Assembly (NCBI GenBank): GCA_017434555.1
Contig: JAFRFB010000007.1
Coordinates: 1 to 64,000, forward strand
Length of the DNA: 64,000 nucleotides
Source: Methanobrevibacter sp.
GTDB lineage: Archaea > Methanobacteriota > Methanobacteria > Methanobacteriales > Methanobacteriaceae
Reading direction: 5' to 3'
Shown here: piece after piece, positions 1 to 64,000 of the stretch
How the letters are laid out: each line of letters begins with the position of its first letter
Position numbering within the stretch: the first letter of the stretch is position 1
Program-made: the position numbers and the translations under genes
The notes under the pieces: generated by a model
What the model saw: only the letters and a program-made list of their open reading frames with translations
The model's database searches: none
What the model was told of the DNA's origin: nothing

Positions 1-120
<120 letters not shown>

Positions 121-732
121 GAACACATAACAGACATAATAATAAGTATTATGAAGTACGCTAAAAAAATATAGACGAGTAATTACACTAAAATTTGTGT
201 CATAAAAATTTCTATAACCAAATTTCACCACATCTACAAAACCAACATCATACCCGAAAATCTCAGGTACTCACGAAAGCATATTCAATGAATTAATAAA
301 TGATAATTAATCAATAAATATGATAATATTATAGCTACATGCGGAAAAGCAACCATCATGGTCATAATTGTCAAATACAATAAGACTTAGGTCATCGCCA
401 TAAACATATAGCACATCTAATAGAGAGAGTCATTAAACTAACAAAGTTAATTAAAATATATTGCAAAAAATATTTAAATGAAAAAATAATTTATATTAAA
501 TAGATTTATATAAAATAAACAAATATTAATTTTTAATTAAGTAATATCAAAGTTTATAATAATTTTTTATGCCAAAATTTTCAAACTGTTTCATAAAATA
601 TCAACAAAAATAAAAGTATTAACAAAAAATAAATTAGTAATACAAAACTAAAATCATATAATATTATATAAAGAAATTACCCTAAAAAATTTTTCACTAT
701 TTAAAACTTTCTAATTAAATTAAATAAAAATT
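121..732. other. rRNA leader and promoter region
   Basis: No convincing ORF is present. On the minus strand a TATA-like element (ATTTTATATAAATC, about 503-516) is the best candidate for the rRNA promoter. It would start transcription near 480 and give a leader of about 360 nt before 16S. The part between 520 and 732 is very AT-rich and I see nothing specific in it. Confidence 0.5.
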
Positions 733-770
733 ACTTTATATATTGCATACCAAAAATATCATCGGTGATA
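733..770 (+). promoter_or_regulatory. mer promoter and ribosome-binding site
   Basis: An archaeal TATA box (TTTATATATT, about 735-744) is followed about 25 bp later by the expected start of transcription. A GGTGAT Shine-Dalgarno sequence at about 764-769 precedes the ATG at 775. The leader would be only about 15 nt. Confidence 0.6.
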
Positions 771-771
771 A

Positions 772-1737
<966 letters not shown>

Positions 1738-1848
1738 ACTTGCTCTCTCTTTCTTTTTTTATTTTTTTAAATCACGTATACACAACTTAATAACATACTA
1801 TTTTTCAACAATAATTTTTTATTATACCACACTCCATAATATATTATA

Positions 1849-2931
1849 ATGGAAATCGAAAATTTATGTAAAGAAATTAGAAGTAGGGCTTTTGAGAGAA
1901 AAGAACCTAAAACACCAGAACAGGTTGGTGCAAGTTGGTATAATGATGATTTAACTTATGATGGAGTTTCAAAAACATTATTTATTATATTGCCTACTCC
2001 AGGATGTGCCTGGGCACTGGGAGACAGCGGCGGATGTACAATGTGCAGTTATGTTTCAGACTGTACTTTAGAACCTATCAACAGTGAAACCATACTTAAC
2101 ATTTTTAATGATCACCTGTCACGTTTTGATATTGAAAAGGAAGATAAGATAGCTGTGAAACTCTTTGCTTCAGGAAGTTTTTTAAATCCTTACGAACTTC
2201 CAGTTGATGCCCGTGACGAAATTTTAACCACATTATCAAATATGGATAACGTTTCAGAAATTATTGTGGAATCAAGACCTGAATATGTAAAAGAGGAATA
2301 TTTGGACGATATCTTCAGCATCATTGGAAACAGATTGTTTGAAGTTAGTATCGGTCTTGAAACATCCAATGATTATACCCGATTAAATAAAATCAATAAA
2401 GGTTTCACTTTAAAAGACTTCGAAGATGCAGTTAAATTAATGCAAAAGCTAAGGGATGAAAAAGGATATAATCTTAAATCCAAAGCATATATCTTTGTTA
2501 AACCAATACTCGTTTCCGAATCCGAAGCAATAGCTGAAGCAATTGAAACCGCCAAACATTGCGAGTCCATTGGCGTTAACAGATTGTCCATCTGTCCGGC
2601 TACAATACATTCTGGAACTGTTATTGAAAGATTTTGGAGAAAAGGGGCTTATCAGCCTCCATGGATTTGGAGCTGTATTGAAATTATCAATACCATAAGA
2701 CGTGAAGTAAATATTCCTGCTCTTCTTGACACATCAGGATTCGGTTCAAGACGTGGTCCATATAACTGTAAAAAATGCAATAAAGATTTAAAACATATGA
2801 TTATTGACTGCAATTTAACTCAAAGCATTATTGAATATGATTGTGAATGTAAAAAAGAGTGGTTGGCTGAAGTTGAAAATGCAGACATGAACCAGTCAAA
2901 AACCAAAATCAAACATATCCCATTATATTAA
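1849..2931 (+). CDS. archaeosine-type radical SAM protein (RaSEA family)
   Basis: This 360-aa protein matches the TIGR01210/RaSEA family of radical SAM enzymes. RaSEA works with ArcS to turn a lysine adduct of preQ0 at tRNA position 15 into archaeosine. The cluster motif is unusual: C53-x9-C63-x2-C66 within PGCAWALGDSGGCTMC. A C-terminal cysteine-rich segment (about residues 307-345, including YNCKKC and CECKKEW) may bind zinc or tRNA. There is no clear Shine-Dalgarno sequence, and a TATA-like stretch lies about 25-30 bp before the ATG, so the mRNA may be leaderless. The family assignment is firm; the exact substrate is inferred from the family. Confidence 0.8.
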   Translation: MEIENLCKEIRSRAFERKEPKTPEQVGASWYNDDLTYDGVSKTLFIILPTPGCAWALGDSGGCTMCSYVSDCTLEPINSETILNIFNDHLSRFDIEKEDKIAVKLFASGSFLNPYELPVDARDEILTTLSNMDNVSEIIVESRPEYVKEEYLDDIFSIIGNRLFEVSIGLETSNDYTRLNKINKGFTLKDFEDAVKLMQKLRDEKGYNLKSKAYIFVKPILVSESEAIAEAIETAKHCESIGVNRLSICPATIHSGTVIERFWRKGAYQPPWIWSCIEIINTIRREVNIPALLDTSGFGSRRGPYNCKKCNKDLKHMIIDCNLTQSIIEYDCECKKEWLAEVENADMNQSKTKIKHIPLY

Positions 2932-2974
2932 TATAAGATTACATTAAATAATTATTAACTGGAGGATTTTTTAG

Positions 2975-3454
2975 ATGAAAAATAAGATTGTTAGTTTACT
3001 GGCCATTATTTTTGGAATAATGATTATTTCATTTCCCATACTTGGAGTTATATCTACAAGTGCAATTATAGGACTGTCCATTCTATTCATATCAATTTAT
3101 GCATTGATTATGGGAATTTCAATAATCGACTATAATACCTACGGTTCCATTACTGATCTTGCTTTAGGAGTTATACTTCTTATAATTAGTATTGGTTTAA
3201 TATTTAATCCTGCTTTATTTGGATTTTTAGCAGAAATAACACTATATCTTGCAGGAATAATATTGATTATTGCAGGTGTTGTTTCATTGATTAACAACCG
3301 CAATTCCAAATATGGATTTTATATAGGAATAGCTGGAATAATTTTAGGTGTATGTTACATTATTATCGGAACATATATTGCAAACCCTATTATTTTAGGT
3401 TCATTAATCGGAATTTGGTTAGTGATAAGTGGAATAATGAGATTATTAAATTAA
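2975..3454 (+). CDS. DUF308/HdeD-like membrane protein
   Basis: A 159-aa, very hydrophobic protein with about six predicted membrane helices. It shows the repeated pattern of DUF308 (HdeD-like) proteins: paired helices with GI(I/L) and LI(I/V)AGVV motifs and short loops such as NNRNSKYG. A strong GGAGG ribosome-binding site lies about 10 bp before the ATG. The function of archaeal members is unknown. It is followed closely by the nucleotidyltransferase gene, so the two may be co-transcribed. Confidence 0.7.
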   Translation: MKNKIVSLLAIIFGIMIISFPILGVISTSAIIGLSILFISIYALIMGISIIDYNTYGSITDLALGVILLIISIGLIFNPALFGFLAEITLYLAGIILIIAGVVSLINNRNSKYGFYIGIAGIILGVCYIIIGTYIANPIILGSLIGIWLVISGIMRLLN

Positions 3455-3478
3455 TCTCATCTTTTTTTGGTGTTTATC

Positions 3479-4750
3479 TTGATATGTATAAGTGCAGATT
3501 TTGACCCTGTTCATAAAGGGCATGAAAAATTAATTAAAGAAGCGCATAAAATTGCAGATGCTGAATCCAAAAAGTTAGTCGTGTATTTAAATAAGGGTTT
3601 CAGTGCAAATCATGCTCCATTTTTTACCAGTTTTGAGGCCAGAAGTGAAATGGCACTGGCTTTAGGTGCTGATGAAATCAAGTCTTTTGAAGGACTTCAT
3701 CACAGGTTAGTCCTATCATACAGCGTTCCAATCAGACTAAAGCAGATGATTGATGATGGTGCAAGCGATTACATTACCTCTGCAAGCATTTCATTATCTG
3801 AAATTTCAAAAAAGGCTCAAAAGTTTATTGATGAAGGCAATTTCGTTGGAATGCCAAAAAATTATACCAACAGAAATGAAATCCGATGGTATGCGTTAAA
3901 TGAGTTTTTAGGTTCCAAATTAAAATTCCACATAGTAAAGGAACTTGACAAGGATAAATACTCCGGCCGTTTAATAAGACAGTCCATTATTGACAATGAC
4001 TATACTATTTCAAAAGACATCAGAAAACTTCTTCCAAAATCAACTGTAGAAATACTTGAGATGGAAATAGATAAAAATAACATTAATCTTGACCGTAACT
4101 GGACAGACATCTATAAAAGAATGAATACGTATTCAAGAGGAAATCTTTCAAAAATTGCTTATCTTAACGGTGAGACAATTAACCAGATTATTAAAAAAAG
4201 AGTATATTCCAATCCCGAATCTGTCTGGGCAGCATTTAGAAGATCAAATTACGGTCCGGTCATGACCCGCCTTGCAATAAGCGCAATTGAAATGGACGTT
4301 ACAAAATCAGAAGTAATGGATTTAATGAAAAGCTACGAATCAAAAGGCGTCATTCCTGAAATGCAGAAAGTATCTAAAGTGATTGAACGTGCATGGTATG
4401 TTGCATGCAAAACCACAGAAGGCATAAGTGCACGTGAAGCAAATGATGAATTCAGGAAAGGAAATGTTGGTAGTTTAGACGCACCACTAGAACTTAATGC
4501 AGGCTTGAACCTTACACGTTTTGAAACAAAAATTATGAAAGAAGATTTGAATGCTGATTTATATGTCGATAAAAACAATAAAATATCAGTTCAGCTTAAA
4601 AGTGAAGGTAAAAAAATTAAAACTAATTTAAGATTGCCTGCAAAAGAAGTTACCTATTTGAGATATATAATGGATTCCCATTTCATTCCTGTAACCGCCA
4701 AAAGCGTGAAAGACAAAAAAGGATTTAAAATCAACGTTAAAATTGCTTAA
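3479..4750 (+). CDS. HxGH nucleotidyltransferase, COG1323/TmcAL-like
   Basis: The protein opens with an HxGH nucleotidyltransferase motif (DFDPVHKGHEKLI). A segment resembling the TmcAL family follows (HAPFFTSFEARSEMALALGAD), where TmcAL activates acetate with ATP to modify C34 of tRNA-Met. The archaeal member is about 420 aa and may act on another tRNA or metabolite. I place the start at the TTG at 3479 because GGTG (3469-3472) is spaced correctly for it. An upstream in-frame TTG at 3467 would put the ribosome site inside the gene. The 3' end overlaps the convergent gene by 14 bp. The family call is fair, the exact reaction uncertain. Confidence 0.65.
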   Translation: MICISADFDPVHKGHEKLIKEAHKIADAESKKLVVYLNKGFSANHAPFFTSFEARSEMALALGADEIKSFEGLHHRLVLSYSVPIRLKQMIDDGASDYITSASISLSEISKKAQKFIDEGNFVGMPKNYTNRNEIRWYALNEFLGSKLKFHIVKELDKDKYSGRLIRQSIIDNDYTISKDIRKLLPKSTVEILEMEIDKNNINLDRNWTDIYKRMNTYSRGNLSKIAYLNGETINQIIKKRVYSNPESVWAAFRRSNYGPVMTRLAISAIEMDVTKSEVMDLMKSYESKGVIPEMQKVSKVIERAWYVACKTTEGISAREANDEFRKGNVGSLDAPLELNAGLNLTRFETKIMKEDLNADLYVDKNNKISVQLKSEGKKIKTNLRLPAKEVTYLRYIMDSHFIPVTAKSVKDKKGFKINVKIA

Positions 4751-5474
4751 GTTTTAGAAGAGCGGTTTTAATCATTTTTAAATCATCATCATTAAAATAA
4801 TTTAAAATTTCTTCAAGCTCTTCTGCTTTTCTTTTTGATGAATTTAAAGTATTGTTAATTCTTGAAAGTGATTTATCCTTAAATTCATCCCCTTCTGTTA
4901 AAGACAAAGTATCAAAAAATTCGTCTTCAAGGTTTAGCTTTTGAGCTAAGGCATAGCTTTCCATTAATAAAACAGATAATGCCTTAGTGTATGTGCTTCT
5001 AAGCAGTTTTAATTTTGATGCATCACCCACTTTATCTGAAATAATTTTAACCTTTAAAAAATCATTTAAAAATAGTAATTTATCGGCATTTTTTCCGGAT
5101 AAAAACAATGTTGGATTATTGGAGTCAATTTTACCGATTACTGCCCCATCAACAAAGTTTTCACAAAGCTCATTAATCTGGTTTTTAGTATCCGGAGATA
5201 CATTATTTAAATCAATATATAATCCTTTATAATCCCGAGCATATCTTCTTGAAACATCCAATGCCTGTGATGGAGTTACAGCAGAAATTACAATGTCTGA
5301 TTTTTCAACAGCTTCCCTAAAAGAATCATATACTTCAATATTGCTTTCATTTATTAGGTCAATTGTTTTTTGTGAACGGCCTTCGGCTGATGTTCGAAAG
5401 TTAATGTCCGGGGAGTCTATTAACTTGAAAAGATTATATGAAACTTTTCCAAATCCGATTAAAGCAATGTTCAT
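4737..5474 (-). CDS. NAD(P)-binding oxidoreductase, 6-phosphogluconate dehydrogenase/DUF1932-like
   Basis: The N terminus is a Rossmann fold (MNIALIGFGKVSYNLFKLI, GxGxxxxN variant) followed by a DIVISAVTPSQALD strand-loop and a VDGAVIGKI segment typical of beta-hydroxyacid dehydrogenase-like proteins. The C-terminal half is helical, like DUF1932. The substrate is unknown. The ATG at 5474 is preferred over the GTG at 5483 because AGTGAT lies just before it and the longer form would overlap the upstream stop. It is the last gene of a minus-strand series that begins with the MoxR gene. Confidence 0.7.
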   Translation of the reverse strand: MNIALIGFGKVSYNLFKLIDSPDINFRTSAEGRSQKTIDLINESNIEVYDSFREAVEKSDIVISAVTPSQALDVSRRYARDYKGLYIDLNNVSPDTKNQINELCENFVDGAVIGKIDSNNPTLFLSGKNADKLLFLNDFLKVKIISDKVGDASKLKLLRSTYTKALSVLLMESYALAQKLNLEDEFFDTLSLTEGDEFKDKSLSRINNTLNSSKRKAEELEEILNYFNDDDLKMIKTALLKLKQF

Positions 5475-5479
5475 ATTAA

Positions 5480-6343
5480 TCACTGATATTTAAAAAGAAG
5501 CATGTCCTGTAAATTAACGCCTATATCTTTTGCTATAGTATTACATTTTGCACAGAGTAAAAAGAAAACTTCCTTGTCGGATAAGTCAATTTCAGTGAGC
5601 CCCTCATAATTACCCATTCCCTTGGATATTACAAATTCATGGGCATTGAAGATTTCTCTGAATTCATCTGAAATCTCACTGTCTACATATCCTACAGTTC
5701 CGGCACCTATTTCGACAATTTCACCGAAATCATTTAAGCCAGTGTTTAATGCATCCTCCATACATGCATCATTTAAAATAGGCTGTGATTTAACTGCAAT
5801 GGTAATATCCAAGCCATATTCTTTAATTTTAGATAATAATAGTTTATCAAATACTATTTCACCAGTATTGTCTACTAAATATAATACCTTATCATGCTTT
5901 TTAAGTGCATTTTCAAAGAATACAATATCTTTAACAGCCAAATCTTTATTTAATGAATCTTTAATTAATTTCTCAATGTCTTCACTTAATTCAAAGGCTC
6001 CAAAGTCCAGAATATTTCCAACAATAGCTATTTTGACACGGTTTTCAAGAGTATCATTTTCATCCAAAATGTCTTGAGCCAATGGCAAATATTTTAATGC
6101 GATTTCATTGCCCAGTTTCTTTTCATTAATATATGGATCATGACAGTTTGTTTTATCTTTAATTAGCTTATGAAGATATGAGCCAGTTTTATTAGAATTA
6201 GTTCCTTTTTTAAAAGTTTTTGCTAAAAATTTGAAGATTTCTGCATTAATCTCTATTTTTAACTCATCATCATCTGTTGCCAAATCCATAGCTTCTCGGG
6301 CCTGTCTTAAAAAACATGCTCCGCATTCATAACTAATTTTCAA
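5480..6343 (-). CDS. DUF89/ARMT1-type damage-control phosphatase
   Basis: A 287-aa protein of the DUF89 family (COG1578), which in other organisms comprises metal-dependent phosphatases that remove damaged phosphometabolites. Family marks are the N-terminal CGACFLRQAREA segment, the VLYLVDNTGEIVFDKLLL core with the conserved Asp-Asn, the AVKSQPILNDA loop, and SKGMGNYEGL near the C terminus. Translation seems to start at TTG 6343, with GGGGG upstream. It lies 2 bp after the sulfur-carrier gene, so it is probably in the same transcript. Confidence 0.82.
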   Translation of the reverse strand: MKISYECGACFLRQAREAMDLATDDDELKIEINAEIFKFLAKTFKKGTNSNKTGSYLHKLIKDKTNCHDPYINEKKLGNEIALKYLPLAQDILDENDTLENRVKIAIVGNILDFGAFELSEDIEKLIKDSLNKDLAVKDIVFFENALKKHDKVLYLVDNTGEIVFDKLLLSKIKEYGLDITIAVKSQPILNDACMEDALNTGLNDFGEIVEIGAGTVGYVDSEISDEFREIFNAHEFVISKGMGNYEGLTEIDLSDKEVFFLLCAKCNTIAKDIGVNLQDMLLFKYQ

Positions 6344-6345
6344 AA

Positions 6346-6549
6346 TTAACCCCCATATATTATTTGTATTAACTGAATTTCATCACCGTCATTTATTAGG
6401 GTATCCTCTATGACCAGTTCACCGTTCTGTTTTGAAACAACTGTTTGGCTGGATAGACCCAATTCATTGATTAGCTCTTTGATTGTATAATTCTGTTTAG
6501 TAATTTCTCTAATTTCTGTAATATCAGTATATTTTAAAGTGAATGACAT
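6346..6549 (-). CDS. ThiS/MoaD/SAMP-like sulfur carrier
   Basis: A 67-aa beta-grasp protein that ends in IYGG, the diglycine tail that is adenylated and thiocarboxylated in ThiS, MoaD and SAMP proteins. The INDGDEIQLIQIIYGG ending is typical. It begins directly after the stop of the tRNA thiolase gene, using a GGGGAG site inside that gene. This position strongly suggests it donates sulfur for tRNA 2-thiolation. A role in molybdopterin or thiamine synthesis cannot be excluded. Confidence 0.85.
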   Translation of the reverse strand: MSFTLKYTDITEIREITKQNYTIKELINELGLSSQTVVSKQNGELVIEDTLINDGDEIQLIQIIYGG

Positions 6550-7470
6550 TTAATCTCCCCTTAATTCTTCTATAAATGAACATGCTTTACATAACTTATT
6601 GGCAGCAGGTTCGCCGCACTTTTCACATCTTCCATGAGCATAGTCCTTTTTGAAGTCATCCTTAAGAGCATTTTTAATTTTATCGTAACCTCTTAAAGTT
6701 GAATATTTTATGGTTGGATGTGATTCGCTCAGTTTATTGATAACATCTGAAACTTCCCCTCTGAATGACTGCTGTGCATATGGACAGCTTGCAAAGTGAA
6801 CCTCCAACTCTTTTGCAACAACATACAAACCTATTTCACGCTCAGGTATTTCTCTTAAAGGTTTAATCTTTACCGTAAACTCTTCGGCCTTTGACTCAGT
6901 TTTAGCACCCAGTTTAGTTAAATTATCCGTATTTCCTTCAAGATAATTCATCATGATTGCCTGAACCTCATCATCCAAATTATGGCCTGTGGCAATTTTA
7001 GTGGCTCCCATTTCACGGGCGGCCTTATTAATTATTGTTCTTCTGAAAACACCGCAGTATGAACATGAGCCTTTGTGATTAGGTTTCTGCATTATTTCAT
7101 CCAATGTGATGCCATAGGTGTCTTTAAGTGAAACCACCTTATGTTCTATGCCCAAACGCTCTGCATGGCGAACGGCAATGTCAACACCGTCCTGACGATA
7201 ATTATCGATTCCCTCATCAACAGTGACTGCACAGATATCGATAATGTTTAAATCACGAAAAGTATTTAGAATTTCAAGTGTCGTTACACTATCCTTTCCA
7301 CCTGAAAGTGCAACTAGAACTTTATCTCCCTTATCCAATAATTTTTCTTTCCTAATGGTTTTTATAACTTTTTTTTCAATTGATTCTATAAAACAATCCT
7401 TACATAAATACTGACCTGACTGTTCTTTTTTAATAATAACATTAGGATTACCACATTTAGTACATTTCAT
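6550..7470 (-). CDS. ncsA: tRNA 2-thiolation ATPase, NcsA/TtuA/Ctu1 family
   Basis: The 306-aa protein has the layout of TIGR00269 thiolases. An N-terminal zinc finger (CTKCGNPN...YLCKDC) is followed by the PP-loop [12 protein letters not shown] at about residue 50. The central cysteines are in [11 protein letters not shown] and [11 protein letters not shown], and a C-terminal zinc finger reads CEKCGEP...LCKAC. It activates U34 with ATP and inserts sulfur in tRNAs for Lys, Glu and Gln. It sits immediately upstream of the sulfur carrier gene, a natural partner. Confidence 0.9.
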
Positions 7471-7478
7471 ACTTCCAC

Positions 7479-8636
7479 CTACATTTGCTCCACAAATTGA
7501 GCTAACTGATTAAGGGTGTTAACTTCAAATACATGGGCTCCGGCATCCTCATACAAAGAAACACAACTGTCCACTATGTCCCATTTATTTCTATCTTCGG
7601 GATTTAGGATAACAACTTTTTTAGAGTCCCGAACCATCTCTTCAACCAAATGGACACTTGCAGGAATTCCATTCTGTTTTGGTCCTGCCCAGTCCCTGCA
7701 ATCAGTTAACATAATTACATAAGATTTATTGTTTAGATTTGCCTTTTCCTGGAATTGCTTGAAAGCAGAGTACATGTCTGAGGTTCCATGAACCATCATG
7801 TTTTTGACTCTCATGTCTTTAACTTTTACAAATGAATCTATCAAGTATTCTTCTTTTAAAGCATCAGTCGTTTCTATTACCTTATTATCAAATTCAAATG
7901 TTCTTGAGTGTTTGAATGCGGTCTGTGCTGAAAACATTAACATGAAAAACCAGCTGCTGATCCATTCACATGACCCGCTGATATCATTCAGGAACAGGTG
8001 TTCATTTTTATGTGGTCTCGGTTTGGCTTTGATAAGTTCAATAGGCACCCCACCATATTTTAGATTTGCCCGGATAGTTCTTCGCATATCAATTTTATTG
8101 GAAGAAGTTCTTATTTTACGTCTTGAACGTTTATTGGCAATTCTTTTACCTAATCTTTGACAGATTTCAAGCATTCTTGGGTCAAAACGATTGAGTTTAG
8201 TTAAATCTTTGTTCATAAGCTCGCCATCACGTTCAAGCTCTTTGACTTCATCCAACAATGGCTGACCGGATAACATCTTTAACTTTTCATTATTGATTTT
8301 TTCCTGGCGGACCTTTTTGAAAGCATCATTCTGTTTTTTAATTTTATACTTATTGGATTTTGGACCTCTACCAGAGTAAGCCTTACTTCTATCCGGAAGA
8401 TTATCTTCTTCAGATTTTTCTTTTTCTTTTTTAAATATTCCTTCAAATATCTTATTGAATTTAGGAATATCATATTTATCCTTAACATAAATAGCTCTAA
8501 GGGCTGTCCTAAGCAAATCCCTATCCGTTTCTCCAAGGGCAATATATACTTCTGTGGCTGAATGAGTACTTCTAATACTAACAGGCAGGCCTTCATCCCT
8601 TAACTGATTAGACAATAGAGCTATTTTTTTAATCAT
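7479..8636 (-). CDS. VWA-domain protein, CoxE-like partner of MoxR ATPase
   Basis: The C-terminal half (about residues 205-385) resembles a von Willebrand A domain: [19 protein letters not shown] in place of the usual DxSGS metal site, then GTSDMYSAF and [10 protein letters not shown]. The N-terminal half is helical and basic. CoxE/YehP-like VWA proteins act with MoxR AAA ATPases in assembling or activating metal enzymes. The ATG at 8636 directly follows the stop of the MoxR gene and has AGGGAT upstream, so I prefer it to the longer reading from 8684. The client protein is unknown. Confidence 0.78.
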
Positions 8637-8637
8637 G

Positions 8638-9495
8638 TTAATAATCCCTGTCGAAAACGTCTTTAATAACACGTTTTTTATCACTTTCAGTTTTAATAGC
8701 TACACCAATACTTTCTTTCATTGCTTCATTAGTATTTCTATTTCCCAAACTGGTAACTGACTTAACCCAGTCCACAGTTCCTCTTACTGAAGGTTTTTTA
8801 AGTAAGTTAAGGCTTCTAATCTCATGAACAATTTTAACAACTGTTGAAACAGTCTCGTCATCTGCTTCAGGAAGTTTGGATTTGACAATTTCAATTTCCC
8901 TTTCAATACTAGGATAAGGGATATATAAGAAGAGACACCTGTCTTTTGTTTCATCGAGAAGTGATCTTTGAGAATTGGATGTTAAAATAACAATCAAATC
9001 ATTTTGTAACTGAAATGTACCTAAATCATTAATGGTAATTTCCTGTTCACCCAAAGCTTGGAGCAGGAAACTTTCAACTTCCTCATCAGCCTTATCGATT
9101 TCGTCAATAAGTAAAACAGAATCTTTTTCATTTAAAAAAGCATTTAAAAGTGACCTTCTAATGAAATATTCCTCTTCAAAAATAGTATCTTCTTCAGTTT
9201 CAACATTTTTAGCTGCTTCCAAATGCAATAATTGCTTTTGATAATTCCATTCACCAACAATCTGTTCAAAGGTTATTCCCTCATAACATTGTATCCTAAA
9301 GAAATCCCTGTCAAAAGTTTTAGCAACAACTTTTGCGAGTTCCGTTTTACCAACACCTGGAGGACCTTCAATCAACATTGGTTTAGCCAATAAAAAAGAT
9401 AAAAACAGAGTCGTTGATATTTCCTTATTAGAAACATATTGTTGTGATAAAAGAGCTTTATCAATATCTTTAATACTTAGTTCTTCACTTTGCAA
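8638..9495 (-). CDS. MoxR-family AAA+ ATPase
   Basis: A 285-aa AAA+ ATPase with Walker A ([11 protein letters not shown], about residue 40), Walker B ([11 protein letters not shown]), sensor 1 ([11 protein letters not shown]) and the C-terminal lid typical of MoxR proteins. It starts at TTG 9495 with GGTG 7 bp upstream, and a TATA-like GGTATATAAATT lies further upstream on the same strand. It heads the minus-strand operon and is paired with the VWA gene, a classical MoxR-VWA chaperone pair. Confidence 0.88.
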
Positions 9496-9800
9496 AGTTA
9501 AACACCAATTAATTTTTACTTAATTAATTTATATACCAAATCTAATTTAAAGTTTATCATAAATATTATATTAATTACAATTTCTAAATGAAAAATTCAT
9601 AAGATTGAATATAATATTAAATTTAAACTGTAAAATACAAAAAAATATAGTAGTTTATTAAATGAGACCAAAAGCATCAATTTTAGAAATATTATCCCAA
9701 ATCATGTGAAAAATTAACGGTTTTAACTAGACTATTTTAAGAAAAAGATTATATATGGTAATGAATAAAATATATTACTAATATAAATAGGAGGGTGAAA
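9496..9800. other. intergenic region with two divergent promoters
   Basis: The left part holds the MoxR promoter on the minus strand (TATA-like element near 9525-9535). The right part holds the promoter of the Ser-rich protein gene on the plus strand (GATTATATATGG at about 9749-9760) and a GGAGGGTG ribosome site at 9790-9797. The AT-rich middle shows no gene. Confidence 0.45.
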
Positions 9801-10184
9801 ATGAAGTTTGATAATATGGTTATTTTAGCCGTTATAGTTGCAATAATTATATTAACTATGGGCGCGTTTGTTTACACAAGTAGCACAGACATCACAACCA
9901 ATAACATAACTGATGTTAATGATACTCATAAGTCAGACAACAGTACAGACTTACTTTCAGTATTGACTGGAAATTCCACTAGTTCCAGTTCAAGTTCAAG
10001 CAGTAGTAGTAGTTCAAGTTCATCTTCAAGTAGTTCCTCATCCAGCGGAGGGTCATACAGTGGTGGAGGATCATCATCAAGTGGTGGTTCATCATCAGGC
10101 GGCGGCTCATCATCAGGTGGAGGATCAAGTGATTCAGGCGGATCAAGTACGCCATCACATAGCTATGATATTGTTGAGGATTGA
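9801..10184 (+). CDS. exported Ser/Gly-rich low-complexity protein
   Basis: The 127-aa product starts MKFDNMVILAVIVAIIILTMGAF, a single hydrophobic segment that would anchor or export it. A Thr/Asn/Asp stretch follows, then a run of about 28 serines (about residues 60-85), then SGGG/SSGGS repeats and a short PSHSYDIVED tail. The serine run mixes AGT, AGC, TCA, TCC and TCT codons, so selection on the peptide is more likely than simple DNA slippage. The GTG at 9795 lies inside the ribosome-binding site GGAGGGTG, so the ATG at 9801 is the start. It could be a glycosylated wall-spanning linker; no family is recognised. Confidence 0.7.
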   Translation: MKFDNMVILAVIVAIIILTMGAFVYTSSTDITTNNITDVNDTHKSDNSTDLLSVLTGNSTSSSSSSSSSSSSSSSSSSSSSSGGSYSGGGSSSSGGSSSGGGSSSGGGSSDSGGSSTPSHSYDIVED

Positions 10185-10210
10185 CTTTAAAAAAAAATTA
10201 ATTTTTAAAT
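10180..10210. terminator. bidirectional oligo-T/A terminator
   Basis: The 13-bp gap between two convergent genes and its edges consist of TTTAAAAAAAAATTAATTTTTAAA, giving a U-tract to transcripts from both directions. Confidence 0.5.
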
Positions 10211-11799
10211 AAATCAGGATTTTTAAATAATTCAAAATCCTGTACATATTCTTTACCCGTTATCATTGCGATTTCAGCTTTTTGGAGTTCACTTCCAAGG
10301 TAAGCGGCATGTTCCATACGGGTAACAAGTTCTTTTTTTATTATTTCTTCATAGATTTCTTTTGCAGTTTTACCCACAATCACTAAATCAGCCTTGTTTT
10401 TCTTAAAATGGGTGGCGACAATTTTACTATCACTAACTGTAGTTCCATAATCCACGTTGATTCTGAAACTGCCAGCTTTATCGCGAATGAATTTTAAAGG
10501 CTCGGAAAGTTTTGCCTGAGGAATGCCATCCATTTCATTTTCAATAATGTCATTTCTTTTATGCTTATCCTTAAATGCAACCATATTAATTCCCAAATCC
10601 TTAGGTATGGATTTTCTATGCTTTGCAAGAAACATCATCTTGGATGCTGTTGAAAGCTCATAGACACTTCCTCTTGTTTTTCCACTTTCTTCAGGAGTAA
10701 ATAATATGCTTACACCAAGTTCCATCCCAATTCCCGCTAAAAGTACATTTACTCCCCCGGAATCGGCATCCATTAATTCAGTTACATTTCCAACACCGAA
10801 AAATATTGGTGCCTTGTTAACTTCATGAAAATTCCTGCATGCAATAATTGACTCCACAATACTTGCACTGTTTACCGGATCCAATATCAAATCGGCAACA
10901 TATTTTAAACCGTCTGTATCTTCAATCAGCTGATTCATGAATTCAACACGTTCTTCAGGAGTCTTTGGAGTGATTCCTGCACTGAAGTTAGTTGGAAGTA
11001 AAACAGCAGGGATTCCTTTTTCCTTTAATATTGGGGCTACCTTAGACTGATTACCCAAATCAACACTCAATACAAAATCAATGCCGTTTTCGGCAGCAAC
11101 TAGAATTTCATCCGCATTTAATGTATCTATACTTAACGGCCTGTCACCTACAATCGGCCTTAATGTATTAATCAGTTCAGGTATTTTATCAGTGAAATCT
11201 TCACCAGCAGCCATACCTATATCAATCATGTCCGCTCCGCAATCTACGAAATATTGACATTTGTTGATTAATGATTCTTTTGATAAAAATGGGGCATTTG
11301 CTATTTCTGCCAGGACCCTCATTGGAAAATCTTCACCTACAGGCAATTTACCTATCATGATATTATTTGGTTTTTCAAGAAGTTTTTTGATATTTTGCGA
11401 ATCATTTTCAAAGTCATCGATGATTTTAAATGCTTCTTTTCTTTTTTCTTCCTCAATCAATTTATCTGCAGGCTTATCTTCCGACAATTCAATATTGTCT
11501 AGCAAATTCAAAACCATTGCCAAATCTGCGCCATCGGTAGAACCTTTGAATGTTGGAATTCCAAGTTCCTTTGTAATTTCTCGGGTGCCTTTTTTTATTA
11601 ATCCCGGAACTAAAATCAAATCAATTTCATCCAATTGATCTTTAAAATAAGTATTAACTTCGTTTATAATCATTCTTGGAGTTAAGAAAGCTGCAACTTG
11701 CGTATCTGCAATGTGGACAATTACATCCTGAGATGAATCTGCAACGACACTTTTAATTAAGGGATACGCCAAATTTCCTGTAATTATCAAAACTTTCAT
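10198..11799 (-). CDS. dihydropteroate synthase-related protein (TIGR00284 type)
   Basis: A 533-aa protein of the archaeal dihydropteroate-synthase-related family. The N-terminal part (about 1-150) is a separate domain starting [19 protein letters not shown]. The middle (about 155-400) is a DHPS-like TIM barrel with [35 protein letters not shown] and [12 protein letters not shown] motifs. The C-terminal part (about 430-533) looks like a small ligand-binding domain. In methanogens such proteins are thought to act in tetrahydromethanopterin synthesis, but the reaction is not settled. It has a clear GAGGAG ribosome site and is monocistronic. Confidence 0.8.
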
Positions 11800-12003
11800 A
11801 TTAACTCCTCAAAGATATATTATAATTATTATATTATATTAAATCTTTGAAAATGCAAATATTGATTAAACAGATAAAAAATGTTAAATCTTTTTAATAT
11901 TTCTTTATTTATATTAAAAATTATTATTAAAAAATTTACTTAAAATAAAAGCATCATTTGTTAAAATTTAAACAAAAATATTGTAAATTTAAAATATAAC
12001 ATA

Positions 12004-12056
12004 AGATTTATATATTTTGTAATTTATAATGATTATACATGATAAATATATGGAGG
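12004..12056 (+). promoter_or_regulatory. por operon promoter and ribosome-binding site
   Basis: TATA box TTTATATATT (about 12008-12017) lies some 25 bp before an expected start of transcription. GGAGG at 12051-12055 precedes the porC ATG at 12065. Confidence 0.6.
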
Positions 12057-12064
12057 AAAAATTA

Positions 12065-12586
12065 ATGATTGAAATTCGTTTCCATGGAAGAGGTGGACAA
12101 GGTTCCGTTACCGCTGCTGAAATTTTGGCTAAAGCAGCATTCAAAGACGGCAAATATTCACAAGCTTTTCCATTCTTTGGAGTAGAACGTAGAGGGGCTC
12201 CAGTTATGGCTTTCACAAGAATTGATGACAAGCCAATTGATTTAAGATATCAAGTATATAATCCAGACTATGTATTAGTTTTAGATGATGGATTATTAAA
12301 TGTAGTAGATGTATTTTCAGGAATTAAAGACAATACCGAAGTTACTATTAATACTGAAACTTTTGAAGGAAGTGGAGAACATAAAGTCCACAGTATTGAC
12401 GCAACTGGAATTGCATTAGACATGTTAGGTCGTAACATTGTAAATACTATTATTTTAGGATATTTTGCTAAGAAAACCCAAGCAGTAACAATAGATTCAC
12501 TTCTTGAAGTGATTGCAGAAACATTCCCAGGCAAAGTTGGTGAATTAAACGTTGAAGCTACCAGAAAAGCTTATGATATGGAATGA
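12065..12586 (+). CDS. porC: pyruvate:ferredoxin oxidoreductase, gamma subunit
   Basis: The start [22 protein letters not shown] and the [20 protein letters not shown] segment are diagnostic of the gamma subunit of 2-oxoacid:ferredoxin oxidoreductases. The enzyme links acetyl-CoA, CO2 and reduced ferredoxin to pyruvate, the main carbon entry in autotrophic methanogens. The ATG at 12065 follows a GGAGG site; the in-frame ATG at 12029 precedes that site and is unlikely. It is the first gene of a six-gene por operon. Confidence 0.95.
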
Positions 12587-12597
12587 GGGTGATTAAT

Positions 12598-12840
12598 ATG
12601 GTAAGTATAGGATGTGTAATTAAAAACCCGGGTAATACAAGAAATAATAAAACTGGAAGCTGGAGAACTTTTAAACCGGTTTTAGATAAAGAAAAATGTA
12701 TCGATTGTGATAATTGTATTATTTTTTGTCCAGATGCTAGTGTAAACAAACAACATGATATTGATTACGATTTCTGTAAAGGATGTGGAATTTGTGCATA
12801 CGAATGTCCTTCAGATGCAATCGAGATGATAAAAGAATAA
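12598..12840 (+). CDS. porD: pyruvate:ferredoxin oxidoreductase, delta subunit
   Basis: An 80-aa ferredoxin-type subunit with two [4Fe-4S] motifs, [14 protein letters not shown] and [14 protein letters not shown]. The N terminus ([25 protein letters not shown]) is the usual PorD lead-in. GGGTGAT (12587-12593) lies before the ATG at 12598. Electrons from the PorB site pass through this subunit to external ferredoxin. Confidence 0.95.
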
Positions 12841-12853
12841 AGAGAGTGATTAG

Positions 12854-13999
12854 ATGGTAAAAGAAGTAATGACCTCAAATAAAGCAGTTGCAGAAGCTGT
12901 AAGATTAGCAAAACCACAAGTTATTCCTGTTTATCCAATTACTCCACAAACTACAATTTCAGAATATTTGGCACAATATGTTGCTGATGAAAAAATTGAT
13001 GCTAAATATGTTAAAGTAGAATCTGAACACAGTGCAATAAGTGCTGCTGTCGGAGCAAGTGGTGCTGGAGTAAGAGTATTTACAGCAACATCTTCACAAG
13101 GATTAATGTTAATGCACGAAATTTTATATGCAGCAGCAGGTATGAGAACACCATTCGTTCTAGCTGATGCAAACAGAGCAATTTCTGCTCCTTTAAACAT
13201 TTGGAATGACCAGCAAGACTCCATTGCTCAAAGAGATGCTGGATGGTTACAAATTTATGTTGAAAATGCACAAGAAGCATTGGATACCACTTTAATGGCT
13301 TATAAAATTTCAGAAAACAAAGATGTATTGCTCCCATCAATGGTATGTCTAGATGGATTTATTTTAACACACACTGTTGAACCGGTAGAAATTCCAGATC
13401 AAGAAAGTGTAGATAAATTTTTACCTCCATACGTTCCAGAACATGCATACCTTGATCCAAAAGACCCAATGTCCATTGGTAACTTTGCTGATCCAGAATA
13501 TTATACTGAAGCAAGATATGCAATGGAAGTTGCAATGAACAATTCAGTTGAAGTTATTCAAAAAACCTGTGATGAATTTGCAGAAATCTTTGGAAGACAA
13601 TACGGACTTGTTGAACCATACAAAACCGAAGATGCTGAAATCATAATTGTTGCAATGGGATCACTTTGCAGTACAATCAGAGTAATCGTTGATCAGTTAA
13701 GAGAAAAAGGCGAAAAAGTAGGTTTATTAAAAATTAGAGCTTACAGACCATTCCCTGTTGAAGCAATAAAAGAAGCAGTTAAAAATTGTGATAAAATAGC
13801 TGTTATCGATAAAAACTTCTCATTTGGAATTGGTGGAGCACTTTATGCTGATATGAAAGTTAAAATTGATAAAGAAATATATGGATTCGTTGCCGGTTTA
13901 GGTGGAAGGGACATTACCCCAGAATTCATTATAGAAGCATATGAAAAAACCAAAGTGCCAGAAAAAGATGTCACTTGGATTGGACTTAAGGAGGAATAG
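12854..13999 (+). CDS. porA: pyruvate:ferredoxin oxidoreductase, alpha subunit
   Basis: A 381-aa subunit with the conserved [18 protein letters not shown] and [20 protein letters not shown] segments near the N terminus, which help bind thiamine diphosphate and pyruvate. The C-terminal transketolase-like domain contains [17 protein letters not shown] and [13 protein letters not shown]. It follows porD by 13 bp and precedes porB by 2 bp. Confidence 0.96.
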
Positions 14000-14001
14000 A
14001 T

Positions 14002-14871
14002 ATGGTAGATATACCTGATAAAGATTTATTAGCACCAGGACACAGAGGATGTGCTGGTTGTGGAGCATCTATTGGTGTGAAATTAGCACTTAATGCTTTA
14101 GGCGAAAATACTGTAGCTATTTCTGCTACAGGTTGTCTTGAAGTTATGACTACACCATACCCAGAATCTGCATGGGAAGTTCCATTTATTCATGTAGCAT
14201 TTGAAAACTCAGGTGCTGTTGCATCCGGTGTTGAAGCTGCATTAAGAATACAAGGAAAAGAAGATGTAAATGTTGTTGCTTTTGGTGGTGACGGAGGAAC
14301 TGTAGATATTGGTTTACAATCACTTTCCGGAGCTATGGAAAGAGGACACAATATGTTATACATCTGTTATGATAACGAAGCATATATGAATACAGGTATT
14401 CAAAGAAGTGGAGCAACTCCTTATGGTGCATCAACTACAACTTCACCACAAGGTAGTGCAAGTTTCGGAGAAGACAAACCTAAAAAAGATATGCCGATGA
14501 TTATGGCAGCTCATGGAATTCCATATGTGGCTACCGCATCAATTGCATACCCAGAAGACTTTGTAAACAAAGTTAAAAAAGCAGCATCAATTAAAGGACC
14601 TGCTTACATCCACTTACAACAACCTTGTACTACAGGTTGGGGATATCCTTCTGAAAAAACAATTGAAATGGGTAGATTGGCTGTAGAAACTGGATCTTGG
14701 ATATTATACGAAATCGAAAACGGTGAATTCAACATTACTTTTACACCTGAAGAAAGAAAACCTGTAAAAGAATATTTATCACCACAAAAAAGATTCAGAC
14801 ACTTGCAAGAAGAGCAACTTGAAAAAATACAAAAATACGTAGACGCACAATGTAGTGAATTAGGATTATAG
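14002..14871 (+). CDS. porB: pyruvate:ferredoxin oxidoreductase, beta subunit
   Basis: A 289-aa catalytic subunit. The thiamine-diphosphate motif is [21 protein letters not shown] with the later [14 protein letters not shown] loop. Cysteines near the N terminus (GCAGCGAS) and in ATGCLEV and QPCTTGWG can ligate the proximal [4Fe-4S] cluster. GGAGG lies 9 bp before the ATG. Confidence 0.96.
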
Positions 14872-14881
14872 GAGGAAAACT

Positions 14882-15382
14882 ATGGAAAAAATTTCCGTAA
14901 ACAGCAATATCTGTGATGGATGTCTCAACTGTGAAAACATGTGTGCATCTGTCCATACTGCATCTAGAATAAAAATCATAGAACATAAATCCTCCTTCTA
15001 TGGTATAGTATGTCAACACTGTGAAAGTGCACCATGTATCAAAATCTGTCCGACCGATGCAATCAGTGACGAAAAAGTAGACACTGAAAAATGTATTGGA
15101 TGTGGATTATGTGTAATGGTCTGTCCATTCGGTGCAATGACATATACCGCAAGTATCGCTGAAAAATGTGACCTTTGTTCTGACAGAGAAGAAGGCCCAG
15201 CATGTATTAAAGCATGTACTAAAAGAGCCATCTCTATCGTTGATCCTGCAAAAATTAAAGCTAAAAATCAAGAAAAATATATTTCTAAACTTGCCGGATT
15301 ATATGAACCTGACAGTAAAAAAGGCGGATTTGTCCACGTTATTACAAGTCAAGCTAGAGCTAGATTAGTTCTAGACGAATAG
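14882..15382 (+). CDS. porE: Por-associated polyferredoxin PorE
   Basis: A 166-aa iron-sulfur protein. CDGCLNCENMC near the N terminus, CQHCESAPCIKICPTDA and CIGCGLCVMVCPFGA in the middle, and CDLCSDREEGPACIKACTKRA further on suggest about four [4Fe-4S] clusters. PorE and PorF in methanococci are co-encoded with Por and needed for full activity, probably as electron carriers. GGAGG precedes the ATG, 10 bp after porB. Confidence 0.88.
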   Translation: MEKISVNSNICDGCLNCENMCASVHTASRIKIIEHKSSFYGIVCQHCESAPCIKICPTDAISDEKVDTEKCIGCGLCVMVCPFGAMTYTASIAEKCDLCSDREEGPACIKACTKRAISIVDPAKIKAKNQEKYISKLAGLYEPDSKKGGFVHVITSQARARLVLDE

Positions 15383-15392
15383 GAATATTTCT

Positions 15393-15623
15393 ATGAACTG
15401 TTTAAACTGTACAACTTGTGAAAGTGATTGTCAACTCAAAGAAGTTGACACACCTTCTTTATTTTGTATGAACTGCCAACCATCCGAAGCACCATGTATA
15501 AAAAAATGTCCAAATAATGCTTTTGAAGTATTAGGCGGAGCTATTACCATTAATGAAGAAAAATGTGATAAATGCATGGAATGTATCAGCATTTGTCCTA
15601 TTGGAGCCATACACATTAACTAA
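15393..15623 (+). CDS. porF: Por-associated ferredoxin PorF
   Basis: A 76-aa iron-sulfur protein with CLNCTTCESDC, CMNCQPSEAPCIKKCPNNA and CDKCMECISICPIGA. It follows porE by 10 bp and probably ends the operon. The first motif is less regular than in ordinary ferredoxins, as is usual for PorF. Confidence 0.85.
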   Translation: MNCLNCTTCESDCQLKEVDTPSLFCMNCQPSEAPCIKKCPNNAFEVLGGAITINEEKCDKCMECISICPIGAIHIN

Positions 15624-15680
15624 TTTTAAATATTTTAAAAGCCATAAATACTATTAATTAAATTTTAAAAGGTTTTTATT

Positions 15681-16523
15681 TTGATTACTAAAGATACAAT
15701 TAGAGATAAAGTTTATGAACTTTATAAAGAAGCAGTCATTGTTCTTGGTGATGATGTTAAAAAATCACTCAAAGAGGCTCTTGAAATAGAAGAACATGAT
15801 TTGGCTAAATTGAATATTGAAGCTATTTTAAAAAACATTGAACTTGCAGAAGAAAAAGGTATTCCAATGTGTCAGGATACCGGTTTACCTGTTGTTTTTG
15901 TAAAGCTTGGTAATGTTGAAGTTGAAAACTTGCGCCAGGGAATAGAAGAAGGAATCGAAAAAGCAACAAAAGAAGTTCCGATTAGACCGAATATCGTTGA
16001 CCCATTATCCCGTAAAAATACCAACATCAATGTAGGAGATTATATTCCTCCAATAGACATTGAACTGATTGATGAAGATTACTTGGAAATTACAATTTTA
16101 CCGAAAGGATTTGGATCTGAAAACAACAATGCAATGAAAATGGCACTTCCTGCAGAAGGAATTGATGGAATAAAAGAATTTGTTGTTGAATCCGTTTTAA
16201 AAGCAAAAGGAAAACCTTGTCCCCCAACAGTCATAGGCGTTGGTATTGGAGGAACATCAGATTTATGCTTAAAACTGGGTAAAAAAGCATTGCTTGGAAA
16301 AGTTGGTGAAAGAAACCCTGATCCTGAAATAGCCAAATTAGAAGAAGAAATTTTAGAAGAAATTAATGCTTCAGGAATCGGACCAATGGGTCTTGGCGGA
16401 AAAACAACCACATTAGACGTTAAAATCCTGAAAGCACATACACATACCGCAGGATTGCCTATTGGAGTATGCATCCAATGTTGGGCAGACAGGCATGCAA
16501 CCGGAAGAATCTATGATAACTAG
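15681..16523 (+). CDS. fumarate hydratase, class I, alpha subunit
   Basis: A 280-aa subunit of the [4Fe-4S] fumarase/tartrate dehydratase family. Marks include [52 protein letters not shown] and the C-terminal [19 protein letters not shown]; the conserved cysteines can bind the cluster. It would hydrate fumarate in the incomplete reductive citric acid branch of methanogens. The beta subunit is not in this window. The start is TTG at 15681 with a weak AAAGG upstream. Confidence 0.9.
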
Positions 16524-16718
16524 ATTCTTTTTTCTAATTTTTTAAAATAGTATTACTACATGTAGATGAAGTAAAATATTATATTGCTTTTTTTATTACT
16601 CATCGATAATATTAACTTTATGTTGAATTATAATATATTCTTATAATAAAAACATCATTTTAAATAAGAGTAAAATTAATAATTCGCATAGTTAGAAATG
16701 AGTAATAATATGTTCAGA

Positions 16719-17612
16719 TTACAGCTGTTCTCTGAAGCTACGCGGAGTGGTTGGCCTTGGAATATTTTCGTGAAATTCAACAGCCACATCCTTGATTTCA
16801 ACAGAAATATCTCCGATGCGGTCAAATGCTTTGATTACCCTAAATAAATAAATGAAATAATTGGAACGCTCTTTTTCATCAAAGGAACTTTCAGCCATTT
16901 GGGTTGCAATCAAATTAATGGCCTTTGACTGAAGAATATGTAATGATTCTTCCAATTCCATAATATCGTCTTTCAGCTCAGTACGGCCTTCTAAAAAAGT
17001 AAGCATTGCTAAACGAAGGATTTTTTGAGCAGTACGATACATTTTTCTTAATTTTTTAAGAATTGGTTCATTTACTTCATAAATATCATTGATAACAAAT
17101 TTTGCAATATGGCCACAATAATCACCAATACGTTCCAAATCATAGGCAACTTCATTATATAAAACAGATTTGGAAAATTCCTGATGTTGATTAATGCTTA
17201 CGATAGTTTCAACAGAAGTCCTGACTTTTTCAACCATATTATTGGTAGCATAATCCATTTCTAAAGCTCTTTTAGCTTTATTTTCATCATATTCTAAAAA
17301 AGCATCGAAAGAAGCTTCAATTTGAGAATGAACATGCTTGGCCATATTAGCAATCATATCATTAATTAAAAAATTACCGGAAACATCTTTTTTACTTACA
17401 TATTGACCTAATGATTGGGCAATTTCCTCATAACTTTTTATATCTATCATATAAGCCCTTTTAATGGTACCATTTTTAATTAATGGCTGGATCAATTGAG
17501 TAACATATCTGCGTGAAATACCTAAACGCTGAGCTATTTCATCTTGCGTTGCCGGATTTTCATATAAAATCAAATCCAATACTTCCATTAATGTTTTATT
17601 TTTCTTTGCCAT
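16719..17612 (-). CDS. PhoU-domain transcriptional regulator with N-terminal HTH
   Basis: Residues 1-65 form a winged helix-turn-helix (TQDEIAQRLGISRRYVTQLIQPLIKNGTIKRAY). The rest (about 80-290) is a two-repeat PhoU-like helical bundle with YDLERIGDYCGHIAKFV and IKAFDRIGDISVEIKDVAV, the E/DxxxD metal-binding patterns of PhoU. Archaeal HTH-PhoU fusions probably sense phosphate status and bind DNA. No pst genes are in the window. The membrane protein gene upstream ends 6 bp before it, so the two form one transcript. Confidence 0.82.
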   Translation of the reverse strand: MAKKNKTLMEVLDLILYENPATQDEIAQRLGISRRYVTQLIQPLIKNGTIKRAYMIDIKSYEEIAQSLGQYVSKKDVSGNFLINDMIANMAKHVHSQIEASFDAFLEYDENKAKRALEMDYATNNMVEKVRTSVETIVSINQHQEFSKSVLYNEVAYDLERIGDYCGHIAKFVINDIYEVNEPILKKLRKMYRTAQKILRLAMLTFLEGRTELKDDIMELEESLHILQSKAINLIATQMAESSFDEKERSNYFIYLFRVIKAFDRIGDISVEIKDVAVEFHENIPRPTTPRSFREQL

Positions 17613-17618
17613 AATTAT

Positions 17619-18545
17619 CTACTTTTTAAAATCGTCCAATAAATCATTGGATTCAAATTGGAAATCCTTAGCTGATTCATTGAATCTTTTTCTAGATTGA
17701 GCACGATTGCTTCTTTGAGCATTACTTCTATGGTGAACTTGATTTGACTCCAAATTATGAGAAGCATTTCTCCTGTGATGAACCTGCTTTAACTCCAAAT
17801 CATCCAAATCACGAGAAGCATTTCTTCTGCGATATGTCTGTTTTAACTCCAAATCATCCAAATCACGAGAAGCATTTCTTCTGCGATATGTCTGTTTTAA
17901 CTCCAAATCATCCAAATTTCTATTATCATTTATTTTTATAGGACAAACATCCTTGTCAGAATTTCTTGTAGATGATAAAATGCTATGAATTACATAGATT
18001 AATAATAAAAATGCAATCAAAGCAATTGGAAAATCAACATAGGAATATACAAAATGGAAAACTCTTGAAACAGAACTTCCAAAATCTGAAAATCCTCTTG
18101 CTAGAAACATTAATCCGATCAACAGGATTACTATACCATCAGTTTTTTTGACATGATTTCCTTTAATAACAAACGGATAGGCACACATGACCACCAAAGA
18201 TAAACCTAAAATCCTATATAGATTATTAGCTGCAACCCCTTGAATGGACAGATAAATATTTAAAAATATTTGAGGCAATATTCCCCATTCAGACAGGAAT
18301 GCTAGAATCAATAATAGCTGGATTATTAATATTACAATTAATGGAAATACATAAGCTATATCCCATTCAAAATTTCCAGAAATCTTTGCATTTTCAACAG
18401 GTTTTTCTAGAACTTCCAAAAATACATTATAAAGGACAGATGATAAAACTGACCCGATAATAGTACCAGTAACTCCTAAAAATAATGTTGTAATGGCAAC
18501 AAATGCTGAAATACATCCCACTAAAATAATCTTTGAATGATTCAA
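17619..18545 (-). CDS. membrane protein with C-terminal basic 18-aa tandem repeats
   Basis: The first 200 residues contain about five or six hydrophobic helices. The C-terminal 100 residues are a polar, basic tail of 18-aa repeats (DLDDLELKQTYRRRNASR type, three good copies and a decayed one). I do not recognise the family. The start is TTG 18545 with AGGTGAT upstream. It is co-directional with, and 6 bp from, the PhoU regulator, suggesting a shared role such as signalling at the membrane. The repeat tail could bind nucleic acid or an acidic wall polymer; that is a guess. Confidence 0.65.
   Translation of the reverse strand: MNHSKIILVGCISAFVAITTLFLGVTGTIIGSVLSSVLYNVFLEVLEKPVENAKISGNFEWDIAYVFPLIVILIIQLLLILAFLSEWGILPQIFLNIYLSIQGVAANNLYRILGLSLVVMCAYPFVIKGNHVKKTDGIVILLIGLMFLARGFSDFGSSVSRVFHFVYSYVDFPIALIAFLLLIYVIHSILSSTRNSDKDVCPIKINDNRNLDDLELKQTYRRRNASRDLDDLELKQTYRRRNASRDLDDLELKQVHHRRNASHNLESNQVHHRSNAQRSNRAQSRKRFNESAKDFQFESNDLLDDFKK
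17760..17921. repeat. three 54-bp tandem repeats in a coding region
   Basis: Units begin at about 17760, 17814 and 17868. The second and third are almost identical and the first has a few changes. The period is a multiple of three and keeps the reading frame, so copy number can change without breaking the gene. Confidence 0.9.
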
Positions 18546-18620
18546 ATTATCACCTAAAAAAAATTAAATTTAATAAATGTATATAATACATTTATTTCTA
18601 AATATTTAAATATTTTTATT

Positions 18621-20120
18621 TTAAACAATAGTTAAAGCGTTAGGAACTTTCTTTAAAATATTGTTTTTAACTGGTATCATAGTTGATGAGGCAATGGAAA
18701 AATCAGCTTCTTTTGATGCAGACACATCATCTTTAGCAGGAATAATTGTGGCATTTAATTCCTCTTGTAAATTATTAACACTGATGTTTTGTACCCAAGG
18801 GTCTGTATCGGCAATAATTATTTCATCAACATTTTTATCCAATTCATTAGCTATTACCCAGGAGATGAACCTACCGCCATGCAATGCGATAGTATTGCCA
18901 TCAGCGAGATTTACAATTTCATCCAAAGTATGTTTCAGTTCAATATTTTTATACATTCTGGAATTGACAAGTGTAGCCCAATGGGCATCACCGATAGCAT
19001 ATGAACCTATTTTATTTGGATAAATATACTCCGGTCCGGCAATTTTAACAGCCGTAGCTAATGCGAGCAAGTCATGTTTTTGAACAGGCAACCCCCTATT
19101 CGGGAATTCCTCATTAATAATTTGGATAACTCTTGGAAGACCAAATTTACCTCTTCTTGCAGTTCCAGGTTCAAATCCACACATGTATCCATGATGATTT
19201 TTAGGAAATCCTGTAATTACCATGTTCAAACCGCTTCTTAAACCTGCACGAACCTCATGTTCATAAGCTCCATTGGTTGCAACAACTTTTCCTGGAGACA
19301 ATATTCTGGCGGCTGCAATGGTTTTAGCAAAGGCTTCAGTTGTATTTTCACATCTATTGAATGGACCTCCTTCAACTACAACAACATCAGCACCGATTTC
19401 GATAGACTTTTCAAAGCCTGTAATCACTTCATCATATCCGTCACCAACAAACATGATAGATTCGAGGCCTTTATTGTATTCTTTAGCCAAATTTGCAATG
19501 TCAACAGCTTCCTTTAAAGGAGCGGCATGACCATCACCAGTCTGTTCTGAAGTTACATTAACAGCAACAGAAGAAGAGAGTTTAACCCAGTCATTTTTAT
19601 CGTCTTTTTGTTCCAATTCTTTATCAATTAATCTTTCATGAATTCTTCCTCGAGGACATTCTGTAAATGCTGGGCCTTTATTATAGCATTCACCGCCACA
19701 TCCACTAATATTTTTAGGAAGTCTCATTGCACCATTTTCACCAAAATGATCCAAATCCAGCGGAACATCTACAACGTCATGAACCATTTTCATTACTTCA
19801 AGACCTGTCATTCCAAATTTTTCACCGATATCGGAAAATGCATATGCACAAATGTGAATTGGCGCTCCAATCATATCTGCCAATCGGCAATTTCCAATTA
19901 AATCCATTAATTCCAAATCTGATGCGCAAGTTCCCACAACAACTTCCGTTAAATCACAACCTAATGGGAATCTTTTAAATTGCATACCCAATTTCATTGT
20001 TTCTTCAAGAGATAACTCAGAAATTGCATCGACAACAGCAACAACATCTTTATTTTTCATTTTTGATATTTCAATAGCAGCATCATCATCGTTAACAGCA
20101 TTTTTTATTAATTCATACAT
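18621..20120 (-). CDS. hcgG: FeGP-cofactor biosynthesis protein HcgG
   Basis: A 499-aa protein that I recognise as HcgG, which occurs only with [Fe]-hydrogenase. Notable cysteine segments are LGCDLTEVVVGTC, NISGCGGECYNKGPAFTECPRGR and the later FNRCENTTEAF; HGGRFISWVIANEL and ADTDPWVQN are near the C terminus. HcgG is needed for FeGP-cofactor maturation. It is transcribed away from hmd, from a shared 437-bp region with an iron-box-like palindrome, and has a GGAG site before its ATG. Confidence 0.85.
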   Translation of the reverse strand: MYELIKNAVNDDDAAIEISKMKNKDVVAVVDAISELSLEETMKLGMQFKRFPLGCDLTEVVVGTCASDLELMDLIGNCRLADMIGAPIHICAYAFSDIGEKFGMTGLEVMKMVHDVVDVPLDLDHFGENGAMRLPKNISGCGGECYNKGPAFTECPRGRIHERLIDKELEQKDDKNDWVKLSSSVAVNVTSEQTGDGHAAPLKEAVDIANLAKEYNKGLESIMFVGDGYDEVITGFEKSIEIGADVVVVEGGPFNRCENTTEAFAKTIAAARILSPGKVVATNGAYEHEVRAGLRSGLNMVITGFPKNHHGYMCGFEPGTARRGKFGLPRVIQIINEEFPNRGLPVQKHDLLALATAVKIAGPEYIYPNKIGSYAIGDAHWATLVNSRMYKNIELKHTLDEIVNLADGNTIALHGGRFISWVIANELDKNVDEIIIADTDPWVQNISVNNLQEELNATIIPAKDDVSASKEADFSIASSTMIPVKNNILKKVPNALTIV

Positions 20121-20190
20121 TGAAATAAACTCCTATTAACATTATCAGTCAAATATATTTCAGTACGCTATTAAATAAAAATCTTTCGTT

Positions 20191-20206
20191 TTTAGGCATA
20201 CCTAAA
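20191..20206. promoter_or_regulatory. iron-box-like palindrome upstream of hcgG
   Basis: TTTAGGCATACCTAAA has 6-bp perfect arms around a 4-bp centre. It matches the boxes flanking feoB and preceding feoA in this window and resembles DtxR-family operators. It lies 71-86 bp before the hcgG start, just downstream of a TATA-like TTTAAAATTT on the minus strand, where a repressor would block transcription. Confidence 0.65.
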
Positions 20207-20239
20207 ATAAATTTTAAAGCAATTAATTGAAGTAATAAA

Positions 20240-20319
20240 GTAATACTTTTTTTATAATATAAATAAAAAAGTAATACTGGTAATACTATATAAATAAAGC
20301 ACATGAAAATAAGTAATAC
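20240..20319. promoter_or_regulatory. four GTAATAC sites between hcgG and hmd
   Basis: GTAATAC occurs at 20240-20246, 20271-20277, 20280-20286 and 20313-20319, with start-to-start spacing of 31, 9 and 33 bp. The same 7-mer in the opposite orientation is clustered before cbiM. A TATA box for hmd (TTTATATAG, about 20342-20350) lies 23 bp to the right of the last site. I infer binding sites for one regulator, possibly NikR. Confidence 0.6.
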
Positions 20320-20497
20320 AAATTTAAAGGCATATGTAAAGATTTATATAGTATGAAAAGTTTAATAAAAAATATTACTACATGTTTTAACTACCTAACA
20401 AATATGTCTAACAAAAATAAAAAAAACTTTTTTATTTAGCATTGTAGTAACAACCTTTCGAAATTAAAAGAAAGAGAAATCTAGAAGGAGACTTAAA

Positions 20498-20560
20498 ATG
20501 GTTCTTTCTAAATTAAAAGAAAAACTTGAAGGTAAAAAAATAAAGGAGACAAAAAAATGA
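20498..20560 (+). CDS. 20-aa leader peptide overlapping the hmd start
   Basis: An ATG at 20498 follows a strong AGAAGGAGA ribosome site (20483-20491). The frame encodes 20 residues, 9 of them lysine (MVLSKLKEKLEG, then a basic tail), and stops at TGA 20558-20560. The stop overlaps the hmd ATG as ATGA. The hmd ribosome site AAAGGAGA lies inside it. This layout suggests translational coupling. Whether the peptide has its own role is unknown. Confidence 0.55.
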   Translation: MVLSKLKEKLEGKKIKETKK

Positions 20561-21570
20561 AAGTAGCAATTTTAGGTGCAGGATGTTACAGAACTCATGC
20601 TGCAAGTGGAATTACCAACTTCTCAAGAGCTTGTGAAGTTGCTGAAGCAACCGGTAAAGAAAATATTTCAATGACTCACTCCACCATCGAAATGGGTGCA
20701 GAATTATTAGAATTAGCTGGAGTAGACGAAATAGTAGTATCCGATCCAATATTTGACGGAGAATTTACCGTAGTAGATGACTTCGACTATGCAGAAGTAA
20801 TCGCAGCTCACAAAGCAGGTAACCCTGAAGAGGTAATGCCTGCAATCAGAGAAAAAGTAGGTAAATTAGCTGAAACCGTACCAAAACCATCAAAAGGTGC
20901 TATACACTTTACTCACCCAGAAGACTTAGGAATGAAATGTACTACTGACGATTCCGAAGCTGTAGCTGACGCTGACTGGGTAATGACCTGGTTACCAGAA
21001 GGAGGTATGCAACCTGACATCATCAAAAACTTCGCTGATGATATTAAAGACGGTGCAATCGTAACCCACGCATGTACTATCCCAACTCCTGGATTAAACA
21101 AAATCTTCGAAGATTTAGGTAAAGATGTTAATGTAGCTTCATACCACCCAGGTGCTGTACCTGAAATGAAAGGTCAAGTTTACATTGCAGAAGGATTTGC
21201 TGACCAAGCATCCATCGACACATTAATGGACTTAGGTACAAAAGCAAGAGGATCTGCATTCACATTACCTGCTAATATGGTTGGACCTGTATGTGATATG
21301 TGTTCCGCAGTAACTGCAATTACCTATGCAGGTATCTTAGCTTACAGAGACACCGTAACTCAAATCTTAGGTGCACCTGCAGGATTTGCGCAAAGTATGG
21401 CTTACGAAGCATTATCCAATGTAACTGCATTAATGCAAGATGAAGGTATCGACAAAATGGACGATGCTTTAAACCCTGCTGCATTATTAGGTACTGCTGA
21501 CTCAATGAACTTCGGTTCATTAGCTGAAATCGTTCCTACTGTATTAGATTACTTAGGTAAAGATGAATAA
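20557..21570 (+). CDS. hmd: [Fe]-hydrogenase (H2-forming methylene-H4MPT dehydrogenase)
   Basis: Hmd reduces methenyl-H4MPT directly with H2 and uses the iron-guanylylpyridinol cofactor instead of nickel. The 337-aa protein has the N-terminal GAGCYRTHAASGITNF cofactor-binding region. The cofactor-ligating cysteine is in GAIVTHACTIPT (Cys173), and the helical C-terminal half includes GPVCDMCSAVTAITYAGIL. Codon use is biased as in mer. In related methanogens Hmd rises when nickel is scarce, which fits the shared GTAATAC sites with the cbiM locus. Confidence 0.97.
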   Translation: MKVAILGAGCYRTHAASGITNFSRACEVAEATGKENISMTHSTIEMGAELLELAGVDEIVVSDPIFDGEFTVVDDFDYAEVIAAHKAGNPEEVMPAIREKVGKLAETVPKPSKGAIHFTHPEDLGMKCTTDDSEAVADADWVMTWLPEGGMQPDIIKNFADDIKDGAIVTHACTIPTPGLNKIFEDLGKDVNVASYHPGAVPEMKGQVYIAEGFADQASIDTLMDLGTKARGSAFTLPANMVGPVCDMCSAVTAITYAGILAYRDTVTQILGAPAGFAQSMAYEALSNVTALMQDEGIDKMDDALNPAALLGTADSMNFGSLAEIVPTVLDYLGKDE

Positions 21571-21579
21571 ACGCATATT

Positions 21580-21654
21580 AAGTTAATTGTTGGTTTATCC
21601 AACAATTTTAACTTATTTTTTAATCGTTAGGCCAACTAGCTATTAAAAAATAAG
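21580..21654 (+). terminator. hmd terminator hairpin with overlapping alternative hairpin
   Basis: Hairpin 1 pairs AAGTTAATTGTTGG (21580-21593) with CCAACAATTTTAACTT (21599-21614) and is followed by a T-run. Hairpin 2 pairs CTTATTTTTTAAT (21612-21624) perfectly with ATTAAAAAATAAG (21642-21654). The second shares three bases with the first and takes in its T-run, so the two structures compete. Confidence 0.65.
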
Positions 21655-21683
21655 TTACTGATTTTAAAATAGGTCGGATGTTA

Positions 21684-22682
21684 ATGATTGATGAAATTTT
21701 AAATAAAGCAAAACAAGGAAAAGAATTAACGGATAATGAATTTTTAGAACTGTTAAATATTGATAATGATGAAGAACTGGAAAAATTATTCAAAGTAGCT
21801 TGTGAAATAAGAGATAATCAATCAAAAGTAATTAAATTAACATCAACAGTGCACCTTACCAATAAATGTCAGATCCAGCCTAGATGCGAATATTGTGGAT
21901 TTGCTGAAGAAACATCATCAACAGGTTACTATAATGCTTTCTATAAATCCAATGAGGAAATATTGACAGCAGTTAAATCCATCCAAGAGGCACATATACC
22001 TCGTGTAAGTTGTTCCGGAGGATATGGATATAAAGGAAAACAGGCAGTTAATGCTTGTAAAATCGTAAAAGAAAACTCTAATCTAGAAATTCTTGTTAAC
22101 GTTGGTGGAGATTTAACCGAAAAATCAGTTCAGGATTTATCCAATTTAGGTGTTGATACGATTTGCTGTAATTTAGAAACAATAAATGAAGATGTATTCT
22201 ATCAGAGAAAACCTGGAGACTCACTTGATCAAAGGATATTGACCTGTAAAAGAGTAAGTGATGCTGGAATCGGATTGTCATCAGGCTTACTGTTAGGGCT
22301 TGGTGAAAGTAAGGAAGATAGAATCAAACATTTACGTTATTTATCAAACTTTAAAACATTAGAAGAAATACCTATAATGGGTTTTAACCCGTATCCAGAT
22401 ACACCAATGGCAGATTATCCGGCATTTCCACTGAAAGAACAGTTGAAAATGGTGGCTATTACACGTATAATGTATCCGGAAATTACAATTACCATGCCGA
22501 CCCCAACTGTTGGTCCGGAAAATGTGGAATTTTCACTTAAGGCAGGTGCCAACAATCTGGCAACAGTAATAGCTGATAATTACCCTCACGAAGTTAAAGG
22601 AGTAGGATCTCCGAATTATGGTAATTATAACAAGGTAGTTAATGTAATTGAAAAATTAGATTTAATACCTCAAACTATTTAA
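21684..22682 (+). CDS. hcgA: FeGP-cofactor biosynthesis radical SAM protein HcgA
   Basis: A biotin-synthase-like radical SAM protein with the variant cluster motif C-x5-C-x2-C (CQIQPRCEYCGF) known for HcgA instead of C-x3-C-x2-C. Further marks are SCSGGYGYKGK, NLETINEDVFYQRKPG and GLLLGLGESKEDR. It acts in forming the pyridinol part of the FeGP cofactor. The ATG at 21684 lies 6 bp after AGGTCGG; the ATG at 21678 is too close to that site. It follows hmd after a hairpin-rich 107-bp gap. Confidence 0.92.
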   Translation: MIDEILNKAKQGKELTDNEFLELLNIDNDEELEKLFKVACEIRDNQSKVIKLTSTVHLTNKCQIQPRCEYCGFAEETSSTGYYNAFYKSNEEILTAVKSIQEAHIPRVSCSGGYGYKGKQAVNACKIVKENSNLEILVNVGGDLTEKSVQDLSNLGVDTICCNLETINEDVFYQRKPGDSLDQRILTCKRVSDAGIGLSSGLLLGLGESKEDRIKHLRYLSNFKTLEEIPIMGFNPYPDTPMADYPAFPLKEQLKMVAITRIMYPEITITMPTPTVGPENVEFSLKAGANNLATVIADNYPHEVKGVGSPNYGNYNKVVNVIEKLDLIPQTI

Positions 22683-22706
22683 TCTCTTTTTTTAAGATAT
22701 GATAAT

Positions 22707-23186
22707 ATGGCATTTGAAAAAATGATTAAAAATGCATTTGATGAATCCAGAGATAATTGTAGATTTGGAGATACAATTGAAGAAATAACTGAAATTCAGG
22801 ATTACATTAAAAATGCAAAAAAAATTTATATTCCAAACAAAGATGGAATTAAAGTTGATGTTTTAAATAAAGTTTTAAAGGAATATGATTTGCCTCAAGC
22901 AGACATTTTACAAATAAATACAAATACTGCAGATACAAACAGAATTCCTGCATTAGCTAAAGCATATATGGCACTGGATCAATGCGAATGTGATTTGATA
23001 ATAGCCCGAGGACGTTTAGGTATTCCGGGTTCCGGGTCATTATTAATATTTATTGACAATAAAGGAAGGATACTGACTGCAGGAATGTCACCATCACATA
23101 TAATTCATCAAAAATCTCTTGAAGATGCCGTGTATGAGGAAGCTGTTGAGGCTTTAGAAAAAATTGGATTTAAAAAAGTGATTTAG
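22707..23186 (+). CDS. hcgB: guanylyltransferase HcgB of FeGP-cofactor synthesis
   Basis: HcgB joins GMP from GTP to the pyridinol precursor. The 159-aa protein has the family's conserved segments, including IPNKDGIKVDVLNKVL, DLIIARGRLGIPGSGSLLIFIDNKGRILTAG and the MSPSHIIHQ ending. It lies 24 bp after hcgA and abuts hcgC. Confidence 0.9.
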   Translation: MAFEKMIKNAFDESRDNCRFGDTIEEITEIQDYIKNAKKIYIPNKDGIKVDVLNKVLKEYDLPQADILQINTNTADTNRIPALAKAYMALDQCECDLIIARGRLGIPGSGSLLIFIDNKGRILTAGMSPSHIIHQKSLEDAVYEEAVEALEKIGFKKVI

Positions 23187-23972
23187 ATGGATATCGATAC
23201 TGGAATTACATCTGAAGTATTGACAATAAAATCAGAGATTAAATTAATTGATATTTTTAATAATATTATCAACAAAAAGTCTCAGGCCTGTTTTGATTAT
23301 ATTGAAAGTCTAAACATTGATTTGGATGCAAAAATTATTGTTATAGGAACTTATTTTACAGGTGTGGGAATTGTTAAAAAATTAAGCAAAAAATATACCA
23401 ACATTACATTAATTGATATTTATCCCCACTTGGAAGAATTGTTATACACACCAATTGGAGGAAATATTAAAAATGACGTTGAATTTTCCTCAAATCTTGA
23501 TTTGATTTATAGTGGAGATATTGTTATCGATACAACAGGCTTTGGTGGAATTACTGTTGAACAGTCATCTGAATTTGATGTTGAAGCATTTTTAATAGAA
23601 GATCCTGTTGCGGAAGATAATGATAAACTATTAAAAAATAAAAATAATATTCATGACAGGTTAAATGCTGTAAAATCAGCAAAAAAATCTATTTTAAAAA
23701 CAAAAGGAATCAATACAAAAACATCAGGAACAATGACGTTGACGATTGGTGTTTTGAAAAATGCATTGGATAAAATTTCAAAAAAAGACGGTGTGCTTTA
23801 CAGTGCATGTGAAATGGGCTTTTTTGAAGAAGTTATATTTAAAGAAAAGGATATTGAAAAATTCATAAAATTAACTGATAGAAAAGCCATGAAAGTATCA
23901 ACAATAAATAAATTTAATCCTGATGAAATTATTTTAGAGGAATTGAATAAAATAGAATCGAAAATGATTTAA
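23187..23972 (+). CDS. hcgC: pyridinol methyltransferase HcgC
   Basis: HcgC is the SAM-dependent enzyme that methylates the pyridinol ring at C3. The 261-aa protein carries a Rossmann-like segment (IIVIGTYFTGVGIVKKL...NITLIDIYPHLEELL) and a VIDTTGFGGITVEQ motif. The ATG follows the hcgB stop without a gap. Confidence 0.88.
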   Translation: MDIDTGITSEVLTIKSEIKLIDIFNNIINKKSQACFDYIESLNIDLDAKIIVIGTYFTGVGIVKKLSKKYTNITLIDIYPHLEELLYTPIGGNIKNDVEFSSNLDLIYSGDIVIDTTGFGGITVEQSSEFDVEAFLIEDPVAEDNDKLLKNKNNIHDRLNAVKSAKKSILKTKGINTKTSGTMTLTIGVLKNALDKISKKDGVLYSACEMGFFEEVIFKEKDIEKFIKLTDRKAMKVSTINKFNPDEIILEELNKIESKMI

Positions 23973-24680
23973 ATGAAACTTGAAGAGATTATAAAATTTT
24001 TAAATGATAAAATTCCCCAAAACTTAGCTTTAAGCAATGATAAAGTTGGATTGATGGACGATTATGATTTGACTCAAGAAATTGATTCAATAAAAATTTT
24101 AATGGATATTTATCCAGAAGACGATAATTCTAGCAAAAATACTTTAATAATTACGCATCACCCACCGCTTTTTATTCCAAAAACTCCTACATTCACTATT
24201 CACTCAAACTGGGATATTATTGAAGGAGGGGCTAATGAAGCACTTGCAGATAGTTTAAAGTTAAAAGTGATTGAATCTTTTGATAAATCCACGAATATCG
24301 GAAGAATATGTGAATCCAATCTAACATATGATGAATTGAAAAATGTGATTTTAACAGAATTTAACGAATATTATATTGTAAATAAACCCGAAAAAGACAA
24401 ATTAATAGAAAAAATTGCAGTTGTTTCTGGTTTCGGTTTAAAAAATCCAGATTATATTAAATTGGCAAAAAAATACGATTTGGATATGTTGATATCTGGA
24501 GATTTGACTCAAGAAACTGCAATACTTGCCGTTAATCTGGATTTGACATTAGTTGATTTGGGCCATCATAACAGTGAAGTTCCAGGCCTTTATTATTTAA
24601 AAAAGATTATTGATGAATTGGATATTAATTGTGAAGTTATAAATAGAATTCCTATGGAGTGTGAAAAAAATGAGTGCTGA
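23973..24680 (+). CDS. hcgD: Nif3-like iron-binding protein HcgD
   Basis: HcgD belongs to the Nif3/GTP cyclohydrolase type 2-like family and is thought to supply iron for the FeGP cofactor. The 235-aa protein has the metal-binding ITHHPPLF motif near residue 67 and DLGHHNSEVPGL near residue 190, whose His and Glu residues form the dinuclear site. The first ATG directly follows the hcgC stop. Its end overlaps the start of hcgE. Confidence 0.9.
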   Translation: MKLEEIIKFLNDKIPQNLALSNDKVGLMDDYDLTQEIDSIKILMDIYPEDDNSSKNTLIITHHPPLFIPKTPTFTIHSNWDIIEGGANEALADSLKLKVIESFDKSTNIGRICESNLTYDELKNVILTEFNEYYIVNKPEKDKLIEKIAVVSGFGLKNPDYIKLAKKYDLDMLISGDLTQETAILAVNLDLTLVDLGHHNSEVPGLYYLKKIIDELDINCEVINRIPMECEKNEC

Positions 24681-25323
24681 TGAAATACAGGCAATGGAAG
24701 ATAAACAGGTTCCAAAAGGTAAAATAGACCTTATTGGTGTTGGAAGATTAGGTTTGAGAATTGGAATTAATTTAATACAAGTTCATAGGGGCGGACCAAA
24801 AGTTATTGGTGCTTTTGATGGACAGGAAATATCTGGTGGAGATGTGATATTTACACTTCTCGGAGCAGAAATCGGAGAGAAAAAACCTGATTTTTTAAAA
24901 AGGATATGTACTCATGATGAAGACTTTAGAAAAATTGAAAGCCATTGCGAATACATAACAGAAGAAAATATTGATTTAATAGATGGGGAAGTTGTGATAA
25001 TCGTTATTGCTGGAGGAAATACAATATCTACTGCATCAGAAATCATTAAACATGCCCATAAAAGAGGAGCCAAAACAATTGGAACTGCAGGAATATTCGG
25101 TTTTGGAAATGAAGACATTGAAATAAAAGATATTTCCGAATACGACAACACGAATCCTGCCATTGAAGAGTTAAGAGCACAGGGCATTACTGAAAATCAT
25201 TTGATTATAACAACACATAAACTAATTAGAGACAATGAACCTGTAACACCCTATACTTTAGATGAAGTTGCAGAAATCATAACTATGAATGCATTGAAGC
25301 TTTTAAGGGACAAATATGATTAA
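24670..25323 (+). CDS. hcgE: ThiF/E1-like adenylating enzyme HcgE
   Basis: HcgE adenylates the carboxyl group of guanylylpyridinol with ATP. It shows the E1/ThiF nucleotide fold (KIDLIGVGRLGLRIGINLI, about residues 15-35) and the later VVIIVIAGGNTISTASEII and IGTAGIFGFGNEDI segments. The ATG at 24670 is preferred over GTG 24661, which lies in the GGAGTGTG ribosome-binding stretch. The gene overlaps hcgD by 11 bp and hcgF by 8 bp. Confidence 0.9.
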   Translation: MSADEIQAMEDKQVPKGKIDLIGVGRLGLRIGINLIQVHRGGPKVIGAFDGQEISGGDVIFTLLGAEIGEKKPDFLKRICTHDEDFRKIESHCEYITEENIDLIDGEVVIIVIAGGNTISTASEIIKHAHKRGAKTIGTAGIFGFGNEDIEIKDISEYDNTNPAIEELRAQGITENHLIITTHKLIRDNEPVTPYTLDEVAEIITMNALKLLRDKYD

Positions 25324-25876
25324 AATAGCTACAGCAGAATGCTTTACACATGGAAAAATTGGACTGGAACTCCATGCACTTGCCCAGAATTACGAAGGAA
25401 ATTTCGGAAGCGAATATATTGAAAACTTAAGTGAATATGGAAATTTCGATTATAATGATTTAAGCGTTACCTGCAGTTTATTTATTCCAACAATTAATGC
25501 TGTAAAAGATATTTTAAATGTTGAAAATCCCCCAAAACCTGATTATCTCATTAAAGGAATTAAAGTTTATGATGAAAATGGTGATAAGAAAGTGAGCAAA
25601 ATCATGGCCGAAGCTGTGTTAAAACTCACCGATTGCGATATTGCCATAGGAACAACCGCAGGAATTGGCCATGGTGCCATTACAATCATCACCCCCGATT
25701 ATGAAATAACAACATTAAGTGACATTTATACCGATTTGAGAAAAAATAATAGTGAAGAATTATTCCAAAGACAAATCAGCGGAATAAAAAAAGCTATTAA
25801 TATAATCCTACTTTTTTTAAATAATAAAATCGATGAAATAAGCACTTTAGAAAATGTTGAAATTATAAAAAAATAG
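25316..25876 (+). CDS. hcgF: thioester-forming protein HcgF
   Basis: HcgF forms a thioester between the guanylylpyridinol carboxyl group and its own Cys9, and here position 9 is a cysteine (IKIATAECFTHGKIG). The 186-aa protein also has IGTTAGIGHGAITIITPDYE and ends with a hydrophobic NIILLFLNNKI helix. It is the last gene of the hmd-hcg series and is followed by tRNA genes on the opposite strand. Confidence 0.9.
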   Translation: MIKIATAECFTHGKIGLELHALAQNYEGNFGSEYIENLSEYGNFDYNDLSVTCSLFIPTINAVKDILNVENPPKPDYLIKGIKVYDENGDKKVSKIMAEAVLKLTDCDIAIGTTAGIGHGAITIITPDYEITTLSDIYTDLRKNNSEELFQRQISGIKKAINIILLFLNNKIDEISTLENVEIIKK

Positions 25877-25881
25877 ACTAA

Positions 25882-25953
25882 GCCTTAGGGGGGATTCGAA
25901 CCCCCGACTTCCACCTTACCAAGGTGGCGCTCTACCGCCTGAGCCACTAAGGC
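25882..25953 (-). tRNA. tRNA-Thr (anticodon GGT)
   Basis: On the minus strand a complete cloverleaf can be drawn: acceptor GCCTTAG pairs with CTAAGGC, the anticodon stem is CCACC/GGTGG with loop TTGGTAA, and the T arm is GGGGG-TTCGAAT-CCCCC. The 72-nt gene has no encoded CCA. Confidence 0.95.
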
Positions 25954-25994
25954 ATAATCGAGAATACTGAAAAAAAATCATATAAAATAATAGT

Positions 25995-26077
<83 letters not shown>

Positions 26078-26241
26078 TACACTATAAATGTTTGTCTTTA
26101 TAATATATAAATGTTTGGTTTTAATACTGTTAATTTTGAAATTTTAAAAAAAACACTATTTAAATATTAGTAAATTAAAATATTAAATTAGTTATAATGA
26201 AATTATTTTATTAAATAATTTAATCGTGGTGTAGTACATTG

Positions 26242-26409
26242 ATGATTATAGATATGGAAGAATGTGGAATATGTGAAGATTGCATTGATGTCTGTATGGA
26301 AGAGGCAATCACAAAAAAAGCATATAAAGTAATTATTGACCCAGACAAATGCGATTCCTGCGGAGAATGTGTCGACGTTTGTCCTGTCGGTGCAATATAT
26401 GAAGAATGA
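26242..26409 (+). CDS. small 2[4Fe-4S] ferredoxin
   Basis: A 55-aa ferredoxin with CGICEDCIDVC in the first half and CDSCGECVDVCPVGA in the second. The first cluster motif is followed by Met instead of the usual Pro. The ATG at 26242 comes after a weak GGTG. It sits 6 bp before an unrelated membrane-anchored protein gene and after two tRNAs on the opposite strand, so its partner is not evident. Confidence 0.88.
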   Translation: MIIDMEECGICEDCIDVCMEEAITKKAYKVIIDPDKCDSCGECVDVCPVGAIYEE

Positions 26410-26415
26410 TCTTAT

Positions 26416-27192
26416 ATGAAAATTAAATTTACCTTAGTCGATTATGCGATTATAATTTTAGTAATATGTGCAATAATATTTGCTTTTGTTCATATTACAT
26501 CTAATGATGATTCTGCTAGTGAAAAAACTTCTTATGATTCTTCAACATTAAGTAAAATTGCTGAGAAATATTTAACTTATTATAGGCAAGGTTTTATTGT
26601 AAATACGACCGTTAACGGATATAATGCTACAGATGGAAAACCAGTTACATTGACAGGAAACATTAAATGGCTAGATGATGATAGAGGAAGTAATGTAAAA
26701 GCTCTTGTTAACTCAAACGGCAGCGATTATATTGTAGGTCTTTATAACCATGTTCCTAATGCAGACGTTTATATCAACAGTATGACTCTTGAAATGAATG
26801 GAGACAAATATTCCAATTTAACAGAAATTAAAGTTAATCCGAAAAATATTACCTCAGTCAACGATTTGGTTTCAGGAATATCAAATGATACAGACTACGA
26901 GATTACAACAACGATTACTCTCGATTCCATGGATGGTACAAAGATGCAGGAAATTACCAATGCATTATTTAAAAATGATGGAAGGATATCATTTAAAGGG
27001 TCAAATACCGGCATGGCTGACCAAATAAGTATTGTTAGGGCCACAAGTACTGAAATATCACAAGTAAACTCAATTCTAGATAACTTTAATGGAATTACAA
27101 ATGAAATAAATATAAGAATTTATAACTGCAGCGATAATGACATCAACACCATTAAAAATAATTATGATGTTGTAAATATCCAAAAATTCTAA
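26416..27192 (+). CDS. membrane-anchored extracytoplasmic protein, DUF4330-like
   Basis: A 258-aa protein with one N-terminal membrane helix (FTLVDYAIIILVICAIIFAFV). An Asn/Thr-rich outer domain with several NxT/S sequons follows (NTT, NAT, NLT, NIT). The N-terminal VDYAIIxLV pattern resembles DUF4330 proteins, but the match is weak. It lies 6 bp after the ferredoxin gene and 12 bp before a Wzy-like polymerase gene, so it may work with that polymerase in surface glycan or wall polymer assembly. Confidence 0.6.
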   Translation: MKIKFTLVDYAIIILVICAIIFAFVHITSNDDSASEKTSYDSSTLSKIAEKYLTYYRQGFIVNTTVNGYNATDGKPVTLTGNIKWLDDDRGSNVKALVNSNGSDYIVGLYNHVPNADVYINSMTLEMNGDKYSNLTEIKVNPKNITSVNDLVSGISNDTDYEITTTITLDSMDGTKMQEITNALFKNDGRISFKGSNTGMADQISIVRATSTEISQVNSILDNFNGITNEINIRIYNCSDNDINTIKNNYDVVNIQKF

Positions 27193-27204
27193 GTTGTGTG
27201 ATTT

Positions 27205-28485
27205 ATGAGCTTCATTTATTCAAAATTAACAACATTTATAAATTTAATAAATGATGAATTTCATAAATCTTTTTTATTCACAACAATATTTTCAATTTTA
27301 GCTTTTATTGAAAATCAATGGGTTAATAGCTTTTTTAAAGGGCTCTATCCAAGCGAAAATTTTTTAGGCTTTTTGAAAAAGAACAATATTTTAAAAAATC
27401 ATATTTTTAATCCGTTAATTGTTCTGATTGTTTTTGCAGCATTTTTAGCATTATCGTTAAGTCCTATTTCATATAGTCTGACTGTAACACTAATTATTGC
27501 ATTTTTATTCTTTTTTATTGGTGCTGCCGTATTGCCCAGATTTTTTTTAAATGATATGAAAAGTGTTTTAACCTTTAAAAGAAAAGATATTTACTCTATT
27601 GGATTTTGCCTGATTTTAGTAAGTATAGTATTTTTCTTCATAAGCATTGCATCTGTTGGCGGAATTCCTATTTTAAAACCTTCAATAAGATATTTATTAA
27701 AACCTGCTTTTACTATGCCCGTATTTTTGATAATACCTGGAACATGCATTTTGGCAAGTGTATATTTAAAGGATTTTCAGGACAAAATAATAACCCGTTC
27801 ACAGGTCAGATTCAGATTCCTCATACTGCTCATAATTGATGTTGGTCTTTTATTGACTTTAGGTTACAGGACACCACTACTTGCAGCATTACTCATGCTA
27901 ATTATCATAGCATACTACGGAAATATTATTGCAGTGTGGGAAGTTGTTCTTGGAGGACTGATTGGTGTAGGTGCAATAATAGGAATCGGATACTTTAGAT
28001 CAATACATGAGTTGACAGTAAGTAAGGCGATAGATCCTTTCTACACCCTGAAAAGCAGAGCAGACTTTACCCTACATGTACTGAATTTGCTTGATGTTAT
28101 CGGAGGAAATTTTGGTACAACACATGGCCAGATGCTTGCAAGCTCAATACCTGGAAGCGAACTTGGACCTAGAATGATGGTGGGTAAGCTAATTGCATGG
28201 AGAACAGAAGTTACAGTAACACCTACATTAATAGGCCAGATGGTGGCAGATTTTGGAAAAGTTGGTGTTGCAGTTGAGATGTGTCTTTTAGGCTTTATTT
28301 TAGGAATTGGATTTAAAATAATGCAGAAAACAAAAGATTATTTCTATATCGGACTTTACAGTTTGATATTAACATACGCCATTTTAGGTGTTGAAACCGG
28401 AATTCTTGATATTCAGGTTTTATTCTATTTTGCAGTAGCTATTTTTATTTACTTTACAATAATTTTGAAATCTGTTTTTAATTAG
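27205..28485 (+). CDS. Wzy-like oligosaccharide repeat unit polymerase
   Basis: A 426-aa polytopic membrane protein with about 10-12 helices. A long outer loop (about residues 275-335: SRADFTLHVLNLLDVIGGNFGTTHGQ...) is followed by RTEVTVTPTLIGQMVADFGKVGVAVEM. This is the typical layout of O-antigen/oligosaccharide repeat unit polymerases, including archaeal ones of the TIGR04370 type. It may join surface polysaccharide or pseudomurein-related units. A GTGTGAT ribosome site precedes the ATG. Confidence 0.7.
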   Translation: MSFIYSKLTTFINLINDEFHKSFLFTTIFSILAFIENQWVNSFFKGLYPSENFLGFLKKNNILKNHIFNPLIVLIVFAAFLALSLSPISYSLTVTLIIAFLFFFIGAAVLPRFFLNDMKSVLTFKRKDIYSIGFCLILVSIVFFFISIASVGGIPILKPSIRYLLKPAFTMPVFLIIPGTCILASVYLKDFQDKIITRSQVRFRFLILLIIDVGLLLTLGYRTPLLAALLMLIIIAYYGNIIAVWEVVLGGLIGVGAIIGIGYFRSIHELTVSKAIDPFYTLKSRADFTLHVLNLLDVIGGNFGTTHGQMLASSIPGSELGPRMMVGKLIAWRTEVTVTPTLIGQMVADFGKVGVAVEMCLLGFILGIGFKIMQKTKDYFYIGLYSLILTYAILGVETGILDIQVLFYFAVAIFIYFTIILKSVFN

Positions 28486-28725
28486 TATTACTAATTTTAA
28501 ATTTTTTATGTTATTAGTATTACATTTGTATTACTAAACCTTAAAAAAATAGTTAAAAAGTATTACTTTAATAATCTTTATATAATAAAAATAGTATAAT
28601 CTATTAATGTCAAGAAAAATTGAGATGTATTCATTAATCTTTTTGAAATATAGTCCCTTAAACTTGATATTTTCTAAAAAAAGTATTACTTTTAAAAAGA
28701 AAAATTTTGAAAAAAAGTAATACTT
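28483..28725. promoter_or_regulatory. six GTATTAC-type sites at the cbiM promoter
   Basis: GTATTAC lies at 28485-28491, 28517-28523, 28528-28534, 28560-28566 and 28683-28689, and inverted as GTAATAC at 28717-28723. The first four are spaced 32, 11 and 32 bp; the last two form an inverted pair 34 bp apart. A TATA box (TTTATATAAT, about 28577-28586) follows the fourth site closely. GGAGG before the cbiM ATG is at 28736-28740. The same motif occurs upstream of hmd. Confidence 0.65.
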
Positions 28726-28748
28726 AATTTAAATGGAGGAAAAAATAA

Positions 28749-29393
28749 ATGCATATACCTGACGGATTTATCCCATTTTGGCAATGCGCAATATACTACG
28801 TTATTTTAATCGTAGCAGTGTACTTTGCAAGTAAATGGGCAAGAGAAAACCTTGATGAAAAACGCATTCCTCTTTTAGCAGTTCTTGCAGCAGGTATTTT
28901 TGCTATTATGTCAATGAATATGCCAATCCCATTTGGAACAAGTGGACATATGGTAGGTGGAGCATTGGTAGCGATTATATTCTGTGCACCTGAAGCAGCT
29001 GTTCTTGTATTTACCGTTGTATTAATCATTCAAGCATTAGTATTCGGAGATGGAGGAATTACTGCTCTTGGAGCAAACGTATTGAACATGGCAATAATCG
29101 GAGGATTTACCGGATTATACACATTCAAAGCTTTAAAAGGAAAAATTGGAATTTATGCATCAGCCGGTATTGGTGCATGGTTAGCAACTGTAGTTGCAGC
29201 ACTAGCTTGTGCAATTGAAATGGCAATTGCTGGAACATTCCCATTAACAGTAGGAATTGCTTCAATGGTAACATACCATATCTTTATTGGAATAATCGAA
29301 GCAGTATTAACTGTTATTGTTTTAATGGCTTTAGATAAATTTAGACCAGATCTTTTGATTTGGAATAAGAATAAAATAGAAGGAGGAGAATAA
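28749..29393 (+). CDS. cbiM: CbiM/NikM-type substrate-binding membrane protein
   Basis: The S component of an energy-coupling Ni/Co transporter. The 214-aa protein starts [11 protein letters not shown], where the N-terminal Met-His loop binds the metal. About six or seven helices follow, with the conserved [21 protein letters not shown] and [22 protein letters not shown] segments. The sequence does not prove whether nickel or cobalt is carried. Motif sharing with hmd argues for nickel. First gene of a four-gene operon. Confidence 0.9.
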
Positions 29394-29394
29394 A

Positions 29395-29682
29395 ATGGAT
29401 AAACGTGACAAAACATTAATAATCATTGCGATTGTGATTTGCGTTGTAATCAGTTGTCTTTCTCCTTTTATTGCATCAGGAGACCCTGACGGATTAGAAA
29501 AATCTGCAGAAGATGCGGGCGTTAGTGAAGATAAAGCAATAGTAGTTATCCAACCGCCTTTCCCTGACTACACCTTTGAACCTCTTGAATCCCTTGGTGA
29601 AGTAAGTGTTCTCATTATAGGTGCTATACTGACACTTCTATGTGGATGGGGAATTGCAGAAATTGTAAAAAGAAGAAGTTAA
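29395..29682 (+). CDS. CbiN-like PDGLE-domain membrane protein
   Basis: A 95-aa protein with two membrane helices and the GDPDGLEKSAEDAG motif that defines PDGLE-type accessory subunits of NikM/CbiM transporters. It begins 1 bp after the cbiM stop, with GGAGGAG as ribosome site. It probably supports metal loading of the CbiM subunit. Confidence 0.85.
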   Translation: MDKRDKTLIIIAIVICVVISCLSPFIASGDPDGLEKSAEDAGVSEDKAIVVIQPPFPDYTFEPLESLGEVSVLIIGAILTLLCGWGIAEIVKRRS

Positions 29683-29760
29683 ATATTAACTTCTATCTTT
29701 TTATACTATTTTTTACATAATTATTAATACTTGAATAATAAAAATTCTTAGAGACATATT

Positions 29761-30591
29761 ATGGCTGATATTACAAAAGCTCTTAATTTAGATGAATTGG
29801 CTTCAAAAGATAGTCCCATACATAATTTAGATGGAAGAATAAAACTAATATCTGCAATTTTAATAATTGTTATTGCTGCTTTTTCAAATAACATTTTTAT
29901 ACCGATTGTTTTGGAAATCTTTTTGCTGATTGAAATTAAAATAGCTAAACTATCATATATTGACTCATTTAAAAGACTAGCATTACTACTTCCATTTGGA
30001 GGAGCAATAATTATTTTTCAACCTTTCATACATCCGGGAAATATTTTATGGTCGTACTCATGGATTACAATAACAGATACTGGATTAAACTGGGCGATAT
30101 TATTAGTTACCAGAATGATTGTTTCATTAACTTCAATTGTAATTTTATCCTCTACAAGTCCGATGCAGCAGATTGTTGCTTCATTTAGAAGATTGAAAAT
30201 GCCGAAAGATTTAGCAATGATTTTAAGTATTATGGTTAGATTCTTATTTGTATTTATTGATGAACTGGCAGCTATTAGAAAATCCCAAAAATCAAGAAAC
30301 TTCCATATACACTCCAAACTAACCCCATATAAATGGAGAGTAAGACAAGTTGGTTATTCTATAGCCATGATGTTTGTTAAATCATATGAACAAGGTGAAA
30401 GAGTTTATAAAAGTATGATTAGCCGGGGATTTTCAGACAAGTCAGATCTGTTTAATGAAAAGACATCCCTTGAAAAGTCTGACTACATATACATTTTTAC
30501 AATAATACTGTTGATTATCATTGCAGAGATTATTTTAATTAAATATTCAGGTCATTTAGGATACTTTGGAGAGAACTTATCTATAAATTAA
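29761..30591 (+). CDS. cbiQ: CbiQ/EcfT-type transmembrane subunit
   Basis: The 276-aa T component has about five helices. Two short Ala-Arg-type coupling motifs lie in the cytoplasmic part, seen here as AIRKSQKSRNFH and GERVYKSMISRGF. These couple the S component to the ATPase. It sits in the same orientation between the PDGLE gene and the ATPase gene. Confidence 0.88.
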   Translation: MADITKALNLDELASKDSPIHNLDGRIKLISAILIIVIAAFSNNIFIPIVLEIFLLIEIKIAKLSYIDSFKRLALLLPFGGAIIIFQPFIHPGNILWSYSWITITDTGLNWAILLVTRMIVSLTSIVILSSTSPMQQIVASFRRLKMPKDLAMILSIMVRFLFVFIDELAAIRKSQKSRNFHIHSKLTPYKWRVRQVGYSIAMMFVKSYEQGERVYKSMISRGFSDKSDLFNEKTSLEKSDYIYIFTIILLIIIAEIILIKYSGHLGYFGENLSIN

Positions 30592-30606
30592 TGAGGCGGA
30601 ATTGAA

Positions 30607-31446
30607 ATGAATGAAGTACATTTATCAATAAAAAACTTAAGCTACACATACCCTGACGGAACTCGTGCACTGAAAAATATTAATATGGAAATTTTAAAAG
30701 GCCAAAAGGTTGCAATAATGGGGCCGAATGGTGCTGGAAAATCAACATTGTTTTCTCATTTCAACGGATTAACGGAACCAACCTCAGGACATCTTGAAAT
30801 AGATGGAAAAAAGATGGAATATGATAAAAATACCCTTTTAGAAGTTAGACAAAAAGTTGGAATAGTATTTCAAGACCCGAATGACCAGTTATTTGCACCA
30901 ACAGTGAAAGAAGATGTTGCATTTGGTCCAATGAATTTAGGTTTAAGTTACGAAGAAGTGGAAAAACGTATGAACGAAGCGTTAACCCTAGTCGGAATGG
31001 AAAAATTTAAAGATAAGACACCGCATCATTTAAGTGGAGGCCAGCAAAAAAGAGTGGCTATTGCCGGAATAATAGCTATGAAACCTGAAATAATGATACT
31101 TGATGAACCGACAGCAGGTCTGGATCCGCAGGGAGTTGAAAAAGTATTGGATATTTTAAATAATTTAAATAAAGAAGGAATGAGCATTGTAATATCCTCT
31201 CACGATATAGAAATGGTAAATGGATTTGCCGAAAAAATATTTGTTTTAAATGAAGGAGAAATCCTTGCAAGCGGAGATAAAGATGAAATATTTTCCGATA
31301 AAGAATTATTAAAAAAAGCACATCTAAAAGCACCGATAACAACTGAAATTTTATATCAACTAAAAGAAAAAGGCTTTGACGTTGATACAACAAAAATAAA
31401 TGTAAATGAAGTTGTTGATGAAATAATTAAAATGAAAAAAAGTTAA
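30607..31446 (+). CDS. cbiO: CbiO-type ABC transporter ATPase
   Basis: A 279-aa ABC ATPase with Walker A (GPNGAGKSTLF), the Q loop in VFQDPNDQLFAPTV, the signature LSGGQQKR, Walker B (EIMILDEPTAGLDP) and the switch histidine in SSHDIEMV. The family and the operon position identify it as the energy unit of the CbiMQO transporter. The ribosome site is GAGGCGG. Confidence 0.92.
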   Translation: MNEVHLSIKNLSYTYPDGTRALKNINMEILKGQKVAIMGPNGAGKSTLFSHFNGLTEPTSGHLEIDGKKMEYDKNTLLEVRQKVGIVFQDPNDQLFAPTVKEDVAFGPMNLGLSYEEVEKRMNEALTLVGMEKFKDKTPHHLSGGQQKRVAIAGIIAMKPEIMILDEPTAGLDPQGVEKVLDILNNLNKEGMSIVISSHDIEMVNGFAEKIFVLNEGEILASGDKDEIFSDKELLKKAHLKAPITTEILYQLKEKGFDVDTTKINVNEVVDEIIKMKKS

Positions 31447-31643
31447 TTTGTTGATTTTCTATTTTTAAATCTTTCCTTAAGTTTGACTATAAACTCAAAT
31501 TCCTCTTCAAATTCGGGATGATTACCAAAACCACATTGCGGACAATGAACCTGATTACAGTTATCATGCTTTCCGCAACTTGAACATCCTCGGTTTTCCA
31601 ATTGAGTTTCATCAAATTCGAAACCACACATTCTGCATTTCAT
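31443..31643 (-). CDS. small zinc-ribbon protein of the feo locus
   Basis: A 66-aa protein with CRMCGFEFDE, CSSCGKHDNC and HCPQCGFG, enough Cys and His for one or two zinc or iron sites, and a basic tail. Similar small zinc ribbons are often found next to feoA/feoB. The ATG at 31643 is chosen because GGTG lies 6 bp before it; the ATG at 31655 would include the ribosome site. It follows feoA on the same strand and overlaps the convergent cbiO stop by 4 bp. Confidence 0.7.
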   Translation of the reverse strand: MKCRMCGFEFDETQLENRGCSSCGKHDNCNQVHCPQCGFGNHPEFEEEFEFIVKLKERFKNRKSTN

Positions 31644-31691
31644 AGAGAACACCATTAAAAAAAGTTAAAAAAATAAATGAAAAGATTGAAG

Positions 31692-31934
31692 TTATTCCAC
31701 TTCAATATTTTCAGCTTCTTCTTTACGAAGACAAACATCATATCCTTTAACACTCATTTCAATAGGATTACCTAAAGTAGCTACTTTTTTAACAGTTATT
31801 TTAGCTCCTTTAACAAAACCCATACCTAATAAGTGTCTTCTTAAATCAATATCCCCCGTTTTATGATATTTAACAAGAGTTACTGTTTCACCAGGTTTTG
31901 TGTCTTTTAAAGTTTTCATTTTTATCACATTCAA
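31692..31934 (-). CDS. feoA: ferrous iron transport protein FeoA
   Basis: An 80-aa SH3-like protein with the FeoA pattern: LKDTKPGETVTLVKY, RRHLLGMGFVKGAKITVKKVATLGNPIEMSVKGYDVCLRKEEA. FeoA regulates or stabilises the FeoB transporter. It has its own promoter with iron-box-like elements between it and the end of feoB. Confidence 0.92.
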   Translation of the reverse strand: MNVIKMKTLKDTKPGETVTLVKYHKTGDIDLRRHLLGMGFVKGAKITVKKVATLGNPIEMSVKGYDVCLRKEEAENIEVE

Positions 31935-31948
31935 TAATTAAAATAAAT

Positions 31949-32030
31949 TTTTAGGCATGCAAAATTTATTTTTAGGTATACTTAACTTTATGAAAAGTAT
32001 TATATAAATATTTAGTTTTGACTAAAAATT
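31949..32030 (-). promoter_or_regulatory. feoA promoter with two iron-box-like elements
   Basis: TTTAGGCATGCAAAA (31949-31963, one good arm) and TTTAGGTATACTTAA (31971-31985) lie between feoA and a TATA-like TTTATATAATAC on the minus strand (about 31998-32010). Both elements sit over or just after the expected start of transcription, a repressor position. Confidence 0.55.
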
Positions 32031-32078
32031 TAAAAAAAATGACAATTAGAAAAAAACTAATCATCATTAAAATTTTTC

Positions 32079-34097
32079 TTATCCATATCCCATTAATCCT
32101 CCAACTTGGAAAACTAAGAATGAAACAATATATGCAGTCACTAAAGTAATACCACACATAATTAATGGCCATTTATAACCATTTGTTTCCTGTTTGATTG
32201 CACCGATAGCTGCAAAACATGGAATGTATAATAATGTAAATACCATGAATGAGAATGAAGATAGCGGTGTGAATGTATCATGTATTAAGTTTGTAATTCC
32301 TTCTTCATCATCCTCTTCCATACCTGCTAATGTACCGAATGTTGCAACTACAACTTCTTTAGCAGCTAAACCTGCAATAATAGCTACAGCAGCTTGCCAT
32401 GTTCCAAATCCTAAAGGAGCGAAAATTGGAGCGATAAAACCACCAATCATACCTAAAACACTTTCTTGAGATCCATATTCAACACCCAATGGGAAGGTAC
32501 TTAAAATCCATAAAACAATGGAACAGGCAAGAATAATAGTACCTGCTTTTCTTAAGAATCCTTTTACTTTTTCCCAAGTGTGTAATAATACACCTTTTAC
32601 TGAAGGAACTTTATATGTTGGAAGTTCCATAACAAATGGAGCGGACATTCCTTTGAATAATGTTCTTTTAAGAATAGCTGCAACAATCAATGCAACAACA
32701 ATTCCAATTACATACATTAAGGTTACAATAAGACTTTGATACTGTGTGAAAAATGCTGCAACGAAAATCGCATAAATTGGTGCTCTAGCAGTACATGACA
32801 TGAACGGAACAAGCATCATAGCCAATAAACGGTCAGATTCATTTTCCATTGTTCTAGTTGCCATAATAGCCGGTACACCACAACCGAATCCTAAAATCAT
32901 AGGAATAAATGCTTTACCATGAAGACCCACTAATTTATGCATAACAATATCCAAGGTAAATGCTGCTCTTGCAAGATAACCACAGTCCTCTAAAATACTT
33001 AAGAATAAAAACATCAGTATAATAATAGGCAGGAATGTGAGAACACCACCTACTCCACCTATGATACCGTCACAGATGAATGAAGCTAAATATTCATTAG
33101 CAATAAATCCTGCTACAAATTCAGCCAACATTCCAAATCCTTCATCAATCATATCCTGGAAAGGAGCACCAATCGTATAAGTTAAATGAAACATTAAAAA
33201 TATTACTCCTAAGAAAATAAAAGGAGCTAAAAGCCTATTTGTAACAATCTTATCAATTTTATCAGTAGTGGTTTCTTTTTCTACAGCAGGTCTTTGAACT
33301 GCTTCTTTCATTAATCCACTGATAAATGCGTATCTTGCATTTGCAATTACTTCTTCTGCACCTTCATCAAAAATATCAATGAGGTGTTTACTTACTTTAT
33401 CAACTTCCATCATGATTTTTGAACTCATGCTGGATTGTTGTACTTTTTGAATAACAATACTGTCTTTTTCTAATAATTTTATTGCAGTCCATATGGATGG
33501 AACATCTAGTAAAGATTTATCCTGTTCTATGAGATTCTGGAGATCACTTAAGTGTTCCCTCAATTCATCACCATAAGATAATTTCGCACTTGAATCAATA
33601 GGATTTGCAGAGGCTTTTTCAACAGTAGTCAATAATTCTTCAAAACCCTCTTTGGTTTTTGCATTTACTTCAACTACTGGAAAACCTAATAATTCACTCA
33701 TTAATTTAATGTTAATGATATGATCTTTTTTCTTTGCAAAATCATTCATGTTAAGAGCCAATACAATATTAGCCCCCAATTCCATCATTTGAACTGTTAA
33801 GTACAAATTACGTTCTAGATTAGCTGCATCTACAACATTAATAATTACATCAGAATCATCATCCACAATGAAATCCCTTGATACGATTTCTTCCATAGAA
33901 TGAGCGCTTAATGCATAATTACCTGGCAAATCAACAACGTCATATTCATAATCGCCATGTTTAAAACTACCTTCTGCCCTTTCAACAGTTTTTCCAGGCC
34001 AGTTTCCAACATGTTGACGCATACCAGTTAATTGATTGAATACTGTAGTTTTACCCACATTTGGGTTACCAGCCAATCCTACAATTAATTCTTTCAT
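32079..34097 (-). CDS. feoB: ferrous iron transporter FeoB
   Basis: A 672-aa Fe(II) transporter. The N-terminal G domain has [19 protein letters not shown] (G1), DLPGNYAL (G3) and [10 protein letters not shown] (G4). Two membrane Gate-type repeats follow, marked by [31 protein letters not shown] and [15 protein letters not shown]. The C terminus ends in a hydrophobic region. GGGAG precedes the ATG, and the leader upstream contains a hairpin with a U-run. Confidence 0.95.
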
Positions 34098-34122
34098 TAA
34101 CCATTCTCCCTTAATTTATATT

Positions 34123-34157
34123 GAAAAAAAGATTATTAAGAAATTAAATCTTAATAA
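34123..34157 (-). promoter_or_regulatory. hairpin with U-run in the feoB leader
   Basis: On the minus strand TTATTAAG (34157-34150) and CTTAATAA (34140-34133) form a perfect 8-bp stem with a 9-nt loop, followed by TCTTTTTTTC. This looks like an intrinsic terminator placed about 26 nt before the feoB start codon. Confidence 0.4.
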
Positions 34158-34219
34158 CCCCCCTTTCTTATAAAAAAATCATTTTAGTTTAAGTTTCAAC
34201 TAACTTTTAAAATCCGAAA

Positions 34220-34383
34220 ATTAGGCTAACCTAAACATAGATAAAATTTTAATTTTTATTGTATTTAAATGTTTAGGCATACCAAATTATTATAAATTTT
34301 AGGTGCACCTAAAAAAATGAGAAGATTTATATACTATGAGAAACTACATTACAAATAGTGATAAAAAATTAGGTAAGCCTAAT
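34220..34383. promoter_or_regulatory. four iron-box-like palindromes between feoB and a Cys-rich peptide gene
   Basis: Boxes: ATTAGGCTAACCTAAA (34220-34235), TTTAGGCATACCAAA (34272-34286), TTTTAGGTGCACCTAAAA (34297-34314, perfect) and ATTAGGTAAGCCTAAT (34368-34383). A plus-strand TATA box (TTTATATACT, 34326-34335) lies between boxes 3 and 4, and a weaker minus-strand TATA-like element for feoB lies near 34260. They resemble DtxR/IdeR/MntR-family operators. Confidence 0.7.
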
Positions 34384-34441
34384 ATCTAATTTGATATTAC
34401 TAATGTGTTATTGGTTAAAACCATATACTACACTCCGATTG

Positions 34442-34531
34442 TTATTAAATTAGTTTATCTCTCTTTTCTAATTTAATAAAAAGCATATAACTACTCTCAA
34501 GAAATTAAATATGATCATCATATTTAATTTC
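34442..34531 (+). other. structured leader: two perfect inverted repeats
   Basis: TTATTAAATTAG (34442-34453) pairs perfectly with 34468-34479 across a 14-nt loop. Further on, a 31-bp palindrome spans 34501-34531 with 15-bp arms (GAAATTAAATATGAT and its complement) around a single C. Both lie in the putative leader of the Cys-rich peptide gene. The region from 34098 to 34570 has no other gene. Confidence 0.6.
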
Positions 34532-34570
34532 ACCTATTTATAGTGATTTAAATATGAACAGATGATAAAA

Positions 34571-34675
34571 ATGGCAAACAGAAAAAAATGCTGTGAAGCA
34601 GATAAGGAAACAAATACTGTAAAAAGAATTTTTAAAAAAATTTGGACATTTTTCTTTGGATGCAACTGTCACTGA
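34571..34675 (+). CDS. 34-aa Cys-rich peptide beside the iron boxes
   Basis: The ORF encodes 34 residues starting MANRKKCCEADK and ending WTFFFGCNCH. Cysteines at 7, 8, 31 and 33 plus the final His could bind a metal ion, and the middle is a basic amphipathic helix. An AGATGAT stretch before the ATG resembles the GGTGAT ribosome site of this genome. It is divergent from feoB and shares its box-rich region. It may be a small Fe(II)-handling or Feo-accessory peptide; no family is recognised. Confidence 0.5.
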   Translation: MANRKKCCEADKETNTVKRIFKKIWTFFFGCNCH

Positions 34676-34792
34676 TATTCTCAATTATTCATCCAATTTT
34701 CTAATTTTAAATTAACTGCTTATTTTACTACATTAATTTATATAATAATAAAATAAAATACATTATTAATTAAAGATATGTAGGTAGCTAGT

Positions 34793-35512
34793 ATGAATAG
34801 GCGAAAAAAAATAATTATTGCAATAATAATTGTTATCCTCATAGGATTGATTACGATTATTGCAGGTGTTCTTTTTATTAATACTGGAGGAGATTTAGCT
34901 TCAGGAAATGGAAATATTTTAGTTTGTGCAATAGATGAAAGTGAACCAAGGCCTGGAATGGGCGCCTGTGATATGGCATTCATTGTAAGACTGCAAAATG
35001 GAGAGATAAAAAATTATACTGCAATTTATCCTCATGGAATGACACACCCGAATGCATCTGAACCGGCAGAAGCCCAAGCTCAAGGAGCAGGATCAAAATT
35101 ATTGCTCCACGATTCATTCTGGAGTAGTGATAATGAAAAATCAATGCAACTTGCAAAAGAAATCGTTGAATATCAAACCAATGTTCCAATTGATGCTGTT
35201 GTTGCAATAAACAGTAAAGGACTGGATGGAATACTAGATGCCGCATCCCCATTAAACATTAATGGAACTAAAGTAAATGCGAGCGGTATTGACATCATTC
35301 GTGAAGAACAAGCAAGCGGCGGAGAATCAAGAGGAGATGCTGTGCTGGATATTGTACGTGCAGCTGCAGAATCAGCCACCAACCCTGATAAAAAAACAGC
35401 AATGATTAATGTCGCATTGGATCAATACTCCAAAGGAAACATTGTGATGACTCCACAAGGTTCTTTTGTTGGACTGCTTGCAACAAAAGGTATTGAAAAT
35501 ATACTTCATTGA
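34793..35512 (+). CDS. membrane-anchored DUF4012-like protein
   Basis: A 239-aa protein with an N-terminal membrane helix (KKIIIAIIIVILIGLITIIAGVLFI). The outer domain contains NILVCAIDESEPRPGMGACDMAFIVRLQNGEIKNY, similar to the core of DUF4012, a family related to the LytR-CpsA-Psr wall-polymer ligase theme. Later AVVAINSKGLDGILDAASPLNI fits the same fold. A TATA-like TTTATATAATAA lies at about 34737-34748. A role in cell-envelope polymers is an inference. Confidence 0.65.
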   Translation: MNRRKKIIIAIIIVILIGLITIIAGVLFINTGGDLASGNGNILVCAIDESEPRPGMGACDMAFIVRLQNGEIKNYTAIYPHGMTHPNASEPAEAQAQGAGSKLLLHDSFWSSDNEKSMQLAKEIVEYQTNVPIDAVVAINSKGLDGILDAASPLNINGTKVNASGIDIIREEQASGGESRGDAVLDIVRAAAESATNPDKKTAMINVALDQYSKGNIVMTPQGSFVGLLATKGIENILH

Positions 35513-35544
35513 AAAAAATCCTAATTTAATAGATTTTTAATCTA

Positions 35545-36429
35545 TTAAATATTAGGTTCTAATTTTTTAACAAACAATCCCATAACCACCACAATCATAG
35601 GGAATAGGCCCGCATACATTATCATTATCAAATTTGAAGGAACAATGTCTCCCATAACTGTAGAAGCTGCCATCAGCATTATCAACAATATAACTGGAGC
35701 CAAAATAGCTACAAATGTGTAAATTAATATAAATGCATTTAATCTTTGAGAATAATCTTTAAGCTTCACATGCATGTCAAAGGAAATGTCATCAGCAATA
35801 ATCTCCAAACTATTGGCCAAATTACCACCGACACGCAGTGTTCCAATAATTTGCTGAACCGCCCTTGAAAGTCCATCGGAATTAATGCGATTAGACATTT
35901 CAAGAAGGGCATTTTCAGTTGATCTCCCATATCTGACCTGTTCCAAAACCCTTGTTAATTCACGAGAAAAAGATCCGTAATTGGCATTAGCTACCGTAAT
36001 TAATGTATCATGCAGTCCCTTTCCGGATTTCAGTTCAATACCCATATGACGTAAAGCATAAGGTAATTCCTGGTTTAAATCATTATACTCTCTTTTTTGT
36101 TTAATTTGAGGAAAAAACTTAATAAAAATATAAAGCATTGCCATTAAAACAAAAAACATTAAAGCTATTTCCAAACCGGTAAAGATAAATAAAGCTAGAG
36201 CAATTAAAATCAAGATTGCTAAAACCTTTTTTGATAGAATATTATTGAGAAAAATACTTCTGAAATCCTCAAAAGTATTTTCCTCCTTCAGATTCTGAAT
36301 CTGTGAAATATCAAATGCAGTAGCATTACTTTCTTTATTAGATTTAAATGAAGGAATTTTGAAGTGAATTATAAAATCATAAATGATTAGAACTGCATTT
36401 CCCACATTAATAAATAGTTTATCAAACAT
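35545..36429 (-). CDS. type II/IV secretion membrane protein, TadC/GspF-like
   Basis: A 294-aa protein with several helices. The conserved T2SSF domain lies in the middle (ELPYALRHMGIELKSGKGLHDTL...RVLEQVRYGRSTENALLEMSNR...LRVGGNLANSLEII). It forms the membrane platform of archaeal pili or related machines. It starts 4 bp after the stop of the ATPase gene. No pilin gene is seen nearby. Confidence 0.85.
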   Translation of the reverse strand: MFDKLFINVGNAVLIIYDFIIHFKIPSFKSNKESNATAFDISQIQNLKEENTFEDFRSIFLNNILSKKVLAILILIALALFIFTGLEIALMFFVLMAMLYIFIKFFPQIKQKREYNDLNQELPYALRHMGIELKSGKGLHDTLITVANANYGSFSRELTRVLEQVRYGRSTENALLEMSNRINSDGLSRAVQQIIGTLRVGGNLANSLEIIADDISFDMHVKLKDYSQRLNAFILIYTFVAILAPVILLIMLMAASTVMGDIVPSNLIMIMYAGLFPMIVVVMGLFVKKLEPNI

Positions 36430-36433
36430 TGGA

Positions 36434-37867
36434 TTACACCTTATTTATAATCTGATTCAGGATATTTTGAGGATTTTTATAATATAATTCCAGAACCGCC
36501 TGAACGCCTTCAACAGAACGGATGTCGTGATTAATCATATGCTCCAAAACAAGTTGTCTGTTACCAATTTCCTTATATAAATCATTTAAGGTTCTCCCAC
36601 TTAACTTAGCAATCTCTGTTAATGTTTTTGAAGCGACACTGACATTTTCTATTTTATCTGTTTCCGGATTCCATTCAAATATCTTATTTAACTGAACTGT
36701 GCCTTCTTCTATACCTGCAATTTCTGCAACTTCACTTATTCTTCTGTATGAGACACCATCTGGTCTGTATATCCTGTTTTGCATGATAATAAAATCAATT
36801 GCAGTAATCATAATTTCCGGAACAGACATAGGTTCATTGGTAAGACGGGTAATTGTTTCTCGTGCATCATTAGAGTGGAGTGTTCCAAATCCAGAATGCC
36901 CAGTATTTAATGCCGTGAATAAAGTTATTGCCTCATTTGCACGGACCTCACCGACGATTATTCTATCAGGCCTTTGCCTTAAGGAATTTTTCACCAAATC
37001 GTTCATTGTTAACTCCCCACGATTTTCAGTATTTGAAGGTCTTGTTTCCATACGTATAACGTGTTCATGAGGAATTTGAAGTTCCAAAGTATCCTCTATA
37101 GTAATGATTCTTTCCTTTGGGTTGATTAAAGAAGTCAAAGCATTCAGTGTTGTTGTTTTACCTGAACTGGTACCTCCGGAGATTATTGCATTTGCGGATT
37201 TTACACCTAAACCATCAAAGCACAGCCAGAAAAATGCTGCAAGTTCAATGGAAATTGTGTTGAATTTAATCAAATCAATGATAGTTAAAGGATCTTTTTT
37301 GAATTTACGTATGGTTAATGAAGGTCCGTCTGCAGATACAGGAGGAATCGTAGCATTAATTCTTGAACCGTCCATCAGTCTTCCATCAAGAATTGGTGAC
37401 TCCTGGTCTATCCTTCTGTTAATCTGTCTTGCCATTACATCAATCAGGTCAGTCAATTCCTCCTCATCCTTAAAAACTATATTGGTTTTCATCATACCAT
37501 ATTTCCTGTGATATACAAAAACGGGCTTATTAATGCCTATGACCATAATCTCTTCCAAATCATCATCGTGAATTAACGGGTCAATCTGGCCATACCCCAC
37601 TATATCCTGAAGCAGTTTTTGAGCTAGGGAATCTATGTATTCCTTTGACACACTACCTGATTCAAAAGACAGTCTTGAAAGCAGAAAATTTTTGATATCA
37701 TTGAATAATTTATTCTCATTTAACTGAAAGTTCTCCCCAGTAGAAATTGCTAAATCCACAAGGTTTTCTCTAATTTCAGATAATAATACTTCTTCTTGAG
37801 GAGTGTATTTCTGTTTAAATACTTCATATGTTTGTATTAGGTTATTAGTGTTTTTTACTTGGTTCAT
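36434..37867 (-). CDS. type II/IV secretion ATPase, TadA/CpaF family
   Basis: A 477-aa ATPase with Walker A ([14 protein letters not shown]), the Asp box ([15 protein letters not shown]), Walker B-like [19 protein letters not shown] and the His box ([21 protein letters not shown]). It powers pilus or secretion assembly with the downstream TadC-like protein. The archaeal family has this N-terminal helical extension. Confidence 0.9.
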
Positions 37868-37976
37868 TTAATCACCGTTTTTTGAAATTTTTTGTAAAAA
37901 TAGTATTTGTAATACTTATTAATAAATTTTTATTACGAGTGAAATTATAATTATAAAGTAAAATCAATATTAAAAT

Positions 37977-38915
37977 ATGATGGGAAAATGTAGTTGTGGC
38001 AATAACTGTTATACAAGCTTTGAAAATTTAAGCCAAAAAATTGAAAAATTGCATGAATGCGAAAAATGTGAAGACATACAGATTAAAAAATTCAGTCCCT
38101 TAAAAGACGTAGTTGACTTTAATGAATTGAACTCAGAATATAAAAAATGTGAATGTGGTAAACGACCATTAGACATTGTAATGAGCCATATTTTAAAAAT
38201 AATGATAGAAGAAGAAATTGTTGGTGAGAAAGCTTCCCTCAGGCGAAACAGTCCTGTACCATTAAGTGAGTTTTATTACAGCAGTCTTAATCCCCAATTC
38301 ATTAATGAAAAGACATTAATATTACTGCATCCGGATTTCACTTCCCAAGTGAGTGAAAGATTGCTTAAAGAGGTACCTGAAGTAAAAGGAGTGATGAAAG
38401 GAAGTCCAAGGGAAACTGTTGGACAGCTTAACAGAGCTAGTGGAATAAAACATTTCGAACTTCTGGGCGGATGTGACATGCAAACAAACGTTATGAGAAC
38501 ATTACTTGGTGAAAAAATAATAATTAACAAACATCAAAGCAGACACCACATAGAAGTTGCCCCTACAACCGAATCAAAGCTCGTCAAACTCCACAACTAT
38601 CTGAAAAATAATGAAATTAAACAGGGTATAGCAATTGATGCAATGTGTGGCAGTGGTGCAATAGGAACCTACCTGTTAAAATATGGATTTGAAAAGGTAA
38701 TATTTAATGACATTTATCCGGAAGCCATTGAGAATTTAAAAGAAACGCTTGAAGTTAACGGCATAATTGAAGGTTATGAAATTCATAATGAGGCTTTTGA
38801 AGATTTAAAATGTGATAAAGTAGATTTATGTGTAATTGATCCTTTTCCGGGCGATGATGCTGAAGAAATTATAAAAAAAGCAGAAGAAATATCAGATAAT
38901 GTGTTAATTATCTAG
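37977..38915 (+). CDS. SAM-dependent methyltransferase with N-terminal Cys-rich domain
   Basis: The C-terminal third is a class I methyltransferase: motif I AIDAMCGSGAIGTYLL, the acidic loop VIFNDIYPEAIENL and motif IV VIDPFPGDDAEEI. The first 65 residues contain CSCGNNC, CEKCED and CECGKR, probably a zinc site. The DPFPG motif is related to the DPPY/DPF motif of nucleic acid methyltransferases, so an RNA substrate is likely but unproven. The stop overlaps the convergent permease gene by 4 bp. Confidence 0.75.
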   Translation: MMGKCSCGNNCYTSFENLSQKIEKLHECEKCEDIQIKKFSPLKDVVDFNELNSEYKKCECGKRPLDIVMSHILKIMIEEEIVGEKASLRRNSPVPLSEFYYSSLNPQFINEKTLILLHPDFTSQVSERLLKEVPEVKGVMKGSPRETVGQLNRASGIKHFELLGGCDMQTNVMRTLLGEKIIINKHQSRHHIEVAPTTESKLVKLHNYLKNNEIKQGIAIDAMCGSGAIGTYLLKYGFEKVIFNDIYPEAIENLKETLEVNGIIEGYEIHNEAFEDLKCDKVDLCVIDPFPGDDAEEIIKKAEEISDNVLII

Positions 38916-40165
38916 ATAAACATCTGCATATAGATTACAATAGCCGGAATAATCAGAACTCCCATCAAGTGAGATTTTCCAACTCCCAGATAATGAGGAA
39001 GCATTCCCATTGCAGTTGAAGTGATTAAAGCCAACACCATATAAAAAACAGGGGCCTCATAATAAAAAATGAAAATAAACAATATTAATATTTGAAGCAG
39101 AATGACACCTATTGATAGTTTTTTATAATCAACACCACCCATCAGTTTTGAAAAAGAATCACCTAATTTCAATGCCAAAACAAGAGATACGGACACTGCC
39201 AAAAGAGAAGCAAAAATATAAATTATTAAATGGTTTAAAGTCATTTCAGAGATTAAATAAGACATATATACTGCAATACCACTTCGAGGGTTTCCGATAA
39301 TATAAATTGCCATTAATGAAAAAAGACAATCCGAAATATTTAATCCCGATGTTGCAAGCAAAAAATTAACCGTATCATCGTCATCATTATCACTTGTGCC
39401 GCTTGCAGCCTGTGCAATGACTGTTCCCTGAGCAGGCCCAAATCCCGGCAGAAATCCCAATATTGCACCAGTGATTCCTCCAGCGAAAATACTTTTGAAT
39501 TTATTGAAATCAATGTTTAAATCATAAAATGAATTCTGATGAGGAAGAGTCGAATTATCATTTAAACTGAATAAAATAGTACTGATACCAAATAATCCCG
39601 AAAAGATACACATTAACGTAACTCCTGATGAAATTGGAGTTTGAAAAATCGTCCATCCCAAAATTCCCGAAAGTACAAACAATAAAAGAGACCATAAAAA
39701 GTCCCTATGAGTACTTGTAAGGTTATACGTCAGATAAATTGATGCAAAAAGTAAAATCATCCAGGTGAATGGTTTGGATACTTCATGAAGCATAGGTAAA
39801 ACAATGGAAAATATTGGAAGCATTAAAATCGTAACTAAAATAGCTCCAAAACCGCCGACACATACAATTCTTATAACTTCTTTTGCACGGCCCTGCAATA
39901 CCATTCTGTGACCGGGAAGAATGGATGTGGCAGTTCCTTCTTCCGGAACCCCCAAAAGCATTGAAGGAACGAATTCTATAAGCGCATGAGCGATTGACAT
40001 TGCAACCATCAGTACACAAAGAAATTCCGGACTTAAAAAAGTTAACAAAAATGTTGATGAAGCAAAAAGTATTGCTCCAGCCGTATTTACATGAATGCCC
40101 GGCACCATACCTGTTGTTGTTCCTATTAATATTCCTATAAAACATGCAATTACTAAGTCAAACAT
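38912..40165 (-). CDS. TctA-family permease (tripartite tricarboxylate transporter-like)
   Basis: A 417-aa membrane protein with about ten helices and the two TctA signatures. The N-terminal one is IGTTTGMVPGIHVNTAGAIL and the C-terminal one ILGFLPGFGPAQGTVIAQAASG. Archaeal members are shorter than bacterial TctA (about 500 aa) and lack the usual TctB/TctC partners, as here. The substrate is unknown. Confidence 0.85.
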   Translation of the reverse strand: MFDLVIACFIGILIGTTTGMVPGIHVNTAGAILFASSTFLLTFLSPEFLCVLMVAMSIAHALIEFVPSMLLGVPEEGTATSILPGHRMVLQGRAKEVIRIVCVGGFGAILVTILMLPIFSIVLPMLHEVSKPFTWMILLFASIYLTYNLTSTHRDFLWSLLLFVLSGILGWTIFQTPISSGVTLMCIFSGLFGISTILFSLNDNSTLPHQNSFYDLNIDFNKFKSIFAGGITGAILGFLPGFGPAQGTVIAQAASGTSDNDDDDTVNFLLATSGLNISDCLFSLMAIYIIGNPRSGIAVYMSYLISEMTLNHLIIYIFASLLAVSVSLVLALKLGDSFSKLMGGVDYKKLSIGVILLQILILFIFIFYYEAPVFYMVLALITSTAMGMLPHYLGVGKSHLMGVLIIPAIVIYMQMFI

Positions 40166-40224
40166 AGATATTTAGTGAGTTAAAGTGCTTTTTAAAGCTT
40201 GTTGAAGCCACTGATAAAAATTGT

Positions 40225-40275
40225 CCCCAACCAACAATGTTTATATATAGATATGCACAATGTATATACAAGGAG
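40225..40275 (+). promoter_or_regulatory. promoter and ribosome site of a zinc-ribbon micro-gene
   Basis: A TATA box (TTTATATATAG, about 40231-40241), the palindrome TGTATATACA (40261-40270) and AGGAG (40271-40275) precede the ATG at 40285. Confidence 0.5.
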
Positions 40276-40284
40276 ATGATGATT

Positions 40285-40398
40285 ATGATTACATGTTCAG
40301 TTTGCGGAAGTTTGAATGACCCAACCAATATAATATGTGAAGAATGAGGTTCTGACCTGGTTGACGAATCTGAACTCGAATATTTATATGATGATTAA
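40285..40398 (+). pseudogene. small zinc-ribbon gene interrupted by in-frame TGA
   Basis: From ATG 40285 the frame reads MITCSVCGSLNDPTNIICEE, then TGA (40345-40347), then GSDLVDESELEYLYDD and TAA. A zinc ribbon of the C-x2-C...C-x2-C type would have cysteine exactly where TGA stands. The promoter, ribosome site and downstream frame look intact. It may be a one-base nonsense mutation (TGT/TGC to TGA), a sequencing error or a recoded UGA. Methanobrevibacter is not known to use selenocysteine, so I call it a probable recent pseudogene. Confidence 0.6.
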
Positions 40399-40621
40399 AA
40401 AAAACAAAATTTTTATTCATTTGAATAAGTGAAAAACTTACAAATTTACACTGTTTGGCAATATTAACCACAACCATAAAGTAAAATTAATAAATATTAA
40501 AAATATAACAATATACAAAGAAACTAATTTAATCTCTCATTAGTTTTCATCAACAACTTCTGCGGAGAGAAACTTCAAAAACTTGAATTATGAGAGAATC
40601 GATAATTAGAGGTGAATTTTT
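40399..40621 (+). promoter_or_regulatory. adhesin leader with competing pairings
   Basis: AAACTAAT (40521-40528) can pair with ATTAGTTT (40539-40546). TCTCTCAT (40533-40540) can instead pair perfectly with ATGAGAGA (40590-40597), shortly before the GAGGTGA ribosome site (40610-40616). The pairings overlap and exclude each other. No coding sequence is seen. Confidence 0.4.
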
Positions 40622-43600
40622 TTGAAAAAAATTTATTATATTTTAGCAATATTTATTATTTCTGTTGTTTTTATTGCGCCGATAAGTGCAAGCGATAACC
40701 CGACAGATGCATTAAATTATGAAATTTCTGATTTGCAAAGCAGTAATGATGGAAGTTTCAGTGATTTATCAGATTTAATTCAAAATACTCCAAAAGGAGA
40801 AACATTACAGTTAACAAAGAATTATAAATTCGATAACAATACGGATTTTAGCTATAAAGAGGGTATTGAATTAGATTTTATTACAATTGATGGATCAGGC
40901 AATAGTATTGATGGATCTGGACAAGCAAGAATATTTTACACATTTAATAATGTAACATTAAAAAATCTTAAATTAATTAACGGATTTGGCGATAAAGGTG
41001 GAGCAATTTATTCAAATACTTCAGTTAATTGTGATAATGTAGTTTTCGAAAATAATTCTGCAAAAATTATAGGTGGAGGGATTTATGCATATTATCTTTC
41101 TTTAAATAACTGTACTTTCAATACAAATTATGCAGCTAATGGATCATCCATTTATTTAAATAATAGAGTAGGAGAAATTGATATTCCTGACAGTCTAATT
41201 AATAATAGCATATTCAAGAATATTGATGGCAATAATATATTTATCAATAATACTCCAAAAGATATTAAAATTAATAATTCCATTTTTGAAAATACTATTT
41301 CACAAAACGGAAGAGCAATTTTTTCACAAAGCGCCGGAGCTATAAATATTCATAATACGAAATTTAGAAATCTAAAATCTGGAAATGGAGCGGGATTGCT
41401 TTTATTTTCAACTTCAGCAAAGATTGATAAAAGTGAATTTATAAACTGTTCCAGTTCAAATAATGGTGGAGCAATATTAATTGATGCCTATGCTTCATAC
41501 AATTATATTCAGGAAATGGGCGTCTCATTAACAGTATACAATTCTAATTTTGTTAATTGTTCTGCAAAATTTGGTGGTTCAATTGTTCAAACAGGAGGTC
41601 GTATATTAATTAATGAATCCAATTTTGAGAACAATTTTGTATCAAATAAAGGTGGCACAATATATACCTCACTTTTAACCTCAGCAATTGTTGAAAATTC
41701 TACTTTTAAAGATAACAAAGCAAATTTCACATTTGGAGATTATTCACCTAATGGCGGAGCAATATACACTTTATTTAATCCTGTTTTAATTAATAACTCA
41801 AAATTTATTAATAACTCAAATGGTGCAATATATTCCAATGAATGTGATTTTAATGTGACTAACTGCCAATTTGACAATAATATCGAAGCTATTCACAGTT
41901 ATTATCCAAAATCATTGAGTTTAACTAATAACACTTTAAATAATGACATATTAATTGAAAACGATACTAATATGGATTATCATCTCATTATAAGCAATAA
42001 AGCTCTTGAAATAAAACTAGTCAATAACACGATTAATGTTGAAAATCTCCCTTCACGTTTTGATTTACGTGATTGGGGATGGGAAACATCAGTTAAAGAC
42101 CAGTCCATAACTTCAGGTTGTTGGGCTTTTACAGCAATATCTGCATTAGAATCCAATATCCGAAAAGCAACAGGATTACAATACAATGCTTCAACAAGGA
42201 ATATGCACAGAACCATGTCTGCATTTTCCGAATATGGAAACAGCATTCATCCGGACGGAGTTAATGATACGGGAACCCCAATTGACTATCTGGTTAGTTG
42301 GGTGGGTCCTATCCAATATGACATAGACCCTACAGACAACTATGCAAAAATTGATAGCTTAGTATGGCTTGATGAAAGCTTGCATATTCAGGATGTCATG
42401 TTAATAAGAGGTCAAAAACATAATTTAACAGTAGATGAGATTAAAAGGATATTAATAGAATACGGAGCAATTTCTAGTGAGTATTCCTTTGATCCAACGC
42501 CACCAAATTATAACATTAAAACATTTGCATCATATACAAATGAATCTGTTAAAGGCTCCCATGCCATGACACTTATAGGATGGGATGACAATTTCTCTAA
42601 AAGCAACTTCTACAGGACACCTCCGGGAGACGGTGCATGGATTTATAAAAACAGTTATGGTAGCGATAAGAATTATGATGATAAGGGATATATTTATGTT
42701 TCATATTATGATGCCGACGTATTGGCTGATGATAGCTCTTTTGTAGTTTTATTTGAAAATATTGAAAATTATACCACAAATTATCAGACAGACTTCGGAG
42801 GAAAACTTAACCTTTTGAACTCCACTTCAGATTACTCCTACAAAAATACATATCAGGCCAGAGGAAATGAACTAATCAGTGCTGTTGGAACCTATTTAAA
42901 TGATGAAAATGAAGAGTATACTCTTGAAATATATGTGAATGGAGAGTTAAAATTAATGCAAACAGGATTAGCTCCATTTTATGGATACCATACAATAAAA
43001 TTAAACCAGGAAATTCCTGTTAGAACCGGAGATAATTTCACCGCAGTCATGAAAGCACATTCAATACCTATAATCGAAGATACAAGAATGAACTTTAAAG
43101 AAAATATTTCTTTTGCAGATTACGGTAATGGATGGGTAGATTTGGCTAAAGAAAGAAAAACTACTACATTAAAGGTTTATACAAAAGATCTTGTCTTATA
43201 CACTGAAGATTTGGTAAAAATTTATAAAAATGAATCCAAATTTCTTGCTTTGACAGATTGTATTAATGAAACTGTATGCTTTGAAATCAATGGCATAACA
43301 TATAATAGAACTACCGACGATAAGGGTATTGCTCGAATTGCCATTAACTTAAATCCTGGCAACTATACTATTAAAACTACATTTAACGGAACTACTGTTG
43401 AAAATAACATTGAAGTTCTTCCAACATTAATTGCAGATAATTTAGTTAAATATTATAAAAACGAATCCCAGTTCTACATTTCATTAATAGATGGTGAAGG
43501 AAATCCAGTAAGCCAAGTCAATATTACCATGAACATAAACGGAGTATTCTACAATAGATTAACTAATGAAAATGGAACTGCAAAGCTAAACATTAATTTG

Positions 43601-43933
43601 GAACCTGGAGAGTATATTTTAACAGCAACCGATCCTTTAACTGGCCTTCAAATGTCATATAGCATTACTGTATTGCCTGTATTGACTGGAAAAGATTTGG
43701 AAATGTCTTATAAAGACGGCTCAAAATTTGAAGCAAAACTAGTTGATGGAACAGGCCAAGCTTTAAGTGGCGAAAGCATTACATTCAACATCAATGGAGT
43801 ATTTTACAATAGAACTACTGATGAAAATGGAATTGCTCGCTTAAACATTAATTTAATGGCTGGAGAATATATTATAACTTCAATGTATTCAAATAACGCT
43901 AGAATTTCAAATAAAATAACAATATCAAGTTGA
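40622..43933 (+). CDS. adhesin-like surface protein with beta-helix, papain-like domain and Ig-like repeats
   Basis: A 1103-aa exported protein. A signal peptide (KKIYYILAIFIISVVFIAPISASD) comes first. Residues about 80-465 form a right-handed beta-helix of the adhesin-like type (repeats such as GGAIYSN, NNSAKIIGGGIYAY). Residues about 475-705 are a C1 (papain-like) peptidase: FDLRDWG, catalytic Cys in TSGCWAF, His in GSHAMTLIGWDD, Asn in WIYKNSYGSD. Three Ig-like repeats follow (residues about 850-1103, each with TDDxGIARxxINLxPGxY). Many N-x-S/T sequons are present. The start is TTG with GAGGTGA upstream. It probably sits on the pseudomurein wall and contacts other gut microbes or substrates. 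Confidence 0.88.
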   Translation: MKKIYYILAIFIISVVFIAPISASDNPTDALNYEISDLQSSNDGSFSDLSDLIQNTPKGETLQLTKNYKFDNNTDFSYKEGIELDFITIDGSGNSIDGSGQARIFYTFNNVTLKNLKLINGFGDKGGAIYSNTSVNCDNVVFENNSAKIIGGGIYAYYLSLNNCTFNTNYAANGSSIYLNNRVGEIDIPDSLINNSIFKNIDGNNIFINNTPKDIKINNSIFENTISQNGRAIFSQSAGAINIHNTKFRNLKSGNGAGLLLFSTSAKIDKSEFINCSSSNNGGAILIDAYASYNYIQEMGVSLTVYNSNFVNCSAKFGGSIVQTGGRILINESNFENNFVSNKGGTIYTSLLTSAIVENSTFKDNKANFTFGDYSPNGGAIYTLFNPVLINNSKFINNSNGAIYSNECDFNVTNCQFDNNIEAIHSYYPKSLSLTNNTLNNDILIENDTNMDYHLIISNKALEIKLVNNTINVENLPSRFDLRDWGWETSVKDQSITSGCWAFTAISALESNIRKATGLQYNASTRNMHRTMSAFSEYGNSIHPDGVNDTGTPIDYLVSWVGPIQYDIDPTDNYAKIDSLVWLDESLHIQDVMLIRGQKHNLTVDEIKRILIEYGAISSEYSFDPTPPNYNIKTFASYTNESVKGSHAMTLIGWDDNFSKSNFYRTPPGDGAWIYKNSYGSDKNYDDKGYIYVSYYDADVLADDSSFVVLFENIENYTTNYQTDFGGKLNLLNSTSDYSYKNTYQARGNELISAVGTYLNDENEEYTLEIYVNGELKLMQTGLAPFYGYHTIKLNQEIPVRTGDNFTAVMKAHSIPIIEDTRMNFKENISFADYGNGWVDLAKERKTTTLKVYTKDLVLYTEDLVKIYKNESKFLALTDCINETVCFEINGITYNRTTDDKGIARIAINLNPGNYTIKTTFNGTTVENNIEVLPTLIADNLVKYYKNESQFYISLIDGEGNPVSQVNITMNINGVFYNRLTNENGTAKLNINLEPGEYILTATDPLTGLQMSYSITVLPVLTGKDLEMSYKDGSKFEAKLVDGTGQALSGESITFNINGVFYNRTTDENGIARLNINLMAGEYIITSMYSNNARISNKITISS

Positions 43934-43957
43934 GATTCTATCTCAACCCTTTTTTCT
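43929..43957 (+). terminator. hairpin terminator between convergent adhesin and marR genes
   Basis: GTTGAGAT (43929-43936) pairs with ATCTCAAC (43940-43947) around a 3-nt loop, followed by CCCTTTTTT. Confidence 0.75.
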
Positions 43958-43959
43958 AT

Positions 43960-44421
43960 TTAAAAGGTATTTCTGTTGAAATTCAATGATTTCATGGATA
44001 ATTTGGATAATAACTCCATCAATTCATCACGATTTAAATCCAATTCCTCACAAATCATTGCATCCCATTCAAGTTCCTTTTCTTCTAAAAATTTAGCGGT
44101 TTTCAAACCTTCATCAGTTAATGTAGTAATATATTCCCTTTTATTATTCGGATTAATTTCTCTTTTAATCAAGCTTTTCTTTTCGAATTCGGAAAATGTT
44201 CTGGAAACGCCACTGCGGTTCATAAAACACGCTTTTGCAATGTCTGACTGGTTAACATCAGGTTCATAATAGAGCAGCATGAACATGTAGTATTGAGAAT
44301 AAGATATTTCCGTTTCCTTTTTAAGAAATTGATTCAGATAATAGTCATGAGTTTCCTTAAGTGAAATTAAATGATTTAAAATGAATGGTGAATTGTTTAT
44401 AATATCTTCGTAATTTTTCAT
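43960..44421 (-). CDS. MarR-family transcriptional regulator
   Basis: A 153-aa winged-helix protein with VNQSDIAKACFMNRSGVSRTFSEFEKKSLIKREINPNNKREYITTLTDEG, the recognition helix and wing of MarR regulators, flanked by dimerisation helices. It has its own promoter with a perfect palindrome and may repress itself. The neighbouring adhesin, which is convergent, is a possible but unproven target. Confidence 0.88.
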   Translation of the reverse strand: MKNYEDIINNSPFILNHLISLKETHDYYLNQFLKKETEISYSQYYMFMLLYYEPDVNQSDIAKACFMNRSGVSRTFSEFEKKSLIKREINPNNKREYITTLTDEGLKTAKFLEEKELEWDAMICEELDLNRDELMELLSKLSMKSLNFNRNTF

Positions 44422-44444
44422 ATTATCACAATCAATAATATGAA

Positions 44445-44477
44445 TATTAAAGTATATAAATGTTGCTTAAAGCAACA
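44445..44477 (-). promoter_or_regulatory. marR promoter with palindromic operator
   Basis: TGTTGCTT (44461-44468) and AAGCAACA (44470-44477) form a perfect palindrome around one A. On the minus strand it lies directly upstream of a TATA box (TTTATATACT, about 44449-44458), a good place for an autoregulatory MarR site. Confidence 0.6.
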
Positions 44478-44514
44478 ATTTTTCAATTAAAAAATAAAAA
44501 AGAATATGAAAGAT

Positions 44515-44784
44515 TTACATTAATCTTCCAATACCAGTAATTTCAATACTAGCTACGTCATCTAAACCAGAGATGAATTCTTCGGTAGATTCAGTTCCGC
44601 CTTCACCGTCTTCAATAGTGAAGTTTAAAATTAAAGCTACTAAACCAAATGCGATTGGTTCTTCAGAAATGTTTTGGAATTCAGCATCTTCTGGTAAACC
44701 GTTTTCAATAGTTTCTTTTAATGCATCTAAGTCTACTTCAGGACTTTCAGGCATAATTTTCATAGTTGCTAATACTTCAGCCAT
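44515..44784 (-). CDS. archaeal elongation factor 1-beta
   Basis: An 89-aa guanine-nucleotide exchange factor for aEF-1A. The sequence MAEVLATMKIMPESPEVDLDALKE...EEPIAFGLVALILNFTIEDGEGG...DDVASIEITGIGRLM matches the family over its full length. It follows a small zinc-ribbon gene by 19 bp, the usual archaeal arrangement. Confidence 0.95.
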   Translation of the reverse strand: MAEVLATMKIMPESPEVDLDALKETIENGLPEDAEFQNISEEPIAFGLVALILNFTIEDGEGGTESTEEFISGLDDVASIEITGIGRLM

Positions 44785-44803
44785 TTAAATTCCTCCAATT
44801 AAT

Positions 44804-44965
44804 TTAAGGACCTTCAAATCCACATTCACATTTGTAAGCGTGACCAAAGGTACGACATTTTTCACATCTTGCGATTTTTGCTCCACATTCTGGACATTCG
44901 AATTCAACGAATGGACCAGTTAATGGAATTTCTTGTTTACATGAAATACATTCTACTTCTTTCAT
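44804..44965 (-). CDS. small zinc-ribbon RNA-binding protein (HVO_2753-like)
   Basis: A 53-aa protein with four C-x2-C-type knuckles: CISCKQEIP, CPECGAKI, CEKCRTFGH and CECGFEGP. The IPLTGPFVEF and CEKCRTFG segments are hallmarks of the archaeal family encoded next to EF-1beta, thought to bind RNA. The start ATG is 1 bp after the stop of the MfnE gene. Confidence 0.88.
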   Translation of the reverse strand: MKEVECISCKQEIPLTGPFVEFECPECGAKIARCEKCRTFGHAYKCECGFEGP

Positions 44966-45640
44966 CTAATCACCTATTATTAGTGTGTAATCGAAATTGT
45001 AATCATTTATATTATCATCAATAAGAGATAAAACCCTTTCAGGATACATTCCATTTACAACATAACAATTAGTCCCGAATTCAATCAAAAGAGAAGGCAA
45101 CATTAAATCAATTGATGACTCTTCAAAAGTTAGTAGTTTTTTAGCATCAATTTTATTAATAAATTTTGAACCTTCCTCACTAGGTTCTCGGGTATATATA
45201 CCATTTACATTTGTTACTATTAAAAGGTTTGCATTTAAAGAGTGTGAAACATAAGCTGCAATTGAATCTGAAGTCACATCCCATGAACATTCAAAGGGAT
45301 CTTCTTTTTTTAAAAAATCAGAAACGACAAAAATCGGAGTTAAATTTTCATCAGATATTTTTTGAGCTTCCTCAATGGAATATGCTAATTTTGCAGAATC
45401 CACCTTATCATTTACCAGCTTTGCAAGAATATCCATACAATCTATTGCAGTATAATGAGTGACTTCAGCAGAAAAATTTTGATGAGAGTCATATTTACGA
45501 ATAAGATTTGCAAACTCACCACCACCCAAAATAATTAAAGAATTGGTGTTTTTTAACTTTTTTGCCATTTCAATAGCATAATCTGGAAATAAACTTCCCC
45601 CAATTTTTACAACCTGTTTTATGATATTAATCACACCCAC
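44966..45640 (-). CDS. mfnE: methanofuran-biosynthesis kinase MfnE (amino acid kinase family)
   Basis: A 224-aa small archaeal amino acid kinase (COG2054 type). VVKIGGSLFPDYA, LIILGGGEFANLIRKY, DCMDILAKLV and ANLLIVTNVNGIYTREP form the nucleotide and phosphate sites. In methanogens this family phosphorylates the aminomethylfuran precursor of methanofuran. Two in-frame GTG codons (45640 and 45634) lie within or close to GGGTGTGAT, so the exact start is uncertain. It is in one transcript with the zinc-ribbon and EF-1beta genes. Confidence 0.75.
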   Translation of the reverse strand: MGVINIIKQVVKIGGSLFPDYAIEMAKKLKNTNSLIILGGGEFANLIRKYDSHQNFSAEVTHYTAIDCMDILAKLVNDKVDSAKLAYSIEEAQKISDENLTPIFVVSDFLKKEDPFECSWDVTSDSIAAYVSHSLNANLLIVTNVNGIYTREPSEEGSKFINKIDAKKLLTFEESSIDLMLPSLLIEFGTNCYVVNGMYPERVLSLIDDNINDYNFDYTLIIGD

Positions 45641-45679
45641 GTTTAATTAAAAATAGCCATCATTAAAATGATACTTGAC

Positions 45680-46018
45680 TCATAAAAGTTTTAAATCCCC
45701 AGTCACTTCGTCAATAATTTCATCTTCATCAGGCCCGATTGCCAAAACAGTAACGCTTGATGTAGGTATCTGGGTCCTTCCAGCATCAACTACCAAATAA
45801 TTGGTTAAACCTTTTTCATCAGCATGTCTTTTCAAAGCTAATAACTCATCTACAGTCTGTACTTTACAAACCACTTTAGCATAAGCCTCATTTTCCCATT
45901 TTCTAATCTTTTCCTTACTTGATTTTTTATAAGACCCAATAGATCCATGACAACACTGGGCGGCAATTTTTCCCTTGCCCATTTTCAAATCTGTTCTTAC
46001 GACCATAACTTGCTTCAT
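45680..46018 (-). CDS. pth2: peptidyl-tRNA hydrolase, Pth2 type
   Basis: A 112-aa Pth2 with MKQVMVVRTDLKMGKGKIAAQCCHGSIGSY at the N terminus and TQIPTSSVTVLAIGPDEDEIIDEVTGDLKLL at the C terminus. It frees tRNA from stalled peptidyl-tRNA. The ATG at 46018 is the family start; the longer reading from 46051 adds unconserved residues. This is the last clear host gene before the prophage. Confidence 0.93.
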   Translation of the reverse strand: MKQVMVVRTDLKMGKGKIAAQCCHGSIGSYKKSSKEKIRKWENEAYAKVVCKVQTVDELLALKRHADEKGLTNYLVVDAGRTQIPTSSVTVLAIGPDEDEIIDEVTGDLKLL

Positions 46019-46277
46019 TAAACAACATCCACTTTTTCTAAACTCTCTCAAATAAGATATATGAAATTCTTAATATAAAAATACTATAGCACCATAAATT
46101 TAATAAACTTTATCAAAAAATTTCACATGAAAAATAACATAAAAAAATAGGCCAGAAACATCATAAAAAATGTTCCTGGCCCATCAAAAAATAAAGGAGG
46201 AAAAAAATGGTCGCTTATTCCACTAAAAAAACTCTCCTCCTACACAATAAAATGTAATCATAGGAGAACCCATTTTA
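46019..46277. other. host-prophage junction with hairpins and a 16-codon ORF
   Basis: Contents from left to right: the pth2 promoter (minus-strand TTTTTATATTAAG, about 46070-46083); a hairpin GGCCAGAAACAT/ATGTTCCTGGCC (46150-46181); a plus-strand AAAGGAGG ribosome site with a 16-codon ORF from ATG 46207; and a stem AATAAAATG/CATTTTATT that, read on the minus strand, follows the last prophage gene and precedes a T-run. The prophage end must lie in or near this segment, but no attachment repeat can be identified. Confidence 0.5.
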
Positions 46278-46466
46278 TTATTGTACAAAATCCTCATACA
46301 CTTTCTTAGACTCATCAGGAATATCATGTTCATGTCGAAGTTGATTTAACTTAATCTGTTCATCAAGAATTTCATCAGTTAAACCCTCTTCAGCATAGCG
46401 CTTATTTAAAACTCTTTGTTGATTACGTAACTGCACTTCTAATTTAGTTCTTTCAATATCATCCAT
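46278..46466 (-). CDS. small helical prophage protein
   Basis: A 62-aa acidic and basic helical protein (MDDIERTKLEVQLRNQQRVLNKRYAEEGLTDE...), probably a coiled coil. The ATG at 46466 is chosen because GGGTGAT (46472-46478) precedes it and lies in the end of the lysin gene. Coupled to the lysin gene, it could modulate lysis, but it has no membrane segment and is not a typical holin. No family is recognised. Confidence 0.6.
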   Translation of the reverse strand: MDDIERTKLEVQLRNQQRVLNKRYAEEGLTDEILDEQIKLNQLRHEHDIPDESKKVYEDFVQ

Positions 46467-46471
46467 TTCAA

Positions 46472-47602
46472 TCACCCTCTACCAATTATACAAACACTTT
46501 TCTGAGAAATACAATTGATATATGCTTGTTGAGTAGCACGTGATCTACTTTCAATATATCCACAATACCCATTGCCACAGCTACTTCCAAGGCTATTTAA
46601 AATAGACATAGGACTTTTACTGTTTTGTGCAACCTCATAATGACCCCATTGATTACGATAAAGCAAATGGAAAAATATAGCACCATTATTTATTAATGTT
46701 TGTATCTCTTCCCAGGTTAACTCGCTTTTGTTTTTCCAGACCATTTTCAAGTTATGACCATACTTCCTATTGAACCAGGCCAACCCGGTTTTTAAACCAT
46801 CATGGTCTGTACCATACTTTGTTGTTCCACACACACTCATTAATGTAGCTTCAGACAATTCAATACCTGTCAGCCTATAGATACATTGCATGAGGCTGTG
46901 AGGGCCACATGAATATCCACATACTTGACCAAGCTTTCCAGATCCCTGTTGAGTAATATATGGATTAAGAGTATAATTTTGCTCTACTTTAGACTCAACC
47001 TTAGGCTCTACTTTAGGGGCTTCATTAATATGGATAGTATTTTTAATCTCTGAAGGCAAATGAAACATATCTCCAAGATATTTAGCAGTAATAGTATAAT
47101 TTCCAGGATTCAAATTAATATTTAACTTATACAAACCCTCATTATCAGCGGTTCTATGATAAGTAACCCCATTGATTGTTAAATCAACATCTCCAAGAAC
47201 ACGGCCAAAATCATCATACACGGCACATTGATATTTTGTACCGTCTTTATAAGTCATGTTAATGTCTGTTCCTTCCATACGTGTTTTACTGCGTACAATA
47301 ACGGTTGTAAATGCAGTAACAAAGTTATACTCGTCATCCTTAAAACTAATTAGAGGAGTATATTCACCTGGATTCAAATTAATATTTAACCTAGCAATAC
47401 CATCATCATCAGTCTTACGTTCATAATCTTCACCATTAACATTAAAAGTAATTGTTTTACCCGGAAGAGGCAAGTTCCCTTCATATAAACCTACTTCTAA
47501 CGGGTCTTTTTCACCATACGTTTTAACTAACTTTTTTGTGATTAATCTAGCATTCTTTTTATTATTCCCTAAAATAGTCATTATCCAATCTAAAATTCCC
47601 AT
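46472..47602 (-). CDS. prophage lysin: Ig-like repeats plus C39-like cysteine peptidase
   Basis: A 376-aa protein. Residues about 33-105 and 107-192 are two Ig-like repeats (TDDDGIARLNINLNPGEY; TADNEGLYKLNINLNPGNY) of the type found in host adhesins. A Pro-Lys-Val-Glu linker follows. The C-terminal domain (about 215-376) has a C39-like active site: Gln226, Cys232 in GYSCGPHSL and His321 in WGHYEV. Pseudomurein-cutting lysins of methanogen viruses are cysteine peptidases, and PeiR from a Methanobrevibacter ruminantium prophage is a likely relative. I infer endoisopeptidase activity on the host wall. Confidence 0.75.
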   Translation of the reverse strand: MGILDWIMTILGNNKKNARLITKKLVKTYGEKDPLEVGLYEGNLPLPGKTITFNVNGEDYERKTDDDGIARLNINLNPGEYTPLISFKDDEYNFVTAFTTVIVRSKTRMEGTDINMTYKDGTKYQCAVYDDFGRVLGDVDLTINGVTYHRTADNEGLYKLNINLNPGNYTITAKYLGDMFHLPSEIKNTIHINEAPKVEPKVESKVEQNYTLNPYITQQGSGKLGQVCGYSCGPHSLMQCIYRLTGIELSEATLMSVCGTTKYGTDHDGLKTGLAWFNRKYGHNLKMVWKNKSELTWEEIQTLINNGAIFFHLLYRNQWGHYEVAQNSKSPMSILNSLGSSCGNGYCGYIESRSRATQQAYINCISQKSVCIIGRG

Positions 47603-47697
47603 TTTTTCACCTTTTTATATAAATAGCAACATTTTTTCAAGTCTTTATTACAAGTTCGCCTATAACAACAACCTTTATGTGGATTAGATTTCTTCAT
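47590..47697 (-). CDS. 35-aa Cys-rich basic micro-ORF
   Basis: The ORF reads MKKSNPHKGCCYRRTC, continues with a CC pair and ends KKVKKWEF. It has five cysteines and many lysines. AGGGGAG precedes the ATG, and the stop lies 13 bp inside the lysin gene, so the two are probably translationally coupled. Function unknown. Confidence 0.5.
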   Translation of the reverse strand: MKKSNPHKGCCYRRTCNKDLKKCCYLYKKVKKWEF

Positions 47698-47703
47698 TTT
47701 TCT

Positions 47704-48264
47704 TTACTCCCCTGGAACCGTCCATGAACCAGTACCACAGAATTGCTTTCCAGCTCCATCAGTTCTCCAAAATTCTACAGAACCATCCGTTTTAACTCTC
47801 AAACGAACATCATTAGGCAATACATTCGCAATGTAAACAGGGAATGATGGAGCATAGCCTGCGGGGACTGTTAAATTCGTGGGAACATAAACACCTACAT
47901 CAGGTTTGTTAACAGTCCATGGTTCCACAGTTAACACTACAATATTACCAGATTTGCTAATTTTAAAAAGACTATGCATATATGGTTCTTCTACAGCAAT
48001 CAAGTTAGGTAAGTCATCTGCTTTCGCAAAATAAGATGAATCATGACCATCCAGCAAGTCTGCATCTAAGCCACTGTTGGATCCGTCAACATTCTTAATT
48101 TTTGATAGTACTTGTGTTGGTGTATCTGTAGTACCGTCAACTCCATCTTTTCCAGGAGGTCCTTGAATTCCTTGTTCGCCTCGAGGTCCTTGTTGTCCTG
48201 GGTCTCCTTGAGGTCCTTGTTCTCCTTGGATTCCTTTTATGTTTCCTATTATCTTGCATGGCAT
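47704..48264 (-). CDS. collagen-like prophage fibre protein
   Basis: A 186-aa protein with about eleven Gly-x-y triplets near the N terminus (GIQGEQGPQGDPGQQ...). A tail-fibre motif follows (GLDADLLDGHDSSYFAK), then a C-terminal beta-rich head. Collagen-like stalks and the DADLLDGHDSSYF motif are common in phage fibres that trimerise. GAGGGTGAT precedes the ATG. It lies next to the large tail fibre and may form a second receptor-binding fibre. Confidence 0.78.
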   Translation of the reverse strand: MPCKIIGNIKGIQGEQGPQGDPGQQGPRGEQGIQGPPGKDGVDGTTDTPTQVLSKIKNVDGSNSGLDADLLDGHDSSYFAKADDLPNLIAVEEPYMHSLFKISKSGNIVVLTVEPWTVNKPDVGVYVPTNLTVPAGYAPSFPVYIANVLPNDVRLRVKTDGSVEFWRTDGAGKQFCGTGSWTVPGE

Positions 48265-48303
48265 TTTTTATCACCCTCTTTAGAATTTTTTTATACTATT
48301 TAA

Positions 48304-51300
48304 TTAGCTTATTGGGAAAACAATACTTCCATATAATTCAGTATTCGCTTTTATACATCTCGCCATTAATTTACCATTATTTGCATTAATTTTCACCATA
48401 ACCGGCATATAATTACTTAAATCAGTATTTGCAAACACTTCATAACCCATATCATTATTCAACTGAGTATCTACAAGAGCATCATATCCTGTTGTTGTTG
48501 AAGTTTTCTTTAACCCCTCATAAGTTATAATACACCACCCGTTCCTAATATAATACCTTACAGTTCCAGTCCACCCACTTGTTATAAAAGAATCCTTAAT
48601 TGTAGTAGCAGATGATGAATTGTGTGTTGTAATTGATGTAACCTTATTATTTAATGTTTTTCCTTGTTCTGCGGTTAATGCTTTATCCGTTCCACCAGTA
48701 GTTACATCATTAACTAATTGTACAATACCTTTAGCACTAGTACTTGCACTAGTATCCGGAATCTTAATAGTACGGTCAGTTGCACCAGTAACATGACCTG
48801 TAGCATCAGATATGATCTGTGAAACAGTAGCTGTACCTCCGAAAGCAGGTGTCTGATTTGCTGTTGGTTTTCCTGTCCTGGCAGTATATGCCGGGTGTGC
48901 GTGTACATGGTCTCCACGGGCAAATTTACCTGTTTCAGACCCTACATCTGCAGTACCTAACGTTGTAGGTGTTGTACTGGATGCCATTGCATGCCCATAA
49001 TTACTTGCATCAGACACACCATAATCAGTAGCTGTGGATGTATGGGATTTAGGTGCACGACTAGTATCAACAGGGTGAACATGGTCTCCACGAGCAAAAG
49101 TATTTAATGAACCAACAGATTGTGTACCATTCATTTTAATATTAGTAGCAGTGCCTTCAAAACTTCCTGCAGACACCACACCATTAGTACCTGTAATCAA
49201 TGGTTTATTAGCAGCAGTTCCCACTTTACCATCATTAGTAATACTTCCATGGGCGTGGCTAGTAGGAGTACGAGCATCACTTAATCTAGAGTCATTTCCT
49301 TGACAGAATGTATTTGCTGCAGTACCAAATGAACCTGTTGTTAATTTTCCAGATGTTGTTGTGATGACAGGGAGATTAGCAGTAGACCCTATAGCACCAG
49401 CATTCGTGATATTTCCATGAGCATGACTTGCTGGAGTCATAGATGTAGGGAAATCACTTATTTCAGATTTAGTATGTGAGTGACTTGCAGCCGCCCTTGA
49501 AGTATCAGTTGGATGGACATGATCTTCTCTTGCATATTTTGTTGCAGTTCCAACAGCTGCTGTTCCATCCATTAATGGTGTAGCAGATGCTGCAGTATAT
49601 GTGCTATTAGAATCATAACTGTAAATTAGTTGCCAAACACCTGTGGATACAATTGAAGTGTTGTACATGAAGAGACATGTAGCTTTATTAGGGTATCTAC
49701 TAGCGGGAATCGCAGAAGCGTTGTAATATATTGGTTTAGCACCTAAACTATTAACATTTAAAGTAGCACTAGCAGCATTCGCACCTACAGCATTATATAA
49801 TGCAATGATTGTTCCATGAGTTAATGTTACTCCTGTAATAGTTGCTGTATAAGCAGAAGTTGTTCCACCGACGTTTGCTTGACCTACAACCATACTTTTA
49901 TCCATTTTTGCCTTGTCCTCTTTACTCATTAATCCATTTGCAGATGCAGAAGCAGTAGCAGTAGAAGCTCTACTTGTATCTGTAGGATGGACATGGTCGG
50001 CTTTCGCAAAAGTAGATAATGAACCTGCACTTTGAGTACCATCCATCTTAATATTAGTAGCAGTACTATTAGCTGAAGGAATAGTTGGTTTGGCTTCAGT
50101 TGTTATTTTACCATTAGCATCAGTTACAACATTCTTTGATGCTTGACCACTTATAACACCATCATTACTAATATCTCCATGACTATGGCTTGAAGGAGTC
50201 ATACTTGTAGGGAAATCTGTAATTTGTGATTTTGTATGTGTGTGAGTAGAAGATAAATCAATATCTCCTGCAACAATATCATTACATTTTTCATCCACAT
50301 CTTTTATAGCAGCATCTAAAGCAGAATTTATTGCTGTTTGGTATGCATTAACAGCAGTGTTAATAATTTCACTATGTGCATTAGGATCTTTCAAAGTAGC
50401 AGCAGTATAAGTATTATTACTATCATAACTGTAAATTAATTGCCAGCAGCCTGTTGAAACTATACTTGTATTGTACATGAACAGGCAGACAGATTTGTTA
50501 GGGTATCTGCTTGCAGCAATAGCTGAGGAATTGTAGTATATTGGTTTTGCTCCTAAACTGTTCACATTTAATGTGGCTGATGCAGCATTCGCTCCAACAG
50601 CATTATATAATGCAATGATTGTTCCATGAGTTAATGTTACTCCTGTAATAGTTGCTGTATAAGCAGAAGTTGTTCCACCGACGTTTGCTTGCCCAACAAC
50701 CATACTCTTATCCATCTTCCCCTTATCAGTACTAGACATCAAACCGTTCGCAGATGAAGTAGCCACAGATGATGGGATAGTTATTGTACGATCTGTTGCC
50801 GCCGTAATATGCCCAGTAGCATTACTAGTAAATTGAGTAACTTTAAAACTACCTCCAAAAGCAGGAGTTTGATTTGCAGTTGGATTACCAGTTTTACTTG
50901 TACCAGAAGGATGGGTGTAAGCATTAGCCCCTTCAGCAATACCATCCAATTTAGTTTTATCTGTACTTGACATTAAACCATTAGCAGACTGAGTAGCAGT
51001 ATCAGTAGAAGCAATACCTAATGCAGTAATATCCGATTTATCAACATTACCCACACCAGTAATGTGGCCCTGTGCATCATATTTAATTTTCTTCAAAACA
51101 GCACTAGTTTGAGCAGTAACACTGTTACTATGCTTCAAAGTAGTACCTTCTTTTGTTAAACCAGCACCAGCAGTGTCAATTTTACCTGCAATACTAGTAT
51201 CAATTTTTTGCTGAATGCTATCTGTAGGAGTCACACCAACTACAGTATCAGTTGTTGTATTAAATTCACAATCAACAACAGACACATTACCACTTACACG

Positions 51301-53235
51301 GTGTATAGCACCACCATAACCAGTAGTACTTGCAGAATTTGCTGTGAAAATAGAGTTAATGACACTGGAATCATATTTGAAAAATAATGTTCCATAAGTT
51401 GTTTTATTATTTTTAAAAGTACAATTTCTTATAGTAACTTTTGCTTCTTTATCCGCCTCTCCAGGATCATTACTATAATCCACTAATGATCCATCGCAAA
51501 TACCTTTTGCTGAATTATTAATAAACATACAATTATCAAATATCAATTCAGAATAAGGCCAATATTGATTATCTGTTGCAAATAAAAATTCATCTGATTT
51601 TAAATTTGTGAATATAGTATCATAAAAAGCAATAGTAGTTTTATTATCAATACCTGACCTTAATATGAAGTACGTGTCTTCATCATTTTCAGTGAATATA
51701 CGATGACCATTACCAAATATAGTTAAACTTTTACCTATACCAACGAGATAATATGTGAGACCGGTTTTACTGAAATTGTAATCTGCATCTAAAACAATTA
51801 CATCTCCATCTTCTGCACGAGCAATTAAACTAATGAACTGCTGGTACGTTTTAACGGGAATTTCTTTGGAAACATCACCCACATAGTCATATACTGCATT
51901 ACTGGAAACCGCATTAATATTTCCCTCTTCAACAGCATCCACTACAACAGGTTTGGCTTCAGTTGTAATTTTTCCATTGCCATCAGTTACAACATTTTTA
52001 TTTGCATTATCTGTTGTTCCTACTTTACCGTCGTTTTGTAAGTTTCCATGAGCATGACTAAAATCACTTATCTTATTTTTAGTGATTGAAGTTACTTTAT
52101 CATTTGTAACTGCACCATCAGCAATCTTAGCAGTAGTAACATTAGAATCAGCAATCTTAGCAGTTGTTACATTCCCATCTTTAATTTTTGCTGTTGTAAC
52201 ATTTCCATCTTTAATTTTTGCAGTAGTTACATTAGCATCTTTAATTTTTGCTGTTAAAACACTATCACTAGCAAGTTGGGTTGATCCAACACCCCCATCT
52301 TTGATTTTAAATTGATTATTTACAATTGTTAATGTAACTTCATCCGGAGGATAAGATCCAATATCTTTCGCACGTAAATACAAATGTTCATCTGTTGCAG
52401 TATTATCTTTTGAATTAACAACCCAATCAATATAAATGTCCCCGACTTCATAGCCATTTACAGGTTGATTTGCAGTAGTACATGTTTTAACTGAAGTAGA
52501 TTTCACAAGAAAGTCTTTAGGAATATTTATTTTAACTCCAACCTGAGCGTTATTCTGTTTCACAATGTACGTAGCAGAATAACCTGACTCCGCCGTGGAT
52601 TGCTTTTCAACAGTCACTACCTTTTCATCAACGGCAGTTTTCAAAACTTTTCCTTGATATGCTGATAATGCAAGACCATCTGCATGGCTTGCTTGAGTTA
52701 AACCATTTATTGTTTTTACATGTCCAAACTTGGAAGTTGAACCTAGACCATACGTTGATGCATTAACTGCATGGTCTTTGATAGCGTAACCGGCATCAAT
52801 CTCTGCTTTTGTGTAGTAATTATCTAAATGTCTTACTGCAATATAATGACCGATTTCCATTTCAAAATGATTTTCACCTTCCGGATCTGCAATATATAGA
52901 TACAATGTACCTTCCAGTTCACCTTCGGTCTCTACATGTCTAAACACTGGAGGATTGTCTTCATCATTATAATAAACATATAATTTTCCATCTTCATCAT
53001 TTCCAAAGATTGTGAAAAATCCTGGTGGAGGTATTTGAATATCTGCACATTCATTATTCACAATCATCCCATATAATTCATTGATTGCAGAAGTCACATC
53101 ATTTGCTCTTGTAGCAAGTACTCCTTCATTCACAAAGTCTTCTAATGATTTTACATGTGTTCCTAGCTTTGTAACTCTAAGGTTTCCACATGTATTATCA
53201 AGTTTATCTTTTTCAGCGTCTGTTAATTTAGTCAT
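48304..53235 (-). CDS. large modular prophage tail fibre
   Basis: A 1643-aa mosaic protein. The N terminus (MTKLTDAEKDKLDN) and repeated SANGLMSSTDKxKLD segments are typical of siphovirus tail fibres. Residues about 325-380 are decapeptide repeats (TAKIKDGNVT). About 455-660 is a right-handed beta-helix resembling host adhesin-like proteins. Two long, nearly identical modules (DKSMVVGQANVGGTTSAYTA...SYDSN) lie at about 840-945 and 1110-1215. Several HVHPTDTSRA-type repeats follow. The C-terminal 90 residues form a compact domain that may bind the receptor. Confidence 0.8.
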   Translation of the reverse strand: MTKLTDAEKDKLDNTCGNLRVTKLGTHVKSLEDFVNEGVLATRANDVTSAINELYGMIVNNECADIQIPPPGFFTIFGNDEDGKLYVYYNDEDNPPVFRHVETEGELEGTLYLYIADPEGENHFEMEIGHYIAVRHLDNYYTKAEIDAGYAIKDHAVNASTYGLGSTSKFGHVKTINGLTQASHADGLALSAYQGKVLKTAVDEKVVTVEKQSTAESGYSATYIVKQNNAQVGVKINIPKDFLVKSTSVKTCTTANQPVNGYEVGDIYIDWVVNSKDNTATDEHLYLRAKDIGSYPPDEVTLTIVNNQFKIKDGGVGSTQLASDSVLTAKIKDANVTTAKIKDGNVTTAKIKDGNVTTAKIADSNVTTAKIADGAVTNDKVTSITKNKISDFSHAHGNLQNDGKVGTTDNANKNVVTDGNGKITTEAKPVVVDAVEEGNINAVSSNAVYDYVGDVSKEIPVKTYQQFISLIARAEDGDVIVLDADYNFSKTGLTYYLVGIGKSLTIFGNGHRIFTENDEDTYFILRSGIDNKTTIAFYDTIFTNLKSDEFLFATDNQYWPYSELIFDNCMFINNSAKGICDGSLVDYSNDPGEADKEAKVTIRNCTFKNNKTTYGTLFFKYDSSVINSIFTANSASTTGYGGAIHRVSGNVSVVDCEFNTTTDTVVGVTPTDSIQQKIDTSIAGKIDTAGAGLTKEGTTLKHSNSVTAQTSAVLKKIKYDAQGHITGVGNVDKSDITALGIASTDTATQSANGLMSSTDKTKLDGIAEGANAYTHPSGTSKTGNPTANQTPAFGGSFKVTQFTSNATGHITAATDRTITIPSSVATSSANGLMSSTDKGKMDKSMVVGQANVGGTTSAYTATITGVTLTHGTIIALYNAVGANAASATLNVNSLGAKPIYYNSSAIAASRYPNKSVCLFMYNTSIVSTGCWQLIYSYDSNNTYTAATLKDPNAHSEIINTAVNAYQTAINSALDAAIKDVDEKCNDIVAGDIDLSSTHTHTKSQITDFPTSMTPSSHSHGDISNDGVISGQASKNVVTDANGKITTEAKPTIPSANSTATNIKMDGTQSAGSLSTFAKADHVHPTDTSRASTATASASANGLMSKEDKAKMDKSMVVGQANVGGTTSAYTATITGVTLTHGTIIALYNAVGANAASATLNVNSLGAKPIYYNASAIPASRYPNKATCLFMYNTSIVSTGVWQLIYSYDSNSTYTAASATPLMDGTAAVGTATKYAREDHVHPTDTSRAAASHSHTKSEISDFPTSMTPASHAHGNITNAGAIGSTANLPVITTTSGKLTTGSFGTAANTFCQGNDSRLSDARTPTSHAHGSITNDGKVGTAANKPLITGTNGVVSAGSFEGTATNIKMNGTQSVGSLNTFARGDHVHPVDTSRAPKSHTSTATDYGVSDASNYGHAMASSTTPTTLGTADVGSETGKFARGDHVHAHPAYTARTGKPTANQTPAFGGTATVSQIISDATGHVTGATDRTIKIPDTSASTSAKGIVQLVNDVTTGGTDKALTAEQGKTLNNKVTSITTHNSSSATTIKDSFITSGWTGTVRYYIRNGWCIITYEGLKKTSTTTGYDALVDTQLNNDMGYEVFANTDLSNYMPVMVKINANNGKLMARCIKANTELYGSIVFPIS
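49787..50691. repeat. 95-bp perfect direct repeat within a longer duplicated module
   Basis: Positions 49787-49881 and 50597-50691 are identical over 95 bp. They lie inside two copies of a roughly 310-bp module (about 49590-49900 and 50400-50710) of the tail fibre gene with a few differences elsewhere. The copies are 810 bp apart, a multiple of three. Confidence 0.85.
52100..52262. repeat. 30-bp tandem repeats in the tail fibre gene
   Basis: About five 30-bp units encode TAKIKDGNVT-like decapeptides. The third-codon positions differ between units, showing selection on the peptide. Confidence 0.85.
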
Positions 53236-55748
53236 ACTATTGTCTCCCTGGAAACGTTTCCAATTTTTAATTTGGAATCTGATTTGATTTTTGGATCATA
53301 TTTTTTCTCTGTAATTTGTGCTTTGAACACCATACTGTCAGGTAGTTTGATGTATACAAAGTCTCCAGCATTCAAATCCAAATTTTCTTCAGTTAAATCT
53401 ACTTCAATATCTTCTGATTTTTCTAACCAATTCGTATTATCACCAGAACCATTTAATTTTTTCCAGCAGCCGATTAAAACCTCTTCAATGGATTGTTCTG
53501 AAGTTTCAAAAGGCTCTAGTTTTGGATTGTCATTTGTCATGTGAGTATAATAGAAATCTGCTGAGGTTATTGGAGCATAAATAAACATGTCACCTTTCTC
53601 TTTTACATAAGGGAATGGTGCTAATTCATATAATTTTACTGAATCTGATGTTATACTTTTTAATGTTGCTCCTTCGATTTTTAAACTTATATCTCCATGC
53701 CATGAGTCTAATTTTGAGTTTTCAGTTAATATTTGATTTAATCTTATTTTTGTTTCATCATCCCCAGTATTGTCATTATTTGCTGTGACTTCTTTGTATT
53801 CTTGATGTACTTCCTGCGTAGTTTCGGTATGTGTTTCTTCTGTAGTTGCTTCAGCGGGAGTTAGTTTGACTCTTTGGCATTTTCCATTACCCCATTTGTC
53901 ACCGCCGCAATATCCGCAGTAGTCTGCGTCACATCCGCCTTTTTTCATGCTGCAAGTTATTTCACCTTCATAAACACCTTTAGGATTATCAGTGAGGGTA
54001 CCAGATTTTTTACAGTTAGGACAGTAATTTTTCCACGTTTTAGTGAAACGTTTGTATGGTGTTTTTGGATAACCGCAACAGCCACAGGAAGGCATCATAT
54101 TGACTGTTATAACATTATCGGCAGGTACGGATTCTGTAACTTCAACTTCTTTTTCTTCAATCCATTCAAAGAATTTCATGAAAACGATTTCCTGTTTATT
54201 GAAATCTATTGTAATATCCGTATCATCCTGTATTAGATTCACATCACGGAATCCTATTACGAAAGATTCTGGCGTGTTTTGACTAATATTTTGTTTAGAT
54301 ATTGTTATAGTGATGTTATCTACGCCTGCGGTTTTTGTTATGACCATTTGTGGATATGATTCACTAATGTAATTATTTAAGTCATACATGTTTTTCCCAG
54401 GTAAGGGATTCATTGGCGTTTGATATGGAATGTTATTTGATTCACTGGTATTTTGAGTGTAAACGTAAGGCATATACTCATAATTATCATTATCAACAAT
54501 GCGACGTACATTATATTGTACTTTGGAAGGTAGAAGTTTATTTAAATTAGGATAATCTTCAGATCTACAGACTACTTTCTTTTTTGTAGTTAAATATTCT
54601 GCAAATATGTAGATTAACCATTGTAAACTTAATCGACCATGGGCTGTTGAAATAGTAGTGTTAATATGGCCGGTTTTAGCGATATAATCCTGTACCGTGT
54701 AAGCTAAGTTGTTAATCTCTGTTTCTTCAAAAACACAGTTTAAGCGGTCACCATGTGTAATGCTTGGAGGTTCTACAATAATTAGATGTATAACTTCATC
54801 CGAGTTTATCAAATATTTTGTTGCCATATCGACAAATTGGCTCATTCCTACGGGTATTATTTCATCATCATCAAAAATCATAGGAATAGTATCTGGGATA
54901 ATGCCAAAAGTAGTAATCTTTTCATGTAGCGTTTTAGCAGCACTTAGGAAGTTTTCTTCTAAAACACTGTAATTTACATAATAAGGCATTATTCTTTCGT
55001 TGTTAATGTCTAAATTATAAAATTGTTGTAAAATTTTATTATAATCAACATTACTATTGTTTTCTGATTTGATAATAGGCATTATTCCAAGGGCGTTTTT
55101 GGTTTCATCACTACTATATTCCAGTTTATTTGTATTTTCACCTACAGTTACACGTTCCAGGAGCTGTGAATGTGTTACTCCATAGTTTTCAGGTTTAAGC
55201 AGACTCACCTTTTTAATGACTTTATTTCCATCTAAAGCATAATGGTATTTAAACATTAATCCAGTGGCCGTTTCAATCTCTTTAAGAAGATTATACTTTG
55301 TAATTGTTCCCTGTACAGTAACATACTTCTTATCATAGCTTATTTCATTTAAATCTGTAGCATCAACAGTGTAAAATCCTTTGAATAGTAAGTTTAACAT
55401 GTTGAAAGATATTTTAATTGTTTTTCCTGAAACATATTGTTTAAAAATTGGATCATTAATATAGAATGGTTCACAATTATTTAACTCATAGACCAGTTCT
55501 TCAGCTTCCAAATGGATTAAATTATCCACATAGTCCACTTCAACCTCAGTATTAATTACAAAAAGAATATTATTTATCAACAGTTTATTTCCTTGTTTAA
55601 ATAGGTATTGGTCTTTTTTTACATCAGTTAATTCACAATCTAAATCTAAAGAATTATATCCTCCGTAAGTGTCTGTGATTTCAACACTGGCATCTGCATC
55701 ATCCATGAATTCAAGGATGTTTTCATCATGATCTAAAATTACAATCAT
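53232..55748 (-). CDS. prophage tail-hub/Tal-like protein with zinc-ribbon insertion
   Basis: An 838-aa protein. The N terminus (MIVILDHDENILEFMDDADASVEITDTYGGYNSLDLDCEL...NNILFVIN) fits the tail-hub/tail-associated family of siphoviruses. Residues about 552-630 form a Cys-rich insertion (CGCCG, YCPNC, CSMKKGGCDADYCGYCGG, GKC) that can bind two zinc ions. The C-terminal part is beta-rich. Its stop overlaps the tail-fibre start by 4 bp. The insertion may stabilise the baseplate or bind the wall. Confidence 0.65.
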   Translation of the reverse strand: MIVILDHDENILEFMDDADASVEITDTYGGYNSLDLDCELTDVKKDQYLFKQGNKLLINNILFVINTEVEVDYVDNLIHLEAEELVYELNNCEPFYINDPIFKQYVSGKTIKISFNMLNLLFKGFYTVDATDLNEISYDKKYVTVQGTITKYNLLKEIETATGLMFKYHYALDGNKVIKKVSLLKPENYGVTHSQLLERVTVGENTNKLEYSSDETKNALGIMPIIKSENNSNVDYNKILQQFYNLDINNERIMPYYVNYSVLEENFLSAAKTLHEKITTFGIIPDTIPMIFDDDEIIPVGMSQFVDMATKYLINSDEVIHLIIVEPPSITHGDRLNCVFEETEINNLAYTVQDYIAKTGHINTTISTAHGRLSLQWLIYIFAEYLTTKKKVVCRSEDYPNLNKLLPSKVQYNVRRIVDNDNYEYMPYVYTQNTSESNNIPYQTPMNPLPGKNMYDLNNYISESYPQMVITKTAGVDNITITISKQNISQNTPESFVIGFRDVNLIQDDTDITIDFNKQEIVFMKFFEWIEEKEVEVTESVPADNVITVNMMPSCGCCGYPKTPYKRFTKTWKNYCPNCKKSGTLTDNPKGVYEGEITCSMKKGGCDADYCGYCGGDKWGNGKCQRVKLTPAEATTEETHTETTQEVHQEYKEVTANNDNTGDDETKIRLNQILTENSKLDSWHGDISLKIEGATLKSITSDSVKLYELAPFPYVKEKGDMFIYAPITSADFYYTHMTNDNPKLEPFETSEQSIEEVLIGCWKKLNGSGDNTNWLEKSEDIEVDLTEENLDLNAGDFVYIKLPDSMVFKAQITEKKYDPKIKSDSKLKIGNVSRETIV

Positions 55749-55752
55749 CTAA

Positions 55753-58575
55753 TCACCCTTTTAATTCATAGTATTTTACTTCAGATATTTTGCAGTTGAC
55801 ACTAGTTGAAAAATCAAAATAACCTGCTAAGGTAAAGAAATCACTGTCTAGTGTAATGCAATTTGGATCTATATCAAACCATTCACCATAGGATTCGTAG
55901 TAAAGTTTACGATTTCCACAGTCAAGTTTTAACAATGTGTTTAATGGTAAATTATCAATGAATTCTCCAGTTACTGTTAATTTTTGACCGGTTTTGCTTT
56001 CAATTACAATTATTTCACTGTCATGGCTTAAGATGTAGAATAATATTACTGGTTTTACTTTACCCATGTGGCCTGTATGGCCTGTTGCAGAACTTTCTGT
56101 TTCATGAAGATTACGTGCCAGTCCTGAAGGTACAATTAGTTCTACTTCACATTCATAAGCACCGTCTACAGCTTCAGCATCCATCTTATCTTCAATATAA
56201 TAATCATAACCTACGTCTGGAGCGTAAAAGAAACTTATTGTTTTCAATAAGGGATTATCTAGACTATCTCTTTCAGGATATAACCATTCTACAACATGTT
56301 CTAATAGATATGTTAAGTCTTCAATAGTTCCACATTCACAGGTCCCAAATTTTATTTTTAATTTGTTTCCTTTGAGATTAATTCTGTTTGGATATTCACC
56401 ATCAGCACCGTCAACTTTGAATTTATTAACATCGTATTTAGCACCTCTTGGTATTTCACTATCTGCTTGAAGGTCTAATAAGTAGTGTTTTGATGAAACA
56501 CCGTTGATAAAGAATTCCCAGCAATCACTGTTCAGGCTGTAGTAGAGGGTTATTTTTACGTTTTTCATTTGAACGTTGATGGGTGTTTGATTATCATACA
56601 TGTCATCAATTTGTAGATAGAAAGCAATGTCTTTTAATAAAGTGGAGATGTCTGTAAAACTCAAACCTAAGGTTTCAAATTTACCTCCGAACTTGAATGT
56701 TTGAGTATTCTCATCAATGTTTAAACTTTCAGAACTAAAGTCAAATTCATCCATACCTGTATGTCCAAAGCCTAATGTAATGCCTATATTTTCTTCAGCA
56801 GAAATATCCCCAGTAACTTCCAAACCATGAGGTATCAAATATTGATTATCCTCCAAACCCATCCAGTCAATTAAATCAAAATAATGTCTGCTTGACGGAT
56901 TCTTTTCTGGAGGTTCTAATAAAAGATTAGTATAATCCTCATTTGTAATAAGAGAATGTAACTCTTCAAAAGCCAAAGCAGGATATTCATAACCCGAATA
57001 ATAATCAGCATGAATCACAAAAAGATTACCAAACTCAATTTTACCCTGATCAACCTCAATATAATTACCATAAAAACGGAAAGACAACTTTTTAGATTCA
57101 TTATAAGAAAATTTAACAGCCAATAACTGCCATGAACCTATTTGTGACACTTTAGATGTGAATTTTTCCCCATTATTTAATACAGAAGCACGTGCATTTT
57201 TCATGCCTTTAATGATATTATTTGTTCCTGTAACTCTACAAAGACAGCCGAAAACATATTCTTGACCGTTTGTACCTTGCATATTTTCTAAAGTAAATAA
57301 TGGTGCATTTAACTCTGTATAATACTCTTCATAGTCAAACTCTTCATTTACATTCACTTTTATCTTTGTTACTCCAGTCCATGCTGAACTGTAACATATG
57401 ATTTGAGCATCCTCTAAAACAGTACTATACACCCTTAATTGAACATCGAAATAATTATTTCCATCCCATTCAGTGATTGTTAAAGTTTTTGTATCTTCAT
57501 CATAACCTTCAAGGGTGCCTTCATATTCCAGTTTATCAAAATCTAAATGAACGTCTAAAGGTGTACGAGCATTATTCTGCACTGTTAAAGTGAATAATGT
57601 ATAATGCCTACTGTTTAGACTTTGTTTTATAGCATTTTCAGATACACTGCATTCCAAAAGATAAGCTTTTTGCGGTGTAATATACAATGATTCTACAGAT
57701 GAATGAATAGTTGATGAATCCATGAAAACATAAGCATTAACATTATTCAAACCTTGAACACTCTGATCCGCAGGTGTGACCTTAAATGTTAATGTTGCTT
57801 TACCATTATTGGTTTTTGCATGCCATACATGATTAGCAGGGTCAAATGTTCCACTGCAATTAACACTACCATCCACAATCCTTAATCCAGGAGTGACTAT
57901 TACAGTACAATCCACATCCGCAACAGATATAGCATTATTAGTATCAATTACTTCAACCGTAACAGGAGCTTCCATCCCATACTCAATACTATTCAAACCG
58001 AAACTAACCTGCGGAACATAATTCGGGACTATATATTCAATATTCAAACGTAGATAGTTCATTTTAACATAAGCAGGATTCGCTGACGTGTTCATTGGTA
58101 AATCAAAAGTAACCTTGACATCAGCCAAATCCTCTGCGGTAAATTTTAAATCATCAAATTTAACATTATATGCTGTGAGAACATCTTTAGGTGGAGCATT
58201 ACCCGGTGCAAACAAACCCAATGTAGGTATGCTAATCACAGGTTGGCCAAATGAACCATGACCCATATTAGGATACGCAAATTTCGCATACTCATACTCA
58301 ACCTGAATGCTTTTAATACGAGCATTAGCTGGCATATTATCGAGTACATGGAAATTAGTGACTTCAATCTGTGAAGGCTTAAATTTACCACCATTAACCG
58401 AAGCGACGGCATACATATAACCTGCTCCAGGGTCTTCATTACCCCAATGCCCATAAATGGTTGTATCATGTAATCCCTGAATATCCTCCATCTCACGATA
58501 GATACCAGTATTACCATTAACATTACGCATTCCAGTGTTATTTTCCCATACTGGATATAATGTTACTCTAGCCAT
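55753..58575 (-). CDS. large prophage tail protein of unknown function
   Basis: A 940-aa, mostly beta-rich protein (MARVTLYPVWENNTGMRN...). It contains Ig-like stretches (VDCTVIVTPGLRIVDGSVNCSG...KATLTFKVTPADQ, about residues 220-290) and later lectin-like segments. Its place between the tape-measure/distal-tail genes and the hub gene points to a tail tip or baseplate part. The ATG at 58575 overlaps the previous stop and has GGAGG upstream; the reading from 58593 would include that site. Confidence 0.6.
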   Translation of the reverse strand: MARVTLYPVWENNTGMRNVNGNTGIYREMEDIQGLHDTTIYGHWGNEDPGAGYMYAVASVNGGKFKPSQIEVTNFHVLDNMPANARIKSIQVEYEYAKFAYPNMGHGSFGQPVISIPTLGLFAPGNAPPKDVLTAYNVKFDDLKFTAEDLADVKVTFDLPMNTSANPAYVKMNYLRLNIEYIVPNYVPQVSFGLNSIEYGMEAPVTVEVIDTNNAISVADVDCTVIVTPGLRIVDGSVNCSGTFDPANHVWHAKTNNGKATLTFKVTPADQSVQGLNNVNAYVFMDSSTIHSSVESLYITPQKAYLLECSVSENAIKQSLNSRHYTLFTLTVQNNARTPLDVHLDFDKLEYEGTLEGYDEDTKTLTITEWDGNNYFDVQLRVYSTVLEDAQIICYSSAWTGVTKIKVNVNEEFDYEEYYTELNAPLFTLENMQGTNGQEYVFGCLCRVTGTNNIIKGMKNARASVLNNGEKFTSKVSQIGSWQLLAVKFSYNESKKLSFRFYGNYIEVDQGKIEFGNLFVIHADYYSGYEYPALAFEELHSLITNEDYTNLLLEPPEKNPSSRHYFDLIDWMGLEDNQYLIPHGLEVTGDISAEENIGITLGFGHTGMDEFDFSSESLNIDENTQTFKFGGKFETLGLSFTDISTLLKDIAFYLQIDDMYDNQTPINVQMKNVKITLYYSLNSDCWEFFINGVSSKHYLLDLQADSEIPRGAKYDVNKFKVDGADGEYPNRINLKGNKLKIKFGTCECGTIEDLTYLLEHVVEWLYPERDSLDNPLLKTISFFYAPDVGYDYYIEDKMDAEAVDGAYECEVELIVPSGLARNLHETESSATGHTGHMGKVKPVILFYILSHDSEIIVIESKTGQKLTVTGEFIDNLPLNTLLKLDCGNRKLYYESYGEWFDIDPNCITLDSDFFTLAGYFDFSTSVNCKISEVKYYELKG

Positions 58576-59347
58576 TTTTAACAAAACCTCCATAAGTTTG
58601 GTTAAATAATAAACAGTTTAATTCCATACTAAAGTAATCGTTTTTCAATATTCCAGATGTATTAGTGTATTGTCCTACACCATTTTTGAAATGGAATTCA
58701 ACACTCACATATTTAGCATTGGATGGTATGTTAGTTGTTTGTACATTACAACGTCCACGATTGCCCGTTGCGACATTTGCAATATCAGTTATTTCTTTAC
58801 TGGAAATATAATTATGGTTTTTATCGAAATAAACAAAGCCTACTTTAATGCTGCTGATATGTGGTGAGGCTTCATAAGTAGTACTGAACAATATCCTTGT
58901 TGTACCAGATGGTATGGCTACACCTGTACCGTTTTGATGGATTAAAAGGTAAAATGGAGAGGTATTATCCACCCCATTAACCAGATAATCATTTTTCACC
59001 ACCAATTTATAACCATTAGTGAAATTTTGAATATTAGCAATAGATTCTATTGGATCAAATGTACTATCAAAATGCTCACAAACATAAAGAAACCCACCTA
59101 TAGCATCAATATCTGTTTCACTACAGTAAGCAATACTATCATTAAACTTATTAACTAAGTCCGGATTTTTTGTTAAAGCAAAAGAATAGACATCAAAATC
59201 CTCATATCCTTTTGATTGTGTGGGATTTAATGACACTTCACATTTATGGCTTTGAAAACCAATATCAGTTTCCAAATAACCATATTTGTAACCTATAATA
59301 TTACCATGAACACGGCATCTACCAGGGTTAACACTTATTTTCTCCAT
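58568..59347 (-). CDS. prophage distal-tail-region protein
   Basis: A 259-aa protein (MEKISVNPGRCRVHGNIIGYKYG...) placed directly after the tape measure gene, where siphoviruses usually encode the distal tail protein. The C-terminal half (IPSGTTRILFSTTYEAS...YVSVEFHFKNG) has a carbohydrate-binding look. No motif proves the role. Confidence 0.5.
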   Translation of the reverse strand: MEKISVNPGRCRVHGNIIGYKYGYLETDIGFQSHKCEVSLNPTQSKGYEDFDVYSFALTKNPDLVNKFNDSIAYCSETDIDAIGGFLYVCEHFDSTFDPIESIANIQNFTNGYKLVVKNDYLVNGVDNTSPFYLLIHQNGTGVAIPSGTTRILFSTTYEASPHISSIKVGFVYFDKNHNYISSKEITDIANVATGNRGRCNVQTTNIPSNAKYVSVEFHFKNGVGQYTNTSGILKNDYFSMELNCLLFNQTYGGFVKNG

Positions 59348-59350
59348 TAT

Positions 59351-62300
59351 TTATGCACCTCCCATACGAGCTATACGTTTATCCCTTTTAATTAATGCAT
59401 CAGCAATACGGTCAATCAATCTTTTATCAGTGACTGACTCAGTTAATTCTTTGATTAATGCATCAGTATCAATATTTTCAACATTACCATCAACAGTAAC
59501 ATCCACTTTATGTTCTAATGTTAATTTAACCTCTTCAACATTACCCTTAGAATTATTATTGTCAAATAATCCTTCTAATGGATTGGAATGTGTACGTGGA
59601 GCAGATCTGCCTCCAGGAATATGAACATTAATTGGACCTCCAGCAGATGGTGCAGGATGACTATAACTGCATGGACCAGCAGTCCAACCACCACGTTGCC
59701 TTAAAGCAGTTGTATCGAAAGTATAACCATTAATAATAGCAGCACAATGACCAAAACCACCCCAATTCAAACCGCAATCAACATAACCACCATAACCACA
59801 GGTATTTGCAAGAGCCACCATTGCAGAAGCACCATCATAACAATTCCATGAACCCGCAGCAATAGCATTTTGCCAAGAGCCATGAGCATCACTATTGTAG
59901 TACAATTCATAAGGTATTGCACTAGCAATTGCCGTAGCAATCCTAACAAAGGATTCCCAACTAATATGAGGTGTTCCACCTTCAAAGTCTTTAACACGGA
60001 AAGATAAACCCGTGTCAATATCACCAACACCAGTATGCACAGCAGGCCCTTTCATTTGCCACTCACGAGCAGTCTGCTTAATATAAGCAATGTTTGGATC
60101 TGCAACAGCATCCCATCCACCAGCAAAACAATTAGGACAGGCACCACGTTGAATCAAATCAATAAGATTTAAATTATCAGATGCAGTTTTATCCATATAC
60201 TCCAAGGTTACAGGACTAACCAATCCATTATCCATCGCTTTAACCGCAGTAATAGTGTAAGGCAATTGATTATCACGTCTTAAACTATTAGCCACACCAC
60301 GAGTGATACGAGTCATAACCGCAGGGTCACGACCAACACGCCTTATAGTAGAAGGTGATCCAGTAGAATCACCACCAGCCCACTGTGATGGATTCTGCAA
60401 TTTCCTGTAAAAAGTACCAATCGTAGAAGATAACTGGTCAAAGTAAGCAGTAGCTTCATTTTTAATCCTTGCAGCAGCACTTATTATACTGTCTGCCATT
60501 ACCGCCCATGCAGACCTCATCTCTGAAGTGACTTTCATTGTTTCATTCAACATTAACGCCAATTGCTGACGAGTAGTATTAGTAGCACTAGTCATAGCAG
60601 TCCTATGAGTTAATAACATAAGATTTAACTGAGTACGTAGATTATTACTCATAGACAACAAATTCAAGTTCAAACCAGTACTAATATTCTGGAAAGTAGC
60701 TAAATCATTAGACTGAATTTGACCATAAGCAAGTTGATCCTGTAAAACCATATTCTGCAAAGTAGTCATCATCATTGTTGCTAATGCATCATAAGATTCA
60801 CCAATCATAACATTAGTATCATCAGTCATACCCATTGCAGAATCCAAACCACCAGACACACTAGATAAATCCATACTGGCTAAATCAACATTTTCTAACG
60901 GATTTTCATCCAAATCATAATAAGGCATTAAATCATCAGTATCCAATGATAATTTCGGTTCACCAAATTTATCAACTATCTCTGCACCAACTTGCCTTGC
61001 ATACTCACCAGCCGGCTTAATAGCATCCTTAATCTTTTGAACAGAGTTCTTGAATTCATCAGTAATACTATTTTGAACAATACCTGGTGAATGAATACCC
61101 ATAGCATTGAGTACACCATTAATAATTTCTTTACCAAAGTTTAATGCAGCAGCTATAGCCTGAGGTATAGCTTCACGAATACGATCAGGAACCTTAGTAA
61201 ACTCAGTATAAATTTTACCTGGTAATTGTTGTACAGTAGTTGAAGCACTGTTAACCATTTCACTAGCTTTTTGCCTAGCAGTATTAACCCATTGACTACC
61301 AGCATTAATAATATTACTAGTAGTTTGAGCCAAATAACTAAAGAATCTGCCAGGTAAACCACTAATATAAGTAATAATACCATTAACAAAACCTGAAGCA
61401 GCATTAATTGCTGCACTTACAATTTGACCTGCCCATTGGAAGACAAAATTAATAATCATTGTTAAAATTGTCATGTATGCAGTCATGATTAAATTCCAGA
61501 TCATAGTCAACATTTGAGGTAAAGTAATTTGACCACTAAGGAATGCCTGGAAAATATTAATAAGCTGAGATACTGCATTCCAGATTACCAATAAAATATT
61601 ACTGAGTAAATTCCATGCCGGCATAAACATTTCAACAAGATAAGTTACTATCTCCACGAAAATATCAATTAAAGGCCTAATAGCTTCCACAATAGGTGAA
61701 ATAATACCACTTACAAAGCCGGCTATTGCATTGAATACTTCCTGGAACACTTCCCAAGTTTTCCTTAATGCTGGAACAATACCTGGACTACAACCGAGCA
61801 ATATACATACAATTTTTCTTAATAATTCCCATACAAAGATTATTGGAGAGGCCATAGTAGCTAAAAATCCTCCGAAAGCACCAAATTTACTTTGAGCAGT
61901 CTGCACTGCTGAAGCCACAGATTGGAACACCGGTATTAAAAATTGTATAATGCTAATTACAGTACGGATAGGCATAGTTATTACTTGCCATGCAACGCCA
62001 ATTCCTTCGATAATAGCATGAACAACATCAAATTCCCCATTAATATTAACATCAAAGAAATCTTCTACATACTTTTTAGCTTGACCCATCGCCCAACAAA
62101 GCCAATTCCAAGCATCAGTGATTACTTGAATAGTTGCCTGAACATCCGGATGATGAATAAAAGCATCCCATAATCTCTGTATACCTGCCCACACAGCCTG
62201 CATCATAGTTGGAATATCTTTCCACCAACCGAATGCTTTACCTACTTCATAAACAGCAACAGCCAAAGCTACCAAAGCAACAACAACCCATGTCAAAGGA

Positions 62301-64000
62301 TTAGATAACAAAGCAGTGAACATACCCCATAACGCACCAGTTAAGGTAGTTGTTCCCCCAGCAGCACCTATTGCAGCAATTCCTTCAGCTTCCATAGCAA
62401 TACCATTAGCACTATGTGCAGCCGCAGCCGCAATTTCCTCAGTAGTCAAACCAGCAGTAGTTGCGGCCAAAGCAATTTCCTCACCAGATAATGCGACGGT
62501 TTCAACACCTCTTGCTGCCTGAGCAATACTATTAGCTTTTGTAGCAATAGTATTAGCCAACGTGGATAAAGTTAATGCGCCTTCCTCAGCTTCAAGGACT
62601 CCTAAAAAAGTTAATAAAGCTTTACCTTTACTCCAGAACATATCTAAACATTGTAATACTGGACTTATTGATGGGGCTAATGTTGCAAATGCACTTGCCG
62701 CAGTTATTGCACCAGCAGCATATTTCATCCAACCTTTAGCACCCGCATCTACTTTACCATCATTATTAGCATCAACGAATTTAAGAACGGAATTTAATGC
62801 TGCATCTACCATAGGTTTAAAATCATCACCGAGACTTCTTGCTGAAAGACCCCACATTTTCTTTAATCTTGTAAGTTTACCATGTGTGGTTTCCATCATG
62901 CCACTAACATCACCACTTTGTTTTAAACATTCTGCTAATGCTTTGGTGTATCCATCGATATCTGCAGCCGAACCATCCCATCCCGCATTTTCAAGCATTT
63001 CTTTATTAATACCAAAGTTTTCACGCAGCATTTCAAATTCGCCATTCAATCCTTTACCTGCTGCTTGCATAAGACCTATGGCCTCTTCACCAGATTTTCC
63101 CATAAGAATAGCTTTTTGGCCTATTTCATCTAGAATAGGTATTAATGTTGCCATTTGAGATTCATTTGCATGTGTAGTCATTGCCACAACAGATGCAGCT
63201 TGAGATAATTGATCGAGGGATACTAAACTACCATTTGTTAGAGCATCCATCTGATTCCATAGACTTTTTTGATCATCTTCAACCTGTTGTAATGTCTTAC
63301 CATAACCTAATGTAGCAACAGATAATGTTTCAATTCTCTCTCTAGAAATAGATGCGCCTATTGTCATATCTGCCATGGCGGTTAACCCAATTCCTCCGAA
63401 TACAGAAGACAAAACCCCACCAAGACCACCAAATGCATCTCCTAAACTTTGAATCTTGTTTTTAACACTTGTTAAAGCATTAGATAAATGGCTTTGAATA
63501 TAATTTCCAAAAACAGTGACTTTATTTTTAGCAGCATCCCATGAGTTGCCCATGTATGTTTTGACAGTAGATCCTACAACTTGAATTTTGCCTTTAATGG
63601 AATCTACATTAGTTCCCATTAATTGCATTTTAGAACGAGTATAATCAAATGTGTTACCCCAGTTTCGAGTTTCATTTTGCAATGCATCAAATTTCGCAAT
63701 CGCTTCCTGAGCATATGCATGAGTATTAATAAACATTCTTTTATTAGCATCACTTAAATTACTTAAATGTCTAATAACATTTTGTGATTGTTCATCTAGC
63801 CTATTAAAATTAACAACTGCTTTCTGAGTTGCATCATCCATATTTTTAAATGAACTTACACCATTACTTCCAACTTTCTGGACTGCATCAGCTACACGAT
63901 TGATACTATTTGATGTGCTTATGTATTTTTGATTAATTTTATCTGCAGATTGTGCTGCTTTATTATTGGATTGTGTTGCACTATCTCCAAATTTTTTAAC
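59351..64000 (-). CDS. tape measure protein with C-terminal Cys-His-Asp peptidase-like domain (5' end outside window)
   Basis: The frame is open to the right edge, so the gene is partial: at least 1549 aa are visible, 53 of them before the first in-window ATG at 63841. The long helical N-terminal part, hydrophobic segments in the middle (SNPLTWVVVALVALAVAVYEVG) and the order of neighbours identify a tape measure. The C-terminal 250 residues are different: Cys in GSWNCYDGAS (codon 59840-59842), His in GFGHCAAII (59747-59749) and Asp in YTFDTTAL (59714-59716) give a transglutaminase-like triad. The domain may cut pseudomurein during DNA entry. Confidence 0.8.
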   Translation of the reverse strand, partial: VKKFGDSATQSNNKAAQSADKINQKYISTSNSINRVADAVQKVGSNGVSSFKNMDDATQKAVVNFNRLDEQSQNVIRHLSNLSDANKRMFINTHAYAQEAIAKFDALQNETRNWGNTFDYTRSKMQLMGTNVDSIKGKIQVVGSTVKTYMGNSWDAAKNKVTVFGNYIQSHLSNALTSVKNKIQSLGDAFGGLGGVLSSVFGGIGLTAMADMTIGASISRERIETLSVATLGYGKTLQQVEDDQKSLWNQMDALTNGSLVSLDQLSQAASVVAMTTHANESQMATLIPILDEIGQKAILMGKSGEEAIGLMQAAGKGLNGEFEMLRENFGINKEMLENAGWDGSAADIDGYTKALAECLKQSGDVSGMMETTHGKLTRLKKMWGLSARSLGDDFKPMVDAALNSVLKFVDANNDGKVDAGAKGWMKYAAGAITAASAFATLAPSISPVLQCLDMFWSKGKALLTFLGVLEAEEGALTLSTLANTIATKANSIAQAARGVETVALSGEEIALAATTAGLTTEEIAAAAAHSANGIAMEAEGIAAIGAAGGTTTLTGALWGMFTALLSNPLTWVVVALVALAVAVYEVGKAFGWWKDIPTMMQAVWAGIQRLWDAFIHHPDVQATIQVITDAWNWLCWAMGQAKKYVEDFFDVNINGEFDVVHAIIEGIGVAWQVITMPIRTVISIIQFLIPVFQSVASAVQTAQSKFGAFGGFLATMASPIIFVWELLRKIVCILLGCSPGIVPALRKTWEVFQEVFNAIAGFVSGIISPIVEAIRPLIDIFVEIVTYLVEMFMPAWNLLSNILLVIWNAVSQLINIFQAFLSGQITLPQMLTMIWNLIMTAYMTILTMIINFVFQWAGQIVSAAINAASGFVNGIITYISGLPGRFFSYLAQTTSNIINAGSQWVNTARQKASEMVNSASTTVQQLPGKIYTEFTKVPDRIREAIPQAIAAALNFGKEIINGVLNAMGIHSPGIVQNSITDEFKNSVQKIKDAIKPAGEYARQVGAEIVDKFGEPKLSLDTDDLMPYYDLDENPLENVDLASMDLSSVSGGLDSAMGMTDDTNVMIGESYDALATMMMTTLQNMVLQDQLAYGQIQSNDLATFQNISTGLNLNLLSMSNNLRTQLNLMLLTHRTAMTSATNTTRQQLALMLNETMKVTSEMRSAWAVMADSIISAAARIKNEATAYFDQLSSTIGTFYRKLQNPSQWAGGDSTGSPSTIRRVGRDPAVMTRITRGVANSLRRDNQLPYTITAVKAMDNGLVSPVTLEYMDKTASDNLNLIDLIQRGACPNCFAGGWDAVADPNIAYIKQTAREWQMKGPAVHTGVGDIDTGLSFRVKDFEGGTPHISWESFVRIATAIASAIPYELYYNSDAHGSWQNAIAAGSWNCYDGASAMVALANTCGYGGYVDCGLNWGGFGHCAAIINGYTFDTTALRQRGGWTAGPCSYSHPAPSAGGPINVHIPGGRSAPRTHSNPLEGLFDNNNSKGNVEEVKLTLEHKVDVTVDGNVENIDTDALIKELTESVTDKRLIDRIADALIKRDKRIARMGGA

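Follow-up and report, generated by a model that had tools for sequence, protein, structure and literature searches.

Under nickel limitation, Methanothermobacter marburgensis raises Hmd, HcgG, CobN1, NikR1, and transporters, and Frh disappears (PMC12350162); older work in the same organism likewise reported that low nickel raises hmd and lowers frh (PMC3087415). Both reports agree with the premise of the original prediction for the present locus, that hydrogenotrophic methanogens raise Hmd when nickel is short. In methanogens short of nickel, Hmd is known to take the place of the F420-reducing [NiFe]-hydrogenase (Frh). No operator, regulator, or post-transcriptional step for the exchange of Hmd and Frh was found in the open literature searched, nor any report of the operator or the RNA described here, and the motif GTAATAC combined with methanogens returned unrelated papers only, apparently owing to primers that contain these letters.

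Among bacterial nickel regulators, the delta-proteobacterial NikR operator reads GTGTTAC-[N13/14]-GTAACAC, and a predicted operator, GTaTTAC-N13-GTAACAC, precedes hydAB of D. desulfuricans, encoding a nickel-independent Fe-only hydrogenase (PMC545781). The NikR of H. pylori has half-site cores TRTTA/TAWTA with a centre distance of 20 bp and represses the non-coding RNAs Nrr1, Nrr2, and IsoB/NikS in nickel-replete cells (PMC5385501). As far as the accessible part of its description goes, sRNA162 of Methanosarcina mazei is a methanogen small RNA acting on a trans-encoded mRNA (PMC3510493).

The regulon described below predicts the same low-nickel behavior that M. marburgensis shows, with Frh going down while Hmd, HcgG, CobN1, and transporters go up, yet our searches found neither this operator nor this RNA in Methanothermobacter-type genera, whose hmd nevertheless responds to nickel. 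With the delta-proteobacterial regulon, the archaeal one shares 7-bp half-sites that differ by one base pair from GTGTTAC/GTAACAC, nikMNQO-type transporter targets, and a nickel-free hydrogenase with hmd-like logic; it differs in having half-sites 31–33 bp apart, often as double pairs, at archaeal TATA promoters, and in targets that include hmd/hcgG, nicotianamine synthase, CobN, and a small RNA. The H. pylori cores match TATTA/TAATA here, and a nickel regulator over small RNAs is a further likeness, but the archaeal RNA was found via its operator, represents a family not yet described, and runs antisense to the mRNA of a [NiFe]-hydrogenase. Judged by what was available of its source, sRNA162 resembles our element in kind but belongs to another order and another regulator, and no sequence relation is expected.

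Operator pairs at hmd, hcgG, and cbiM

We analyzed a window of 64,000 nucleotides, meaning the whole stretch of Methanobrevibacter DNA under study, whose relevant features are collected in Table 1. Four GTAATAC copies spaced 31, 9, and 33 bp had been predicted between hcgG and hmd, and all four were found. At cbiM, the positions of the six predicted sites were likewise correct, but the last of them (28717) is not an inverted copy, as had been supposed, since only its central A/T differs. The site is an odd palindrome, AGTA-W-TACT, of which GTAATAC and GTATTAC are the two readings, so its orientation carries little meaning. The prediction that the spacings fit whole helical turns held in that about 32 bp corresponds to three turns, with the correction that the AGTAWTACT palindromes repeat as pairs, the two members of each lying about 32 bp from one another. 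The hmd array thus consists of two such pairs side by side, offset by 9 bp.

Table 1. Coordinates of the operator pairs, genes, and leader hairpin within the window.
Feature	Position	Strand	Remarks
hcgG, FeGP-cofactor biosynthesis protein	18621..20120	minus	Pfam Fibrillarin_2, 806 bits
Operator pair 1, GTAATAC at 20240 and 20271, 31 bp apart	20240..20277	.	Flanks minus-strand TATA-like box for hcgG
Operator pair 2, GTAATAC at 20280 and 20313, 33 bp apart	20280..20319	.	Flanks plus-strand TATA box for hmd
hmd leader hairpin, arms TTACTACATG / CATTGTAGTAA	20375..20451	plus	Conserved in related leaders with pair-preserving changes
hmd, [Fe]-hydrogenase, nickel-free	20557..21570	plus	Pfam HMD_N and HMD domains
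Operator pair upstream of cbiM, GTATTAC at 28485 and 28517, 32 bp	28485..28523	.
Operator pair, GTATTAC at 28528 and 28560, 32 bp	28528..28566	.	Immediately 5' of TATA box 28576-28584
Third pair, GTATTAC 28683 / GTAATAC 28717, 34 bp	28683..28723	.	Within presumed 5' leader of cbiM
cbiM (nikM-like), substrate-specific component, nickel/cobalt ECF transporter	28749..29393	plus	Pfam
cbiN, PDGLE domain	29395..29682	plus	Pfam
cbiQ, ECF transporter T component	29761..30591	plus	Pfam
cbiO, ECF transporter ATPase	30607..31446	plus	Pfam

The arrays had also been placed near TATA boxes, which proved correct: the pairs flank them at hmd/hcgG, and at cbiM a pair lies directly upstream. Pair 1 encloses the minus-strand TATA-like box TTTATATT, running from 20263 downwards and facing hcgG. 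On the plus strand, pair 2 encloses the TATA box TATATAAA (20287), which faces hmd. We propose, in the absence of expression data, that hcgG and hmd are jointly regulated from this common intergenic region.

A second layer of hmd control may reside in its leader. The hairpin listed in Table 1 recurs in L055, L060, L062, L069, L080, L083, and L112 with different arms (e.g., TTACTACATGGCA, TTACTGCATGGA, and TTACTACATGGTA), each having its own complement about 55–70 nt downstream, such that the changes keep the pairing. Separately, an open frame of 20 codons (MVLSKLKEKLEGKKIKETKK) at 20498-20560 ends on the hmd start codon (ATGA); this stretch is kept in related genomes, and in L055 it is in frame with hmd.

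Operator pairs in the genome, the genus, and the class

The genome is AT-rich and GTAATAC is a common word in it, so that mere clustering had to be weighed. Within the window, GTAATAC/GTATTAC occurs 20 times against 7.7 expected (the maximum in 100 shuffles was 13), and exact pairs 31–33 bp apart occur 4 times against none in 60 windows simulated with a first-order Markov model. Pairs were present in all 67 genomes of the genus, about 8 in each compared with about 0.7 for a reversed control pattern, a roughly 12-fold difference, and in several genera it is again the same orthologs that lie behind the pairs. The pair counts refute chance clustering, to which we leave practically no probability. 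In the loci fetched, which were themselves chosen for spacings of 30–34, the spacings numbered 2 (30 bp), 8 (31 bp), 47 (32 bp), 26 (33 bp), and 1 (34 bp), with a mode of 32 and the consensus AAGTAWTACTT.

Pattern searches of the 3.15-Mb genome from which the window comes returned 21 places with any gap of 1 to 31 bases, 14 of them with a gap of 23–27. All 14 exact pairs of the latter kind lie at nickel-shortage genes, at DUF3344 surface proteins (beside or resembling those of the CobN locus), or at an RNA element. The targets comprise hmd with hcgG, cbiMNQO, nikA (SBP_bac_5; best curated match nickel_nikA, under its cut-off), nikDE-type ATPases, a heavy-metal P-type ATPase, and a CobN/Mg-chelatase-like protein with DUF2162 and MotA/ExbB behind it. 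The same downstream genes recur in relatives, joined there by nicotianamine synthase (PF03059), a Peripla_BP_2 protein, and a CbiQ/FmdE locus. Own-genome pairs with a spacing of 14–21 bp (C21, C34, and C134) were not taken as part of the regulon because the spacing is off; the only one examined in its context (C134:6814; L014/L020) falls within coding sequence.

At least 2 exact sites were identified upstream of hmd in 28 of the 33 Methanobrevibacter hmd loci having upstream sequence, and an array stands 5' of nikM/cbiM in all 9 cbiM loci fetched. The prediction would have failed had the array been absent in close relatives or scattered over many loci unrelated to nickel, and neither outcome was encountered. 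Pairs are also frequent in the related genera g3, g6, g8, g9, and g12, the assignment of genera and families in this comparison resting on genome size and kinship. The class-wide pattern search revealed no enriched exact pairs in g13–g19 or in Methanothermobacter-type families, exact pairs being absent at hmd too in Methanothermobacter-type genera, and the idea of an operator general to Methanobacteria was dropped on that ground.

Beyond these counts, degenerate pairs (AGTATTAAA and AGTAATACT, 33 bp apart) were observed at hmd of genus g16 (L091 and L295) and may be remnants. Three hmd loci of Methanothermobacter-type and other genera (L290, L293, and L294) carry no operator pairs and have an inverted repeat such as TGTACTACT..AGTAGTATTACAG just 5' of hmd, which may be its own control element there. 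In L018 (G000:C81), L184, and L186, DUF3344 surface proteins are followed by a CobN-like protein, large and secreted, together with DUF2162 and MotA/ExbB genes, each with its own operator; this locus looks like an energized nickel scavenging system of the cell surface.

The pairs at the P-type ATPase likewise enclose a TATA-like sequence, and at cbiM and the RNA gene the pair lies directly 5' of the TATA box. Such placement suggests, by inference, that a bound protein would block TBP/TFB. The operators might alternatively act as activator sites at some promoters, giving a regulon of both repressed and activated genes: the pair stands 5' of the TATA box and not around it at cbiM, at the small RNA, and at frhA of genome G006, and the NikR of H. 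pylori is described, in the portion of the source available, as activating or repressing (PMC9860126). On the other hand, the fact that pairs enclose the TATA boxes of hmd and of the P-type ATPase favors occlusion, and the genes form a nickel-shortage set, which should be switched off in the presence of nickel. We consider activation unlikely and retain repression as the preferred sign.

NikR as the candidate regulator

A single nickel regulator acting on both hmd and cbiM had been predicted; operators shared among nickel genes genome-wide support the common control, and the identity of NikR as the binder remains unproven. The genome encodes one NikR, its only NikR_C protein. A single copy with the ribbon-helix-helix (RHH) and NikR_C domains was identified in 63 of the 67 genus genomes and in all 37 of good quality (at least 90% complete and little contaminated). 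The nickel ligands H..H.H..C are conserved relative to solved NikR structures (P. horikoshii and H. pylori). Among the NikR loci listed across the class, there is almost no variation in MRISMSLP, the strand that contacts DNA.

The half-site resembles known NikR half-sites (GTGTTAC/GTAACAC, TRTTA/TAWTA, and GTATGA), in line with the likeness to a bacterial half-site that had been pointed out beforehand and in agreement with the motifs in PMC545781 and PMC5385501. The target genes belong to the nickel-uptake and nickel-enzyme class that a NikR regulon requires. The two-turn spacing of bacterial NikR half-sites (20–22 bp centre to centre) is not met, the distance here being about 31–33 bp, one turn more; that the spacing would differ had been anticipated. 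A nikR homologue with the same motif was among the checks proposed in the original prediction, and here only the homologue was found: no operator pair lies near nikR in the loci inspected, and autoregulation of nikR through this operator was dropped.

The same nickel regulon could instead be read by some other metal regulator that recognizes AGTAWTACT pairs three turns apart. The spacing is unlike that of the NikR operators in the literature covered, nikR itself has no operator, and some genera share the same NikR strand without enriched exact pairs; with MRISMSLP nearly invariant class-wide, the absence of pairs in Methanothermobacter-type genera stays unexplained. Against another binder stand the fit of the half-site to two independent bacterial NikR motifs, one of them before a nickel-free hydrogenase, the status of NikR as sole NikR_C protein with its nickel ligands present, and the proximity of the regulated RNA gene to nikR in two genomes. 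We regard a different binder as quite improbable and NikR, for which no binding data exist, as very likely the protein that binds the operators.

In one locus (L021:6378-8156), a methyltransferase-like gene comes after nikR, and next to it a gene whose sequence resembles a hydrogenase maturation protease, a neighborhood that links this NikR to [NiFe]-hydrogenase.

A conserved RNA element, frhA, and the predicted nickel circuit

One own-genome pair (C15:32379) has no protein gene downstream and precedes a non-coding element; there and at its counterparts in four relatives, a TATA box comes after the pair, and behind it a conserved element that lacks an open frame. We read this element as a conserved putative RNA of about 95 nt, with an outer helix GUUUGAAGU/ACUUCAAAC, an open loop containing CUAUCUUUCAAAUUCCCUCUU, and usually a U-rich 3' side. 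No Rfam family matched it in a search of the loci, which gave only one sub-threshold chance hit elsewhere in them. A covariance model (R1) built from five copies matched 49 of the 67 genus genomes, with one weak match outside the genus in a class-wide search under strict filters; absence calls are weak for some genomes because these are partly metagenome bins and incomplete. The promoter order of operator, TATA box, about 25 bp, and RNA is strictly conserved. Both half-sites lie at −82 to −85 and −49 to −52 in 31 of 50 copies, about 10 further copies keep one exact half-site at those positions, and about 7 carry an additional 5' module, their operator standing near −100. The closing helix is 99.8% paired among genus copies; covariation within the genus is no proof of the helix, since the variation is one-sided only, and the fold z-score is weak in some species. 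The RNA gene of G002 and G007 sits some 0.7 kb 5' of nikR, separated from it by a single small gene.

Several variants of the element were also observed. The extra 5' module (from about GUGCAAU) is located between TATA box and core in L234, L246, L248, L249, L251, L253, and L254, and G050 carries two RNA copies. A second conserved stretch of the RNA, UAGCUUAGCA, has no known partner. In G073 (genus g3; L195:6678), an operator pair and TATA box precede an RNA-like element with a different loop that the model does not match, its outer helix (GUUUGAGAUUA/UAAUCUCAAAC) containing two compensated pairs; a search of other genera for relatives of the RNA yielded no candidate besides this look-alike.

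The loop of the RNA is the reverse complement of the translation start of frhA, encoding the F420-reducing [NiFe]-hydrogenase (TIGR03295, 550 bits), and covers its Shine-Dalgarno sequence and UUG start. The frhA mRNA GAGGUGACAUAUUUGAAAGAUAG is matched by CUAUCUUUCAAAU followed by CCCUC in the RNA; in the own genome, the pairing includes one mismatch (TTTGACAGATAG). The 13-mer ATTTGAAAGATAG occurs 83 times in 67 whole genomes compared with 6 for the reversed control. In the 12 genomes checked by reading both loci, it lies in exactly two places, the RNA gene and frhA; additional matches read in other genomes were scattered coding positions. Among 190–426 candidate starts, frhA ranked first in G000, G001, G003, and G004 and second in G008, the gene sets being partial and enriched for hydrogenase and nickel loci. 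Owing to this enrichment for hydrogenases, other [NiFe]-hydrogenase genes (EhaN/EhaO and EhbN-like, names from sequence annotation), which scored fairly well, are not claimed as targets. The pairing exceeded all or nearly all of 200 loop shuffles in nearly all genomes (32 of 34; exceptions G035 and G049), a comparison that left out G015, G034, and G042. Matched RNA-frhA pairs had only a modest advantage over swapped ones, with 58 of 5000 permutations as good. Both partners have changed in G002 and G007 (mRNA GACAG, RNA CUGUC), and changes adjoining the core give a longer, 17-bp match in G038.

In G009, G024, G029, and G061, the RNA was not found and frhA lacks the target sequence; in G013, G031, and G066, the target or a close variant is present and no RNA was detected. 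G006, also without a detected RNA, has an operator pair directly before frhA (G006:C81:90459-90496; L329:1421-1458), which suggests direct control of frhA there, of undetermined sign. A single conserved GTATTAC was observed before frhA in several species.

The element behind the orphan operators might not be a regulatory RNA against frhA at all, its match being a coincidence or an old duplication: there is no transcript evidence, some species have the weak fold scores noted above, and sequence conservation alone could preserve the match. What makes us think this very unlikely is that the 13-nt match is unique genome-wide in the 12 genomes and lies exactly over the Shine-Dalgarno sequence and start codon of a nickel enzyme, that the promoter arrangement is strictly conserved, and that in some species both partners have changed together. 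We prefer to read the element as a small RNA that silences frhA.

On this reading, the arrays would be operators of a nickel-responsive repressor, most likely the archaeon's single NikR. Nickel-bound NikR would repress hmd/hcgG, cbiMNQO, nikA, nikDE, CobN with ExbB, the metal P-type ATPase, and the small RNA, and in relatives also nicotianamine synthase. When nickel is scarce, these genes would be released, the products for nickel import as well as Hmd and its cofactor genes would be made, and the small RNA would pair with the Shine-Dalgarno sequence and UUG start of the frhA mRNA, so that FrhA synthesis would stop. Each half of this scheme has a bacterial counterpart, namely the predicted NikR control of a nickel-free hydrogenase (PMC545781) and the non-coding RNAs that NikR represses in H. 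pylori (PMC5385501). Sequence establishes the operators and where they lie across the genome, as well as the conservation of the RNA element and the match of its loop to frhA. Binding by NikR, the direction of control, transcription of the RNA, and a block of frhA translation are all inferred, there being no expression, binding, or translation data. We put the probability of the whole circuit, with NikR-type operators, a nickel regulon, and an RNA silencing frhA, at roughly three in four. That one regulator, through a new three-turn operator, controls both Hmd and an antisense RNA on frhA and thereby swaps [NiFe]- for [Fe]-hydrogenase at low nickel is, in our estimation, probable.

Bacterial small RNAs of the RyhB type are made at metal scarcity and stop the synthesis of enzymes that use that metal. 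The same metal-sparing logic is predicted for the present RNA, which differs in being archaeal, in responding to nickel and not iron, in having one clear target so far, and in having no known Hfq requirement. For the exchange of Hmd and Frh, the analysis offers candidates for the operator and the sensor, together with a whole regulon and an antisense RNA to frhA. If the circuit is true, the archaea that produce most methane in the rumen and gut would possess a small RNA of the metal-sparing kind.
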